Source: Pseudomonas taeanensis MS-3 (GTDB taxonomy: Bacteria; Pseudomonadota; Gammaproteobacteria; Pseudomonadales; Pseudomonadaceae). From it: a DNA stretch of 64,000 bases. Shown piece by piece: positions 1 through 64,000 of this stretch (position 1 is the first letter of the stretch; each line of letters begins with the position of its first letter). The stretch lies in the NCBI RefSeq assembly GCF_000498575.2, contig NZ_AWSQ01000001.1:608859-672858 (forward strand). Direction: 5' to 3'. The position numbers and the translations under genes were made by a program. The notes beneath the pieces are model-generated. The model saw only the letters and a program-made list of their open reading frames with translations. It did not search any database and was not told the DNA's origin.

Positions 1-735
1 CATGACCGTGCGCATCACCAAACAATGGCCGGCCTCGTCGGTGAAACCGGTCTTGGTCAGCTGAATACTCCAATCGGTCTTATGCACCAGGCGATTGGTA
101 TTGCGAAAACCCAGGCTGTAATTGGGCTTGCGGAATGCCACGCTGCGCTCGCGGGTGGTGCTGAACTGCTCGATCAGCGGGTACTGCTGGCTGGCCTTGA
201 GCAGCAGCACCAGGTCGTTGGCACTGGAGACGTTGCGCTCCGACAACCCGGTCGGCTCGACGAAGTGGCTGCGGCTCATACCCAAGGCGCGGGCCTTGGC
301 GTTCATCGCTGCGACGAAGGCCGCGTGCCCACCCGGATAATGATGGGCCAGGCTGGCCGCCGCGCGGTTTTCCGAAGACATCAGCGCCAGCAGGAGCATG
401 TCGCGGCGGCTGATCTCGCTGCCCACCCGCACCCGCGAGAACACCCCGCGCATCTCTGCGGTGTCGCGGATAACGATCGGCAATTGTTGATCCAGCGGCA
501 GCTTGGCATCCAGGGCGACCATGGCGGTCATCAGCTTGGTCACCGAGGCGATTGGCACCACCACATCCGGATGGCTGGAATACAGCACCTGATTGGTTTT
601 CAGGTCGACCACCAAGGCACTGCCCGAAGCCAGCTCCTGATAGGCAGGGGCCTTTTCGGCGGCCTCAAGGTTCGACGCAACTACAGCCGCGCTGCACAGC
701 AGCAACAGACTTACTATCGAATGACGAATTTTCAC
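1..735 (-). CDS. pbpG: D-alanyl-D-alanine endopeptidase PbpG (PBP7-type), 3' end cut by window
   Basis: Low-molecular-mass penicillin-binding protein that cleaves D-Ala-meso-DAP cross-links in periplasmic peptidoglycan. Reading from a GTG at 735, the 245 visible residues show a short N-terminal hydrophobic segment (about residues 7-20, a Sec signal) and all three active-site motifs of the SxxK serine peptidases in order: SVTK (64-67, nucleophile Ser64), SEN (121-123) and KTG (228-230). The close spacing and the [12 protein letters not shown] context fit the PbpG/PBP7 (S11) family rather than the large PBP5 carboxypeptidases. An in-frame GTG at 747 is an alternative start; neither has a strong ribosome site. 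The C-terminus lies beyond base 1. No operon partner is visible; the next gene, a LysR regulator, is also leftward but about 130 bp away. Confidence 0.88.
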
Positions 736-868
736 GGGTTGCTTCACAAGAATAGGTGAGAGAAGGGCAGAACTGTGCGTTCTGACCGCCGTAGTATACG
801 AAAATCGGCTCGCGTTCTTGGAGTGTAGGGCGTCTACAGCGCTGTATTTGTCCGTTCGGCGGAAGGTT

Positions 869-1789
869 TCAGGCGGGTGCGCCTTCATCCCTCAGTTCGA
901 CCTGCAACCAGTCGACGAAACGCTGGGTCAGGCGCTGGCGACGTTTACGCTCGGGCAGGACCACGTAATAGCCCAGCTCTGAGCGTGCCTCCTGCGCACA
1001 GACGCGACACAAAAGATTCTGCGCGAGCAAGTTATCGACCAGATGACGCCAGCCAATCGCCACCCCTTGCCCGGCGATGGCGGCCTGAATCAACAGCGTG
1101 TAGTTATCGAAACGCAGCAAGCCCGAGCTAGGCGCCTCGGCGATATTCATGGCGCGGAACAGACCCTTCCAGTCGAACCAGCGGGTATGAACTTCGGGAC
1201 GCAGATGCAGCAAGGGCAGTTGCGCCAGTGCCGCTGGTTGCAGGGGCAATGACTGACCCTTGAGCAGTTGCGGGCTGCACACCGGAAATACCTCTTCGGC
1301 AAACAACAGGTGGGCCTCGCCGTGTTTGAAGCGGCCGTCACCGAAGGCGATGGCCACGTCGATCTCCGGGGGCATGCTGCTGAAGTCACGCTCGCTGGTG
1401 ATCAGGCTGACATCCACATCGGGGTGCGCCTGATGAAAGCGGTGCAGACGCGGCATCAGCCAATAAGCGGCAACGGCGAAATCGGTGGCCACCTGCAGCA
1501 CTTCTCGCTGCTGCCCGGCACTAACCGCGGCGAGGCCGGCATCGAGCACCTCGAGGCCTTCCTGCACGTAACGCAACAACAACTCACCGGCTTCGGTGAG
1601 GACAATGCCGCGATAGACCCGGTCGAACAGGCGAGTCGCCAACTGCTGTTCCAGGCGCTTGATCTGCTGACTGATCGCCGGCTGGCTGCTGCCCAGCTCG
1701 GCGGCTGCCGCGGTAAAGCTCAACTGGCGGGCGGCGGACTCGAACACCCGCAAAGCATCCAGAGAGATGCCCTCGATTGCCCTTAACAT
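869..1789 (-). CDS. LysR-type regulator of choline-sulfate use
   Basis: LysR-family transcription factor of 306 aa, the usual length. The N-terminal winged helix-turn-helix covers about residues 8-67 ([19 protein letters not shown] is the recognition region), followed by a type-2 periplasmic-binding-like effector domain. It is divergent from betC with 110 bp between them, and the sequence fits the subfamily found next to choline sulfatases, so control of betC and the following choline-binding gene by choline or choline sulfate is inferred. An inverted repeat ATAAG-N5-CTTAT (1788-1802) overlaps its own start codon and could be an autoregulatory site. There is no clear ribosome site before the ATG. 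The same gene pair is found in P. aeruginosa near PA0031/PA0032. Confidence 0.85.
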
Positions 1790-1802
1790 AAGCTGTACTT
1801 AT
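1788..1802. promoter_or_regulatory. Candidate LysR operator (T-N11-A palindrome)
   Basis: ATAAG and CTTAT arms separated by five bases form a T-N11-A type palindrome typical of LysR binding sites. It covers the start codon of the LysR gene and lies about 98 bp upstream of betC. Function is inferred from position and symmetry only. Confidence 0.4.
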
Positions 1803-1847
1803 CCAAGCTATGTATTCCTGCCGGGTTTACCGTGATTTTGTTTTGGC

Positions 1848-1877
1848 TTGATGATAGCCACAGCACTTTCGCATAAT
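1848..1877 (+). promoter_or_regulatory. Candidate sigma-70 promoter of betC
   Basis: TTGATG (1848-1853) and CATAAT (1872-1877) are separated by 18 bases and end 22 bp before the betC ATG. This is a plausible -35/-10 pair in the divergent region; the transcription start has not been determined. Confidence 0.4.
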
Positions 1878-1899
1878 TCTTTTATATGGAATACCCGCC

Positions 1900-3408
1900 A
1901 TGAAGCGTCCCAATATTCTGTTCATCATGGCCGACCAGATGGCCGCGCCGCTCCTGCCCATCCATGACCCGGCCTCGCCGATCAAGATGCCCAACCTGGT
2001 GCGCCTGGCCGAGTCTGGCGTGGTATTCGATTCCGCTTACTGCAACAGCCCGCTCTGCGCGCCGTCGCGCTTCACTCTGGTCAGCGGCCAGCTGCCGAGC
2101 AAGATCGGCGCCTACGACAACGCCGCCGACTTCCCCGGCGACGTGCCGACCTATGCCCACTACCTGCGCAACCTCGGTTACCACACGGCGCTGTCCGGCA
2201 AGATGCATTTCTGCGGCCCGGACCAGCTGCATGGCTACGAGGAGCGCCTGACCAGCGACATCTACCCGGCCGACTACGGCTGGGCGGTGAACTGGGACGC
2301 GCCCGAAGAGCGTCTGAGCTGGTACCACAACATGTCCTCGGTATTGCAGGCCGGTCCCACCGTGCGCACCAACCAGCTGGATTTCGATGAGGAGGTGGTG
2401 TTCAAGGCCCAACAGTACCTCTACAACCATGTCCGCGAGAACGCCGAGCAGCCGTTCTGCCTGACCGTGTCGATGACTCACCCGCACGACCCCTACTGCA
2501 TTCCGGAAGAGTTCTGGAGCCTGTACCGCGACGAGGACATTCCGCTGCCAGGGGTCAACATCGACCAGCAGGACCTCGACCCGCACTCGCAGCGCATCCT
2601 CAAGGTCATCGACCTGTGGGGTAAGGATCTGCCCAAGGAAAAAATCAGGGACGCGCGGCGCGCCTATTTCGGTGCCTGCAGCTACATCGACTCGAATATC
2701 GGCAAGCTGCTGAAGACCTTGGGTGACTGTGGCCTGGCCGAGGACACCATCATCATCTTCTCCGGCGACCACGGTGACATGCTTGGCGAACGCGGCCTCT
2801 GGTACAAGATGCACTGGTTCGAGATGGCCGCACGTGTGCCCTTCGTGGTCCATGCGCCGAGTAAGTTCGCCGCACATCGGGTCAGTCAGTCGATGTCCAC
2901 TGCCGATCTGCTGCCGACCCTGGTGGAGTTGGCCGGCGGTGCCGTAGACCCGAGCTTGCCGCTCGATGGCCGTTCCCTGCTGCCGCACCTGCAAGGCAAC
3001 GGTGGGCACGATGAAGTGCTCGGGGAGTACATGGGTGAAGGCACCAACAGCCCGCTGATGATGATCCGCCGCGGTGACTGGAAGTTCATCTACTCCGAAG
3101 TCGACCCGTTGCTGTTGTTCAACGTGGCCAATGACCCGAAAGAGCTGGAGAACCTGGCTCAGTCGCCCGATCACCAGGGTCTGCTCACCGAGTTCCTCGA
3201 GGACGCGCGCCAGCGCTGGGACATCCCGGCGATCCATCAGGCCACCCTCGCCAGCCAGCGCCGTCGACGCTTCGTCGCCGAGTCACTGACCAAGGGCAAG
3301 CTGAAGAGCTGGGATCATCAACCCATGGTCGATGCCAGCCAGCAGTACATGCGCAACCACATCGACCTGGATGATCTGGAGCGCCGTGCACGCTTCCCGC
3401 AGCCCTGA
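1900..3408 (+). CDS. betC: Choline-sulfatase
   Basis: Hydrolyses choline-O-sulfate to choline and sulfate, supplying both sulfur and a precursor of glycine betaine; cytoplasmic, as no signal peptide is present. The 502 aa match the family length. The sulfatase signature C-A-P-S-R is at residues 53-57, where Cys53 would be converted to formylglycine. Metal-binding residues are in MADQ near residues 10-13 and in the FSGDHGDMLGE stretch near 286-296. The C-terminal extension fits the choline sulfatase subgroup. The start ATG has a GGAAT site upstream. It is followed after 65 bp by a choline-binding protein gene and lies divergent from its presumed LysR regulator. The sulfate released could relate to the SulP transporter further downstream, but that link is only positional. 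Confidence 0.95.
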   Translation: MKRPNILFIMADQMAAPLLPIHDPASPIKMPNLVRLAESGVVFDSAYCNSPLCAPSRFTLVSGQLPSKIGAYDNAADFPGDVPTYAHYLRNLGYHTALSGKMHFCGPDQLHGYEERLTSDIYPADYGWAVNWDAPEERLSWYHNMSSVLQAGPTVRTNQLDFDEEVVFKAQQYLYNHVRENAEQPFCLTVSMTHPHDPYCIPEEFWSLYRDEDIPLPGVNIDQQDLDPHSQRILKVIDLWGKDLPKEKIRDARRAYFGACSYIDSNIGKLLKTLGDCGLAEDTIIIFSGDHGDMLGERGLWYKMHWFEMAARVPFVVHAPSKFAAHRVSQSMSTADLLPTLVELAGGAVDPSLPLDGRSLLPHLQGNGGHDEVLGEYMGEGTNSPLMMIRRGDWKFIYSEVDPLLLFNVANDPKELENLAQSPDHQGLLTEFLEDARQRWDIPAIHQATLASQRRRRFVAESLTKGKLKSWDHQPMVDASQQYMRNHIDLDDLERRARFPQP

Positions 3409-3473
3409 TTCTGAGCCATTCCTATTAGGCGCGTGCCCTGCCCGCGCCGAACCAAACTCCGAGGAAAGTCGCC

Positions 3474-4400
3474 ATGAAAACAATTAAAAACGCCTGCGTC
3501 GCCAGCTTGCTGCTTGGCACAGTCGCGCTCACCGCCCAGGCCGAAGACGCCAGCTGCGCCAAGGTCAGGCTGGGTGATCCAGGCTGGAGCGACATCGCCG
3601 TGACCAACGGCATTGCCCAGTTCCTCCTTGACGGTCTGGGCTACAAGACCGAGACACAGATCCTCGCCGTACCGATCATCTATGCCGGACTGCAGAAGGG
3701 TCAGGTCGATGCCTTTCTCGGCAACTGGATGCCGGCCCAGCAGGACAACTACGACAAGTTCGTCGCCAGCGGCATCGTCGACAAACTGGCACAAAACCTC
3801 AGCGGCACCGAATACACCCTGGCCGTGCCCACCTACGCCTATGAGGCCGGGGTGAAAACCTTCGCCGACCTGGACAAGTTCGCCGACCAGTTCGACAGAA
3901 AACTCTACGGCATCGCCGCCGGCTCACCGGCCAACGAATCGATCAGGAAGATGATCGCAGCCGACGAGTTCGGCCTCGGTGACTGGAAGCTGGTCGAGTC
4001 CAGCGAGCAGGCCATGCTGGTCCAGGTCGGGCGCGCGGTGAAACGGGACAAGTACGTGGTCTTCCTCGGCTGGACCCCGCACCCGATGAACGTGCAGCAC
4101 GACATGAAATACCTCAAGGGCGGCGAGCAGCACTTCGGCGACAGCGGCCACGTCAACAGCCTGGCGCGCAAGGGCTACGCCAGCCAGTGCCCGAACGCCG
4201 GCAAGCTGCTGAGCAACCTGAGCTTCACCCAGGAGATGGAGAACGCCATCATGAACCAGGTGCTGAGCAAGCAGGCCAATAACCAACAAGCCATCAAGAA
4301 CTGGCTGAAAGCCAACCCGACGGTTATCGACGGCTGGCTGCAAGGGGTCACCACCCGCGATGGCGGCGATGCACTGGCAGCGGTCAAAGCGCGTCTTTGA
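3474..4400 (+). CDS. choX: Choline ABC transporter substrate-binding protein (ChoX-like)
   Basis: Periplasmic substrate-binding protein of the OpuAC/ProX fold. The 308 aa begin with a Sec signal peptide (about residues 1-23, ending ALTAQA). The mature part carries the family pattern WSDIAVTNGIAQFLLDGLG and the aromatic-rich stretches FLGNWMP and FLGWTPHPMN, which supply the aromatic box that cages quaternary ammonium groups. Its place directly after betC supports choline, or choline derived from choline sulfate, as ligand. No permease or ATPase gene lies nearby, so it must work with a transporter encoded elsewhere. A ribosome site GAGGAAAG sits before the ATG. Acetylcholine or betaine binding cannot be excluded. 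Confidence 0.85.
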   Translation: MKTIKNACVASLLLGTVALTAQAEDASCAKVRLGDPGWSDIAVTNGIAQFLLDGLGYKTETQILAVPIIYAGLQKGQVDAFLGNWMPAQQDNYDKFVASGIVDKLAQNLSGTEYTLAVPTYAYEAGVKTFADLDKFADQFDRKLYGIAAGSPANESIRKMIAADEFGLGDWKLVESSEQAMLVQVGRAVKRDKYVVFLGWTPHPMNVQHDMKYLKGGEQHFGDSGHVNSLARKGYASQCPNAGKLLSNLSFTQEMENAIMNQVLSKQANNQQAIKNWLKANPTVIDGWLQGVTTRDGGDALAAVKARL

Positions 4401-4459
4401 ATAATCCAGGTGGATTGGCGTAGGCTGGGCTCCAGCCCCGCCTGAAACAGCCGTACAAA

Positions 4460-4613
4460 CAGGCCGTTGAAAAATGTAGCGAGCGATGGCTAGGCAAGGC
4501 GAAATCAGCCAAAAAAGCGCAGTGTACGAGTAGTACATGAGCATTTTGAGACGCCGCGTCCCGGGCTGATTTCAACGCTGCATAGCCGAGCGCAGTAGTT
4601 TTTCAACGGCCTG
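4460..4613 (+). repeat. Palindrome-ended intergenic repeat, copy A
   Basis: 154-bp element with perfect terminal inverted repeats CAGGCCGTTGAAAAA / TTTTTCAACGGCCTG. It contains the internal landmarks TGTACGAGTAGTACA and ATAGCCGAGCGCAG. It is nearly identical over most of its length to copy C (54008-54159, opposite orientation) and clearly related to copy B (15970-16095). No reading frame is present; it lies between choX and the SulP gene. Confidence 0.85.
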
Positions 4614-4667
4614 CTCAACTCGCGTGGGCAGACTCCCGTAAGCCCACGCCAGGACCGAGCGACACCC

Positions 4668-6236
4668 ATGCCGCTACCCAGCCGCCAGACCTTGCTGCCC
4701 TTTCTCAGATGGTTGCCCAACACCACTCGGCGCAGCCTCGGCAATGACCTGCTGGTCGGCCTGACCGGCGCGATTCTGGCCTTGCCACAGTCCATCGCTT
4801 ACGCGCTGATCGCCGGACTGCCACCCGAGTACGGCCTGTACGCCGCCATACTGCCGGTGATCATCGCCTGCCTGTGGGGCTCGTCTTGGCACCTGATCTG
4901 CGGCCCCACCGCGGCCATCTCCATCGTCCTGTTCACCAGCGTCAGTCCACTGGCCACGCCCGGCAGCGCCGACTTCGTGGCCTTGGTGCTGCTGCTGACC
5001 TTTCTCGCCGGCGTGTTCCAGTGGCTGCTCGGGTTGTTGCGCTTCGGCGCTCTGGTGAATTTCGTCTCGCACTCGGTGGTGCTCGGTTTCACCCTCGGCG
5101 CTGCCGTGGTGATCGCCCTCGGTCAGTTACCCAACCTGCTCGGCATCCAGATTCCCAGCCAGCCCACGGCGCTGGATACGCTGCTGAACATTGGCCAGCA
5201 CCTGGGCGAGAGTGATTGGCGTGCCCTGCTGCTGACCCTCTTCACCCTCGGCCTGAGCCTGCTGATCCGCCGCCTCTGGCCACGTGCGCCGGCCTTGCTG
5301 CTGGGCATCAGCGCCGGCAGCCTGCTGGTGTTCCTGCTACCCGAACAGGCCGCAGGGATTGCCTTGGTCAGCGCCTTCGAAGGTCAACTGCCGCCCTTCA
5401 GCCCGCTGACCTTCAAACTGTCGAACATCCTCCAGCTGCTGCCGGCAGCCGTGGCCTGCGGCATGCTCGGGCTGGTCATCAGCCTGTCGATCGCCCGCGC
5501 CCTGGCCAGTAAATCGCAACAGTTTCTCGATGCCAATCAGGAGGTTCGCGCCCAGGGCCTGTCGAATATGTTCGGTCCGTGGTTTTCCGGTTCGCTGTCG
5601 GCCGGCTCCTTCACCCGCTCGGCGCTGAACCTGCAGGCCGGCGCCCGCTCGCCGCTGGCCGGGGTCTGTTCGGCGCTGCTGGTGGCGTTGTTCGCGGTGT
5701 TCGGCGCACGCCTGATCGCGCACATCCCACTGCCCTGCATGGCCGCGAGCATCCTGCTGATCTGCTGGGGACTGATCGATATCGCCGGGGTCAAGGCGTT
5801 GTATCGGGTCAGTCGCTCGGAGTTTCTGGTAATGCTGCTGACCCTGCTGGCCACCCTGCTGCTGGAGCTGCAGACGGCGATCTATGCCGGGGTATTGGCC
5901 TCGCTGTTCTTCTACCTCAAGCGCACCTCGCAACCGCGGGTGAAGGTCTGGCAGGAAGGCGAGGAAGAGCTCTTGCGGGTCGAGGGTTCGATCTTCTTCG
6001 GCGCCTGCCAGTACCTGCAACAGCTGCTGCAACGCAGCCACGGCGAGCGGGTGGTGATCGACGCCCACCACGTCAACTTCATCGACTACGCCGGGGTGGA
6101 AATGCTCCATCAGGAAGCGCGTCGCCTGCTGGCGCAGAATCGCAGCCTGATCCTGCGCCGCGCCCGGCCGCAGGTGATCGAGGAGATTCATAAACTGGAA
6201 GGCGCCGAGCACTGCCCGGTGCAGTTCGAGGACTGA
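4668..6236 (+). CDS. SulP-family anion transporter with STAS domain
   Basis: Inner-membrane SLC26/SulP transporter of 522 aa. The N-terminal SulP signature is visible (GAILALPQSIAYALIAGLPPEYGLYAAILP within residues about 35-65), followed by some ten to twelve hydrophobic segments to about residue 425. A cytoplasmic STAS domain occupies about residues 430-522 (VVIDAHHVNFIDYAGVEML). Sulfate is the usual guess for this position in Pseudomonas, next to a choline sulfatase, but SulP members also carry bicarbonate or other anions and nothing here fixes the substrate. It follows repeat copy A and is convergent with the plcB operon. Confidence 0.88.
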   Translation: MPLPSRQTLLPFLRWLPNTTRRSLGNDLLVGLTGAILALPQSIAYALIAGLPPEYGLYAAILPVIIACLWGSSWHLICGPTAAISIVLFTSVSPLATPGSADFVALVLLLTFLAGVFQWLLGLLRFGALVNFVSHSVVLGFTLGAAVVIALGQLPNLLGIQIPSQPTALDTLLNIGQHLGESDWRALLLTLFTLGLSLLIRRLWPRAPALLLGISAGSLLVFLLPEQAAGIALVSAFEGQLPPFSPLTFKLSNILQLLPAAVACGMLGLVISLSIARALASKSQQFLDANQEVRAQGLSNMFGPWFSGSLSAGSFTRSALNLQAGARSPLAGVCSALLVALFAVFGARLIAHIPLPCMAASILLICWGLIDIAGVKALYRVSRSEFLVMLLTLLATLLLELQTAIYAGVLASLFFYLKRTSQPRVKVWQEGEEELLRVEGSIFFGACQYLQQLLQRSHGERVVIDAHHVNFIDYAGVEMLHQEARRLLAQNRSLILRRARPQVIEEIHKLEGAEHCPVQFED

Positions 6237-6272
6237 ACCGAGTCAATGAGACTATCGCGTTGACTCCGCGCC

Positions 6273-6878
6273 TCAGCGACTGGCAGAGGGCGGCGCAACG
6301 CCGCTGTCGCCGCCCGGCAGCAGCTCCGGGGACTCGCGTTGCAGGCGGCTGTGCAACTGCTGCAACTGCTCCAGCGCCGCCCGCGCCTCGTCGATCTCCA
6401 CGGCGCTGCGCTCGCCACTTTGCGCGGCCTGCTCGATGCGCTCGCGGATAGAGGGGATCTGCTGCACGCCACTGGCCCAGACCTGCACCAAGGCGCGCGC
6501 CTGCTTATCGGCAAAGGCGGCGTACTGCTGCGGATCGGCCAGTTGCGCCTCGCTGGCCTGTGTCCGCGTTTGCAACTGGCCCAGCGCAGGCTGGCGCGGA
6601 TCGCCTTGCTCGGCCATCAACTGGATCAGCATCTGCGCTTCCGCGACCGAGTAGGCCGCGGGCACTTCCAGCGCGTCTTCTGGCTTCAGCGGCGCAGGCA
6701 CCGGCCTATTCGCCACCGGCGTTTTCACGACCAAGTGCGGTGCGAGCAATAACTGCGGGGGCGCTGGCTGGCTTGCGCCGGCCGTGACTGGCGGCGCCGA
6801 TACGGCCGGCAGCAGCCAGACACTCGCCCCCACCGCCAGACCAGTGCTGGCCAGCGCCAGGCTCAGCCAGCCCTTCAC
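6273..6878 (-). CDS. Membrane-anchored periplasmic protein, last gene of the plcB operon
   Basis: No recognised function. The 201 aa start with an N-terminal hydrophobic segment (about 5-28) acting as signal or anchor, then a Pro/Ala-rich linker (about 29-70) and an alpha-helical, Gln/Ala/Glu-rich body with probable coiled-coil character (SEAQLADPQQYAAFADKQAR and later). Its ATG overlaps the stop of the prolyl isomerase gene by four bases (ATGA), so the two are translationally coupled. The plan of anchor, Pro/Ala linker and helical body resembles lipase foldases in outline, and with the phospholipase and isomerase upstream a role in maturation of PlcB is a reasonable hypothesis; I see no convincing sequence identity to foldases. 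It corresponds by position to PA0028 of P. aeruginosa. Confidence 0.7.
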   Translation of the reverse strand: MKGWLSLALASTGLAVGASVWLLPAVSAPPVTAGASQPAPPQLLLAPHLVVKTPVANRPVPAPLKPEDALEVPAAYSVAEAQMLIQLMAEQGDPRQPALGQLQTRTQASEAQLADPQQYAAFADKQARALVQVWASGVQQIPSIRERIEQAAQSGERSAVEIDEARAALEQLQQLHSRLQRESPELLPGGDSGVAPPSASR

Positions 6879-8158
6879 AGACCCTCCACCCTGGCGGCGG
6901 CGGTCAAGGCTTGCAGGCGCGCCTGGAACTGCGCCGCCAGCTGCTCCTTGGCCACCGCCTGATTGACCTCGTAGCGCACGCTGGGGTCGCTAAGCGGCAG
7001 CTGGCGATCTTCACGGGTACGCACCTGGACGATCTCGAACCCACCCTCGATCAACATCGGCTGCGAGAACGTGTCGGCCTTCTGAATCAGTGCGGTCTTG
7101 CGCAAGAAATCCAGATGCGGGTCGTCATACCGAATCAGCCCCAGGTCGCCGGGCCGCGCGCGTTGCTTGTCCTCGGCGATCGAATACCGGCGCACCGCCT
7201 GCTCGAAGTCCAGGCCCTGCTGCAACTCGGCGTACACCCGGTCGGCGCTGGCCTGATCGGGCAGACGGATATGCGCGGCCTGGACCTGGGCGACGTTGCG
7301 GTACTGGGCCAGGTTGCGCCGGTAATAGGCCTCGGCGTCGGCGTCGCTGACGCTGCGCGCCAGCTGCTTGAGGCCAGCCGTTTCATGGTGAAAGTCGCTG
7401 AGCAAACCAATCTGCTGCAGGTACTTGTGCCGCACCAGCTTATCGCGCACCAGCCTGCGCACGCCTTGCAGCTGTGCTTGGCTGTAGCCTTGCCGAGCGA
7501 GCTGATACCAGAGGTAATCGCGCATTGCGTAGTCGTGCACCAGTTGCGCCATCAGCCTCAGGTTGCCCTGCTGCAGTTCGACCTGGCCCTGCACGCTGAC
7601 GCCCCGGTACAGTTCGAGCAGGTTCAGGCGTTGGGTCGGCTGGTCGGGAAACTGCCAGCTGATCAGTTCGACCCGCATCGCCTCGGCCTGCTGCGCCTCG
7701 CTCAGCAACAGACTATTGAGCACCACGCCTTGCGACTTGGGCGCCAGAGTCTCGCGCAGGCGTTGGCTGCTGAGCGCCTTGGGCTGTATGAGAAAGGGTG
7801 CGAGATCGTGCTGCAGTTGCTGGCCATACACCTGCTCGATCAGGTTGGCCGCCTCGACTTCGACCAAGGCCTCCAGGTCCTGACGGGTGGCCAGTTCCAG
7901 CTCGGCTTCGACGGCCCGCGCCAGCACATGGTTTTCCACCAGGCCCAGACGCAGCGTGTGCGCATCGCTATCGGGCTTGACCCGGCTCAGCGCCTGCTCC
8001 AGCAACTGGATGCTTTTAGCGGGCAGTACCTCGCCATCGATGCGCAGGTCCTGGCTGGCACTGGCGGGCAGACCGAAGCCGCTCAGCCCGAGCAGCAAAG
8101 CCCCGGTGCAACCCGCCCGCCAGAACGGGTTGCGTGACTTACAGGCCACCTTGTCCAT
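6875..8158 (-). CDS. Periplasmic PpiC-type (parvulin) peptidyl-prolyl isomerase
   Basis: Parvulin-family prolyl isomerase assisting folding of exported proteins. From the ATG at 8158 the protein is 427 aa with a Sec signal (about residues 10-33, ending PASA), a long helical SurA/PrsA-like chaperone region, and a PpiC rotamase domain around residues 275-380 (VQAAHIRLPDQASADRVYAEL, then GLDFEQAVRRYS and GGFEIVQVRTREDR). The chosen start overlaps plcB by 20 bp; an in-frame ATG at 8188 lies deeper inside plcB and would add ten residues before the signal. The arrangement plcB > ppiC-like > anchored helical protein points to dedicated folding helpers for the secreted phospholipase. Confidence 0.85.
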   Translation of the reverse strand: MDKVACKSRNPFWRAGCTGALLLGLSGFGLPASASQDLRIDGEVLPAKSIQLLEQALSRVKPDSDAHTLRLGLVENHVLARAVEAELELATRQDLEALVEVEAANLIEQVYGQQLQHDLAPFLIQPKALSSQRLRETLAPKSQGVVLNSLLLSEAQQAEAMRVELISWQFPDQPTQRLNLLELYRGVSVQGQVELQQGNLRLMAQLVHDYAMRDYLWYQLARQGYSQAQLQGVRRLVRDKLVRHKYLQQIGLLSDFHHETAGLKQLARSVSDADAEAYYRRNLAQYRNVAQVQAAHIRLPDQASADRVYAELQQGLDFEQAVRRYSIAEDKQRARPGDLGLIRYDDPHLDFLRKTALIQKADTFSQPMLIEGGFEIVQVRTREDRQLPLSDPSVRYEVNQAVAKEQLAAQFQARLQALTAAARVEGL

Positions 8159-9125
8159 AGAAGCTGTTCGCGCCCTTGGTGAGTACATTGACGGTCAGCG
8201 CGATGGACTCCGGAATCAGCTCCTTGGCCACGCGCAAGCGCGTAGCGTAGCTGCTGTCGTACAGCGGCTCGGGATGCTGGTAGGCCACCTGGGCGGTCTG
8301 GGTCAGCAGGTCGCGCAAGGGTTTGCGTGGGTCATAGTTACCCACCAGGTTGACCACCGCCGCCTGGGTGTTCAGCTGCTCGCTGAAGTAGTGATCATCT
8401 ACCCATCCTTCCCAGCTGGAATGGCCATTGGCCGAGGTGATCCAGGTGTGGTGCGGTTGCGCCACGTCGCCGGTGGCATGCAGGGAGAAACCAATGGTTT
8501 GCAGCGACGGCGCCGCCTTGAACTGATCGAACCAGTACTTGGCCAGGTTATCGATCGGCTGGAAGGCGGCCACCTGGAAGTCGTCGTAATGCTCCTTCCA
8601 GTTCGAGGTACTGCCTTGGCGATAGTGTGCCTCGGTGCTGTTGTAGTCCTCGGTCTTCAAGCCGCGGTTGTACAGGTAGACCATGGCGTACCAGTCGACG
8701 TCCGACGCACTGCCGTCGACCTTGTGGTAGCGGTAGTCGTAGCCGCCATGGTCATTGCCATGGGCGTCGCCCTGGCGTCCCATATTGATGAAGTGCCAGT
8801 ACGAGGTGTAATTGACCAGGGAGGCCCCGGCGTTCCACGCCGGGGCGTATTCGTAGCCCACCCACCAACCACCCAGGCGGGTGTCCTGGAAGTCGTCGAC
8901 ATCATAGGCGGCCTGGCCGAGTACCTCTCCGGCCCTGGCTTCACTGCCGGCGGCCTGCACATAGAACTGATAGGCCCGGCGCATGTCCGCCGTGGCATAG
9001 GTCGAGTTCATGTAGGCCAAGGCGTCCTTGACGATGTTTTTATGCGTAGGTTGCGACCAGGCGCCAGCCTGGGATGCCGAGAACGCCAGGCCTAGGCCAG
9101 CGATCAGCAGGGGGAGTTTTTGCAT
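8139..9125 (-). CDS. plcB: Secreted zinc-dependent phospholipase C PlcB
   Basis: Zinc metallophospholipase C of the PC-PLC/P1 nuclease fold, exported and acting on phospholipids (PlcB of P. aeruginosa is linked to twitching along phosphatidylethanolamine gradients). The 328 aa open with a 22-residue signal peptide ending AGA, so the mature enzyme begins with Trp23. In this family the N-terminal Trp itself ligates zinc. Other ligands are visible as H28 in WSQPTHKNI, DVDDFQDTR, SYWHFINMG, and the strong motif HATGDVAQPHHT (H-x3-D-x4-H). Size and position beside aroE/hemF match PA0026. The two downstream genes overlap it and each other and probably serve its folding. Confidence 0.9.
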   Translation of the reverse strand: MQKLPLLIAGLGLAFSASQAGAWSQPTHKNIVKDALAYMNSTYATADMRRAYQFYVQAAGSEARAGEVLGQAAYDVDDFQDTRLGGWWVGYEYAPAWNAGASLVNYTSYWHFINMGRQGDAHGNDHGGYDYRYHKVDGSASDVDWYAMVYLYNRGLKTEDYNSTEAHYRQGSTSNWKEHYDDFQVAAFQPIDNLAKYWFDQFKAAPSLQTIGFSLHATGDVAQPHHTWITSANGHSSWEGWVDDHYFSEQLNTQAAVVNLVGNYDPRKPLRDLLTQTAQVAYQHPEPLYDSSYATRLRVAKELIPESIALTVNVLTKGANSFYGQGGL

Positions 9126-9262
9126 GGGGAAGCGCTCTCTTGTAATTGGACTTGAGCAGCATTACCCGGTGACATGGCAGTTGCGTGACCATGCCCGGCC
9201 CATGACTAGAGCCGATAGCCTTGGCCTTCGCCTAGCCAACTAAGGTTTGGACTAGACCAGCG

Positions 9263-10087
9263 TCACCCCTGCGCCAGTAACACCCGCATGTGCTGCAGGA
9301 CTGGCGCCGAGTCTGGACGCACCCCACGCCACAGGTAGAACGCCTCGGCGGCCTGCTCGATCAACATGCCCAGGCCGTCCAGGGTGCGCGCGGCGCCATG
9401 CGCGGTAGCCCACTGATTGAAGGCAGTGGTGTGCTTGCTGTACATCATGTCGTAACACTGGGTGTGGCCGGGCTGGATCAGGCTCGGGGCAATCGCCGGC
9501 AGCTCTCCGGCCAGGCTGGCCGAGGTGCCGTTGATGATCAGGTCGACCGGTGCGTCGATCCAGTCGAAGCCGCTGGCCAGCACCGGGCCCAGGTCGGCGA
9601 ACTCGCGCGCCAATTGCTCGGCTTTCTCCACCGTGCGGTTGGCGATCACCAGCGCCGCTGGCTGCTCGGCCAGCAGGGGCTCCAACACCCCACGCACCGC
9701 ACCGCCAGCACCGAGCAGGAGGATGCGTTGGCCGCGCAAATCGAGGCCGGCATTGATCGTCAAATCGCGGACCAGACCGGCACCGTCGGTGTTGTCGCCG
9801 AGCAGGCTAGCGTCGTCGAGTCGTTTCAGGGTGTTCACCGCGCCGGCGCGCTGGGCGCGCGCCGTCAGGCTATCGGCCAGCTGGTAGGCCTGCTCCTTGA
9901 ACGGCACTGTGACGTTGGCGCCCTTGCCTGTGCTAAAGAACGCCTTGGCAAAGCCGTCGAAGTCCTCCAGCGGCGCCAGCAAGGCCTCGTAACTCAGTTG
10001 CTGGCCGGTCTGCTCGGCAAACAGTCGATGGATCAACGGCGACTTGCTGTGGCCGATGGGGTTGCCGAATACGCCGTAGCGGTCCAT
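9263..10087 (-). CDS. aroE: Shikimate 5-dehydrogenase
   Basis: NADPH-dependent reduction of 3-dehydroshikimate to shikimate, in the chorismate pathway. 274 aa from the ATG at 10087, the family length; the reading frame runs 30 codons further upstream but the conserved beginning [20 protein letters not shown] fixes this start. Key elements are the shikimate-binding SKSP, the catalytic Lys in [16 protein letters not shown], the NADP-binding Gly-rich loop [11 protein letters not shown], and NRTVEKAE. It follows hemF in the same direction after a 194-bp gap that includes a small repeat, so independent transcription is possible. Confidence 0.96.
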
Positions 10088-10210
10088 GAAAAGTCCTTTG
10101 CTTGCGGAGAACACACTCGCTGGGTTAGTGGCGAGGCACCGACCTGAGAAACACGAAAAAGTAAAAGGCCACGACATAACCCAACGCAGCGCCAGCAGGC
10201 ATACCGGAGT

Positions 10211-10278
10211 GATGGGTTACGCCCGCATATACACAGCAGCATCGAGCGTATATCGGCTGTGCGGCTAGCCCATCCTAC
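10211..10278. repeat. GATGGGYTA-type intergenic repeat, copy 1
   Basis: 68-bp element starting GATGGGTTACGCCC and ending GGCTAGCCCATCCTAC, with imperfect inner arms containing GCATATAC and GTATATCGGC. Related copies occur at 53969-54003 and, more loosely, 52485-52519. It lies between aroE and the end of hemF. Confidence 0.6.
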
Positions 10279-10281
10279 AAT

Positions 10282-11208
<927 letters not shown>

Positions 11209-11379
11209 TTAAACGGGTCAGGCCGCACAGCCCCAGGCTGGCGGCGAAATCGGCGGCTAGCATAGCATTTGCGCCTTGCCCCTCGCAGTTGACGCAGGTC
11301 AATGGGGACGATTGGATAGGTGCTTGTTTTGCCCACGCCCGGCATTATCACCGGCTTAACCGTTCGACAGGAACCTGAC

Positions 11380-12357
11380 ATGGCCAAGCGTATCCAGTTC
11401 AGCCGCCACGGCGGCCCCGAAGTCCTCGAGTTTGTCGATTACCAGCCTGCCGTCCCCGGCCCCCATGAGGTGCGCGTGCAGAATCGGGCGATTGGCCTGA
11501 ACTTCATCGATACCTATTTTCGCAGCGGCCTCTACCCGCCACCTGCCCTGCCTTCTGGCCTGGGCACCGAGGGGGCAGGCATCGTCGAAGCGGTCGGCGC
11601 AGCCGTCAGCCAGTTCCAGGTCGGCGACCGCGTGGCTTATGCCACCGGCCCACTGGGCGCCTACAGCGAGTTGCATGTACTGCCCGCCAGCAAACTGGTC
11701 AAGCTGCCGGATGCGATCAGCTTCGAGCAGGCGGCAGCGGTCATGCTCAAGGGCCTGACCGTGCAGTACCTGCTGCGCCAGACGTTCGCCCTCAAGGGCG
11801 GTGAGACCATTCTGTTCCATGCCGCCGCCGGTGGCGTCGGTTCCTTCGCCTGCCAGTGGGCCAAGGCCCTGGGCGTGAAATTGATCGGCACGGTCAGCTC
11901 CACTGCGAAAGCCGAAAAGGCCATGGCACAAGGCGCCTGGGCGACCATCAACTACAGTCATGAGAACGTGGTCGAGCGAGTGCTGGAGCTGACCGACGGC
12001 CAGAAATGCCCGGTGGTGTATGACGGCGTCGGCAAGGACACCTGGGAGACCTCGCTGGACTGCGTCGCCCCGCGCGGCCTGCTGGTCAGCTTCGGCAATG
12101 CCTCAGGCGCGGTGACCGGGGTCAACCTGGGCATCCTGGCGCAGAAGGGCTCGCTGTACGTCACCCGCCCGACCCTGGCGGGCTACGCCGATACCCCCGA
12201 GCATCTGCAGGGCATGGCCGACGAGCTGTTCGGCATGATTGCCAGCGGCCAGTTGCAGGTCGAGATCGGCCAGCGCCATACCTTGGCCGATGCCGCTGCC
12301 GCGCAGACGGCCCTGAGCGCGCGGCAGACCACCGGCTCGACCATTCTGTTGCCGTAG
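11380..12357 (+). CDS. qor: NADPH:quinone reductase (zeta-crystallin type)
   Basis: Zinc-free medium-chain dehydrogenase/reductase that reduces quinones with NADPH. 325 aa from the ATG at 11380; the frame extends 20 codons upstream, but MAKRIQFSRHGGPEVLEF is the family N-terminus. The GroES-like half carries NRAIGLNFIDTYFRSGLYP; the Rossmann half has the nucleotide-binding AAAGGVGSFACQWAKALG and the C-terminal GSTILLP. Convergent with tsaC across a REP-type palindrome that may terminate both. Confidence 0.94.
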   Translation: MAKRIQFSRHGGPEVLEFVDYQPAVPGPHEVRVQNRAIGLNFIDTYFRSGLYPPPALPSGLGTEGAGIVEAVGAAVSQFQVGDRVAYATGPLGAYSELHVLPASKLVKLPDAISFEQAAAVMLKGLTVQYLLRQTFALKGGETILFHAAAGGVGSFACQWAKALGVKLIGTVSSTAKAEKAMAQGAWATINYSHENVVERVLELTDGQKCPVVYDGVGKDTWETSLDCVAPRGLLVSFGNASGAVTGVNLGILAQKGSLYVTRPTLAGYADTPEHLQGMADELFGMIASGQLQVEIGQRHTLADAAAAQTALSARQTTGSTILLP

Positions 12358-12365
12358 AGGGAAGC

Positions 12366-12431
12366 CATTCGCGGCCAAGGCTGCTGCCACAACCAACGCG
12401 CCAGTGTGGCAGCGGCCTTGGCCGCGAAATG
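12366..12431. repeat. REP-type palindrome between convergent qor and tsaC
   Basis: Arms ATTCGCGGCCAAGGCTGCTG and the complementary CAGCGGCCTTGGCCGCGAAAT, with GTGGCA/TGCCAC inner pairs and a 14-16 base centre, form a long imperfect hairpin. The wording GGCCTTGGCCGCGAA is that of Pseudomonas REP elements. It lies exactly between two converging genes. Confidence 0.75.
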
Positions 12432-12452
12432 CTTGCGATCCTCCAGGACATG

Positions 12453-13010
12453 CTATGCCGGGCGGATCACCTCAGCGGTGCGCAGGTCGCGGATCACGCT
12501 GGGGTTCTTGCGACCGCCGAGCGCGCCGCCCAGCACCTTGTCCAATTGCCGCGGGAAATACTGCTCGACCCGTAGCCGCGTACGCGCCGCCGGGCGACCG
12601 GCAGGGTTGGCTGAGGTTGACACCAGCGGGCCGGTGAGGGCACACAGCTGGCGTACCAGCGGATGATCGCTGACGCGCAGAGCGACGCTGCTATGCCGGC
12701 CGGTAATCCATTGCGGCAGACGATCCTGATGTGGCACCAGCCAGGTATTCGGTCCCGGCCAGGTGCTGGCCAGGCGCTCTTGCCAGACGTCTGGCAAATC
12801 GTCGAGGAGAAAATCGAACTGCTGAATGTCGTTCGCCACTAGGATCAGCCCCTTGTCCATCGGCCGCTCCTTCAGCGCCAGCAGACGATCCACGGCCAAT
12901 TCATTCCACGGGTCGCAGCCCAAGCCCCACACTGCTTCAGTCGGGTAGGCGATCACACCGCCTTCACGCACCACGCGCGCCGCCTGCTGTACCTGCCACC
13001 TGCTGACCAT
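12453..13010 (-). CDS. tsaC: Threonylcarbamoyl-AMP synthase
   Basis: YrdC/Sua5-domain enzyme making L-threonylcarbamoyladenylate for the t6A37 modification of ANN-decoding tRNAs. 185 aa, the short TsaC form without a Sua5 extension. The substrate pocket motifs are visible: [14 protein letters not shown] (about 21-34), [16 protein letters not shown] (about 44-59) and the [16 protein letters not shown] stretch. It is followed downstream in the same direction (reading leftward) by nothing coding, and preceded by dprA, the usual Pseudomonas arrangement dprA-tsaC. Confidence 0.95.
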
Positions 13011-13056
13011 TCACTGCACTCCGTCCCGCTGAAGAATGCTGCGCAGTGTATCCAAG

Positions 13057-14157
13057 CTAGGCGGTGCGGCCCAGCCAGAGCGCGCCTTCACGCGCGATGC
13101 GGCCGTCCAGCTCGAGTTCGGTCAACGCCGCCAACACCTCGGACAACGGCCAGCCACTGGCCGCCGCCAAGGCTTCACTGCTGTGTGGCGCGGCGTGCAG
13201 CAACTCCAGCAGCGGGTGCTGCGCTGGCACTGCAGCGGACTCAGGCGCCAGCGCCTGCCAACCGCGCAAGGCCTCGAGAATATGCTCTATGCTCTCCACC
13301 AGCGTGGCGCCATCGCGAATCAACTGATGGCAACCGCGAGCGCCCGGGTGATGGATCGACCCGGGAATCGCATACACCTCACGTCCCTGCTCGGCCGCCA
13401 GACGTGCGGTGATCAAGGACCCACTGGACGGGCTGGCCTCGACCACCAGCACACCGAGAGACAGGCCGCTGATGATGCGATTACGCCGGGGAAAGTTGCT
13501 CGCCTGAGGTGGCGAATCAAGCGGTAACTCAGAGACCAGCGCGCCACCTTGCTCGACGATGGCCGCGGCCAGTGCTTTGTGTCGTTGCGGGTACAAGCAC
13601 TGCAGCCCGGTGCCGAGTACCGCAATGGTCTTGCCCGCGACATCCAGCGCGCCCTGGTGGGCGGCGCCGTCTATGCCCAATGCCAGTCCACTGGTGATCA
13701 CGAAGCCGCCAGCGGCCAGGCTGCGGGCGAAGCTCTGCGCGGTGTCCAAGCCGGGCCGCGAGGCCCGGCGACTGCCCACCATGGCCAGCTGCGGTTGCTC
13801 CAGCAAGCCGGGATCGCCAGCGATGAACAGCAAGGGTGGCGCATCACTCAACTCAGCGAGCAAACCCGGATAGTCAGGATCGTCCCACATCAGCAGATGA
13901 TGCTGCTGCGCCCCGAGCCAAGCCAGCGCAGCAGCGGCTCGCTCACGCACCTCGGCACTGCGGCGTGGCTCGGCACAGGCGGCCGGAAGGCCTAAAGCGC
14001 GCCAGGCGCTGGCCGGGGCACTGAGGGCTGCCGACGCACTGTCGAACGCCGTGAGCAGTTTGCGAAAACGCCGAGGTCCCAGCTCCGGCAGGCTATGCAG
14101 GCGCAGTCGGGCTTCGAGTTCCGCAGGGGAAATGCAATGGCGGGTGCCGTGCGACAT
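13057..14157 (-). CDS. dprA: DNA-processing protein DprA (Smf)
   Basis: Loads RecA onto incoming single-stranded DNA during natural transformation. 366 aa from the ATG at 14157 (AAGGATG ribosome site); the frame extends 21 codons upstream without support. Order of domains: an N-terminal SAM-like helical region (ELEARLRLHSLPELGPRRF), the Rossmann-like core with AMVGSRRASRPG, the VITSGLALGIDGAAHQGAL loop and NFPRRNRIISGLS, and a C-terminal winged-helix (DML1-like) domain (about 300-366). All parts look intact. It sits between a LysM protein and tsaC. Confidence 0.95.
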   Translation of the reverse strand: MSHGTRHCISPAELEARLRLHSLPELGPRRFRKLLTAFDSASAALSAPASAWRALGLPAACAEPRRSAEVRERAAAALAWLGAQQHHLLMWDDPDYPGLLAELSDAPPLLFIAGDPGLLEQPQLAMVGSRRASRPGLDTAQSFARSLAAGGFVITSGLALGIDGAAHQGALDVAGKTIAVLGTGLQCLYPQRHKALAAAIVEQGGALVSELPLDSPPQASNFPRRNRIISGLSLGVLVVEASPSSGSLITARLAAEQGREVYAIPGSIHHPGARGCHQLIRDGATLVESIEHILEALRGWQALAPESAAVPAQHPLLELLHAAPHSSEALAAASGWPLSEVLAALTELELDGRIAREGALWLGRTA

Positions 14158-14218
14158 TTGATCATCCTTGATCGGTCGCGCCGCACAGGCGACTGGAGGA
14201 CGGCGCGACTCATAAAGC

Positions 14219-14244
14219 ACAAGCCCCGCATTGGCGGGGCTTGT
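14219..14244 (-). terminator. Hairpin terminator after the LysM gene
   Basis: Perfect GC-rich stem ACAAGCCCCGC / GCGGGGCTTGT with a 4-base loop, placed just after the LysM gene stop and before dprA. The following T-tract on the minus strand is short (TTGTGCTTTA), so it may be only partly efficient. Confidence 0.6.
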
Positions 14245-14249
14245 GGGTG

Positions 14250-15275
14250 TTAGGGGTTACGCACCTTGTCCAGCAGCTCGAGGGAGCGGGTCGCTTGCAA
14301 CACCACACCGTAGCTGAGCTTGTCGTAGGTGCGGAACACCATCAACAGACCGGCACGCTCGTCTGGGATCTTCACCTGCTCACCGGTGATGCGATCACGC
14401 ACGGTTTCGCCGGTCTTGTACACCGCCAGTACGTTGCCCTCGGCCAGGCCATCACGCCCCCCTTTGTTCAGGGTGACCACGTCGAACTGGCCAATCTGGG
14501 TTACGCCACGCGGCACATCGAGAATCAACCCGCGGATCTCACTGGCTGGCTCGCTGGGCATGAACGTCGAGTTGATGGCCCGCTCCTCGGTCGGGAACAG
14601 ACGATCGCCGAGGCGTACTTCCTGGGTCGTGCGAATCAGGTTCATGGTGCCGATATCGCCTTCTTCGGCAACTATTTCACCGCCGCCGATGTCATCCGCG
14701 TTGATCCCGAGGAACTCCTCGGTGTCTGGATCGATGTAGGTCTTGCCCTGACGGAAGATGCCGTACACCGGTGCGCTTTCATCGAACGCCCCGCGGGCGT
14801 AGACCCGGTCACCGGCGCCGCTGACCACACGCTCGGCATTGCCGGCGACTATATAAGGGGCACCCTGGAAAGCTTCCGGGGTATCGACGATGCGATTGCT
14901 CAGCAGGAAGCTGTTGATCGCCTCCAGCGGAATAGCCGGGATGGCTTCGGCCATCGGTGTACGCCGCACTTGCGGCGACAACTTGATGGTGCCGCGCGAC
15001 TCGCCACGGTTGAGCATCAGACGTGGTTGACCATCGACATAGACCAGACTGAGCAGGTCGCCGGGATAGATGAGGTGCGGGTTTTCCACCTGCGGATTGG
15101 CGTGCCAGATTTCCGGCCACTTCCACGGCTGGCTGAGAAACTTGCCGGAAATATCCCAGAGCGTATCGCCCTTGACCACGGTATAACGGTCTGGGTGACC
15201 GTCCTTGAGTTGCACTTCGGCCTGAGCTAAGCCGCCTGCGGCTAGCAGTAGCAGGGCGAGTAGTGATTTCCTCAT
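14250..15275 (-). CDS. Periplasmic LysM-domain protein
   Basis: Probable cell-wall-binding protein of unknown exact role; conserved in Pseudomonas next to dprA (PA0020-like). 341 aa from the ATG at 15275, which has AAGGGATT upstream and starts an obvious Sec signal peptide (about 1-19, LLALLLLAAGGLAQA). A LysM domain follows at about residues 32-80 (YTVVKGDTLWDISGKFL ... IYPGDLLSLV). The remaining 260 residues form a beta-rich region without a catalytic motif that I recognise. The reading frame extends further upstream, but only from the ATG at 15275 does the protein begin with a signal peptide. It is divergent from def, as is usual. Confidence 0.88.
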   Translation of the reverse strand: MRKSLLALLLLAAGGLAQAEVQLKDGHPDRYTVVKGDTLWDISGKFLSQPWKWPEIWHANPQVENPHLIYPGDLLSLVYVDGQPRLMLNRGESRGTIKLSPQVRRTPMAEAIPAIPLEAINSFLLSNRIVDTPEAFQGAPYIVAGNAERVVSGAGDRVYARGAFDESAPVYGIFRQGKTYIDPDTEEFLGINADDIGGGEIVAEEGDIGTMNLIRTTQEVRLGDRLFPTEERAINSTFMPSEPASEIRGLILDVPRGVTQIGQFDVVTLNKGGRDGLAEGNVLAVYKTGETVRDRITGEQVKIPDERAGLLMVFRTYDKLSYGVVLQATRSLELLDKVRNP

Positions 15276-15428
15276 GCGGTGAATCCCTTTATTATGTGCC
15301 TTCACGTGGAGCGCCCTAGCGCCGCGACCAAACCCCAGTAGAACCGCGGCGTGAAGCCGTTTTTCATTGCTGCTCATCATCTTAGCAGCGGATTTTGACT
15401 TTATTCTACAAGTGCATCACAAACGCAT

Positions 15429-15935
15429 ATGGCGATCTTAAACATCCTCGAATTTCCCGATCCACGTCTACGCACCATCGCCAAGCCGGTGGAGGTGGTC
15501 GATGACGCGCTGCGTCAGCTGATCGACGACATGTTCGAAACCATGTATGACGCCCCAGGCATCGGCTTGGCAGCCACCCAGGTCAACGTGCACAAGCGTG
15601 TAGTGGTGATGGACCTGTCCGAAGACAAGTCCGAACCACGGGTGTTTATCAACCCCGAGTTCGAGACCCTGACCGACGAGATCGACCAGTATCAGGAAGG
15701 CTGTCTGTCGGTACCCGGCTTCTACGAAAACGTCGATCGACCGACCAAAGTCAAGATCAAGGCCCTGGACCGTGACGGCCAGCCCTTTGAGCTGATCGCC
15801 GAAGACCTGCTGGCGGTATGTATCCAGCACGAATGCGACCACCTCAACGGCAAGCTGTTCGTCGACTACCTGTCCACGCTGAAACGCGACCGCATCAAGA
15901 AGAAGCTGGAAAAGCTCCACCGCCAGCACGCTTGA
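15429..15935 (+). CDS. def: Peptide deformylase
   Basis: Removes the formyl group from the initiator methionine of nascent proteins; cytoplasmic Fe2+ enzyme. 168 aa with all three motifs: GIGLAATQ (44-51), EGCLSVP (90-96, metal ligand Cys92) and QHECDH (133-138; ligands His134 and His138, catalytic Glu135). First gene of the def-fmt-rsmB-trkA series, in which fmt performs the opposite formylation step on the initiator tRNA. A repeat element separates it from fmt by 198 bp, which is wider than usual. Confidence 0.97.
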
Positions 15936-15969
15936 ACCCCGACTTATACAAAGGCTTGCACCCAGGGTG

Positions 15970-16095
15970 CGTGAGAACGTCGCGAGCAAAGGTTAGGCAA
16001 GGATAAAACAGGCGAGAAAGCGGAGTGTACGAGCTGTACATGAGCGTTTCGAGCCTGTTTTTAACGCCGCATAACCGAGCGCAGCAGTTCTCACG
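15970..16095 (+). repeat. Palindrome-ended intergenic repeat, copy B (diverged)
   Basis: 126-bp relative of copy A, with inner landmarks GGTTAGGCAAGG, GAGTGTACGAGCTGTACATGAG and CATAACCGAGCGCAG in the same order. The termini differ (CGTGAGAAC / GTTCTCACG instead of CCGTTGAAAAA / TTTTTCAACGG), yet still pair perfectly. It lies between def and fmt. Confidence 0.75.
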
Positions 16096-16133
16096 TAGCC
16101 TGAACGGCAAGCCTTTTCTCTTAGCGAGCACCC

Positions 16134-17075
16134 ATGACTGAAGCACTGCGTATCGTCTTCGCCGGCACTCCGGACTTCGCCGCCGAGCACCTCAGGGCCC
16201 TGCTCGACACGCCCCACCAGGTCATCGCGGTCTACAGCCAGCCGGACCGCCCCGCCGGCCGCGGGCAGAAACTCATGCCCAGCCCGGTCAAGCAGCTCGC
16301 CGTGCAGCATGCAATACCGGTATATCAGCCGCAGACCCTGCGTGACCCGACGGCGCAAGCCGAACTGGCGGCGCTCAAACCCGACCTGATGGTGGTGGTC
16401 GCCTACGGCCTGATCCTGCCGCAGGTGGTGCTGGATACGCCGCGCCTCGGTTGCATCAATAGCCATGCCTCGCTGCTGCCCCGTTGGCGCGGTGCAGCGC
16501 CGATCCAGCGCGCCATCGAAGCCGGCGACCTCGAGTCCGGGGTGACCGTGATGCAGATGGAAGCGGGGCTGGATACCGGCCCCATGCTGCTGAAAGTCAG
16601 CACGCCGATCGACGCAGAAGATAGCGGCGGCAGCCTGCACGACCGCCTCGCCAGCCTCGGCCCGGCAGCGGTGATCGAGGCCATCGCCGGTCTCGCCAGC
16701 GGCACGCTGAAGGGCCAGGTGCAGGACGACAGCCTGGCCACCTACGCACACAAGCTGAACAAGGAGGAGGCGCGCATCGACTGGAGCCGTCCAGCCATCG
16801 AACTGGAACGGCTGATCCGCGCCTTCAACCCCTGGCCGATCTGTCACAGCACGCTGAACGATGCGCCCTTGAAAGTCCTCGGCGCGCAACTGGGCGAAGG
16901 GCAGGGCCAGCCGGGACAGATTCTAAGCGCCAGCAAAGACGGCCTGAGCGTGGCCTGCGGCGTTGGCGCACTGCGTTTGACGCGCCTGCAGTTACCGGGC
17001 GGCAAGGCGCTGGCTTTCGCCGACCTGTACAACAGCCGCCGCGAACAATTTGCCGCTGGCGCGGTGCTGCTGTGA
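16134..17075 (+). CDS. fmt: Methionyl-tRNA formyltransferase
   Basis: Transfers a formyl group from 10-formyl-tetrahydrofolate to Met-tRNAfMet. 313 aa, normal length. The catalytic domain shows [12 protein letters not shown] at the N-terminus, [19 protein letters not shown] (the SLLP folate-site motif with the Asn/His pair), [17 protein letters not shown] with the catalytic Asp region, and a C-terminal OB-like tRNA-binding domain from about residue 205. Followed by rsmB after 13 bp, so the two are probably cotranscribed. Confidence 0.97.
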
Positions 17076-17088
17076 TGAGGATCTACCC

Positions 17089-18399
17089 ATGAACCCACGT
17101 CTAGCAGCGGCCCGGGCACTGGCCGCGGTACTCTCAGGCAAGGCCTCGCTGGGCAGCAGTCTGCCGCCCCAGCTGGACAAGGTCGACCCACGTGACCGTG
17201 GCCTGACCCAGGAACTGGCCTTCGGTACTGCACGCTGGCAACCGCGCCTGGCCGCGTTGGCGGAAAAACTCCTGCAGAAGCCGTTCAAGGCGGCCGACAA
17301 GGACGTCGAAGCCTTGCTCCTGGTCGGCCTCTACCAGCTGCTCTACACCCGCATTCCGGCCCACGCCGCCCTCGGTGAAACCGTCGGCTGCGTCGACAAG
17401 CTGAAAAAGCCCTGGGCCAAGGGCCTGCTCAACGCCGTGCTGCGTCGCGCCCAGCGCGAGAGTGAGCAACTGCTGGCGGAACTGGAACACGACCCGGTGG
17501 TGCGTACCGCCCACCCGCGCTGGCTGCAAAAAGCCCTGAAGGCGCACTGGCCCGAGCACTGGGAGGCCATCTGCGCCGCCAATAACGCCCATCCGCCGTT
17601 GATCTTGCGGGTCAATCGCCGCCACGGCAGTCGTGACGACTACCTGGCCGAACTGCACGCCGCCGACTACCAAGCCGAACCCTGCAGCTTCAGTTCTGAC
17701 GGTATTCGTCTTCAGCAGGGCTGCGATGTCACCGGCCTGCCGGGCTTCGCCGAAGGCCGGGTCAGTGTGCAGGATGAAGCCGCGCAACTGGCCGCCGAGT
17801 TGCTGGAACTGGCGCCCGGACAACGGGTGCTGGACGCCTGCTGCGCCCCAGGCGGCAAGACCTGTCACCTGCTCGAAGCCGAGCCACAGCTGACCGCTGT
17901 GGTGGCGGTCGACCTGGAGGAGAAACGCCTGGTCCGCGTGCGCGAAAATCTCCAGCGCCTGGGCCTCAACGCCGAGCTGATAGCCGCCGATGCCCGCGCG
18001 GTCGATGAGTGGTGGGACGGCCAAGCCTTCCAGCGCATCCTGCTCGACGCGCCTTGCTCCGCCACCGGTGTGATTCGCCGCCATCCCGACATCAAACTGA
18101 CCCGTCAGGCCGATGACATTGCCGCCCTGGCCCAGTTGCAGGGCGAACTGCTGGACGCTTTATGGCCGACGCTGGCAGTCGGCGGCATCCTGCTCTATGC
18201 CACCTGTTCGACTCTGCCGACCGAAAATACCGAGGTCATCAAAGGCTTTCTCGCACGTACCTCGGGCGCACGCGAGCTGGATATTGCCGGGCCCTTCGGC
18301 CTGAAACAGCCGCACGGCCGCCAACTGCTTGCGCAGCCTGACGGTCACGACGGTTTTTATTATGCCAAGCTGATCAAAATCGCCGCCGATCGCGGCTGA
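17089..18399 (+). CDS. rsmB: 16S rRNA (cytosine-967 C5)-methyltransferase
   Basis: SAM-dependent methylation of C967 in 16S rRNA. 436 aa from the ATG at 17089; an upstream in-frame ATG lies within fmt and is rejected. A NusB-like RNA-binding domain (about 1-135) precedes the Rossmann methyltransferase. The SAM site is [17 protein letters not shown]. The two catalytic cysteines are in DAPCSATGV and [11 protein letters not shown]. The fmt-rsmB-trkA order is standard in gammaproteobacteria; trkA starts 12 bp later. Confidence 0.97.
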
Positions 18400-18411
18400 G
18401 GAACAGAGCGG

Positions 18412-19785
18412 ATGAAGATCATCATTCTCGGCGCCGGCCAAGTCGGCGGCACCCTGGCGGAACACCTGGCCAGCGAGGCCAACGACATCACCGTGGTGGA
18501 CACCGACGGCGACCGTCTACGCGACCTCAGCGATCGCCTGGATATTCGCACCGTACAGGGCCGCGGCTCGTTCCCCACGGTGCTGCGCCAGGCCGGCGCC
18601 GACGATGCCGACATGATCATCGCGGTGACCAACAGCGACGAGATCAACATGATCGCCTGTCAGGTCGGCTACACCCTGTTCCACACTCCGACCAAGATTG
18701 CCCGGGTGCGCGAGCCGGCTTACCTGACCCGCTCCGGGCTGTTCAATAACGACTCGATTCCGGTCGACGTACTGATCAGCCCGGAACAGCTGGTGACCAA
18801 CTACATCAAGCGTCTGATCGAGCACCCGGGCGCCCTGCAGGTGATCGACTTCGCCGGCGGCAAGGCCCAGCTGGTGGCGGTCAAGGCCTATTACGGCGGC
18901 CCGCTGGTCGGCCAGCAATTGCGCCAGCTGCGCGAGCACATGCCCAATGTCGACACCCGGGTAGCGGCGATCTACCGCCGCAACCGACCGATCATCCCCC
19001 ATGGCGACACGGTGATCGAGGCCGACGACGAGGTGTTCTTCATCGCCGCCAAGGCGCATATCCGCGCGGTAATGAGCGAGCTGCGCCGCCTCGAGGACAG
19101 CAACAAGCGCATCGTAATCGCCGGCGGAGGGCATGTCGGCGAGCGCCTGGCCGAGGCCATCGAAAGCCGTTACCAAGTGAAAATCATCGAGATGAACCCT
19201 GCGCGCTGCCGCTACCTCTCGGAGAATCTGGAGAGCACCATCGTACTGCAGGGCAGTGCCTCGGATCGCGACCTGCTGGTGGAAGAAAACATCAACGACG
19301 CCGACATCTTCCTGGCCCTGACCAACGATGACGAAGCCAACATCATGGCCTCGCTGCTGGCCAAGCGCTTGGGCGCGCGCAAGGTGATGAGCATCATCAA
19401 CAACCCGGCCTACGTCGACCTGGTGCAAGGCGGCGAGATCGACATCGCCATCAGCCCGCAGTTGACCACCATCGGCGCCCTGCTGACCCACGTGCGCCGG
19501 GGCGATATCGTCAGCGTGCACTCACTGCGCCGCGGTGCCGCCGAGGCCATCGAAGCCATCGCGCATGGCGACGCCAAGTCGAGCAAGGTGGTCGGCCGCG
19601 CCATCGAGGACATCGCCTTGCCGCCAGGCACCACCATCGGCGCGATCATTCGCGACGAAGAGGTGTTGATCGCCCATGACGACACGGTGATCCAGACCGG
19701 CGACCATGTCATCCTGTTCCTGGTCGACAAGAAATACATCCGCGACGCCGAGCGCCTGTTCCAGGTCGGCCTGACCTTCTTCTGA
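18412..19785 (+). CDS. trkA: Trk potassium uptake regulatory subunit TrkA
   Basis: Peripheral NAD(H)-binding subunit that gates the TrkH/TrkG potassium channel at the inner membrane. 457 aa made of two tandem RCK units. The first has the Rossmann loop [16 protein letters not shown] (about 4-19) and acidic partner VVDTDGDRL; the second has [18 protein letters not shown] (about 232-249). Each is followed by an RCK_C domain. Last gene of the fmt-rsmB-trkA cluster. Confidence 0.97.
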
Positions 19786-19832
19786 TAGAGGTTGAGCGGG
19801 CCTGTCTCGCTCCACTTGGCTGGAGACCCTCA

Positions 19833-20156
19833 ATGAGCACCGAATCCCTGGAAAAGCTGCTGGCCAAGGGCATGGACAACGCCCTGCTGCGTTTCGGTCT
19901 GGGCAAAGGTTATCTGGATGCCGGGGAGTTCGCCCGTGCGGCCGAGCACTTGCAGCGCTGCGTCGAATTCGACCCCAAGTATTCCGCGGCCTGGAAACTA
20001 CTGGGTAAGGCGCAGCTGGAGCAGGGCGATAGCCGCGCCGCCGAGCAGGCCTGGCAGCAGGGCATCGCCGCGGCCCAGGGCCACGGCGACAAACAGGCCG
20101 AGAAGGAGATGACGGTATTTATCAAGCGCCTGCAGCGGCAAGCCCCATCGAGCTGA
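19833..20156 (+). CDS. Small tetratricopeptide-repeat protein
   Basis: 107 aa, cytoplasmic (no signal or membrane segment). Two TPR units are visible: about residues 18-49 (GLGKGYLDAGEFARAAEHLQ...) and 52-84 (AAWKLLGKAQLEQGDSRAAEQAW...). TPRs mediate protein-protein contacts; no partner can be named. Downstream of trkA by 47 bp and convergent with a PilZ-domain gene, whose stop lies 6 bp from its own. A similar small TPR gene occurs at this place in other Pseudomonas. Confidence 0.85.
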   Translation: MSTESLEKLLAKGMDNALLRFGLGKGYLDAGEFARAAEHLQRCVEFDPKYSAAWKLLGKAQLEQGDSRAAEQAWQQGIAAAQGHGDKQAEKEMTVFIKRLQRQAPSS

Positions 20157-20161
20157 AACCG

Positions 20162-20425
20162 TCAGACCTCGACGAAGCGCAGGCCGACGCCTTCGGCATC
20201 CACACGCATCACTTCCATGCGCAGCACCGGCGCCTCTATTGGCAAGTCCTGTACCTGGCCCGTGACGATAGCGCCCAGGGGCAGGGCAGTCAGGTCTGGA
20301 TGCTTGGCATAGATCCCACCGTCGGACAGGTCGCTGGTCTGGGCCAGCCGCTCGCCGAAGCTCGGATGACAGATCTTGATCCGACATTTCATCGGCGTAC
20401 GCGGATGTTGGCGTTGATTGGACAT
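20162..20425 (-). CDS. PilZ-domain protein
   Basis: Single PilZ domain of 87 aa, a likely c-di-GMP receptor. The binding signature is present: RQHPR (4-8, the RxxxR motif) and DLSDGG (32-37, the D/NxSxxG motif). No other domain is attached, so the output partner is unknown; PA0012 in P. aeruginosa occupies the same place. It is preceded on its strand by the acyltransferase gene's terminator region, so it probably has its own promoter. Confidence 0.88.
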   Translation of the reverse strand: MSNQRQHPRTPMKCRIKICHPSFGERLAQTSDLSDGGIYAKHPDLTALPLGAIVTGQVQDLPIEAPVLRMEVMRVDAEGVGLRFVEV

Positions 20426-20500
20426 TGAGCCAGGCGATCCTAGACGGAGAGGGTGGCGTTTTAATAACGCAAATTGCCTGAAAGGCCCAGTGCTCTAAAT

Positions 20501-20529
20501 AAAAAAGGTGCCTGATGGGCACCTTTTTT
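20501..20529. terminator. Bidirectional rho-independent terminator
   Basis: AAAAAAGGTGCC / GGCACCTTTTTT with a 4-base loop. It lies directly after the acyltransferase gene read leftward and has runs of T on both strands, so it could stop transcripts in both directions. Confidence 0.85.
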
Positions 20530-20554
20530 CAGCACAGTGATGCAGGCGTGGCCA

Positions 20555-21481
20555 TCAGTACCACTTCGCCTCACCCGCCGGGCGCTTCTTGAAACGCTTC
20601 ATGCTCCACATGTACTGGCTGGGATAAGCCCGCACATACTTCTCCAGCACCGTACTCATGGCCGCCACGGCAGTTTCCACCTGGTCGCTGTACATATCGG
20701 GCGGCGCCGCCTCGAGAATGACCTTGTAGCCGGAGCCGTCACTCAGGCGCAGGGCATGCAGGAACACCCCGACTGCCTTGCCACCGGTGAGCATGCCGGG
20801 CACGAACTTGCTGGTCAGCGCCTGGGTCGCGCAGAACGGCACGAATACGCCTGCGGACAAGCTCGGTTCCGGATCGGCGGGAATGCCTACGGCACCGCCT
20901 TTGCGGACTTCCTTGATGACACTGATAATGCCTTCTTTGGTCGACGGGGCGACGCGGTTGCCCAGTTGCACCCGCTGCTGACGCAACAGCTCATCCACCG
21001 CCTTGAGTTTCGGCGGGCGGTAGAAAATGATCGGTTTGCACTGAGCACAGTAGAAGTGATTGAGCACTTCCCAATTGCCCAGGTGGCTGGTGATGCCGAC
21101 CACCCCTTTGCCTGAAGCCAGTGCCGCCTGCAACACCTCCAGCCCCTCGACTTCCTGTACCAGCTCGATCGACTTCTGCGCCGGCCAGATCCAGGCGCAG
21201 GCGCTTTCAGTCAGGGTCCTGCCGATGTTCATAAGACTCTGGCGCAGCAGTTGCTGATGGGTCGTCGCATCGAGTTCGGGAAAACATTTGCTCAGGTTGA
21301 TGCTGGCGACCGCGCGCGAGCCGTTCGGCAACGTCCACATCATCCAGCCAATAGCCGCCCCCACGCCTTGTACGGCACGCCAGGGCAGCAGGGCGAACAG
21401 GCGCAGAAAACCTACCACCAAGGCGCCTTTGAGCTTTTCCACAGGCAACTCCACACGGTCGAAAACGCCTATTGTAACCAT
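20555..21481 (-). CDS. Lipid A late acyltransferase (HtrB/LpxL family)
   Basis: Inner-membrane acyltransferase adding a secondary laurate-type chain to lipid A. From the ATG at 21481 it is 308 aa, the family length; the longer reading frame reaches into tag and is rejected. An N-terminal hydrophobic anchor occupies about residues 20-47. The HX4E catalytic dyad is in TSHLGNWEV (His and Glu), followed by IFYRPPK and the GGAVGIPADPEPS stretch; the C-terminal YMWSMKRFKKRP is typical. In P. aeruginosa this position holds PA0011 (HtrB1, 2-hydroxylaurate transfer). The acyl specificity here is inferred from position only. Confidence 0.88.
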   Translation of the reverse strand: MVTIGVFDRVELPVEKLKGALVVGFLRLFALLPWRAVQGVGAAIGWMMWTLPNGSRAVASINLSKCFPELDATTHQQLLRQSLMNIGRTLTESACAWIWPAQKSIELVQEVEGLEVLQAALASGKGVVGITSHLGNWEVLNHFYCAQCKPIIFYRPPKLKAVDELLRQQRVQLGNRVAPSTKEGIISVIKEVRKGGAVGIPADPEPSLSAGVFVPFCATQALTSKFVPGMLTGGKAVGVFLHALRLSDGSGYKVILEAAPPDMYSDQVETAVAAMSTVLEKYVRAYPSQYMWSMKRFKKRPAGEAKWY

Positions 21482-21516
21482 GCCCAGGGCCGGTGATGAA
21501 ACGCGCGGCAAGCAGG

Positions 21517-22077
21517 CTAAGGCGTCGCCTTGCTCAGTACGGCATAGCGATCGCAATCGCGTGTGTGATCCATGACCATCCCCGTCGCCTGCATATAGGC
21601 GTAACAGATGGTCGGACCGACGAAGGTAAACCCGGCTTTTTTCAGCGCCTTGCTCATGGCCTCGGCTTCGACCGTCACCGCCGGCACCTGTTCGCGGCCG
21701 GCGAAGTGATTGATCTTCGGAGTGCCGCCGACGAACGACCACAGCAGCGTCACCGGATCGTCCAGCTTGAGCCAGGCTTGCGCGTTCTGCCGCGCAGCCT
21801 TGAGCTTGAGGCGGTTGCGGATGATCCCGGGGTCCTGCATGCGCTCATCGATTTCCGCGTCACTCATCTGCGCCAGACGCTGCGGGTCGAAGCCGAACAG
21901 TACCTCGCGGTAGCGGGCGCGCTTCTTCAAGACGGTGATCCACGACAAGCCAGCCTGGAAGCCTTCGAGCAGCAACAGCTCGAACAGCGCCTGTGGCGCG
22001 CGCAGTGGAACCCCCCATTCCTCGTCGTGGTAAGCCATGTAAAGCGGGTCGTCGTTGCACCAAAAGCAGCGTGGCAT
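21517..22077 (-). CDS. tag: 3-methyladenine DNA glycosylase I
   Basis: Base-excision repair enzyme removing 3-methyladenine from alkylated DNA. 186 aa from the ATG at 22077 (MPRCFWCNDDPLYMAYHDEEWG), the canonical start; the reading frame extends further upstream without support. Cys4 and His17 near the N-terminus, with His/Cys near the C-terminus (DHTRDCDRY), form the structural zinc site known in E. coli Tag. The helix-hairpin-helix region surrounds SWITVLKKRARYREV. Divergent from glyQ with 83 bp between them; 35 bp upstream of the acyltransferase gene in the same direction. Confidence 0.95.
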   Translation of the reverse strand: MPRCFWCNDDPLYMAYHDEEWGVPLRAPQALFELLLLEGFQAGLSWITVLKKRARYREVLFGFDPQRLAQMSDAEIDERMQDPGIIRNRLKLKAARQNAQAWLKLDDPVTLLWSFVGGTPKINHFAGREQVPAVTVEAEAMSKALKKAGFTFVGPTICYAYMQATGMVMDHTRDCDRYAVLSKATP

Positions 22078-22116
22078 AGGGCCTTCCAGGGCGGTGGAGG
22101 CCGTACGGATTGGGGT

Positions 22117-22122
22117 ATACTC
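22117..22122 (+). promoter_or_regulatory. Candidate -10 element for glyQS
   Basis: A TATACT hexamer with a G-rich extension lies 38 bp before the glyQ GTG in the short tag-glyQ divergent region. No convincing -35 box is present at 16-18 bp. Confidence 0.35.
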
Positions 22123-22160
22123 CCGCCCTTTCTGTCGCAGCCTCAACAGGTGAATTTTCC

Positions 22161-23153
22161 GTGAGCCAGACTACGCCTGCCGTGCGCACCTTCCAAGACT
22201 TGATCCTTGCCCTGCAACAATACTGGGCCGAACAGGGCTGTGTAGTGTTACAGCCCTACGATATGGAAGTGGGCGCCGGCACCTTTCACACCGCCACCTT
22301 CCTGCGCGCCGTTGGCCCGGAAACCTGGAACGCCGCCTACGTGCAGCCCAGCCGCCGCCCAGGCGATGGCCGCTATGGTGAGAACCCCAACCGTCTGCAG
22401 CACTACTACCAGTTCCAGGTGGTATTGAAGCCGAACCCGGAAAACTTCCAGGAACTCTACCTCGGCTCGCTGAAACACATCGGCCTCGATCCACTGGTTC
22501 ACGATATCCGTTTCGTCGAAGACAACTGGGAATCGCCGACCCTCGGCGCCTGGGGTCTGGGTTGGGAAATCTGGCTGAATGGCATGGAAGTGTCGCAGTT
22601 CACCTACTTCCAGCAGGTCGGCGGGATCGAGTGCTACCCGGTGACCGGCGAAATCACCTATGGCCTGGAGCGCCTGGCCATGTACATCCAGGGCGTCGAC
22701 TCGGTCTACGACCTGATCTGGACCGACGGTCCCTTCGGCAAGGTCACCTACGGCGACGTGTTCCACCAGAACGAAGTGGAGCAATCGACCTACAACTTCG
22801 AACACGCCAACGTCGACAAACTGTTCGAATTGTTCGATTTCTACGAGTCCGAAGCCAATCGTCTGATCGAACTGGAACTGCCGCTACCGACCTACGAAAT
22901 GGTGCTCAAGGCCTCGCACACTTTCAACCTGCTGGATGCCCGCCGCGCCATTTCGGTGACCGAACGTCAGCGTTATATCCTCCGCGTGCGCACCCTGGCG
23001 CGCGCCGTGGCGCAGAGCTATCTGCAGGCGCGGCGCAAACTCGGCTTCCCGATGGCCACCCCCGAACTGCGTGACGAAGTACTGGCCAAACTGACAGAAA
23101 CGGATCTGCTTCAAGGCAAAGCCCTGGGCAATAAGCTGGAGGCAGCAGAATGA
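22161..23153 (+). CDS. glyQ: Glycyl-tRNA synthetase alpha subunit
   Basis: Catalytic subunit of the alpha2beta2 class II glycyl-tRNA synthetase. Start taken at a GTG (22161) giving (M)[18 protein letters not shown], the conserved beginning; an in-frame ATG at 22110 is unsupported. 330 aa, slightly longer than the roughly 315 aa I recall for P. aeruginosa, the excess being in the last 20 residues. Motifs: [19 protein letters not shown] (motif 2 region) and [19 protein letters not shown]. Its stop overlaps the glyS start by four bases (ATGA), ensuring coupled synthesis. Confidence 0.97.
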
Positions 23154-25264
23154 GTGCACTGGATTTTCTGGTTGAACTGGGCACCGAAGAGCTGCCGCCG
23201 AAAGCCCTGAAGACCCTCGGTGCAGCTTTCCTTGCAGGCATCGAAAAGGGCCTGAAAGCGGCCGGCCTGAGCTACGCCAACGCCCGCTATTACGCCGCGC
23301 CACGCCGCCTGGCCGTACTCGTCGAGCAGCTTGAAACGCAACAGGCGGATCGCGCGCTGAACCTCGATGGCCCGCCCATGCAGGCGGCGTTCGACGCCAA
23401 TGGCAATCCAACCCAGGCAGCCCTGGGCTTTGCCAAGAAGTGCGGGGTCGAGCTGAGCGAAATCGATCGCAGCGGGCCCAAGCTGAAATTCAGCCAGAAC
23501 ATTCCCGGCCAGGCCGCCGCCAGCCTGCTGCCCGCTATCGTCGACACCTCGCTGAATGAACTGCCGATTCCCAAGCGCATGCGCTGGGGCGCGCGCAAGA
23601 CCGAGTTCGTCCGCCCGACCCAGTGGCTGGTGATGCTGTTCGGCGACCAGGTGATCGACTGCGAAATCCTTGCCCAGCAGGCTGGCCGGGTCTCCCGTGG
23701 CCACCGCTTCCACCATAACGTCGAGGTACGCATCTCCGCGCCGGCCAATTACGCGCAAGAACTGCGCGCAGCCTATGTGATTGCCGACGCCGATGAGCGC
23801 CGCGAACTGATCGCCCAACGCGTGGCACAGTTGGCCGCCGAGCAGCAGGGCACGGCCATAGTGCCGCCGGCGCTGCTCGAGGAAGTCAGTGCTTTGGTCG
23901 AATGGCCGGTGCCGCTGGTCTGCTCCTTCGAGGAGCGCTTCCTCGAGGTGCCGCAGGAAGCACTGATCACCACCATGCAGGACAATCAGAAGTACTTCTG
24001 CCTGCTGGATAGCAACGGCAAGTTGCTGCCGCGCTTCATCACCGTGGCCAACGTCGAGAGCAAGGATCCGGCGCAGATCATCTCCGGCAACGAGAAAGTG
24101 GTACGACCCCGCTTGACCGATGCCGAGTTCTTCTTCAAGCAGGACAAGAAGCACAAGTTGGAGCTGTTCAACCAGCGCCTGGCTAATGTCGTCTTCCAGT
24201 CCCAGCTCGGCTCGGTCTATGAAAAAGCCCAGCGGGTTTCTGCCCTCGCGGCCTTTATCGCCGAGCGCGTCGGTGGCGATAAGGATCGCGCGGCGCGTGC
24301 CGGGATACTCTCCAAGTGCGACCTGGCCAGCGAGATGGTCGGCGAGTTCCCGGAAATGCAGGGCATCGCCGGTTACTACTATGCCAAGCATGATGGCGAA
24401 GCTGACGATGTCGCCCTGGCACTCAACGAGCAGTACATGCCACGCGGGGCAGGGGCCGAACTGCCCAGCACCCTGACCGGCGCGGCCGTGGCCCTGGCCG
24501 ACAAACTCGACACCCTGGTCGGTATCTTCGGTATCGGCATGCTGCCCACCGGCAGCAAAGACCCCTATGCCCTGCGCCGTGCGGCCCTCGGTGTGTTGCG
24601 GATCCTGATCGACAAGCAGCTGGATCTCGATGTGGTTGAAACCATTCAGTACGCCATTGGCCTCTACGGCCCGGGGCTTGAACAAGAGTGGAATACCATC
24701 GTCGCCAGCAAGCTGCAAAAGCAAGTCGGCGCCAACCCCACTGCCAGCGGCTTGGCCGAACAGGTGCAGGACTTCATCTTCGATCGCCTGCGTGCGCGCT
24801 ACGAGGACGAAGGGGTCGATGTGTCCGTCTATCAGGCCGTACGCGCCCTGAGCCCGGCCGCGCCGCTGGACTTCGACCAGCGCGTGCAAGCGGTCCAGGC
24901 TTTCCGCGCGCGCAGCGAAGCCGACGCCCTGGCTGCGGCGAACAAGCGCGTGTCGAACCTGCTGAGCAAGTTCGACGGCGACGTACCGAGCCACGTCGAC
25001 AGTACGCTGTTGCACGAGCCGGCCGAGCAGATGCTGGCCCAGGCCGTCGCCGACGCCGAACTGGCGGTCATGCCGATGGCTGCCGCCCGCTGCTACCGCG
25101 AGGCACTGGAGCACCTGGCCAGCCTGCGTGAACCGGTCGACGCCTTCTTCGAGGCGGTACTGGTGAACGCTGAAGATACCGCCGTGCGCGCCAACCGCTA
25201 CGCACTACTGGCCAAGCTGCGCGGCTTGTTCCTCGGTGTTGCCGATATTTCGGTACTGGGCTGA
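23150..25264 (+). CDS. glyS: Glycyl-tRNA synthetase beta subunit
   Basis: tRNA-binding subunit of glycyl-tRNA synthetase. 704 aa, somewhat above the 684-690 usual for the family, with extra residues around 490-510 ([20 protein letters not shown]). N-terminal [18 protein letters not shown] and the [19 protein letters not shown] stretch are diagnostic; HD-like and DALR anticodon-binding regions follow toward the C-terminus. Cotranscribed with glyQ (overlapping) and gmhB (3 bp downstream). Confidence 0.97.
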
Positions 25265-25267
25265 GTG

Positions 25268-25798
25268 ATGAAGCTGCTGATCCTCGACCGCGACGGTGTG
25301 ATCAATTACGACTCCGACGCCTATATCAAGTCGTTGGAGGAGTGGATTCCTCTGCCCGGCGCGGTCGAAGCCATTGCCCGCTTATCCAAGGCGGGCTGGA
25401 CCGTGGCAGTGGCGACCAACCAGTCTGGCTTGGCGCGTGGCTATTACGACCCAGCAACGCTGGACGCCATGCACAATCGCTTGCGCCAGTTGGTCGCGGA
25501 GCAGGGCGGGCAACTCGGCTTGATCGTGCACTGTCCACATGGCCCGGAGGACGGCTGTAACTGTCGCAAACCCAAGCCCGGCTTGCTCCAGCAGATCGCC
25601 ACACATTACCGGGTTGCCCTGACTGGCTTGTGGTTCGTCGGCGATAGCACTGGTGACCTGCAGGCTGCGCAAGCCGTCGATTGTCAGCCGGTGCTGGTCA
25701 AGACCGGTAAAGGCGAACGCACCCTGGACAAGCCATTACCATCGGGCACCCTGGTATTCGATGATCTTGCGGCGGTCGCCGAACACCTTCTCCATTGA
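25268..25798 (+). CDS. gmhB: D-glycero-beta-D-manno-heptose-1,7-bisphosphate 7-phosphatase
   Basis: HAD-superfamily phosphatase in ADP-heptose synthesis for the LPS inner core. 176 aa from the ATG at 25268; a GTG one codon earlier is possible. The nucleophile and acid/base aspartates are in LILDRDGVIN (Asp7, Asp9), and the zinc-binding cysteine loop CPHGPEDGCNCRKPKPG is present, which separates GmhB from histidinol phosphatases. Downstream of glyS, as in other Pseudomonas, and followed by a PlsC-type acyltransferase, so both act in envelope synthesis. Confidence 0.93.
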   Translation: MKLLILDRDGVINYDSDAYIKSLEEWIPLPGAVEAIARLSKAGWTVAVATNQSGLARGYYDPATLDAMHNRLRQLVAEQGGQLGLIVHCPHGPEDGCNCRKPKPGLLQQIATHYRVALTGLWFVGDSTGDLQAAQAVDCQPVLVKTGKGERTLDKPLPSGTLVFDDLAAVAEHLLH

Positions 25799-25833
25799 TA
25801 GAGCAGGCCTGACCTGCAACGGTAAAAGTTCCT

Positions 25834-26607
25834 ATGTCGACAGTGCGGGCCTTCAGAATCTTCCTCTTTTACCTGCTGCTGTCTTCCAGCGCCTTGCTCT
25901 GGTGCACCCTCAGCTTCTTCGTCGCCCCCTTACTGCCGTTCCGCGCTCGCTACCGCTTCGTCAACCAGACCTGGTGCCGTTGCGCCGTCTGGCTGAGCAA
26001 AGTGCTGCTGGGCATTCATTACGAAGTCAAAGGCCTGGAAAATATCCCAGCAACCCCCTGCGTGATTCTCGCCAAACACCAGAGCACCTGGGAAACCTTC
26101 TACCTCTCAGCCCAGTTCGAGCCACTCAGCCAGGTGCTCAAACGCGAGTTGCTGTACGTGCCGTTCTTCGGCTGGGCAATGGCCATGCTCAAGCCCATTG
26201 CGATTGACCGCAGCAATCCGAAAGCCGCGCTCAAGCAACTGGCCAAGCAGGGCCATGAGCGCCTGGAGCAGGGCGCTTGGGTGCTGATTTTTCCGGAAGG
26301 TACACGGATTCCCGCAGGTCAGATCGGCAAGTTCTCCCGCGGTGGTGCAGCTCTGGCAGTCAATGCCAACTTGCCTGTGCTGCCCATTGCGCACAACGCC
26401 GGAGAGTTCTGGCCGAAGCAGGGGTGGAATAAAAACCCCGGCACCATCCAGGTTGTCATCGGCCCCGTGCTGCATGCCGAAGGCACGGGCCCTCGCGCCA
26501 TTGCCGAACTGAATGACCGCGCTTTCGCCTGGGTCAGCCAGGCACAGCGGGATATGGGGGCACTTGAAACTGAGGCCTCTGGCAATGGTTCAAGTGCAGC
26601 AGCCTGA
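25834..26607 (+). CDS. 1-acyl-sn-glycerol-3-phosphate acyltransferase (PlsC family)
   Basis: Membrane-bound acyltransferase for phosphatidic acid synthesis. 257 aa. An N-terminal hydrophobic anchor spans about residues 8-35. The catalytic block is KHQSTWE (about 81-87), where the usual HX4D dyad appears as HX4E; the substrate motif FPEGTRIPAGQ and PVLPIAHNAGEFWP follow, which is the PlsC pattern. In P. aeruginosa the gene here (PA0005, lptA) encodes such an enzyme. Followed by a strong bidirectional terminator and then, unlike P. aeruginosa, by a transporter and small-RNA interval before gyrB. Confidence 0.92.
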   Translation: MSTVRAFRIFLFYLLLSSSALLWCTLSFFVAPLLPFRARYRFVNQTWCRCAVWLSKVLLGIHYEVKGLENIPATPCVILAKHQSTWETFYLSAQFEPLSQVLKRELLYVPFFGWAMAMLKPIAIDRSNPKAALKQLAKQGHERLEQGAWVLIFPEGTRIPAGQIGKFSRGGAALAVNANLPVLPIAHNAGEFWPKQGWNKNPGTIQVVIGPVLHAEGTGPRAIAELNDRAFAWVSQAQRDMGALETEASGNGSSAAA

Positions 26608-26708
26608 ACCAGGTTGTGGATAACCTATCTCGATCGCTAGCAGCTCATTAAGCGCTAGCTGTACAGACTCACCAAATCCTCAGCCCAGCACTGAGTCTCA
26701 CAAGGACA

Positions 26709-26755
26709 CGACCAACAAAAAAGCCGCCTCTTGAAGGGCGGCTTTTTGTTGGTCG
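26709..26755. terminator. Long bidirectional terminator
   Basis: Near-perfect palindrome CGACCAACAAAAAAGCCGCC / GGGCGGCTTTTTGTTGGTCG with an A/T-flanked GC stem, between the convergent PlsC-type and BCCT-type genes. T-runs are present on both strands. Confidence 0.9.
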
Positions 26756-26903
26756 AGCCTAAGGGCCTTAGATCCATCAGCACAGCATGAGGCCTCCTGT
26801 GGAGGCGTTAGCCCTCTACAGGCCACCGTCCCTTCAATAGAACCGCTTAAGGCTCAGACTGCTCTCGTACTGAACGACATGCCTTGCAGCAAAACCAATG
26901 CGA
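26756..26903. other. Non-coding stretch downstream of the BCCT-type gene
   Basis: Together with 26608-26708, about 250 bp on either side of the terminator hold no credible reading frame. A lone perfect DnaA box (TGTGGATAA) is at 26615-26623. Nothing else was recognised. Confidence 0.5.
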
Positions 26904-28064
26904 CTATCGCTCAGCTTCTAATGCCGTCTGCTTCGAGATAGCTGCCAGCGCCGGTCTGTGGCGTAACGTCATGGTCACAATCGCTGCCGCATACAGCGCA
27001 ATCACAATCAACCCGACCCATTGAATCTCGAACGGAGTGAACTTGAACAACAGAACCAGAGTCGCCAGAACACCAACGTTCAGCAGGATAAATCTAGGGC
27101 GACCCAACTTCTCGACACTCATGCCCAGGTTGTCGGTGTACAAACGTACCAGCGAGTCGACCGAGTTGATCACGAAGATCACCCCCACAGTAACCATCGC
27201 CAGCTTCCAGAACAGCGTGATTTCGATGGCATTGGCGAAATAGTAATAGAGAACGGAAAACCATACGGCCAGGGGAATTGAAGGGATCACCAGCAACGCC
27301 AACAGCAGCTGATAGGTTTTAATACCGCCTACAAAACGCGCAACAAACTGGCCGATCATCACACTCCAGGCAAACCACCAAAACAGATAGAAGGCGTGAT
27401 AGTCACTCAGGGGCAGAACGAACTTATGCAGATTGGCGAAGTAGCCGGAAGCAATCGCGCTGGTCGCCTCGGAAAAATAGCTCAAGCCCACGTCTGCCAT
27501 CAGCCACATCCCGCCAATCAAGGCGAAGAATAGCCATGTTGAAGCGACGCTAAGAATTTTCAAATATTTGATATCGGTGCTCGAGTAGGCCGCTGCTAAC
27601 AAGATTGCCAGCACCACCAGATAACTCCACCCCTCGCCGAGTTCTGGCGCATACCAGGCGATGTTCACCAGGAACAGATAGGCGGTGAATGCACAGGTTG
27701 CGACAATCACCAGATTATTGATGATCTTCACTGGCTTTAATTCGAAGAACTTGACCCGAGGCTCTATCACACAGAAATAAAAAGTCGTGATGAAGTAAAA
27801 AGCCCAAATCAGAAATCCCCAAAAACCAAACTCGACGCCTAACGGGTTAGAGAACTGATATTCAGCTTCCTTGGCGTAAACCGGGAACTCGGTGAGGGGA
27901 AAGATAATCAACCCCATGTCGAGGCCAGAGGTAAACAGAATCGCCAGGAAGGTGAACAGGCTCACCGGCTCTGGCCCTAAACACCGCTCATTCCCCCAAC
28001 GCACGAGCACAAACAGGGTGCTGACTAACAGGACGATAATCGCGACTGACAAAATACTATTCAT
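26904..28064 (-). CDS. Compact BCCT-type (choline/betaine/carnitine) transporter
   Basis: Inner-membrane protein of 386 aa with about eleven hydrophobic segments. The stretch FWWFAWSVMIGQFVARFVGG followed by KTYQLLLALLVIPSIPLAVW matches the BCCT signature region (transmembrane segment 8 and the loop with FxARxxxGxT), and GLDMGLIIFPLTE resembles the early glycine-rich helix. Classical BCCT carriers are 500-700 aa, so this is a short form lacking N- and C-terminal regulatory tails; the reading frame is intact, so it is probably a real subfamily rather than a fragment. Codon use is visibly AT-richer than that of its neighbours, and the gene is absent from this spot in P. aeruginosa, suggesting insertion. 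Substrate is not determinable; choline or betaine would fit betC and choX in this window. Confidence 0.75.
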   Translation of the reverse strand: MNSILSVAIIVLLVSTLFVLVRWGNERCLGPEPVSLFTFLAILFTSGLDMGLIIFPLTEFPVYAKEAEYQFSNPLGVEFGFWGFLIWAFYFITTFYFCVIEPRVKFFELKPVKIINNLVIVATCAFTAYLFLVNIAWYAPELGEGWSYLVVLAILLAAAYSSTDIKYLKILSVASTWLFFALIGGMWLMADVGLSYFSEATSAIASGYFANLHKFVLPLSDYHAFYLFWWFAWSVMIGQFVARFVGGIKTYQLLLALLVIPSIPLAVWFSVLYYYFANAIEITLFWKLAMVTVGVIFVINSVDSLVRLYTDNLGMSVEKLGRPRFILLNVGVLATLVLLFKFTPFEIQWVGLIVIALYAAAIVTMTLRHRPALAAISKQTALEAER

Positions 28065-28089
28065 AAGGATCCCATACGTATCATCCGAG

Positions 28090-28122
28090 CCAGAGTCGCA
28101 CCGTGTATCGTCGCGACTCTGG
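28090..28122. promoter_or_regulatory. Inverted repeat upstream of the BCCT-type gene
   Basis: Perfect 10-bp arms CCAGAGTCGC / GCGACTCTGG separated by 13 bases, ending 26 bp before the gene's ATG. This could be an operator or a leader hairpin. A second pair, CCCATAGC / GCTATGGG, lies further upstream at 28188-28212. Confidence 0.5.
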
Positions 28123-28187
28123 CCGGCCTCTTCATTATGTTTATTATTGGAACGGTTAATCGGGCGTTCTAGAACAGAGCATGTCTC

Positions 28188-28212
28188 CCCATAGCACTTA
28201 CTGGGCTATGGG
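28188..28212. promoter_or_regulatory. Second inverted repeat upstream of the BCCT-type gene
   Basis: Perfect 8-bp arms CCCATAGC / GCTATGGG with a 9-base spacer, 124 bp before the gene's ATG. It has no T-tract, so it is more likely an operator than a terminator. Confidence 0.35.
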
Positions 28213-28654
28213 CCGCTGTCATCCGACTTTGTCCTTTGCGTCATCGCTCAGGCTATTCAGTGTGACTATCAGCGAGGGTAGTGGGGTGAGCGGTGTCTGT
28301 GGCGCCGAATTGCTAACCTGTCGTACGGCAGATTGACCCGTCACTCACCGCCACTGCTTCACGCACCTGATTGAAGGACTGCCCGAAGCCAGGCTGGTGC
28401 TTATCCTGTCGCGGCATGATTGGACCTGCTTTCCTCAGCACGACTCCTTGTGGCCTATCTCCGGCGGTGTTCTTTCTCATCAATTGTCTGCGGCAGGAAA
28501 ACCACGAACACCCCGGCCGGCAAGCGAGGCAAGTTGCTTCAGTTACGCTTAGCCAATATTTTGCAGATAGCTGGTATTTGGCCGCGCAATCAGTCTATTG
28601 CTTGAACTATTTTCAAAGCATCTGAAAGCATTGGGTGCATTTTCGGCAGCCAAC
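28213..28654. other. Non-coding stretch
   Basis: No convincing gene. Open frames here (for example 28371-28625) lack ribosome sites and family features. The stretch ends at a bidirectional terminator that has no assigned gene, so an unrecognised small transcript is possible. Confidence 0.45.
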
Positions 28655-28680
28655 AAAAAACCCGCCGAAGCGGGTTTTTT
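28655..28680. terminator. Orphan bidirectional terminator
   Basis: AAAAAACCCGC / GCGGGTTTTTT with a 4-base loop (CGAA) is a textbook intrinsic terminator on both strands, but there is no annotated gene within several hundred bases that it would serve. Confidence 0.8.
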
Positions 28681-29003
28681 CCTGACCATCCCGACATCCT
28701 GTCGGTAGCTATCCTAGCCATGGCCAATCATCCTTGATTCCGAGCGCGTCCTGCGCCTCAGAGGATTTATCAAGATTAATGATCTGCCTCCAAGTTCAAT
28801 AGCAGCAAACGCCGTCAAGCCGTGTAAGCCATTCGCTATACCTATCAGCAGACAACTGAGACGACCCTACCAGCTTGAGGACTTTCGACAGCCCGATTGG
28901 CTTCGTTAGCTATCAATGCCGCCAGCGAGCGGAGTCCCCCAACGCAGGCTCGGCAGACAATCACAGTTCAACCCGAGTGGCCTTCATTACATTGCTCGCC
29001 GCG

Positions 29004-29030
29004 TGTTACTGCGTCGGTGCTCAGGTAACA
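29004..29030 (+). promoter_or_regulatory. CbrB-type upstream activating palindrome
   Basis: TGTTAC (29004-29009) and GTAACA (29025-29030) are separated by 15 bases. The known CbrB site at Pseudomonas crcZ is TGTTAC-N14-GTAACA. It lies about 100 bp upstream of the sigma-54 -24 element, the expected enhancer distance. Confidence 0.75.
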
Positions 29031-29094
29031 AAGTCGAGTAGGACAGGAACAGAACCGCTCCCTTTGTGGGCATCACGCGTGTCATAAATTACAC

Positions 29095-29107
29095 TAACAC
29101 TTTGATT
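29095..29107 (+). promoter_or_regulatory. IHF-type site
   Basis: TAACACTTTGATT matches the inverse of the IHF consensus WATCAANNNNTTR at every defined position. It lies between the enhancer palindrome and the sigma-54 promoter, where a DNA bend would be useful. Confidence 0.55.
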
Positions 29108-29126
29108 TATAATGACTTTTAATAAA

Positions 29127-29142
29127 TGGCACGGGCTATGCT
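29127..29142 (+). promoter_or_regulatory. Sigma-54 (RpoN) promoter
   Basis: TGGCACG-N4-ATGCT with the diagnostic GG-N10-GC spacing (29128-29129 and 29140-29141) differs from the consensus TGGCACG-N4-TTGCW at one base. Transcription should start at about 29151-29153. Confidence 0.88.
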
Positions 29143-29151
29143 TTGTTATAG

Positions 29152-29500
29152 GGACAACAATAATAAAATCAGCAAAGAAATCGACTCGATTCTGACATAA
29201 CAAAAACAACAAGCCAGATGAGTAGCAAACAGATTTTTTTGGAGAGGGTGTGCTTTTCCAGGAGTTAACCTGGCGACCAGAGGAAAACAATAAAACTACC
29301 TTGAGGTAGCTGAACTGGTTGAATCATCAAGTGACTATGGCACCACCAGCATCCAAAAAAATACGTTTACCTTTGAACCCACCGGGCTCAGAAAATCTTG
29401 TTCGACGATAGCGGTCACTAAAAACAACAACAGACTGTTTAACAACAAAAACAAAGCATGCAGCAATTATTTGAGGGGAGCTACGGCTCCCCTCAGTGCT
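29152..29500 (+). ncRNA. CrcZ/CrcY-type small RNA (Hfq-Crc antagonist)
   Basis: RNA of about 340-350 nt with no gene-like frame, starting 11-12 bases after a sigma-54 promoter and ending at a GC-rich hairpin with a UACG loop (29473-29494). It carries at least five A-rich CA motifs of the AAnAAnAA kind that bind Hfq and Crc: 29154-29168, 29199-29212, 29284-29295, 29419-29432 and 29441-29456. In known family members (CrcZ in P. aeruginosa; CrcY, CrcX in other species) such an RNA, induced by CbrA/CbrB on poor carbon sources, titrates Hfq-Crc away from its targets and relieves catabolite repression. All of this fits here, including the CbrB-type palindrome. I cannot tell which family member it is; the neighbourhood is not cbrB, so CrcZ proper is less likely. 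Ends are approximate. Confidence 0.87.
29472..29495 (+). terminator. 3' hairpin of the Crc-type small RNA
   Basis: A nine-base stem GAGGGGAGC / GCTCCCCTC closes a TACG loop. It is followed by AGTGCTTTCT rather than a clean T-run, so the exact 3' end is uncertain. Confidence 0.65.
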
Positions 29501-29646
29501 TTCTGCTGTCCCTTCTCCCTATGAGCTTAGGGAATGCTCCGCGCAACATTGATGAGCGCCGAGTCACTTAGAATGCCTCCCAGAACCCCATTTCACAGCC
29601 CGATCAACGGTTTTCAAACCCGTTGATTAACTGGTGATCTAGAAAG
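29501..29646. other. Non-coding stretch between the small RNA and the gyrB terminator
   Basis: No reading frame, promoter or repeat that I can support. It separates the rightward small RNA from the leftward gyrB transcript. Confidence 0.5.
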
Positions 29647-29670
29647 AAAAACCCCGGCACTAGGCCGGGG
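29647..29670 (-). terminator. Terminator of the dnaA-gyrB operon
   Basis: CCCCGGC / GCCGGGG stem with a 5-base loop, followed on the minus strand by TTTTTC. It is placed 70 bp after the gyrB stop. Confidence 0.85.
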
Positions 29671-29738
29671 TATGAGGTTCTGTGCCATGGCGATAACAGG
29701 TACGACCCTGTCATTTAGCCTGTCAACCGACACAAGTA

Positions 29739-32159
<2,421 letters not shown>

Positions 32160-33263
32160 TCACTCCCGGTGGTCGTGGGTCTGGGTGACACAGCCATGTT
32201 CCACGTGGAACATGGCAACCGGCGTGTCCGTGCGCCAGCCTTCCCGCAACAATTCATGGTCTACGCAGGTAATGAATACCTGGCAGTGCAATTCTTCTAA
32301 CAAACAACACAGGGCCCGCCGATGTTGTTCATCCAACTCTGACGGCAAATCATCCACCAGATAAATACATTGGCCGCGCTTGGCCTGACTTACTAAATGA
32401 CCTTGTGCAATTCGCAAGGCACAGACAACCAGCTTCTGCTGACCTCTCGATAAAATGTCTGTGGCATTGTGCACTCCCGAACGCAACCTGAGATCAGCCC
32501 GCTGGGGGCCGGCCTGGGTATGGCCTATCTGCTGATCTCGGGAAAGGGAAGCACGCAATACTTCATCCAGCTGGCGATCCTTATCCCATCCTCGGTTGTA
32601 ACTGAGGGTAAGCCCATTCAGATCAACCAACTCACTCAGGATTCGTTCAAACACCGGTTTCAGCGCCTGAATATAAGTTCGCCTATAACCGTCAATTTCA
32701 TCGCTAGCCAGGCATAGCTCACGGTCCCAGGCCGCCTGCGAAGCGGCGTCAAGTGTACCATGCCGCAGCCACGAGTTCCGCTGCCGCAAGGCCTTCTGCA
32801 GGCGCTGCCACGCAGGCAGAAATCGAGGTTCCACGTGGAACACTCCCCAATCCAAAAATTGTCGGCGAATCTTCGGCGCGCCTTCCAAGAGGCGAAAACT
32901 ATCAGGGTTAATCAATTGCAACGGCAGAGTTTCGGCTAGCTGTGCAGCACTGCGCGCGTTCTGCCCGTCGATACGGATCTGAAAGTCGCCCTGACGCTCA
33001 CGAGAGATACCCAAACTGCTCAGTCTGCCATCGGCCAACAGCACCTGACCAAAAACCGTGCAGGCTACTTGCTCGTACTGAATGACTGGAAGCAGTCTGG
33101 CACTGCGAAATGAGCGGGCAAGGCCAAGCAGATGAATAGCTTCCAGCACGCTGGTTTTGCCGCTGCCGTTGTCGCCATGGAGGATATTGATACGTGGGGA
33201 GGGGGAGAGTGTCACCGGGTGCAGATTACGCACCGCGGTGACTGTAACGCGGGTCAGGGACAT
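32160..33263 (-). CDS. recF: DNA replication and repair protein RecF
   Basis: SMC-like ATPase that helps load RecA at gaps. 367 aa. Walker A is in [16 protein letters not shown] (about 27-42), the ABC-type signature in [15 protein letters not shown], and Walker B in [13 protein letters not shown]. Two parS palindromes for ParB binding lie within the coding sequence (32197-32212 near the 3' end and 32827-32842), so the nucleotide sequence serves two purposes. Between dnaN (7 bp upstream) and gyrB. Confidence 0.97.
32197..32212. other. parS centromere site 1 (perfect)
   Basis: TGTTCCACGTGGAACA, the exact 16-bp ParB-binding palindrome of chromosomal parS. The symmetry extends three further bases on each side (CCA/TGG). 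It lies inside recF, about 4 kb from oriC, with parA and parB in the same window. Confidence 0.95.
32827..32842. other. parS centromere site 2 (one mismatch)
   Basis: GGTTCCACGTGGAACA differs from the consensus only in the first base. Also inside recF, 630 bp from site 1. P. aeruginosa likewise has clustered parS sites near its origin. Confidence 0.9.
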
Positions 33264-33270
33264 TGAAGTC

Positions 33271-34374
33271 TTACAAACGCATAGGCATCACGACGTACGC
33301 TGAGTCGTCGTTGTCTGCCTCCTGTACCAGGGCGCTGCTGTTGGAGTCGGAGAGGATAAGACGGACCTGCTCGGTGGTCATTACGCCCAGTACATCCAAC
33401 AGATAACTGACGTTGAAGCCGATCTCCAATTCACTACCGTTATAATCGACGGCGATCTCTTCTTCGGCTTCTTCCTGCTCTGGGTTATTCGCCTGAATCT
33501 TCAGTAGGCCAGAAGCCAGTTGCAAGCGGATACCGCGATACTTTTCATTGGACAGAATCGCGGTGCGGCTGAACGCCTCGCGCAAGCCTTGACGGTCAGC
33601 CACCACCAATTTATCACCGCCACGAGGAAGTACACGTTCGTAGTCGGGGAACTTGCCGTCAACCAGCTTGGAGGTGAAAGTGAACTCACCCGTGGTTGCA
33701 CGAATGTGATGCTGACCGAGGACGATACTCACGCTGCCGTCCTGCTCTGTCAGTAGACGCGCCAGTTCCAGAATACCCTTACGCGGCACGATGACCTGGT
33801 GGCGATCGACTTGTTCGATAGCCGCTTCCATCGAACACATGGCCAGGCGATGACCGTCAGTTGCCACAGCACGCAGCACACCGCTTTGTACCTCGAGCAA
33901 CATGCCGTTGAGGTAGTAACGCACGTCTTGTTGAGCCATGGCGAAACTGGTGCGCTCAATCAATCGGCGCAACTTGCTTTGGCCCAGATCGAAAGTTAGT
34001 GAGCCAGGACCTTCCTCGACGGTCGGGAAGTCATTGGCGGGTAGAGTCGACAGGCTGAAGCGACTGCGACCGGCTTTCACCAACAGTTTCTGCTCATCGA
34101 GACGGATATCGATCAGGGCATCGTTCGGCAGACTTTTGCAGATATCCATCAGCTTGCGCGCAGGAACGGTGATTTCGCCTGGCTCGGCCGGCTCTTCCAA
34201 GCTGACCCGACCAACCAGTTCGACTTCGAGGTCGGTACCGGTCAACGACAGTTGCTGGCCTTCAACCACCAGCAACACGTTGGAGAGCACCGGCAAGGTC
34301 TGGCGGCGTTCCACGACGCCGGCGACCAGTTGCAGAGGTTTCAACAGGGCTTCGCGTTGAATAGTGAAATGCAT
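33271..34374 (-). CDS. dnaN: DNA polymerase III beta sliding clamp
   Basis: Ring-shaped processivity factor for DNA polymerase III. 367 aa in three similar domains, as expected. The N-terminus [30 protein letters not shown] and the C-terminal tail YVVMPMRL, which lines the partner-binding pocket, are both intact. Second gene of the dnaA operon; 31 bp after dnaA and 7 bp before recF. Confidence 0.98.
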
Positions 34375-34405
34375 GGTCTAGTCCCTTGCCTAGTGGAGTT
34401 GCGTA

Positions 34406-35872
34406 TTAGGTAGTCAGTGTACGCAGCAGATTCTTGTAGTCCTCGCGGATATCCGCGTCGGATTCCCTAAGTTCAGCAATCTTACGGCAAGCATGCAATA
34501 CCGTAGTGTGATCACGGCCGCCAAAGACGTCGCCGATTTCCGGCAGGCTATGGTTGGTCAGCTCCTTCGACAGCGCCATCGCGACCTGCCGGGGTCGTGC
34601 CACTGAGCGCGAACGACGCTTGGAGAGCAGGTCTGACATCTTGATCTTGTAGTACTCGGCAACCGTTCTCTGGATATTGTCGATGCTGACCAGCTTGTCC
34701 TGCAGCGCCAACAGATCCTTCAAGGACTCGCGGATCAACTCGATGGTGATGTCGCGGCCCATGAAGTGCGAGTGCGCGATGACTCGCTTCAACGCACCCT
34801 CCAGTTCACGCACGTTGGAACGTATGCGCTGGGCAATGAAAAAGGCAGCATCGTGAGGTAGATCAACTTTGGCCTGATCAGCCTTCTTCATCAAGATGGC
34901 CACACGGGTTTCCAGTTCGGGCGGTTCCACCGCGACCGTCAACCCCCAGCCGAAACGTGATTTCAGACGCTCTTCAAGGCCTTCGATTTCTTTCGGGTAA
35001 CGGTCGCTGGTGAGAATAACCTGCTGGCCACCTTCGAGTAAGGCATTGAATGTATGGAAGAATTCTTCTTGCGAGCGTTCTTTCTTGGCGAAGAATTGAA
35101 TGTCATCAATCAACAGTGCATCCACCGAGCGGTAGAATCGCTTGAACTCGTTGATGGCGTTCAGTTGCAGGGCTTTGACCATGTCGGCGACGAAGCGCTC
35201 AGAATGCAGGTAGACCACCTTGGCATTCGGATTCTTCTGCAACAGGTGATTGCCGACTGCGTGCATCAAGTGGGTTTTACCCAAGCCGACCCCCCCATAC
35301 AGAAACAGTGGGTTGTAGCCATGCTTGGGGTTATCGGCCACCTGCCAAGCAGCCGCCCGAGCCAATTGGTTGGATTTACCTTCGACAAAATTATCGAACG
35401 TGAAAGTACGGTTCAAATAGCTGGTGTGCTTGAGTCCGCCTTCAACCTGCACCGTGCGTTCGGTGCGCGCCGGGGCCGTTTGACTAGCCGCACCAGCCAT
35501 GGGATCGAAACTGGCACGCGAGGGTTCTTCCACTCTAGCTGCCGGTTGCTGGGTTACAGACGCAGTGCTCTCTACCTGAGGCTGAGCAGCAGCCGGAGCA
35601 GCGGCGGCCACTCGAGGAGCGGCGTTACGTTTACTGCCTATTAATAGGGACAAAGCAGGCACCAGACCGTTGGTGTGTTCGTCCAGCAGTTCCAGCATGC
35701 GACCCAGGTATTTTTCGTTGACCCAATCGAGCACAAAACGGTTCGGCGCGTACACGCGCAGCTCGTCGCCTGTAGCCTCGACCTGTAGTGGACGGATCCA
35801 GGTGTTGAATTGCTGGGCAGGCAGCTCATCGCGCAGAAGCTCTACACACTGCTGCCAAAGTTCCACGGACAC
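34406..35872 (-). CDS. dnaA: Chromosomal replication initiator DnaA
   Basis: AAA+ ATPase that binds TTATCCACA boxes and opens oriC. 488 aa from a GTG start. Domain I (about 1-80, [24 protein letters not shown]), a Pro/Ala-rich domain II linker (about 85-150), domain III with Walker [11 protein letters not shown], Walker B LIDDIQF and sensor/arginine-finger regions, and domain IV with the DNA-contacting [16 protein letters not shown] near the C-terminus. It is read away from the adjacent oriC and heads the dnaN-recF-gyrB operon. Confidence 0.98.
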
Positions 35873-36320
35873 GGATATCCCCTAAGTCGAAAAGCGCTGA
35901 GGCAAAAAACAGCTGCCATTGTAGCCGCCGAAGCCGGAGTTATCCACACGTAAACACTTAAGCCAGCAAGCTAAATCAAGCTGTTACTGCTTATCAGGGT
36001 CATGCACAGGCCAATCGAAAACACTGTGGATAACCAAGCGTAAGCCTGCGGGATAAACCTGGGTACAAACGGTTGGAAAACCACGCTGTGGATAAAAGCT
36101 CATTTCATCCCCAGCTTATCCGAATGCTTCACACAGCTCCCTCACCGTTTCTGGACAGACTTACATCACTCTGAAAACCCTTCTGCTACTGGCCTATAGG
36201 CACTTATCCACAGATCCACTGCGCACTAGTAATTACAGACACTACAAAAGATCTTTAAATATTCTCTTCTTTATATTTCTATCTCTTCAGTCTTCTGCCC
36301 AGCGAAAAGCTGGTTGGAAA
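35873..36320. other. oriC: Chromosomal origin of replication oriC (dnaA-rpmH)
   Basis: Gene-free region with four perfect DnaA boxes: TTATCCACA at 35940-35948 and 36204-36212, TGTGGATAA at 36025-36033 and 36087-36095. Weaker versions occur around 36049 and 36116. An AT-rich unwinding tract (CTTTAAATATTC and TTCTTTATATTTC, 36253-36290) lies 41 bp from the last box, on the rpmH side. Flanking genes diverge from here and coding-strand orientation switches across it, as expected for the true origin. Confidence 0.95.
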
Positions 36321-36349
36321 TTGACCTGGCCTTCGGCTTTCTCTAGAAT
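36321..36349 (+). promoter_or_regulatory. Sigma-70 promoter of rpmH-rnpA
   Basis: TTGACC (36321-36326), a 17-base spacer and TAGAAT (36344-36349) form a near-consensus promoter about 60 bp upstream of the rpmH ATG. It borders the oriC AT-rich tract. Confidence 0.8.
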
Positions 36350-36409
36350 CGCCGGTCTCTTAAAACGGGGGCCATTCCGGCCCGTAGTCGACGACCCAGG
36401 TAAAGCATC

Positions 36410-36544
36410 ATGAAACGCACTTTCCAACCCAGCACCATCAAACGCGCTCGCACTCACGGTTTCCGTGCTCGCATGGCTACTAAAAACGGTCGCGCCGTCC
36501 TGTCGCGTCGCCGCGCCAAGGGCCGTGCCCGTCTAGCTGTCTAA
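36410..36544 (+). CDS. rpmH: 50S ribosomal protein L34
   Basis: 44-aa, very basic ribosomal protein starting [20 protein letters not shown] and ending [10 protein letters not shown], the typical L34 sequence and length. First gene on the right side of oriC. Followed after 10 bp by rnpA, with which it forms the conserved rpmH-rnpA-yidD-yidC series. Confidence 0.98.
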
Positions 36545-36554
36545 TTTCAGTCTT

Positions 36555-36959
36555 GTGGTGAGTCGAGGCTTCGGCCGGGAAAAGCGTTTACTAACCCCCC
36601 GGCAATTCAAGGCAGTCTTCGACTCCCCCAGCGGCAAAGCTCCGGGCAAGAATGTCCTGCTGCTTGCGCGCAACAACGAGCTCGATCATCCCCGTTTGGG
36701 CCTGGTGATCGGCAAGAAGAGCGTCAAGCTCTCGGTTGAGCGCAATCGCCTGAAACGCCAAATCCGCGAGTCGTTCCGGGCCAATCAGGAAAATCTGGTT
36801 GGCTGGGACATCGTGGTAGTGGCACGCAAAGGCTTGGGTGATCTGGAAAATGCCGAACTCGCTCAGCAATTCGGCAAGCTCTGGAAACGACTCGCGCGCA
36901 GCAAACCTAACCCGCAGGCGAATGCCGAAACGGGAGGAAGCGACAGTACCCATGCGTAG
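36555..36959 (+). CDS. rnpA: Ribonuclease P protein component
   Basis: Protein subunit of RNase P, which matures tRNA 5' ends together with the M1 RNA. 134 aa from a GTG start, (M)[21 protein letters not shown]. The RNR motif is present in [16 protein letters not shown], and [11 protein letters not shown] follows. The C-terminal tail past residue 115 is variable in this family. It overlaps yidD by 8 bp. Confidence 0.97.
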
Positions 36960-37197
36960 ACTGGTGTTAGCTTCAATCCAGTTTTACCGCTATGCCATCA
37001 GTCCGTTGATGGCCAGCCACTGTCGCTTCTACCCGAGTTGTTCTTGCTACGCGCATGATGCCATTGCTCAACGTGGCGTCATGCGTGGTGGCTGGCTGAC
37101 CTTGCGTCGGCTTGGCCGCTGTCACCCGTGGAATCCCGGTGGCTACGACCCGGTCCCCCCCGCGAAAACCTCAAGCCCCTCTTCGATGGCCGAATAA
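36952..37197 (+). CDS. yidD: Membrane protein insertion efficiency factor YidD
   Basis: Small membrane-associated protein assisting YidC/Sec insertion. 81 aa from the ATG at 36952, within the rnpA end: [20 protein letters not shown]..., then the cysteine-containing [15 protein letters not shown] and [15 protein letters not shown], the family's signature. A longer in-frame extension upstream overlaps rnpA further and is rejected. The YidC gene begins 3 bp after. Confidence 0.95.
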
Positions 37198-37199
37198 TC

Positions 37200-38873
37200 A
37201 TGGATATTCAACGCTCGATCCTGATCGTCGCCCTGGCAGTCGTGACCTATATGATGGTTCTCCAGTGGAACCAGGACTATGGTCAAGCTCCCCTGCCGAC
37301 TCAGACTTCCGCAGCCAGCAGCACAGTTCCTGGTTTACCGGAAATTTCTGGAGCCACCGACGGTAGTGACGTTCCTACGGCGAATGCCATCGGTAGCGAA
37401 GCGAGTGTGGCGCCCAGCGTGATCAGCGATGCGCTGATCCGGGTGAAAACCGATGTCCTCGAAATGGCCATCGATCCACGTGGCGGGGATGTGGTGCAGT
37501 TGATGCTGCCACAATTTCCGCGTCGTCAGGATCATCCCGACGTGCCCTTTCAGCTGTTCGATAACGGTGGCGAGCGACTGTATCTCGCACAGAGCGGTCT
37601 GACCGGCACAAACGGACCTGATGCCCGCGCCAGTGGTCGTCCGCTGTACAGCAGCGAGAAAACCAGCTACGAACTGAGCGATGGTCAGGACCAGCTGGTC
37701 GTCGAACTGAAATTCAGTGAGGCCGGGGTCAACTACATCAAGCGCTTTACCCTCAAGCGCGGACAGTACGACCTGAATGTCAGCTACCTGATCGACAACC
37801 AGAGCGCTCAAGCCTGGAGCGGTAACCTGTTCGGTCAGCTCAAGCGCGATGACAGTGGCGATCCGTCTTCCAGTACCGCCACCGGCACCGCCACTTACCT
37901 GGGCGCCGCCATGTGGACCCAGGAAAAACCCTATACGAAGATATCCACAGGCGACATGGATGACAAAAACCTGCGCGAAACTGTGCAAGGTGGCTGGATC
38001 GCCTGGTTGCAGCATTATTTCGTAACCGCCTGGGTGCCGAGCAAAGACAGCACCAACGTGGTGCAAACCCGCAAGGACAGCCAAGGTAACTACATCATTG
38101 GTTTCACCGGCCCGGCACTGAATATTCCGGCCGGCGCCAGCGCGGAAACCAATGCCATTCTGTATGCCGGACCCAAATCCCAGGGGAATCTGGAAGCCCT
38201 GTCTCCTGGGCTCGACCTGACCGTCGACTACGGCATTCTGTGGTTCCTGGCCAAGCCGATATTCTGGTTGCTCGGACATATCCAAGCGCTGCTGAATAAC
38301 TGGGGATGGTCGATCATCGTTCTGACCATCATCATCAAACTGGCCTTTTTCCCACTGTCGGCGGCCAGTTATAAATCCATGGCGCGCATGCGGGCCGTGG
38401 CGCCAAAACTGGCAGCGCTGAAGGAACAGCATGGCGACGATCGGCAGAAAATGTCGCAGTCGATGATGGAGTTGTACAAGAAAGAGAAGATCAATCCACT
38501 GGGCGGCTGTCTGCCGATCCTGGTGCAGATGCCGGTATTCCTGGCGCTGTACTGGGTGTTGCTGGAAAGCGTGGAAATGCGCCAGGCGCCATGGATGTTC
38601 TGGATCACCGACCTGTCGATCAAGGATCCGTTCTTCATCCTGCCGATCATCATGGGCGCGACCATGTTTATCCAGCAGCAACTCAACCCGACTCCACCGG
38701 ACCCGATGCAAGCCAAGGTGATGAAAATGATGCCGATCATCTTCACCTTCTTCTTCCTCTGGTTCCCGGCCGGTCTTGTGCTGTACTGGGTGGTCAACAA
38801 CTGCTTGTCGATTGCACAGCAGTGGTACATTACCCGCAAGATCGAAGCAGCAACCAAGGCGGCTGCGGCCTGA
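37200..38873 (+). CDS. yidC: Membrane protein insertase YidC
   Basis: Inserts and folds inner-membrane proteins, alone or with SecYEG. 557 aa from the ATG at 37200. First transmembrane segment at about 5-22 (SILIVALAVVTYMMVLQW), a large periplasmic beta-domain (about 60-345), then the conserved insertase core with five further hydrophobic stretches, including GWSIIVLTIIIKLAFFPL, GGCLPILVQMPVFLALYWVL and FPAGLVLYWVVNNCLSIAQQ. Gammaproteobacterial type with the long periplasmic loop. Ends the rpmH cluster, followed by a terminator. Confidence 0.97.
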   Translation: MDIQRSILIVALAVVTYMMVLQWNQDYGQAPLPTQTSAASSTVPGLPEISGATDGSDVPTANAIGSEASVAPSVISDALIRVKTDVLEMAIDPRGGDVVQLMLPQFPRRQDHPDVPFQLFDNGGERLYLAQSGLTGTNGPDARASGRPLYSSEKTSYELSDGQDQLVVELKFSEAGVNYIKRFTLKRGQYDLNVSYLIDNQSAQAWSGNLFGQLKRDDSGDPSSSTATGTATYLGAAMWTQEKPYTKISTGDMDDKNLRETVQGGWIAWLQHYFVTAWVPSKDSTNVVQTRKDSQGNYIIGFTGPALNIPAGASAETNAILYAGPKSQGNLEALSPGLDLTVDYGILWFLAKPIFWLLGHIQALLNNWGWSIIVLTIIIKLAFFPLSAASYKSMARMRAVAPKLAALKEQHGDDRQKMSQSMMELYKKEKINPLGGCLPILVQMPVFLALYWVLLESVEMRQAPWMFWITDLSIKDPFFILPIIMGATMFIQQQLNPTPPDPMQAKVMKMMPIIFTFFFLWFPAGLVLYWVVNNCLSIAQQWYITRKIEAATKAAAA

Positions 38874-38909
38874 TAAGCCAGAGCGTTTAAGCTCGAGCTA
38901 GCCGTTATA

Positions 38910-38936
38910 CAAGACGCCCCCATCGTGGGGCGTCTT
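38910..38936. terminator. Hairpin between yidC and mnmE
   Basis: CAAGACGCCCC / GGGGCGTCTTG with a 5-base centre, 37 bp after the yidC stop and 25 bp before mnmE. It has only short T runs, so attenuation is as likely as full termination. Confidence 0.65.
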
Positions 38937-38960
38937 GCTATCCAGGATTTGGAGTCCCGC

Positions 38961-40328
38961 ATGCAAGCAGGCCGTGAAACCATTGCAGCAGTAGCTACCG
39001 CCCAAGGGCGTGGTGGCGTCGGTATCGTGCGGGTCTCCGGTACCCTGGCCAAACAAATGGCGCAGGCGGTTTGCCAACGTGAGCTGACGCCCCGTTATGC
39101 CCACTACGGGCCTTTTTTCGCTGACGCCGAGCAGGTGATCGATGAAGGCCTGGCCTTGTATTTTCCCGGGCCGAACTCCTTTACCGGCGAAGATGTGCTG
39201 GAACTGCAGGGCCACGGTGGTCCGGTGGTACTGGATCTGCTGTTACGTCGCTGTCTGCAGCTTGGTGCGCGGTTGGCCCGCCCCGGCGAATTCAGCGAGC
39301 GCGCCTTCCTCAATGACAAACTCGACCTGGCCCAGGCCGAGGCCATCGCCGACTTGATCGAAGCCAGCTCGGAACAAGCCGCGCGCAACGCCTTGCGCTC
39401 ACTGCAAGGCGAGTTCTCAAAACGTGTGCATAACTTGACCGAGCGCCTGATCAGCCTGCGGATTTATGTCGAAGCGGCTATCGACTTTCCCGAGGAAGAA
39501 ATCGACTTCCTCGCCGATGGTCACGTGTTGAGCCTGTTGCAGGAGGTACGCGCCGATCTCGCCGCAGTGTTGCGTGAAGCGGGCCAAGGTGCGCTGCTGC
39601 GCGATGGCATGACCGTGGTGATCGCCGGCCGCCCGAATGCCGGCAAGTCGAGCCTGCTCAATGCCTTGGCCGGGCGTGAGGCAGCCATCGTCACCGAAAT
39701 CGCCGGCACCACGCGGGATGTGCTGCGCGAACATATCCACATCGACGGCATGCCGTTACACGTGGTGGATACTGCCGGTTTGCGTGACACCGAAGATCAG
39801 GTTGAGAAAATTGGGGTCGAGCGGGCCTTGAGCGCCATTAACGATGCAGACCGGATTTTGCTGATGGTCGATACCACGGCCCCCGAGGCGGCGGATCCAT
39901 TCGCCTTGTGGCCGGAGTTTCTCGATCGGCGACCCGATCCGGCCAAGGTCACGCTGATTCGTAACAAGACAGACCTGTCCAACGAACCTACAGCCTTGAA
40001 CGTCTGCGCCGACGGCCATGTCACCATCGGCCTGTCGGCTAAATCGAATGCAGGCCTGGAGCTGCTGCGCGAACATCTAAAAGCCTGCATGGGTTATCAA
40101 CAGACCTCTGAAAGCAGCTTCAGCGCCCGCCGACGCCACTTAGAGGCGTTACGTCAGGCGGATACCTGCCTGCAACACGGTCACGCACAGCTGACCCTGG
40201 CGGGCGCCGGTGAGCTGCTGGCCGAAGACCTGCGTCAGGCCCAGCAGGTCCTTGGCGAAATCACCGGTGCCTTCAGCTCGGACGACTTGCTCGGGCGCAT
40301 TTTTTCCAGTTTCTGCATCGGCAAATAA
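38961..40328 (+). CDS. mnmE: tRNA modification GTPase MnmE
   Basis: With MnmG, makes the cmnm5 modification of U34 in certain tRNAs. 455 aa from the ATG at 38961 ([19 protein letters not shown]); an upstream frame start lies in the terminator and is rejected. N-terminal folate-binding domain, helical domain, and an inserted Ras-like G domain with [14 protein letters not shown] (about 222-235), [13 protein letters not shown], and NKTDL. The essential C-terminal Cys is in FCIGK. Its partner mnmG follows after a 565-bp gap that resembles oriC. Confidence 0.97.
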
Positions 40329-40491
40329 GCCTGTACTAGCGCCTGCTATCCACTGATTTCCCGCATAGGGCGAGATCGTCTGGGCGCGCCTCATCGGTTG
40401 TGCATCACCCGCGACCCGCAAAACTCATTTTTTAATCCAGCTCGCCGACTCGCGAGGCGGCTTTTACGTGGGCGAAGCCTGGCATAAGCCC

Positions 40492-40760
40492 TGTGGAAAA
40501 CCGCCCCTAAACCCGGTCTATAAGCAGGGGGGAAAGCTGCCTATAAATCCCGCTGTGGACAACTAGCTGTTTAATCCACAGGTTTAGGGCGCTTATCCAA
40601 ACCCCTCATCCCCTGCTAGGCACAGCCTTATACATGAATTAATACCTTGAAAATAAAGGGCTGTAGCCATCTATCCACAGAAAGCAACGGCAGTAGTAAT
40701 AAACATAAAAACAAAGCTTTAAATAAATTCATTCTTTCTATACTTATTAACCGAGCGGAT
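40492..40760. other. Second origin-like region (mnmE-mnmG)
   Basis: Gene-free region with degenerate DnaA boxes (TGTGGAAAA 40492-40500, TGTGGACAA 40554-40562, TAATCCACA 40572-40580, TTATCCAAA 40593-40601, CTATCCACA 40671-40679) and an AT-rich tract with CTTTAAATAAATTC and TTCTTTCTATACTTA at 40717-40750. The order, spacing and wording match the last 100 bp of the dnaA-rpmH oriC. P. aeruginosa is reported to have two such candidate origins. Whether this one fires is unknown. Confidence 0.75.
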
Positions 40761-40893
40761 TTCACACGACCTGAGGGTTGGCTATTTTTTGTCCAGGAGG
40801 GTTCTTTCAGGGGCGGTAAGTGCCTATACTTGCCGGCTTCCCGCTTTTCCCGATAAAAGCCTCCCCCATTTCTCAACAGGCACGAGGTGCGTG

Positions 40894-42786
40894 GTGGATT
40901 TCCCTTCCCGTTTTGATGTGATCGTGATCGGCGGTGGCCACGCCGGCACCGAGGCTGCGCTCGCGGCTGCACGTATGGGGGTAAAAACCCTGCTGCTGAC
41001 CCATAACGTGGAAACCTTGGGGCAGATGAGCTGCAATCCAGCCATTGGTGGCATCGGCAAAAGCCACTTGGTCAAGGAAATCGACGCTCTCGGTGGCGCC
41101 ATGGCCCATGCCACCGATCTTGCGGGTATTCAATTTCGTGTGCTGAACAGTCGCAAGGGCCCCGCTGTCCGCGCGACCCGCGCCCAGGCCGATCGTCTGT
41201 TGTACAAGGCCGTCATCCGCGAAACCCTGGAAAACCAGACCAACCTGTGGATATTCCAGCAAGCCGCGGATGACCTGATCGTCGAGAACGAACAGGTCAA
41301 GGGCGTGGTCACGCAGATGGGCCTGCGCTTCCTCGCCGACTCGGTGGTGCTGACCACCGGCACCTTCCTCGGTGGACTTATCCACATCGGCATGCAGAAC
41401 TACACCGGTGGCCGCGCCGGCGACCCACCTTCAATTGCTTTGGCCCATCGCCTGCGTGAGTTGCCGCTGCGCGTCGGTCGCCTGAAAACCGGTACCCCAC
41501 CGCGCATTGATGGCCGTTCGGTAGATTTCACCCAGATGACCGAGCAACCCGGGGACACGCCGATCCCGGTAATGTCGTTCCTCGGTAACCAGCAACAGCA
41601 TCCCCGTCAGGTCAGTTGCTGGATCACCCATACCAACACCCGTACCCACGAGATCATCGCCGCCAACCTGGATCGCTCCCCCATGTATTCAGGGGTGATC
41701 GATGGCGTCGGTCCGCGTTACTGCCCGTCCATTGAAGACAAGATTCACCGTTTCGCCGACAAAGACAGTCACCAGGTGTTCATCGAGCCGGAAGGCCTGA
41801 CCACCCATGAGCTGTACCCCAATGGTATTTCCACCTCGCTGCCCTTCGATGTGCAACTGGAGCTGGTGCGTTCGATTCGCGGCATGCAGAACGCTCACAT
41901 CATTCGCCCCGGTTACGCCATCGAGTACGATTACTTCGATCCGCGGGACCTGAAGTACAGCCTGGAAACCAAAGTCATCGGCGGCCTGTATTTCGCCGGT
42001 CAGATCAACGGCACCACCGGCTACGAAGAAGCCGGCGCCCAGGGGTTGTTGGCCGGCTGCAATGCGGCGCTGCGTGCCCAAGGCCGCGAAGCCTGGTGCC
42101 CGCGCCGCGACGAAGCCTACATCGGCGTACTGGTCGACGATCTGATCACCCTGGGTACCCAGGAACCGTATCGCATGTTCACCTCGCGGGCCGAATACCG
42201 TTTGATCCTGCGGGAAGACAACGCCGACCTGCGGCTGACCGAAAAAGGCCGCGAATTGGGTCTGGTCGACGATCAGCGCTGGGCGGCTTTCGAGGCCAAG
42301 CGCGAAGGCATCGCCCAGGAAGAGCAACGCTTGAAAAGCACCTGGGTACGTCCGAATACGATGCAAGGCGATGCCATCGCCGAACGCTTCGGCACCCCGT
42401 TGACTCACGAATACAACCTGCTCAACCTGCTAGCGCGCCCGGAAATCGACTACGCCGGTCTGGTCGCAGTGACCGGCGGCGGCGCCGAAGATCCGCAGGT
42501 CGCCGAGCAGGTCGAGATCAAGACCAAGTACGCCGGTTACATCGACCGCCAGCAGGATGAAATCGCCCGTCTGCGCGCGAGCGAGAATACCCAGTTGCCA
42601 ACGGATATCGACTACAACGGAATTTCCGGATTATCCAAGGAAATCCAGCACAAGTTGGGTGATGCCCGGCCGCAGACCCTGGGCCAGGCCTCACGGATTC
42701 CCGGGGTGACTCCGGCAGCGATCTCGCTGTTGCTGATTCATCTGAAAAAGCGCGGTGCCGGCCGCCAGTTGGAGCAAAGCGCCTGA
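40894..42786 (+). CDS. mnmG: tRNA uridine-5-carboxymethylaminomethyl modification enzyme MnmG (GidA)
   Basis: FAD- and NADH-dependent partner of MnmE in U34 modification. 630 aa from a GTG at 40894, six bases after GAGG; the preceding GTG at 40891 is too close to that site, and the longer frame reaches back into non-coding DNA. FAD-binding motif [21 protein letters not shown] (about 8-28), [21 protein letters not shown], and C-terminal helical MnmE-binding region. A perfect DnaA box (41378-41386) lies inside the gene. Stop and rsmG start overlap by one base. Confidence 0.97.
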
Positions 42787-43433
42787 TGTCTCTGGTTACC
42801 TCCAGCCATGCCGAAGAACTCAGCCAGGGCGCGCGTGAATTGGGCGTTGAACTGTCCGCCCAGCAACACCAGCAACTGCTCGCCTACCTGGCGCTGCTGA
42901 TCAAGTGGAACAAGGCCTACAACCTGACCGCGGTGCGTAATCCAGACGAAATGGTCTCGCGCCATCTGCTCGACAGCCTCAGCGTGGTGCCCTATGTGGC
43001 AGAAGCTGGGGATAACTGGCTGGATGTCGGTAGCGGCGGCGGCATGCCGGGCATTCCACTGGCCATTATGTTTCCCGAGCGGCGCTTCACCCTGCTCGAC
43101 TCCAACGGCAAGAAGACCCGCTTCCTCACACAAGTGAAGCTGGAGCTGCAGTTGAGCAACCTGGAAGTTATCCACAGCCGGGTCGAAGGCTTCACTCCCG
43201 AGCGTCCGTTCAGCGGTATCTGCTCGCGGGCTTTCAGCTCGTTGCAGGATTTCAGCGACTGGACGCGACACCTGGGCGATGGCAATACCCGCTGGTTGGC
43301 GATGAAGGGGGTGCACCCTGACGATGAGTTACAAGCCCTGCCGGCAGATTTTTCGCTGCTCGCCACTCACGTGCTCAAGGTTCCCGGTTGCCAAGGTCAG
43401 CGCCATCTGCTGATACTGCGACGCTCGGTCTAG
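42786..43433 (+). CDS. rsmG: 16S rRNA (guanine-527 N7)-methyltransferase
   Basis: SAM-dependent methylation of G527 in 16S rRNA; loss gives low-level streptomycin resistance in other bacteria. 215 aa. SAM-binding loop [19 protein letters not shown] (about 79-97), the motif [13 protein letters not shown] and a conserved core typical of GidB. It starts within the mnmG stop (TGATG), and parA follows after 12 bp, giving the classical gidA-gidB-parA-parB order. Confidence 0.96.
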
Positions 43434-43445
43434 GGGAAAAGCAGC

Positions 43446-44234
43446 ATGGCTAAAGTATTCGCAATCGCCAACCAGAAAGGCGGTGTGGGCAAGACCACCA
43501 CCTGCGTCAATCTGGCCGCGTCGCTGGTCGCGACCAAGCGACGCGTGCTGTTGATCGACCTCGATCCACAGGGCAATGCGACCATGGGCAGTGGGATCGA
43601 CAAGCATGCCCTGGAGCATTCGATCTATGACGTACTGATCGGCGAATGCGACCTGGTGCAGGCCATGCAGTTTTCCGAGCACGGCGGATATCAGTTGCTG
43701 CCAGCCAACCGCGACCTGACCGCAGCCGAAGTCTCCCTGCTGGAGATGAAGATGAAGGAGAGCCGCCTGCGCTATGCGCTGGCGCCGATTCGCGAGAATT
43801 ACGATTACATCCTCATCGACTGCCCGCCGGCGCTGTCGATGCTGACGATCAACGCGCTGGTTGCCGCCGATGCGGTGATTATCCCCATGCAGTGTGAGTA
43901 TTACGCACTGGAGGGCCTGAGTGATCTGGTCAACAGCATTCAGCGCATCGGCCAGCTGCTCAATCCGAACCTGAAGATCGAAGGCTTGTTGCGTACCATG
44001 TACGATCCGCGCATCAGCCTGACCAACGATGTCTCGGCTCAGCTCAAGGAACACTTTCCCGATCAGCTGTACCAAACCGTGATTCCACGCAATGTGCGCC
44101 TGGCTGAAGCTCCGAGCTTCGGCATGCCGGCGCTGGTTTATGACAAGCAATCCCGTGGTGCCATCGCCTACCTGGCGTTGGCTGGCGAACTGGTTCGTCG
44201 CCAGCGTGCAAACGCTCACACTGCAACCGCATAA
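43446..44234 (+). CDS. parA: Chromosome-partitioning ATPase ParA (Soj)
   Basis: Deviant Walker-type ATPase that binds the nucleoid and drives segregation of ParB-parS complexes. 262 aa, the short chromosomal form without an N-terminal HTH. ANQKGGVGKTTTCVNLAASL (about 8-27) includes the signature lysine KGGVGKTT; LLIDLDPQGNATMG and ILIDCPPALSMLTINAL are Walker A' and B. Cotranscribed with parB, 10 bp downstream. Confidence 0.97.
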   Translation: MAKVFAIANQKGGVGKTTTCVNLAASLVATKRRVLLIDLDPQGNATMGSGIDKHALEHSIYDVLIGECDLVQAMQFSEHGGYQLLPANRDLTAAEVSLLEMKMKESRLRYALAPIRENYDYILIDCPPALSMLTINALVAADAVIIPMQCEYYALEGLSDLVNSIQRIGQLLNPNLKIEGLLRTMYDPRISLTNDVSAQLKEHFPDQLYQTVIPRNVRLAEAPSFGMPALVYDKQSRGAIAYLALAGELVRRQRANAHTATA

Positions 44235-44244
44235 GGAATTCCGC

Positions 44245-45117
44245 ATGGCCGCCAAGAAACGAGGGCTGGGAAGAGGGTTGGACGCCCTGCTAGGGGGAAC
44301 CAGCGTCGTCGCGTTGCAAGACGAAGCGGCCCAGGCCGACATCAGCGAACTGCAATACGTGCCGCTGGATCTGATCCAGCGCGGTAAATACCAGCCACGC
44401 CGGGATATGGATCCCACTGCGCTGGAAGAGCTGGCCCAGTCGATCAAGTCCCACGGGGTGATGCAGCCGATCGTGGTACGGCCGATTGCCGACGGACGCT
44501 TCGAGATCGTTGCCGGCGAACGCCGTTGGCGTGCCAGTCATCAGGCGGGACTGGAGAAGATTCCCGCTATGGTGCGCGAGCTTCCAGACGAAGCCACCAT
44601 TGCGATGGCGCTGATCGAGAACATTCAGCGCGAAGACCTCAACCCGATTGAGGAAGCCATGGCCCTGCAGCGCCTGCAGCAAGAGTTCCAATTGACCCAA
44701 CAGCAAGTGGCGGAGGCTGTGGGTAAGTCCCGGGTGACCATCAGCAACCTGTTGCGGCTGATCGCCTTGCCGGAAGAGATCAAGACCTTGCTCGCCCATG
44801 GTGATCTGGAAATGGGCCACGCCCGTGCCTTGCTCGGTTTACCGGCTGAACAGCAGGTCGAAGGGGCGCGACATGTTGTCGCGCGTGGACTCAGCGTGCG
44901 CCAAACCGAGGCACTGGTGCGACAGTGGTTGAACAGTAAGGAGAAACCGGTCACAGAGACCAAGGTAGACCCGGACATCAGCCGGCTCGAACAACGCCTG
45001 GCTGAGCGGCTGGGCTCGCCGGTGCAGATCAAGCACGGGCAAAAAGGCAAAGGCCAATTGGTCATCCGCTACAGCTCATTGGATGAATTGCAGGGCGTGC
45101 TTGCCCACATTCGCTGA
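44245..45117 (+). CDS. parB: Chromosome-partitioning protein ParB (Spo0J)
   Basis: CTP-dependent clamp that binds parS and spreads around the origin. 290 aa from the ATG at 44245 (MAAKKRGLGRGLDALLGG, the ParA-stimulating N-terminus). The CTP-binding domain includes GVMQPIVVRPIADGRFEIVAGERRWRA with the GERRxRA motif (about 93-100). The HTH region follows (TQQQVAEAVGKSRVTISNLLRL), then the C-terminal dimerisation domain. Its target sites are in recF, about 12 kb to the left. Confidence 0.97.
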   Translation: MAAKKRGLGRGLDALLGGTSVVALQDEAAQADISELQYVPLDLIQRGKYQPRRDMDPTALEELAQSIKSHGVMQPIVVRPIADGRFEIVAGERRWRASHQAGLEKIPAMVRELPDEATIAMALIENIQREDLNPIEEAMALQRLQQEFQLTQQQVAEAVGKSRVTISNLLRLIALPEEIKTLLAHGDLEMGHARALLGLPAEQQVEGARHVVARGLSVRQTEALVRQWLNSKEKPVTETKVDPDISRLEQRLAERLGSPVQIKHGQKGKGQLVIRYSSLDELQGVLAHIR

Positions 45118-45162
45118 AACAATTGAGGCTGTAGTGTGTAGTCGGAAATCACTACCTGGCAG

Positions 45163-45191
45163 TTGAATGGGCTGGGAAGCACCCCTATACT
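45163..45191 (+). promoter_or_regulatory. Sigma-70 promoter of the atp operon
   Basis: TTGAAT (45163-45168), 17-base spacer, TATACT (45186-45191), about 80 bp upstream of atpI. Strong match for a housekeeping operon promoter. Confidence 0.75.
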
Positions 45192-45271
45192 CTGCGCGCA
45201 TTTCGTCGGCACAAAGTATGCCAATTATTTTTTTGGCGCCGGCACTCGAGGACTGATTCAGGAACAACACG

Positions 45272-46565
<1,294 letters not shown>

Positions 46566-46581
46566 TACCGCACGCAGCTCC

Positions 46582-46612
46582 CTGGATCTTTTCCTCAACG
46601 GCGAAGATCCAG
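46582..46612 (+). other. Intercistronic hairpin atpB/atpE
   Basis: Nine-base perfect stem CTGGATCTT / AAGATCCAG with a 13-base loop in the 158-bp gap before atpE. A U-rich stretch (TTTAGTTTTACC) and a strong ribosome site GGGAGGAAAA follow, a layout suited to the high output needed of subunit c. Confidence 0.6.
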
Positions 46613-46708
46613 AGATGTGGCGATGTTGATGGACGCCCGCAAGGGCAACAGAAGCAACGATTTAGTTTTACCGCTCTACCTTTAAAAACCTTAACCAATA
46701 CGACGTAA

Positions 46709-46979
<271 letters not shown>

Positions 46980-46981
<2 letters not shown>

Positions 46982-47003
46982 TCACTCGAATAATCGAGTG
47001 ATT
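46980..47003 (+). other. Intercistronic hairpin atpE/atpF
   Basis: Perfect 10-base stem AATCACTCGA / TCGAGTGATT with a 4-base loop, overlapping the atpE stop codon. There is no T-run after it, so it is more likely an mRNA processing or stabilising element than a terminator. Confidence 0.6.
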
Positions 47004-47037
47004 GGTTTGCCGGACAACGAACGAGCGAGGTGTTGGC

Positions 47038-47508
47038 GTGAACATTAATGCAACCCTGATTGGCCAGGCCGTTGCCTTCTTCATCTTCGTACTGTTCTGC
47101 ATGAAGTTCGTATGGCCTCCGGTCATTACTGCTTTGCAGGAGCGTCAGAAGAAGATTGCAGATGGTCTGGACGCTGCCAGCCGTGCGGCTCGTGACCTGG
47201 AGTTGGCCCATGAGAAAGTGGGTCAACAACTGCGCGAAGCCAAAACCCAGGCAGCCGAGATCATTGAGCAAGCCAAGAAACGCGGTAACCAGATCGTCGA
47301 CGAAGCCCGTGAACAGGCCCGTCTCGAAGCTGACCGTGTGAAGGCTCAGGCTCAGGCCGAGATCGAACAGGAACTGAACAGTGTCAAAGACGCCTTGCGT
47401 GCCCAAGTGGGTAGCCTGGCAGTCAGCGGCGCCGAGAAGATCCTGAGCGCATCTATCGACCAAAACGCGCATGCGGAGCTGGTTTCCAAACTGGCAGCCG
47501 AAATTTAA
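47038..47508 (+). CDS. atpF: ATP synthase F0 subunit b
   Basis: Peripheral stalk subunit. 156 aa from a GTG start (47038; GCGAGG upstream), giving (M)[19 protein letters not shown], the known N-terminus; a longer frame is rejected. One membrane helix (about 6-24) and a long, charged coiled coil (about 30-140, [20 protein letters not shown]...). It occurs as a dimer in the complex. Confidence 0.97.
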
Positions 47509-47522
47509 GCGAGGGCGCGATC

Positions 47523-48059
47523 ATGGCAGAATTGACCACGCTGGCCCGACCTTACGCTAAGGCTGCTTTTGAGTACGCTCAGGCCCACCAGCAACTGGCC
47601 CCTTGGTCAGCCATGCTCGGCCTGGCCGCTGCGGTGTCGCAAGACGACACCATCCAGCGCATGCTCACGGCTCCGCGTCTGACGAGTACAGATAAAGCCA
47701 CCGCCTTTATCGAGGTGTGTGGTGACAAGTTCAACGAGCAGGTACGCAATTTCGTCCACGTAGTCGCCGAAAACGATCGTCTGGCGTTGTTTCCAGAGAT
47801 CGCCGAACTGTTCGAGCTGTTGAAAGCCGAACAGGAAAAATCGGTTGATGTGGACGTCACCAGTGCCTTTGCATTGAACGAAGAACAGCAAGACAAACTC
47901 GCCAAGGTTCTCAGTGCACGGCTCGGTCGAGAAGTGCGTCTGCACGCCGCGGAGGATGCCACCTTGATTGGTGGTGTCGTTATTCGCGCCGGCGACCTGG
48001 TTATCGATGGCTCAGTACGCGGGAAACTCGCGAAACTGGCCGAAGCATTGAAATCTTGA
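47523..48059 (+). CDS. atpH: ATP synthase F1 subunit delta
   Basis: Links the peripheral stalk to the F1 head. 178 aa. N-terminal helical domain ([20 protein letters not shown]), and a C-terminal conserved [21 protein letters not shown]. Normal length; 14 bp after atpF and 21 bp before atpA. Confidence 0.97.
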
Positions 48060-48080
48060 GTTTGAAGGGGCAGCAGAGCT

Positions 48081-49625
48081 ATGCAGCAACTCAATCCTTC
48101 CGAAATAAGTGAAATCATCAAGGGCCGCATCGACAAACTCGATGTAGCCTCGCAAGCCCGTAACGAAGGCACAGTCGTCAGCGTGTCTGACGGTATCGTG
48201 CGGATTCACGGTCTGGCCGACGTTATGTACGGCGAAATGATCGAGTTCCCGGGCAGCGTTTACGGTATGGCCATGAACCTGGAGCGCGACTCTGTCGGCG
48301 CCGTGGTTCTCGGTGCTTACCAGTCCCTGGCCGAAGGCATGAGTGCCAAGTGCACCGGCCGCATCCTCGAAGTTCCGGTTGGTCCGGAACTGCTGGGTCG
48401 TGTGGTCGATGCCCTGGGTAACCCAGTCGACGGTAAAGGCCCGCTGAACAACGTCGCTACCGACGCGGTTGAGAAGGTTGCACCGGGCGTGATCTGGCGT
48501 AAGTCGGTCGACCAGCCGGTACAAACCGGTTACAAGGCCGTCGACGCCATGATCCCGGTTGGCCGTGGTCAGCGCGAGCTGATCATCGGTGACCGTCAGA
48601 TCGGTAAAACCGCTCTGGCGATCGACGCGATCATCAACCAGAAGAACAGCGGCATTAAGTGCGTGTACGTGGCTATCGGTCAGAAGCAGTCGACCATCGC
48701 CAACGTGGTACGCAAACTGGAAGAAAACGGCGCGCTGGCTAACACCATCATCGTCGCCGCCAGTGCTTCCGAATCCGCTGCGCTGCAGTTCATCGCACCG
48801 TACGCCGGTTGCACCATGGGCGAGTACTTCCGCGACCGCGGCGAAGACGCGCTGATCGTTTATGACGATCTGTCCAAGCAGGCTGTGGCTTATCGCCAGA
48901 TTTCCCTGCTGCTGCGCCGTCCGCCAGGCCGTGAAGCCTACCCAGGCGACGTGTTCTATCTCCACAGCCGTCTGCTGGAGCGCGCATCGCGCGTATCCGA
49001 AGAGTATGTTGAGAAGTTCACCAACGGTGAAGTGAAGGGCAAGACCGGTTCCTTGACCGCTCTGCCAATCATCGAAACTCAGGCTGGCGACGTCTCCGCG
49101 TTCGTACCGACCAACGTGATCTCGATCACCGACGGTCAGATCTTCCTGGAATCGGCCATGTTCAACTCCGGCATCCGTCCGGCGGTGAACGCGGGTGTGT
49201 CGGTATCCCGGGTAGGTGGTGCGGCTCAGACCAAGATCATCAAGAAGCTCTCCGGTGGTATCCGTACCGCTCTGGCTCAGTACCGTGAACTGGCGGCTTT
49301 CGCTCAGTTCGCCTCTGATCTGGACGAAGCCACGCGTAAGCAACTTGAGCATGGTCAGCGCGTAACCGAGCTGATGAAGCAGAAGCAATACGCGCCGATG
49401 TCCATCGCCGACATGTCGTTGTCCCTGTATGCCGCCGAGCGTGGCTTCCTGCAGGACATCGAGATCGTCAAAATCGGCAGCTTCGAACAAGCGCTGATTG
49501 CTTACTTCAACCGCGATCACGCCGAACTGATGGCGAAGATCAACGTGAAGGGTGACTTCAATGACGAAATCGATGCAGGCCTGAAAGCCGGTATCGAGAA
49601 GTTCAAGGCCACCCAAACCTGGTAA
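48081..49625 (+). CDS. atpA: ATP synthase F1 subunit alpha
   Basis: Regulatory nucleotide-binding subunit of the catalytic head. 514 aa, family length. Walker [16 protein letters not shown] (about 170-184), Walker B region [17 protein letters not shown], and the arginine finger in the [22 protein letters not shown] stretch. Followed by a GNRA-loop hairpin and then atpG. Confidence 0.98.
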
Positions 49626-49631
49626 GCCGCA

Positions 49632-49653
49632 GCGGAGGTCGCAAGACCTCCGC
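49632..49653 (+). other. Intercistronic hairpin atpA/atpG
   Basis: Nine-base GC-rich stem GCGGAGGTC / GACCTCCGC closing a GCAA (GNRA) tetraloop, 6 bp after the atpA stop. It lacks a T-run, so it probably stabilises or delimits transcript segments. Confidence 0.65.
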
Positions 49654-49675
49654 CTGCTAACCCGATAGGTGTTAC

Positions 49676-50536
49676 ATGGCAGGCGCAAAAGAGATTCGCA
49701 GCAAGATTGCGAGCATCAAAAGCACGCAAAAGATCACCAGCGCCATGGAAAAGGTGGCTGTCAGCAAGATGCGCAAAGCACAAATGCGCATGTCTGCCAG
49801 CCGTCCTTACGCGGAGCGTATCCGCCAGGTAATTGGTCATCTGGCCAACGCCAACCCGGAATACCGTCACCCATTCATGATCGAGCGTGAAGTAAAGCGT
49901 GTCGGTTACGTCGTGGTGAGCAGTGACCGTGGTCTGTGCGGCGGCTTGAACACCAACCTGTTCAAGGCCCTGGTCAAGGACATGGTGGTAAACCGCGAAA
50001 ACGGTGTAGAGATCGATCTCTGCGTAGTAGGCAGCAAGGGTGCGGCGTTTTTCCGCAACTTCGGCGGCAACGTCGTTGCTGCAATCAGCCACCTGGGCGA
50101 AGAGCCGTCGATCAATGATCTGATCGGCAGCGTCAAGGTGATGCTGGATGCCTACCTCGAGGGTCGTATCGACCGCTTGGCCGTGGTTTCCAACAAGTTC
50201 GTCAATACCATGACGCAAAAGCCGACAGTGGAGCAATTGATTCCGCTGGTGGCCGATCCGGATCAGGAACTCAAGCATCACTGGGACTACCTCTACGAAC
50301 CCGACGCCAAAGAGCTGCTTGACGGCCTGATGGTGCGGTACGTGGAGTCGCAGGTGTACCAGGCGGTGATCGAGAACAACGCAGCTGAACAAGCGGCGCG
50401 GATGATCGCGATGAAGAACGCTACTGACAACGCCGGTGATCTGATCAGCGATTTGCAGCTGATCTACAACAAGGCACGTCAGGCGGCGATCACCCAAGAG
50501 ATCTCGGAAATCGTTGGCGGCGCAGCCGCGGTCTGA
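49676..50536 (+). CDS. atpG: ATP synthase F1 subunit gamma
   Basis: Central rotating shaft. 286 aa with long N- and C-terminal helices forming the coiled coil ([20 protein letters not shown] and the C-terminal [20 protein letters not shown]) and a Rossmann-like middle ([18 protein letters not shown]). Normal length. Cotranscribed with atpD, 30 bp downstream. Confidence 0.97.
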
Positions 50537-51943
<1,407 letters not shown>

Positions 51944-51948
51944 TCCGT

Positions 51949-51966
51949 GCGCCCGGTGACGGGCGC
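51949..51966 (+). other. Intercistronic hairpin atpD/atpC
   Basis: Seven-base all-GC stem GCGCCCG / CGGGCGC with a GTGA (GNRA-type) loop in the 39-bp gap. The atpC ribosome site GAGGC follows. Confidence 0.6.
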
Positions 51967-51982
51967 TTACGTGAGGCAAGAT

Positions 51983-52411
51983 ATGGCTATGACAGTCCAT
52001 TGCGACATCGTCAGCGCGGAAGGCGAGATCTTCTCCGGCCTGGTCGAGATGGTGGTTGCGCACGGTAACCTGGGCGATATCGGTATCGCCCCGGGTCACG
52101 CGCCGCTGATCACCGATCTCAAGCCGGGTCCGATCCGCCTGATCAAGCAGGGTGGCGAAGCTGAGGTGTTCTACATCTCCGGTGGCTTCCTGGAAGTGCA
52201 GCCGAACATGGTGAAGGTCCTGGCCGACACCGTACAGCGCGCTGCCGACCTGGACGAAGCCTCCGCTCAGGAAGCCGTCAAGGCTGCCGAGAAGGCCCTG
52301 CATGACAAAGGTGCGGAGTTCGATTACGGCTCCGCCGCCGCTCGCTTGGCCGAGGCTGCAGCTCAGCTGCGCACCGTCCAGCAGCTGCGCAAGAAGTTTG
52401 GCGGCAGCTGA
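51983..52411 (+). CDS. atpC: ATP synthase F1 subunit epsilon
   Basis: Regulatory subunit at the foot of the central stalk. 142 aa from the ATG at 51983 ([19 protein letters not shown]); an upstream ATG at 51947 is within the hairpin region and is rejected. N-terminal beta-sandwich with [19 protein letters not shown] and C-terminal two-helix arm ([13 protein letters not shown]...[11 protein letters not shown]). Last gene of the operon, followed by a strong terminator. Confidence 0.97.
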
Positions 52412-52437
52412 TTCCGTCAGGCTTCATCGCACAGTAG

Positions 52438-52467
52438 AAAAAGGGTAGCCTTGGCTACCCTTTTTTT
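52438..52467 (+). terminator. Terminator of the atp operon
   Basis: AAGGGTAGCC / GGCTACCCTT stem with a short loop and a run of seven T residues, 27 bp after the atpC stop. Confidence 0.93.
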
Positions 52468-52484
52468 CGTCTGATTTTTCACCC

Positions 52485-52519
52485 GTAGGCTGGGTAGAGC
52501 GCAGCGAAACCCAGCCTGC
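52485..52519. repeat. Short inverted repeat (GTAGGCTGGG type)
   Basis: GTAGGCTGGGTAGAGCGCAG followed by CGAAACCCAGCCTGC, outer arms pairing as GCTGGGT / ACCCAGC. Similar wording occurs at 4420-4443 (GTAGGCTGGGCTCCAGCCCC) and it may belong with the GATGGGYTA elements. Confidence 0.5.
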
Positions 52520-52592
52520 TGGCAGTCGTTGCGCAGCCGGGGTTTCGGCAAAAACGTCTCTACCCAGTCACGCATCTTCAGGATCAACTTTC

Positions 52593-53957
52593 ATGTCGCT
52601 CGATATCGTCATCCTCGCTGCCGGCCAAGGCACCCGCATGCGCTCCGCGCTGCCCAAGGTACTGCACCCGGTGGCTGGAAAATCCATGCTCGGACATGTC
52701 ATCGATACCGCGCGCACGCTACAGCCACAGGGTATTCATGTGGTGATCGGCCACGGTGCCGAACAAGTGCGTGAGCGCCTGGCGGCGGATGACCTGAACT
52801 TCGTGCTGCAGACCGAGCAACTGGGCACCGGCCATGCCGTGGCCCAGGCGCTGCCCGCGCTTAGCGCCGAGCGGGTGCTAATTCTCTATGGCGATGTGCC
52901 GCTGATGGAACAGGGCACCCTGCAGCGCCTGCTGGAGAAGGTCGGCGACGAGCAGCTTGGGCTATTGACGGTCGACCTCAACGATCCGACCGGTTACGGA
53001 CGCATCCTGCGCGACAAGACGGGCAAGGTGCTGGCCATCGTCGAGCAAAAAGACGCGACCCCGGAGCAGCGGCAGATCTGCGAAGGCAATACCGGGATTC
53101 TTGCGGTGCCCGGCAAGCGTCTAGGCGACTGGCTGGGGCGTTTGTCCAACAGCAACGCCCAGGGCGAGTATTACCTCACCGACGTGATTGCCATGGCGGT
53201 GGCCGACGGTTTAGTGGTCGCCACCGAACAACCGTTGGACGCCATGGAAGTACAAGGCGCCAACGATCGCATTCAGCTCGCCGAACTGGAGCGCCATTAC
53301 CAGCAGCGTGCGGCGCGCCAGCTGATGGCCCAAGGCGTGACCCTGCGTGATCCGGCGCGCTTCGATCTGCGCGGAGAGGTCACTGTCGGCCGCGACGTGC
53401 TGATCGATATCAACGTGATCCTCGAAGGCCGCGTGGTCATCGAGGACGGCGTGCACATCGGCCCGAACTGCGTGATCAGCAACAGCACGCTGCGCCAGGG
53501 TGCCGTGGTCAAGGCCAACAGCCACCTGGAAGGTGCCGAAGTCGGTGAGGGTGCCGATTGTGGCCCCTTCGCCCGCTTGCGCCCCGGTGCCGTGCTGGGC
53601 GCCAAGGCCCATGTGGGTAACTTCGTCGAATTGAAAAACGCCGTGCTCGGCGAGGGCGCCAAGGCCGGCCACCTTAGCTACCTGGGCGATGCCGAGATCG
53701 GCGCGCGCACTAACATCGGCGCCGGCACCATCACCTGCAATTACGATGGTGCCAACAAGTTCAAGACGGTACTGGGTGAGGATGTATTCATCGGCTCCAA
53801 CAGTGCCCTGGTCGCCCCGCTGATCCTGGGCGACGGTGTCACCACCGGTGCGGGCTCGGTGATTACCAGCGATGTACCGGCCGACACCCTGGCAGTCGGG
53901 CGGGCCAAGCAGCGCAATATCGAAGGCTGGAAGCGCCCGGTGAAGATCAACAAGTGA
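52593..53957 (+). CDS. glmU: Bifunctional GlcNAc-1-P uridyltransferase / GlcN-1-P acetyltransferase
   Basis: Makes UDP-GlcNAc for peptidoglycan and LPS. 454 aa. N-terminal nucleotidyltransferase with [20 protein letters not shown] (about 8-27) and GDVPLM; C-terminal left-handed beta-helix of hexapeptide repeats (from about residue 250), with [21 protein letters not shown] and [10 protein letters not shown] carrying acetyltransferase residues. Its metabolic partner glmS lies 1.1 kb downstream beyond a repeat and the regulator glmR. Confidence 0.97.
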
Positions 53958-53968
53958 GGCTGGTCATA

Positions 53969-54003
53969 GGATGGGCTAGACGCGTAGCGGCGTAACCCAT
54001 CAC
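53969..54003. repeat. GATGGGYTA-type intergenic repeat, copy 2
   Basis: GGATGGGCTAGACGCG followed by TAGCGGCGTAACCCATCAC, reverse-complementary in layout to copy 1 at 10211-10278 (ends GATGGGCTA / TAACCCATC). Found immediately before repeat copy C. Confidence 0.65.
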
Positions 54004-54007
54004 TTAG

Positions 54008-54159
54008 CAGGCCGTTGAAAAACTACTGCGCTCGGCTATGCGGCGTTGAAATCAGCCCGGGACGCGGGGCCTCAAAATTCTCATGTACAGCTCGTACACT
54101 GCGCTTTATCGGGTGGTTTTGCCTTGCCTAGCCTTCGCTCGCTACATTTTTCAACGGCC
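54008..54159 (-). repeat. Palindrome-ended intergenic repeat, copy C
   Basis: 152-bp element, inverted relative to copy A, with ends GGCCGTTGAAAAA / TTTTTCAACGGCC and the shared blocks GTAGCGAGCG, GGCTAGGCAAGG, GCGCAGTGTACGAG, GCGTCCCGGGCTGATTTCAA and ATAGCCGAGCGCAGTAG. It lies in the 325-bp gap between glmU and glmR, the rest of which is unremarkable. Confidence 0.85.
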
Positions 54160-54282
54160 CGATAGGCAGGATGGGTAGCGCCGTGCTCAACTCATCTAAC
54201 GGCCTTCCATCGGCTTTACTCTTGACGGAAAAGCTTCATTAGGTTTTGATTCGCGCAATTATCTTTCGAATCGAAACTTAGA

Positions 54283-55053
54283 ATGTCGAAACGCAACACT
54301 CCGCAACGCCGTCACGCCATCCTCGCCCTGCTCGCCGAGCAGGGCGAGGTCAGCGTCGATGCGTTGGCCAAGGGTTTTTCGACCTCGGAAGTGACCATTC
54401 GCAAGGACCTCGCCGCCCTGGAAAAGAATGGCCTGTTGCTGCGTCGTTACGGTGGCGCGGTGCCAATGCCGCAGGAGTTGATCGCTGACGGCGGGCAGCC
54501 GATCTCGAAATACAAGCAGGCGATCGCCCGTGCCGGCGTGGCACGCATTCGTGAGCATGCGCGGATCATCATCGACAGCGGCACCACCACCGCGGCGATG
54601 ATCCCCGAGTTGGGGCACAAGCCGGGCCTGGTGGTGATGACCAACTCGCTGAACGTGGCCACTGCCCTGCGCGACCTGGAGCATGAGCCGATGCTATTGA
54701 TGACTGGTGGCACCTGGGACCCGCACTCCGAGTCGTTCCAGGGCCAGGTCGCCGAGCAGGTGCTGCGCTCCTATGACTTCGATCAATTATTCATCGGTGC
54801 CGACGGCATCGATCTGGCGCGCGGTACCACCACCTTCAATGAATTACTGGGTCTCAGCCGGGTCATGGCCGAGGTGGCCCGCGAAGTCGTGGTGATGGTC
54901 GAGAGCGACAAGATCGGCCGCAAGATTCCCAACCTGGAGCTGCCCTGGAGCAGCATCCATACCCTGATAACCGACGAACGCCTCAGCGCTGAGGCCCGTG
55001 AACAACTGACGGCACGCGGGATCAACTTGATCTGCGCGGCCGTCGACGCTTAA
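54283..55053 (+). CDS. glmR: DeoR-family regulator GlmR
   Basis: Transcription regulator of 256 aa. N-terminal DeoR helix-turn-helix (about residues 6-58: [20 protein letters not shown] and [19 protein letters not shown]) and a C-terminal DeoRC sugar-phosphate-binding domain ([34 protein letters not shown]). Located 10 bp ahead of glmS, matching the PA5550/glmR-PA5549/glmS pair, so control of amino-sugar synthesis by a hexosamine-phosphate-type ligand is inferred. Confidence 0.92.
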
Positions 55054-55063
55054 GGAGAAGTCT

Positions 55064-56926
55064 ATGTGTGGCATCGTGGGCGCCGTCGCCGAACGTAATA
55101 TCACCGCCGTGCTGGTAGAAGGCCTCAAGCGCCTGGAATACCGTGGTTATGACAGTGCCGGCGTGGCGCTGTTGAATGACCAGGGTCAGCTCGAGCGCCG
55201 TCGTCGCGTGGGCAAGGTCAGTGAGCTGCAAGCGGCGCTGAACGCTGAGCCCTTGGCCGGTCGTCTGGGCATCGCCCACACCCGCTGGGCCACCCATGGC
55301 GCGCCGAGCGAGCGCAACGCCCACCCGCATTTCTCAGGTAGAGAGCCCGGCAGTGAGCTGGCGGTGGTGCATAACGGCATCATCGAAAACCACGATGCCC
55401 TGCGCGAGCAACTCAAGGGTCTGGGTTACGCCTTCAGTTCGGATACTGACACCGAAGTCATCGTTCACCTGCTGGATCACAAGCTAAAAACTCAGCCTGA
55501 TCTGACCGCGGCGCTCAAGGAAGCAGTCAAGGAGCTGCACGGTGCCTATGGTCTGGCGGTGATCAGTGCCAAGCAGCCGGATCGTTTGCTCGCCGCGCGC
55601 AGCGGCAGCCCGCTGGTGATTGGCCTGGGCCTGGGCGAAAACTTCCTGGCCTCCGACCAGTTGGCCTTGCGCCAGGTGACTGACCGCTTCATGTACCTGG
55701 AAGAAGGCGATATCGCCGAGATTTGCCGCGAGAGCGTGCAGATCTGGGACGTCTCCGGTGAGCCGGTGCAACGTGAAAGCGTGCAGTACCACGAAGGCGC
55801 GGAAGCCGCCGACAAGGGCGAGTTCCGCCACTTCATGCTCAAGGAAATCTTCGAGCAACCCAAGGTGGTGCAGCGCACCCTGGAGGGCCGCCTGGGCTCC
55901 GATCACGTGTTGGTGCAGGCCTTCGGCCCCCAGGCCGCCGAGCTGTTCGCCAAGGTCAAGAACGTGCAGATCGTCGCCTGTGGCACCAGCTACCACGCCG
56001 GCATGGTCGCCCGTTACTGGCTGGAAGGTCTGGCGGGTATTCCCTGCCAGATCGAGGTGGCCAGCGAGTTCCGCTACCGCAAGGTGGTGGTGCAGCCGGA
56101 CACCCTGTTCGTCAGCATTTCCCAATCCGGCGAAACCGCCGATACCCTGGCCGCACTGCGCAATGCCAAGGCGCTGAGCCCTGAGCAGGGCGGTTACCTG
56201 GCCAGCCTGTCGATCTGCAACGTCGGCATCAGCTCACTGGTGCGCGAGTCCGACCTGTGTCTGCTGACCCAGGCCGGCCCGGAAATTGGCGTGGCCTCGA
56301 CCAAGGCCTTCACCACTCAGTTAGTCGGTTTGATGCTGCTGACCCTGTCCCTCGGTCAGGTTCGCGGCACACTGGACAAGCGGCTGGAAGCCGAACTGGT
56401 GGATGAGCTGCGCCGCCTGCCGACCCGCCTCGACGAAGCCCTGGCGATGGATACGGTGGTGGAGAAGGTGTCCGAACTGTTCGCGGAAAAGCACCATGCC
56501 CTGTTCCTCGGGCGCGGCGAGCAATACCCGGTGGCCATGGAAGGTGCGCTCAAGCTCAAGGAAATTTCCTATATCCACGCCGAAGCCTACCCGGCCGGCG
56601 AGCTCAAGCACGGGCCGCTGGCCCTGGTCGACAGCGACATGCCGGTGGTCACGGTGGCGCCTAACAACGAACTGCTGGAGAAGCTCAAATCCAACCTGCA
56701 GGAAGTGCGCGCCCGTGGCGGCGAGTTGATCGTGTTCGCCGACCAGCAGGCCGGCATGAGCAACGGCGAGGGCACCCACGTGGTCAACATGCCGCACATT
56801 CACGACGCCCTGGCGCCGATCCTCTACACCATCCCGCTGCAGCTGTTGTCCTACTACGTCGCCGTGCTCAAGGGCACCGACGTCGATCAGCCGCGCAATC
56901 TGGCCAAGAGCGTGACGGTCGAATAA
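55064..56926 (+). CDS. glmS: Glutamine-fructose-6-phosphate aminotransferase
   Basis: Makes glucosamine-6-phosphate from fructose-6-phosphate and glutamine, the first step to UDP-GlcNAc. 620 aa, close to the 610 usual. N-terminal nucleophile Cys2 in [12 protein letters not shown], glutaminase loop [18 protein letters not shown], then two SIS isomerase domains ([24 protein letters not shown] and [20 protein letters not shown]) and the C-terminal NLAKSVTVE tail. Cotranscribed with glmR. No glmS ribozyme is expected or seen. Confidence 0.97.
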
Positions 56927-56939
56927 GGCCGTAACGGTT

Positions 56940-56964
56940 AAGCCCAGCATCCTGCTGGGCTTTT
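56940..56964 (+). terminator. Terminator of glmR-glmS
   Basis: AAGCCCAGCA / TGCTGGGCTT stem with a 3-base loop and four T residues, 13 bp after the glmS stop. Confidence 0.85.
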
Positions 56965-57177
56965 ACCTGGTGCGAGGGTTATCCACAGGGAGCGGACGAG
57001 TATGGCTCGCCGCAGCCGCGCCAGTCGTGAACAGGATCCGCAACTAGCAGATTTCTGGGGTGGCTGAACCTGCTCCAGACTCGGCCATACAACCCTGATC
57101 CAGGCAGCTCCGATTATCTACAGCGTTGCCCGGCGGTGATGGATCCGTCGAGTGTGTTGAACATTTTTATTGGCGCT
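56965..57177. other. Non-coding stretch between glmS and the bufferin operon
   Basis: No supported gene. A perfect isolated DnaA box is at 56979-56987. A 21-codon frame (57001-57066, starting MARRSRASREQD) is too short to judge and has no ribosome site, and may be a gene remnant. Confidence 0.4.
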
Positions 57178-57239
57178 TGTAACGCCTGAGAATGACCAGA
57201 CTCTAGTGGTATGCCTGCATCGAACAAGCCTTGTTCGAT
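57178..57239 (+). promoter_or_regulatory. Upstream control region of the bufferin operon
   Basis: Contains TGTAACG (57178-57184), reminiscent of ECF-sigma -35 elements, and a perfect inverted repeat with ATCGAACAAG arms separated by a single C (57219-57239), 30 bp before the first ATG. The palindrome could be an operator or a leader hairpin. Promoter assignment is tentative. Confidence 0.4.
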
Positions 57240-57269
57240 TGGCAACCGAAACCACTCGAGGATCACCGC

Positions 57270-57521
57270 ATGTCTATCACTACTACCGCTACTGGTGCTG
57301 CCATCGCTTTCGCCGCGGCTACGCTGTTCGCCAGCATGTCCACTGTTGTCGTGGCCGAAGAAGCACAGGTGCATTGCTACGGCGTGAATGGCTGCAAAGG
57401 CCAGAACGACTGCAAGACCGCCGCCAACAGCTGTAAGGGTCAAGGTTCCTGCAAAGGTCAGGGCTTCAAGAACATGACCCTGGCAGAGTGCAACAATGCC
57501 AAGGGTACCGTCGGCGAGTAA
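57270..57521 (+). CDS. bufA: Bufferin-type RiPP precursor (cysteine-rich, BufA2-like)
   Basis: Precursor of a ribosomally made, post-translationally modified copper-binding peptide. 83 aa from the ATG at 57270 (GAGGAT ribosome site). Signal peptide about residues 1-29 (ending VVVA), then a compact Lys/Gly-rich core with six cysteines at 36, 42, 48, 55, 61 and 74 and three CKGQ units. In known bufferins, MNIO enzymes convert core cysteines to copper-binding heterocycles (thiooxazole) and the product sequesters periplasmic copper. The cysteine layout resembles the BufA2 class rather than the four-Cys DUF2282 class, but this is by eye. The modifying genes follow directly. Confidence 0.85.
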   Translation: MSITTTATGAAIAFAAATLFASMSTVVVAEEAQVHCYGVNGCKGQNDCKTAANSCKGQGSCKGQGFKNMTLAECNNAKGTVGE

Positions 57522-57593
57522 GGGCACACGGAGTGGCCGGCTGCGGCCACTCCAGCCCATTGCCGCCTTTTCAGCTTTTCAGGGAGTTGTCGC

Positions 57594-58439
57594 ATGTCCA
57601 CTGAGTCAGCATGTCTGGGTTATGGCCTGGGCCTGCGCAGCACCTACTACCAGGAAATTCTCGAGCAGCGGCCGGATGTCGACTGGTTCGAGATTCTCTC
57701 GGAAAACTATCTGGTTGATGGCGGCAAGGCGCTCTACTACCTGGATGCCATCGGCGAACACTATCCGTTGGTGATGCACGGCGTATCGCTGTCCATCGGC
57801 GGCCCGCATGAGTTGGACCGGGACTACTTGCAACGCCTCAAACATCTGGCTGCGCGGGTTAAACCGGCGTGGATTTCCGATCATCTGTGTTGGAGCCGCG
57901 GCAACGCGCACCAACTGCACGACCTGTTGCCGCTGCCCTACACCGAAGAAAGCCTGCAGCACGTCGCTGCGCGCGTGCGCCAGGTGCAGGAGGTTCTCGA
58001 GCGCCCCCTGGTGCTGGAGAATGTCTCCAGTTACCTGCGCAGCGCCGATGATCAGTTCAGCGAATGGCAGTTTCTCGCCGCGCTCAGCGAACTGAGTGGT
58101 TGCGAGCTGTTGCTCGACGTCAATAACGTCTACGTCAGCAGCCGTAATCACGCCTTCGACCCCTGGGATTTCATCAGCGGCTTGCCCGCGCAGCGCATTC
58201 GCCAGCTGCACCTGGCCGGGCACAGCGATTACGGCAGTTACCTGATAGACACCCATGATCAGCCGATCAGCGATCCGGTCTGGCAACTGTATCAGCGCAC
58301 CCTGCAGCACCTGGGTCCGGTGGCGACCCTGTTGGAGCGGGACGACCACTATCCGCCGCTGTCCGAGCTGCTCGCTGAACTGGATAAAGCCCGCGTCTTC
58401 GCGGCGACAGCCTTGCCTGCGGAGCCGTTATGCAACTGA
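57594..58439 (+). CDS. bufB: MNIO-family (DUF692) RiPP-modifying iron oxidase
   Basis: Multinuclear non-heme iron-dependent oxidase that modifies cysteines of the bufA peptide. 281 aa with a TIM-barrel fold expected. Probable iron ligands appear in the conserved stretches: Glu33 in WFEILSENY, His62 in MHGVSLSIGG, Asp96/His97 in SDHLCW, Glu142/Asn143 in LENVSSY, Asp175/Asn178 in LLDVNNVYV, His210 and His221 in HLAGHSDYGSYLIDTH. 72 bp after bufA and overlapping bufC by 10 bp. Confidence 0.92.
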   Translation: MSTESACLGYGLGLRSTYYQEILEQRPDVDWFEILSENYLVDGGKALYYLDAIGEHYPLVMHGVSLSIGGPHELDRDYLQRLKHLAARVKPAWISDHLCWSRGNAHQLHDLLPLPYTEESLQHVAARVRQVQEVLERPLVLENVSSYLRSADDQFSEWQFLAALSELSGCELLLDVNNVYVSSRNHAFDPWDFISGLPAQRIRQLHLAGHSDYGSYLIDTHDQPISDPVWQLYQRTLQHLGPVATLLERDDHYPPLSELLAELDKARVFAATALPAEPLCN

Positions 58440-59215
58440 ATGACTGGCAGCGCGAGATCGAGGCCTACCTGCTCGGCCAGGAGCCGACGCCCAACCCGGC
58501 GTTGCGAGCTAGCCTGCTGAGTAGCCCGGCGCTGAGCGCAGAAGACGGCCTGGCGATTTACCACAATGCCTACCGCGCGCGGCTTTTGGAGGCCGTACGG
58601 GATGACTATCATGCCGTGCATGGCTGGCTCGGGGATGAGGAGTTCGACGCGCTGGCTGGCGCCTATATCGAGGCCCATCCCTCGCAGCACTTCAGTCTGC
58701 GCTGGCTGGGAGCGCGCCTTGCAGAGTTTATCGAAGGCTATCTGGTGGCCGAACAGAGCGCGCCGCTCAGTGAGCTGGCGCGGCTGGAGTGGGCTTTTAC
58801 CCTGGCCTTCGATGCGCCCGAGGGCGTTCCCCTGAGTCTGCAACAGATGGCCAGCCTGCCGGCCGAGGACTGGCCGACCCTGCAGGTGCGCCTGCTACCC
58901 AGCGTGCAGTGGCAAAGCTGTCGCTATAACAGCGTGGCGATCTGGCGCGCGCTCAAGGACGACACGGCGTTTCCCGGCAGCGTGCTGCTGGAGCAGACGC
59001 AGGTTTGTCTGATCTGGCGGCAGGGTTTGATCAGCCGCTATCGCAGCCTGTCCCATGCCGAAGCGACGGCGCTGCAGGGTATGGCGGTGGACGGCTGGAG
59101 CTTCGCCGATCTCTGCGCGCAGTTGAGCGAACTCGGCGATAACGCCCCTCTGCAGGCCGCCACCTGGCTGCGCCAATGGCTGAGCGATGGTCTGCTGCAG
59201 CGCTATGGCATATAG
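58430..59215 (+). CDS. bufC: DUF2063-type partner of the MNIO enzyme
   Basis: 261 aa. The N-terminal domain (about 1-100) has the DUF2063 features LNDWQREIEAYLLG, LAIYHNAYRARLLEAVRDDY and GDEEFDALAGAYIEAHPS; the C-terminal domain is less conserved. In described systems this protein holds the precursor peptide for the oxidase. Overlap with bufB (10 bp) indicates coupled translation. Last gene of the three-gene operon; the next gene, cfa, has its own upstream region. Confidence 0.88.
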   Translation: MQLNDWQREIEAYLLGQEPTPNPALRASLLSSPALSAEDGLAIYHNAYRARLLEAVRDDYHAVHGWLGDEEFDALAGAYIEAHPSQHFSLRWLGARLAEFIEGYLVAEQSAPLSELARLEWAFTLAFDAPEGVPLSLQQMASLPAEDWPTLQVRLLPSVQWQSCRYNSVAIWRALKDDTAFPGSVLLEQTQVCLIWRQGLISRYRSLSHAEATALQGMAVDGWSFADLCAQLSELGDNAPLQAATWLRQWLSDGLLQRYGI

Positions 59216-59295
59216 CCACTGGTTATGGAACCGAAAAGCTGACAAATGAGTCATCTGAACTACCTTTTCAATTATTTTTAAAGGTGGAGGTTCCT

Positions 59296-60480
59296 ATGCT
59301 CGCGTATTTGCCGCCAAACCTGCGTGACCTTCAGCTGCCCTTGCGTTTGCGCCTATGGGACGGCACTCAGCTCGACCTCGGCCCTCAGCCACGGGTCACC
59401 CTGGTGGTCAAAGATCCGAGTCTGGTGGCGCAACTGGCCCATCCCAGTCTGGATGCATTGGGCGGCGCCTATGTCGAAGGGCGGGTGGAGCTGGAAGGAC
59501 CGATGAGCGAGGTGATTCGCATCGGCGATGCCCTCAGTCAGGCGCTTGAGGATGAGTCTGACACCTGCCAGATATCGCGCACGCCTCATGACAAGGACAG
59601 CGATGCGGCGGCGATCAGCTACCACTATGACCTGTCGAACGACTTCTACGCGCTGTGGCTGGACCCGCAGATGGTCTACTCCTGCGCTTATTTCGAGACC
59701 GGCACGGAAGACCTTGAGCAGGCGCAACAGGCGAAAATGCGCCACCTGTGCCGCAAGCTGCGCTTGCAACCGGGGGAACGGCTGCTGGATGTCGGTTGCG
59801 GCTGGGGCGGCCTGGCGCGTTACGCCGCGCGCGAGTTCGGCGCCGAGGTGTTCGGCATCACCCTCAGTCGCGCGCAGTTGAAACTGGCCCGTCAGCGGGC
59901 CAAGGATGAGGGCCTTGCTCGGCAGGTGCGACTGGAGCTGCTGGACTACCGTGACCTGCCGCAGGACGGCCGTTTCGACAAGGTGGTCAGCGTCGGCATG
60001 TTCGAGCACGTCGGGCATGCCAACCTGCCGCTTTACTGCCAGCGCCTGTTCGGCGCGGTAAAGGCCGGCGGCCTGGTGATGAACCATGGCATCACCGCCA
60101 AGTTCACCGATGGCCGCCCGGTGGGTCGCGGCGGTGGCGAGTTTATCGGGCGTTACGTGTTCCCCGAAGGCGAGTTACCGCATCTGGCGACCATGACCGC
60201 GCACATCAGCGAAGCCGGTCTGGAGGTGGTCGATGTGGAAAACCTGCGGCTGCACTATGCCCGGACCCTGGAGCACTGGAGTGCACGACTGGAAGCACGC
60301 CTGGACCAGGCCGCACAGTTGGTGCCGGAGCAAGCCCTGCGCATCTGGCGGTTGTACCTGGCCGGTTGTGCGTACGGCTTTGCCCGTGGCTGGATGAGCC
60401 TGCATCAGATCCTCGCGATCAAACCCTATGAGGATGGCAGCCACAACCTGCCCTGGACCCGAGCCGACCTGTATCGCTGA
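59296..60480 (+). CDS. cfa: Cyclopropane-fatty-acyl-phospholipid synthase
   Basis: SAM-dependent enzyme that cyclopropanates unsaturated chains of membrane phospholipids, typically on entry into stationary phase. 394 aa from the ATG at 59296, which follows a strong GGTGGAGG site; the longer frame runs back into bufC and is rejected. YHYDLSNDFYALWLDPQMVYSCAYF and the SAM loop LLDVGCGWGGLARYAA (about 170-185) identify it; it aligns along its length with the P. putida CfaB sequence as I remember it. Confidence 0.95.
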   Translation: MLAYLPPNLRDLQLPLRLRLWDGTQLDLGPQPRVTLVVKDPSLVAQLAHPSLDALGGAYVEGRVELEGPMSEVIRIGDALSQALEDESDTCQISRTPHDKDSDAAAISYHYDLSNDFYALWLDPQMVYSCAYFETGTEDLEQAQQAKMRHLCRKLRLQPGERLLDVGCGWGGLARYAAREFGAEVFGITLSRAQLKLARQRAKDEGLARQVRLELLDYRDLPQDGRFDKVVSVGMFEHVGHANLPLYCQRLFGAVKAGGLVMNHGITAKFTDGRPVGRGGGEFIGRYVFPEGELPHLATMTAHISEAGLEVVDVENLRLHYARTLEHWSARLEARLDQAAQLVPEQALRIWRLYLAGCAYGFARGWMSLHQILAIKPYEDGSHNLPWTRADLYR

Positions 60481-60524
60481 GCTCAGGACCCATCTATACG
60501 CGCGCTAGTGAATGTAGAAAATCC

Positions 60525-60547
60525 CATGCCTGAACAGGGCATTTTTC
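60525..60547 (+). terminator. Terminator after cfa
   Basis: Stem CATGCCTG / CAGGGCAT (one bulged G) with a short loop and five T residues, about 45 bp after the cfa stop. Confidence 0.65.
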
Positions 60548-60613
60548 TTCAATACCGCGATCTTCACGCCTGTCAGTCTGCACCTTCTTTCTAACGACAC
60601 TGACAGGTATGCG

Positions 60614-61201
60614 ATGACTATTCTGCTTTCCATGGCGGCCTTTGCCCTGGCCGCATCGATCTCCCCCGGCCCGGTTAATCTGGTGGCGCTGAGCGCGGGT
60701 GCCCGCTACGGCCTGCGCGCCAGTCTGCGGCATGTGACCGGGGCGACTCTGGGCTTCACCCTGCTGCTGTTGTGCATGGGGCTGGGGTTGCAGCAACTGC
60801 TGAATCAGTGGCCCGCGTTGGCGATCTTGATCTGCTGGTCGGGCGTCACCTTTCTGCTGTACATGGCCTATAGCCTGGCGCGTGACGATGGCCGGCTCAA
60901 TAGTGGCAAGGCGGTACAGGCGCCTTCGCTGCTCACCGGCGCACTCATGCAATGGCTCAATCCCAAGGCCTGGCTGGCGTCGCTGGCCGGCATGGGCGCC
61001 TACGCGGCGGACGGCGAACTGCGGCTGGTCGGGCAGTTCGCGGCGCTGTATTTCGTCATCTGTTACCTGTCTATCGCCTGCTGGGCTTACGCCGGTGCAT
61101 TCCTGCGCCAGTACCTGGACGACCCCCGGCGCATGCGTCGATTCAATCGTATTCTGGCGCTGCTGCTGGTGCTCTCGGCGCTCTACCTGTTGTGGCCGTG
61201 A
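60614..61201 (+). CDS. LysE/RhtB-family exporter
   Basis: Inner-membrane amino-acid-type exporter of 195 aa with five to six hydrophobic segments. The N-terminal SISPGPVNLVALSAGARYGLRAS matches the LysE/RhtB signature (PGP near residue 19), and WLNPKAWLASLAGMGAY is the typical mid-protein motif. Substrate unknown. Its stop abuts the stop of the convergent AraC gene with no spacer. Confidence 0.88.
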   Translation: MTILLSMAAFALAASISPGPVNLVALSAGARYGLRASLRHVTGATLGFTLLLLCMGLGLQQLLNQWPALAILICWSGVTFLLYMAYSLARDDGRLNSGKAVQAPSLLTGALMQWLNPKAWLASLAGMGAYAADGELRLVGQFAALYFVICYLSIACWAYAGAFLRQYLDDPRRMRRFNRILALLLVLSALYLLWP

Positions 61202-62032
61202 TCAGGCCGGGCGCCGGTATTGCCCGGGGGTAGCGGCGAGCAGCTGCTTGAAGGCACGCTGAAAGTGGGCCTGGTCGGCAAAGCCAGCCGCCAGCGCCAC
61301 CTCGGCGATCTCGCCGCCGCGTCTGAGCCGGGATTGGGCGTACTGGATGCGGCGGTTGATCAGGTAAGTGTGGGGCGTCATGCCGTAGCCGCGGCGAAAG
61401 GCGCGAGTCAGGTAGGAGGCTGACAGCCCGGCCGCCGCACAGATGTCTTCCAGCTTCAGGGGCTGGGTGCAATGATCGCGAATAAACTCGGCCGCCAGAC
61501 GAATGCGTGGATTGTCCTCGCGTCGGAGTTTCGGCGCCGGTTCCAGGCGTTGCTGCAGTTCGCTGAAGCAGTCGAGCAGGGCGCAGTGCTTGTGCAAGGT
61601 ATCGGCCTGGGGATCGCTGAGCAGGGCGTAGAGGTGATTCAAGCTGCGATAGAGCACCGGGTCGTGGCTGAGGATGGTGGAGAAGTTGTGCAACGGCTGG
61701 TTGTGGCTGAAGCCCAGTTGCTGTTGCAGTTCGCTCAACCAGGCTATATCCACATAGAACATGCGATAGGACCAGGGCTGCCCGGCCAGAGGGTTGCAGG
61801 CATGTACGTCGCCTGGGTTCATCAGCACTACGCTGCCGGCGCCGATCTGTTGGCGGTTTTTTTCGTTGAGGTAGGTACTGCGGCCCTGAGTGACGGTGCC
61901 GATGGAGAAGGTTTCGTGGGAGTGCTTGGCGTAGCACTGCTGACGCCCATCCAGCACGTCCCGCGCCTCGAAGAACGGCAGTGCCGGATCGCGCCAGAAG
62001 CGTGGAGTGGTCGTCTGATTGAGCTTTGCCAT
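61202..62032 (-). CDS. AraC-family regulator
   Basis: 276 aa from the ATG at 62032 (AGGAG 7 bp upstream); an in-frame GTG at 62038 is less likely. N-terminal AraC-type cupin ligand domain (HSHETFSIGTVTQGRSTYLN... with GSVVLMNPGDVHACNP), C-terminal double HTH (about 175-276, LKLEDICAAAGLSASYLTRAFRRGYGMTPHTYL and the second helix pair). It ends back-to-back with the LysE-type gene and probably controls it; regulators paired with RhtB exporters often do, but this is inference. Confidence 0.88.
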   Translation of the reverse strand: MAKLNQTTTPRFWRDPALPFFEARDVLDGRQQCYAKHSHETFSIGTVTQGRSTYLNEKNRQQIGAGSVVLMNPGDVHACNPLAGQPWSYRMFYVDIAWLSELQQQLGFSHNQPLHNFSTILSHDPVLYRSLNHLYALLSDPQADTLHKHCALLDCFSELQQRLEPAPKLRREDNPRIRLAAEFIRDHCTQPLKLEDICAAAGLSASYLTRAFRRGYGMTPHTYLINRRIQYAQSRLRRGGEIAEVALAAGFADQAHFQRAFKQLLAATPGQYRRPA

Positions 62033-62332
62033 GTTCACTCTCCTGCAGACTGGTACCCCCGAGCCTAGTGGCCTGTACGCTTAGTGGGTTAACTCAAGTT
62101 CGGATGGCTGAGGTTCCGAGACCAGGCGCTGCGACGAGTCACCGCGGGCTATGGCGAGGAGCGGCAACACTGTATCGGGGCCTCAGAAGCCGAAATTGAC
62201 TAATTGAACTTGCCACACAGGCCACTAGGACTATAGCCGGCCATGGTCATGGCAGAAACCCTCGCATGCAGCGGCCTGCAAGCGAGTGGGCTTTGTCTTA
62301 CCATGTCGGCACTGTCCTGAGCCGAGCCGCGC
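62033..62332. other. Non-coding divergent region between the AraC and kinase genes
   Basis: 300 bp without a credible gene. It should hold divergent promoters; TTGCCA-N16-TATAGC (62210-62237) is a weak candidate for the kinase gene. No operator palindrome was identified. Confidence 0.4.
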
Positions 62333-64000
62333 ATGCCTGGGTTTTTTCTGCGATACCGCGTATTTCTGATCGCCCTGCTGATTCTCCTCGGTCTGTTCGC
62401 CAGCATGTGGCTGGCCGGTCGTTACGCCGAGCAGCGCGCCTGGCTGGAGCGCAGTGTCGAGGCGCGCGGACAGTTGCAGCTATATGCCCAGTCACTGCAT
62501 ACCCTGGTCGAGCGCTTTCGCTCGGTGCCCGAGGTGCTGGCACTCGACAGCGATATCAAGTCACTGCTGCGTGCACCGCAGGATCGTCTGCTGCGCGACA
62601 CACTCAATCTGCGTCTGGAACAGCTGAATGCCGCCGCCGGCTCCAACGTGCTGTACCTGCTGGACCGACAGGGTGAGGCCCTGGTGGCCAGTAACTGGCG
62701 TGACTGGAGCAGTTTCGTCGGCAACAACTACGCCTTTCGCCCGTACTTTCAGGATGCTGTACGCCACTCCTCAGGCCGCTATTTTGCGGTCGGGGTGACC
62801 ACCGGAATTCCCGGTTACTTCCTCTCCCATGCGGTGCATGACGATGACGGCACGCTACTCGGCGTGCTGGTGGTCAAGCTCGAACTGGAGAATCTGCAGC
62901 GCGAGTGGGCGGGCCAGAACGGCGTGCTGTTGGTCGCCGACAGTTACTCCGTGGTGGTACTCAGCAATCGTCCGGCCTGGCGTTTTCGTGCCCTGGACGA
63001 GCTGAGCGAGCAGGCGCGGGCGGAACTGGTCGAGGTGCGTAAATATGCCGAGCAGGCACTCAAGCCACTGCCCAGCGAGCTGCGCCAGCAGATCGATGAC
63101 GATTCGCAGTGGCGCCGCGTCGATGGCCCGGACGGACGCCGCGATTACCTCTGGCAGCGTCTGGCGCTGCCCGAGGAAGGCTGGACCCTGCATCTGCTGC
63201 TCGAACCACAGACCCTGGTCGACAGCGTGCGTAGTTATCGTCTGGCCGCCGCCGGCGTGTGGATGACCCTGGCCTTCCTGTTGTTGTTTCTCGCTCAGCG
63301 GCGCAAGACCCAGCGCCTGCAAGCGGGCATTCGCGCTCGCCTGGAGTCTGAGGTGGCGCTGCGCACCGCCGAGTTGCGTGAAGCCCAGGAAGGCTTGGTC
63401 CACGCTGCGAAAATGGCTGCCCTGGGGCAGATGTCAGCGGCGCTGGCGCATGAAATCAACCAGCCGCTGACCGCCATGCAGATGCAACTGGGTAGCCTGC
63501 GCTTGTTGCTCGACAGCGGTCGCCAGGACGATGTCCGCGAGGGTCTGCAGCGCATCGATGGCTTGCTGCAACGCATGGCCGGGTTGACCGGTCACCTGAA
63601 GACCTTTGCCCGCAAAAGCCCGGCCGGACTCAAGGAGCGCTTGCGCCTGAGTGATGTGCTGGAGCAGGCGCTGCAACTGTTGGCGCCACGTATGCGCAGC
63701 GAGCAGGTTGAGCTGCAGTGCGACATAGATGCCAATGCGCAGGTGCTGGGCGATGCGATTCGACTCGAACAGGTGCTCCTCAACCTGCTGCATAACGCCT
63801 TGGATGCCATGCGCAACGTCGAGCAACGGCGGCTCAGCATCGTTATTCGGCGGCAGGACGATCACTGCCTGCTGAGCGTGGCGGACAGTGGTGGGGGCAT
63901 CAGCACCGAGCACCTGGCCAGTGTGTTCGAGCCTTTCTTTACCACCAAACCGGTGGGTCAGGGGTTGGGCCTGGGGTTGGCGGTGTCCTATGGCATCGTC
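62333..64000 (+). CDS. DctB-type sensor histidine kinase, 3' end cut by window
   Basis: Membrane sensor kinase; 556 codons are present and the frame is still open at the window edge. First transmembrane helix at about residues 9-28 (FLIALLILLGLFASMWLAG), a periplasmic double-Cache-like sensor domain (about 30-300; YAFRPYFQDAV and GYFLSHAVHDDDGTLLGVLVVKLEL are typical of DctB/MifS sensors), second helix at about 303-322, a coiled-coil linker, and the HisKA box LAHEINQPLTAM with phospho-acceptor His373. The ATPase domain shows N, G1 and F boxes (LLNLLHNALDAM, VADSGGGI, FEPFFTTK) and the start of G2 (GLGLGLAVSYGIV). C4-dicarboxylate or a related organic acid is the likely ligand class; the response regulator should follow outside the window. 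Confidence 0.88.
   Translation, partial: MPGFFLRYRVFLIALLILLGLFASMWLAGRYAEQRAWLERSVEARGQLQLYAQSLHTLVERFRSVPEVLALDSDIKSLLRAPQDRLLRDTLNLRLEQLNAAAGSNVLYLLDRQGEALVASNWRDWSSFVGNNYAFRPYFQDAVRHSSGRYFAVGVTTGIPGYFLSHAVHDDDGTLLGVLVVKLELENLQREWAGQNGVLLVADSYSVVVLSNRPAWRFRALDELSEQARAELVEVRKYAEQALKPLPSELRQQIDDDSQWRRVDGPDGRRDYLWQRLALPEEGWTLHLLLEPQTLVDSVRSYRLAAAGVWMTLAFLLLFLAQRRKTQRLQAGIRARLESEVALRTAELREAQEGLVHAAKMAALGQMSAALAHEINQPLTAMQMQLGSLRLLLDSGRQDDVREGLQRIDGLLQRMAGLTGHLKTFARKSPAGLKERLRLSDVLEQALQLLAPRMRSEQVELQCDIDANAQVLGDAIRLEQVLLNLLHNALDAMRNVEQRRLSIVIRRQDDHCLLSVADSGGGISTEHLASVFEPFFTTKPVGQGLGLGLAVSYGIV

Follow-up and report, generated by a model that had tools for sequence, protein, structure and literature searches.

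Operon Content and Class Assignment

The analyzed stretch of the Pseudomonas taeanensis MS-3 genome (64,000 nt; hereafter the window) contains a three-gene operon with its putative control elements and a downstream neighbor:

57178–57207, + strand: putative promoter, ECF-type by sequence, with −35 box TGTAAC (57178–57183), 17-nt spacer and −10 box CTCTAGT (57201–57207)
57212–57244, + strand: hairpin predicted in the bufA2 mRNA at its 5′ end, proposed from folding and compensatory changes
57270–57521, + strand: bufA2, six-Cys bufferin precursor, 83 aa (NF050166 Cu_RiPP_BufA2, 96.3 bits, cut-off 60)
57594–58439, + strand: bufB, MNIO (DUF692) maturase, 281 aa (NF050167, 378.7 bits, cut-off 310; PF05114, 374.5)
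58430–59215, + strand: bufC, DUF2063 and RRE-like partner (PME type 1), 261 aa (PF09836, 77.4 bits, cut-off 27.2)
59296–60480, + strand: cfaB, cyclopropane fatty acid synthase (NF040703, 755.5 bits, cut-off 650)

The first-pass annotation had described a bufferin-type MNIO RiPP operon, and this description holds: precursor and maturase both exceed the cut-offs of the curated NCBIfam equivalog models for BufA2 and BufB, and the DUF2063 partner is indeed encoded by bufC. Separation of BufA1 from BufA2 by family models, which had been proposed as a check, places the precursor clearly in BufA2; with six cysteines and a DUF2282 score of 15.9 (cut-off 22.4) it is also, as claimed, distinct from the four-Cys DUF2282 class. 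The six cysteines and the CKGQ units, thought to set the peptide apart from other bufferins, are instead both traits of the published Buf2/Cys-Lys class: six conserved cysteines are reported for 90% of the Buf2 family (PMC12452194), and among the three precursor classes in print, one is that with “multiple Cys-Lys motifs” (PMC13097082). Since both equivalog models are passed, we rule out that the operon departs from the bufferins. Of the supposed gene overlaps, that of bufB and bufC exists (58430–58439), but bufA2 and bufB are separated by 72 nt, and position 57178, given as the start of the region, is not that of the ORF; the TGTAAC box of the promoter begins there.

Relatives of the operon number in the hundreds. 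Gene order A-B-C is kept in every BufA2 locus compared except L091, where the contig ends inside bufB, and one relative (L073) shares 95% protein identity with A, B, and C of the window. Judged by its sequence, the operon adds one more member to an already described class of clusters for copper-trapping peptides. Gene content, family membership, conserved residues, and promoter conservation were computed here, while thiooxazole chemistry, copper binding, and Sec export are carried over by analogy from published relatives.

Precursor Peptide

The precursor (ATG at 57270, stop codon ending at 57521) has cysteines at positions 36, 42, 48, 55, 61, and 74, as annotated; Cys42, Cys55, and Cys61 begin the three CKGQ units, and Cys48 instead stands in CKTA. 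An N-terminal signal peptide (residues 1–29) was predicted by eye from a hydrophobic stretch and an end at VVVA/EE. All 81 aligned precursors (that of the window and those of 80 loci) conserve the six cysteines, in agreement with the six (or twelve) conserved cysteines of Buf2, with only Cys48 and Cys74 fully independent of retrieval, because of the two patterns used, either of which sufficed, one required Cys55 and Cys61 and the other Cys36 and Cys42. Lys43, Lys49, Lys56, and Lys62 are kept in 80, 79, 81, and 81 of the 81 precursors, all but Lys49 falling within the retrieval patterns. The residue after Cys36 is Tyr, Trp, Phe, or Met; that after Cys74 is variable. Among 15 relatives the second modifiable Cys precedes Met in three cases and Ala in one, and Cys-Lys is therefore no absolute rule. 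We found no modification sites named in the published Buf2 accounts.

Maturation Proteins

The MNIO ligand residues of BufB are intact, as first noted (MHG 61–63, DH 96–97, E142, LDVNN 174–178, HLAGH 206–210, IDTHD 218–222, ERDD 248–251). Its best solved relative is 3bww (E 1.4e-51), through which HvfB residues N175, D242, and H244, reported as essential for 5-thiooxazole formation (PMC13419390), map to N177, D219, and H221. Asp251 in the ERDD motif occupies the FonB-Phe250 site, as in the Captophorin Cys-Lys group, and BufB2-Asp251 is the published signature of Cys-Lys MNIOs (PMC13097082). An Asp follows the catalytic Asp in BufB of 97 of the 98 BufA2-only loci, the remaining one, apparently L091, being unreadable at a contig end; at 14 of 16 BufA1-only loci the site holds Asn. 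BufB stays below the equivalog cut-offs for HvfB (277.6 vs. 360) and for MbnB of the methanobactin system MbnABC (TIGR04159; 60.8 vs. 325).

The AlphaFold model of BufC (pLDDT 90.9) matches the two-domain protein NGO1945 (3dee; TMt 0.76, E 6.5e-7, 222 columns), and together with the PF09836 match this gives the DUF2063 plus RRE-type architecture of PME type 1; against RRE proteins of lasso-peptide systems E is only about 1. BufC scores far under the HvfC equivalog cut-off (21.6 vs. 142), and the HvfC model may describe another subgroup.

Comparison with Known Systems

The operon resembles Buf2/BufA2 clusters (NF050166; PMC12452194) in its six conserved cysteines, putative signal peptide (by eye), A-B-C order, DUF2063 partner, and lack of sigma or anti-sigma genes among the identified neighbors; no defining trait of that class differs, although DoxX is lacking in the window and cfaB follows instead. 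With the Cys-Lys group of Captophorins (PMC13097082) it shares multiple Cys-Lys motifs, a PME1 partner, and Asp at the substrate-selectivity site of the MNIO. The 5-thiooxazole structure has been solved for EGKCG members and Buf1, whereas for the peptide of the window it is only predicted. The same genome also carries a Buf1/BufA1 operon (PF10048, 83.6 bits; DoxX, 60.4). Buf1 (DUF2282) systems likewise combine MNIO, DUF2063 protein, and a Sec-exported Cys peptide, but have four cysteines, DoxX within the operon, and mostly the above Asn in place of Asp251. Oxazolin/HvfABC has the same enzyme-plus-partner architecture and differs in its KCG repeats (CKG here) and in the HvfB and HvfC equivalogs. 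The “Pep2” cluster of Pseudomonas fluorescens (PMC8719888) is described as a short peptide, DUF692, DUF2063, and then a methyltransferase, possibly cfaB; its peptide is termed DUF2282 there, unlike the precursor in the window.

Genomic Neighborhood

In 55 of 69 assessable loci cfaB lies within 400 nt after bufC; it is thus a conserved neighbor, with at most a putative role in the pathway. The identified neighbors (DeoR-like, glmS, cfaB, LysE-type, AraC-like) include no DoxX, copper-resistance, sigma, or anti-sigma gene. The gene glmS (TIGR01135, 848.8 bits) adjoins the operon in the window but in none of 120 compared loci (tblastn, flanks reaching about 6 kb at most). Since, in addition, homology to the closest relative sets in only at 56973, a rearrangement ended at this position. 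A Tn7-type insertion beside glmS was sought by the exact TGT-N29-ACA pattern alone, whose four matches fall below the 10.4 expected on average by chance. The ORF upstream of the L073 operon has only a 43% homolog elsewhere in the genome of the window and gives no mechanism for the rearrangement.

Putative Promoter and Leader

Of 72 sequences, namely the window and 71 loci whose titles name Pseudomonas, Pseudomonadaceae, or a Gammaproteobacteria MAG, 71 have TGTAAC-N17-CTCTA ahead of bufA2, the exception being L147 with CTCAA. This motif is missing from all eight other bufA2 upstream regions (a ninth was too short). In a second set of 24 BufA2 loci, 10 lack the exact form; this set covers further BufA2 clades, L033 with its 18-nt spacer, and two genomes from other families. 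Across 149 sampled genomes of the genus, 55 contain TGTAAC-N17-CTCTAGT, and 73 of the 77 sites lie 384–457 nt before an MNIO gene; none was found at the bufA1 operon of the window's own genome. A search for TGTAACG-N16-CTCTA gave 35 sites, spread over 25 of 59 genomes, and among 29 such loci inspected 25 precede a bufA gene, one a Met-rich peptide, and three nothing recognizable. Met-rich, MxKDx-like repeat peptides are also preceded by TGTAAC-N17-CTCTAGT; one of these peptides (L173) has no NCBIfam or Pfam match, the name MxKDx being given by eye. A Sigma-70 promoter was ruled out, with 0 promoter-like sites at 56900–59700. The less expected part of this locus is TGTAAC-N17-CTCTAGT, a putative promoter that appears very specific to bufferin clusters in Pseudomonas.

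Downstream of it, the segment 57209–57247 has a folding energy of −14.6 kcal/mol (z −3.75), equaled by none of 200 shuffles, and the longer segment 57209–57272 reaches a z of only −1.90 (9 of 200). Compensatory changes occur across 20 relatives of one subtype; the mean folding z over 68 leaders is only −0.49. Counting at least four of five pairs, the own arm (56) did no better than exchanged arms (mean 55.1); with G-U pairs allowed, it reached 39 against an exchanged mean of 30.5 and maximum of 39. A model built from these 20 relatives (R1), run against 56 sources (501 kb), matched 14 times, always at the leader position, and gave no hit at E ≤ 1 on the window; Rfam gave no match at 56900–59400. 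A conserved hairpin may stand at the start of the bufA2 transcript.

Sigma Factor

In their (T)GTAAC −35 box and 16–17-nt spacer, the promoters of ECF16 sigma factors (SigF of Caulobacter, RpoE7 of Sinorhizobium, BcrS of Brucella) resemble the one described here, and their targets, DUF692 operons and an MxKDx peptide, are alike as well; the −10 box departs from the ECF16 consensus, being CTCTAGT instead of CGAA. In Caulobacter, copper induces the DUF692 operons CCNA_03001-02999 and 03363-03366 under control of SigF, and a sigF mutant is copper-sensitive (PMC8224329). By our own reading CCNA_03001-02999 is the Caulobacter Buf2; PMC3511200 lists its precursor as DUF2282.

The anti-sigma factor NrsF (PF06532) has no match in the genome of the window, on which ground a SigF-type regulator was rejected, and it is almost never present in genomes carrying TGTAAC-N17-CTCTAGT. 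Buf2 clusters carry no sigma gene according to the published account (PMC12452194). An autoregulated ECF gene was rejected as well: across 20 Sigma70_r4 loci of the genome (about 3 kb each, many not ECF genes) the best promoter score was 7.3, near a locus end, compared with at least 22.5 for true sites. Seven ECF-type proteins of the genome are just 24–32% identical to the NrsF-linked sigma factor of other Pseudomonas; L206 aligned over only 23 residues, and L211 gave no match. Neither approach yielded a candidate sigma factor. We give an even chance to the following reading: in roughly one in three Pseudomonas genomes sampled (55/149), the BufA1 and BufA2 operons would form one small dedicated regulon, joined in a few species by a Met-rich MxKDx-like peptide, and an unlinked, undescribed ECF16-like sigma factor reading TGTAAC-N17-CTCTAGT would replace the SigF-NrsF system (TGTAAC-N17-CGAA) of other Pseudomonas genomes, with the −35 box and the kinds of target kept, the −10 box swapped, and NrsF lacking.

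Proposed Function and Alternatives

Very probably this is a BufA2-class (Buf2, Cys-Lys) bufferin operon that works by the thiooxazole route to copper buffering, and by analogy its product is most likely a periplasmic copper buffer. An ECF-type sigma factor sensing copper or oxidative envelope stress would transcribe bufA2BC from TGTAAC-N17-CTCTAGT. Through its RRE-like domain BufC would hold the precursor in place for BufB. The iron cluster of BufB would oxidize Cys42, Cys48, Cys55, and Cys61 to 5-thiooxazoles (−4 H each), with Asp251 reading the Lys behind each target Cys. After export by the Sec pathway and cleavage near VVVA/EE, a Cys36–Cys74 disulfide would form in the periplasm, and the thiooxazoles would bind excess copper. 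The computed monoisotopic mass of the mature peptide would thereby fall from 5566.43 to 5548.29 Da.

The same operon and chemistry could instead yield six thiooxazoles and no disulfide (5542.24 Da), as in the EGKCG oxazolin and Microbulbifer peptides: all six cysteines are modified in one Microbulbifer MmrA (PMC12538549) and six in oxazolin (PMC13419390), and all six are invariant among the precursors aligned here. We regard this as improbable, because the outermost cysteines of Buf1 are disulfide-linked and only its central ones modified (PMC12452194), and Lys, which suits Asp251 of the MNIO, follows the four central cysteines (79–81 of 81), with the above aromatic residues or Met behind Cys36 and variable residues behind Cys74. 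It is unlikely, though rather less so, that the peptide guards mainly against another stress (gold, hypochlorite or other oxidants, cadmium or chromate), with copper binding incidental. Among related operons, those of Legionella respond to gold and copper (PMC5413113) and those of Caulobacter to chromate and cadmium (PMC3511200), a P. aeruginosa DUF692 cluster is expressed with hypochlorite (PMC9023270), and the shared promoter precedes MxKDx-like peptides, a Brucella MxKDx protein belonging to an ECF16 hypochlorite regulon (PMC8315932); against this stand the copper sensitivity of the Caulobacter sigF mutant and the statement, reported as preliminary data, that Caulobacter Buf2 acts like Buf1 in copper (PMC12452194). 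The rearrangement next to glmS would fit a decayed or silent operon whose ORFs persist by chance or recent ancestry, but this is very hard to reconcile with frames that are all open, intact catalytic motifs (as far as checked), cysteines, and promoter sequence, and the 95% identity to L073 over all three proteins.

As a putatively copper-buffering BufA2-class system, the operon adds little chemistry beyond existing proposals. It does offer a clean modification prediction for a Buf2-type peptide, four thiooxazoles and one disulfide (−18.14 Da), and its conserved promoter would provide a precise and cheap route to testing the control of copper-buffer peptides in Pseudomonas.

A BufA2-Class Bufferin Operon and Its Candidate Promoter

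The operon and the gene that follows it are arranged as follows:

57270–57521, + strand: bufA2, precursor gene (ATG to end of stop codon; 83 amino acids, cysteines at positions 36, 42, 48, 55, 61, and 74)
57594–58439, + strand: bufB, MNIO gene
58430–59215, + strand: bufC, DUF2063 gene
59296–60480, + strand: cfaB, next gene after bufC

The first-pass annotation rightly recognized a bufferin-type MNIO operon: the precursor scored 96.3 bits against the NCBIfam BufA2 model (cut-off 60) and the enzyme 378.7 bits against BufB (cut-off 310), the latter staying below the cut-offs of the NCBIfam HvfB, ApyH, ChrH, and MbnB models. The family search it had proposed for separating BufA1 from BufA2 decided for BufA2, as the precursor reached only 15.9 against Pfam DUF2282 (cut-off 22.4). 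What begins at 57178, its starting point, is a TGTAAC box, not a gene; the gene overlap it described applies to the MNIO/DUF2063 pair (10 nt), while precursor and MNIO genes are 72 nt apart. It also overstated the novelty of the six-cysteine core: in the published description of Buf2, six cysteines are conserved in 90% of the precursors and twelve occur in the remainder (PMC12452194), so that a six-Cys, Cys-Lys core agrees with the class description and is no departure from it. The operon is an ordinary bufferin operon of the already known BufA2 class. Two-unit precursors, each unit with six cysteines, occur at locus L024 and at G091:C1:6270549–6270977.

In Pfam, the enzyme matched PF05114 (374.5) and its partner DUF2063 (77.4). 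The best solved relative of the enzyme by sequence is 3bww (E 1.4e-51). The partner scored only 21.6 against the NCBIfam HvfC model (cut-off 142), and a PDB sequence search up to E 1 returned no match. Its AlphaFold model (mean pLDDT 90.9, 19 sequences) matched 3dee (NGO1945; E 6.5e-7, TM-score 0.76 by target length) and the TglHI chains 8hci/8hi7; the RRE proteins 6jx3 and 5v1v gave E values of about 1. From these structural matches, we assign the modeled bufC product as a two-domain PME type 1 partner.

The upstream neighbor is glmS. The operon directly follows this gene in the window alone among the compared loci (56926–56973), and homology to the nearest relative begins only at 56973, about 47 nt past glmS, so that a rearrangement has one end at this point. 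Downstream, cfaB lies 3′ of bufC in 55 of 69 assessable loci and is followed here by a LysE-type and an AraC-type gene; a functional tie between the copper peptide and membrane cyclopropanation is possible. Elsewhere in the window, Rfam placed the small RNAs CrcZ and rsmX at 29154–29526 and 28655–28766, respectively.

Precursor Conservation and Proposed Product

Relatives were retrieved by a pattern scan of GTDB genomes based on 16 aligned precursors, which yielded at least 542 encoded relatives. We retained the 80 best; among the matches listed, Pseudomonas sp. SJZ079 has the closest one (95% identity). All six cysteines are invariant in the resulting 81 precursors (window plus 80 loci), and lysine follows Cys42, 48, 55, and 61 in 80, 79, 81, and 81 of them, although these columns are partly fixed by construction because the retrieval patterns, either of which sufficed, spanned Cys36-Cys42-Lys and Cys55-Lys-Cys61-Lys. 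The residue after Cys36 is Tyr, Trp, Phe, or Met; the one after Cys74 varies. Some loci duplicate one record (e.g., locus L112 and genome G011), and pooled counts are not wholly independent. Among 15 relatives from an HMM search of whole genomes, the second target cysteine precedes Met in three and Ala in one; lysine at this site is therefore not absolute.

The residue after the catalytic Asp is described as tracking substrate class (PMC13097082), with Phe in Lys-Cys and Asp in Cys-Lys MNIOs. The window enzyme has Asp251 at this site (ERDD motif). Across 120 compared loci, Asp was found in 97 of 98 BufA2-only loci (the remaining one, apparently L091, which ends inside the MNIO gene, was unreadable), loci with both precursors had five Asp and one Glu, and the 16 BufA1-only loci had 14 Asn and two Asp (L057, L070). 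HvfB residues N175, D242, and H244, each reported as essential in HvfB (PMC13419390), correspond through the 3bww alignment to N177, D219, and H221 here, provided that residue numbers in HvfB and 3bww differ by one. Given Asp251, the Cys-Lys pattern, and the published chemistry, our best reading is that the four Cys-Lys cysteines would become thiooxazoles and that Cys36 and Cys74 would form a disulfide, on the pattern of the outer cysteines of Buf1 (PMC12452194); we infer sites, disulfide, and metal alike. The computed mass of such a mature peptide is 5548.29 Da (unmodified, 5566.43).

A Candidate Promoter Nearly Exclusive to Bufferin Operons in the Window's Genus

The 170 nt 5′ of bufA2 were aligned for 72 sequences (the window, 67 Pseudomonas loci, two Pseudomonadaceae MAGs, and two Gammaproteobacteria MAGs). 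These regions have CTGTAACGC and CTCTAGT in common, with 17 nt between TGTAAC and the latter; in the window, this putative promoter spans 57178–57207. TGTAAC-N17-CTCTA occurs in 71 of the 72, the exception, L147, reading CTCAA, and in none of eight bufA2 upstream regions from other groups. A scan of both strands of loci L073–L153 gave 70 matches, one per promoter-bearing locus, all on the bufA2 strand.

Within the window's genus, TGTAAC-N17-CTCTAGT was found at 77 sites in 55 of 149 genomes, against 18 for the reversed-pattern control (our tally). For at least 73 sites, one of the listed MNIO genes follows 384–457 nt downstream in the same orientation. The others are in genomes G173, G007, G124, and G131, the first three of which were examined for the downstream gene: the G173 site lies 62 nt 5′ of a bufA2 gene, and those of G007 and G124 precede a secreted Met-rich repeat peptide, not a bufferin (loci L173, L230, L249). 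We judged these peptides by eye to be MxKDx; that of L173 had no NCBIfam or Pfam match. Among 16 hand-chosen BufA1 operons, ten carry exact TGTAAC-N17-CTCTA and two more CTCAA instead. The motif is thus nearly exclusive to bufferin operons within the genus.

The window's genome has only two TGTAAC-N17-CTCTA sites, at bufA2 and about 37 nt 5′ of arsS (L154, G000:C1:482102; arsenosugar radical SAM, TIGR04167 450.6 bits), the latter a candidate second target or a chance occurrence. The same genome holds a second operon with a four-Cys BufA1 (DUF2282 83.6 bits; G000:C9, approximately 81300–82500; L002, L055) and MNIO, DUF2063-like, and DoxX genes, a glutaredoxin gene lying just 5′; the CTCTA promoter is absent from it.

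A hairpin is probable at the extreme 5′ end of the bufA2 mRNA, as predicted from sequence (57212–57244; leaders of L073–L152). The stretch just 3′ of the −10 box gave z −3.75 when trimmed to 39 nt (whole leader, −1.90), and mean folding z over all leaders was only −0.49 (mononucleotide shuffles). The first arm has a perfect 5-nt Watson–Crick partner in 31 of 68 distinct leaders (arm-exchange control: mean 15, largest 25 in 2000 rounds; 3′ part shuffled: 3.6); looser pairing criteria separated these leaders from controls more weakly or not at all. In a subset of 20 sequences (15 distinct), 4 of 12 pairs had changed on both sides in a compensatory manner, a number reached by 3 of 500 shuffles.

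Relation to ECF16 Sigma Factors

ECF16 sigma factors recognize (T)GTAAC-N16/17-CGAA. They control DUF692 operons in Caulobacter (PMC3511200) and Sinorhizobium (PMC6180224), and an MxKDx peptide in Brucella (PMC8315932). The Pseudomonas motif has an unchanged −35 box and spacer length and the same two kinds of target, with a different −10 box. Of 149 genomes, taken as the same sample as for the motif, 25 had a match to NrsF, the anti-sigma factor of ECF16, and in 24 of them the match exceeded the cut-off. Both co-occur in one genome, against 9.2 expected (hypergeometric P 5e-5, relatedness ignored), and in this genome, G114, the NrsF match is sub-threshold and contains stops. Ten of ten inspected NrsF loci (of 27 matches; L250–L259) carry TGTAAC-N15–17-CGAA, and none of them TGTAAC-N17-CTCTA. 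In the window's genome we found no NrsF, no ECF gene closely related to the NrsF-linked sigma factor, and no ECF gene preceded by a TGTAAC-N17-CTCTAGT-type promoter; Buf2 clusters are described without sigma or anti-sigma genes (PMC12452194). No description of the CTCTAGT form came up among the papers listed in our literature searches, which cover few subscription journals and mostly titles and abstract openings. We propose that one genus uses two alternative wirings, an NrsF-linked sigma factor with CGAA and the predicted CTCTAGT promoter, and it is this dedicated promoter that makes the operon worth following up.
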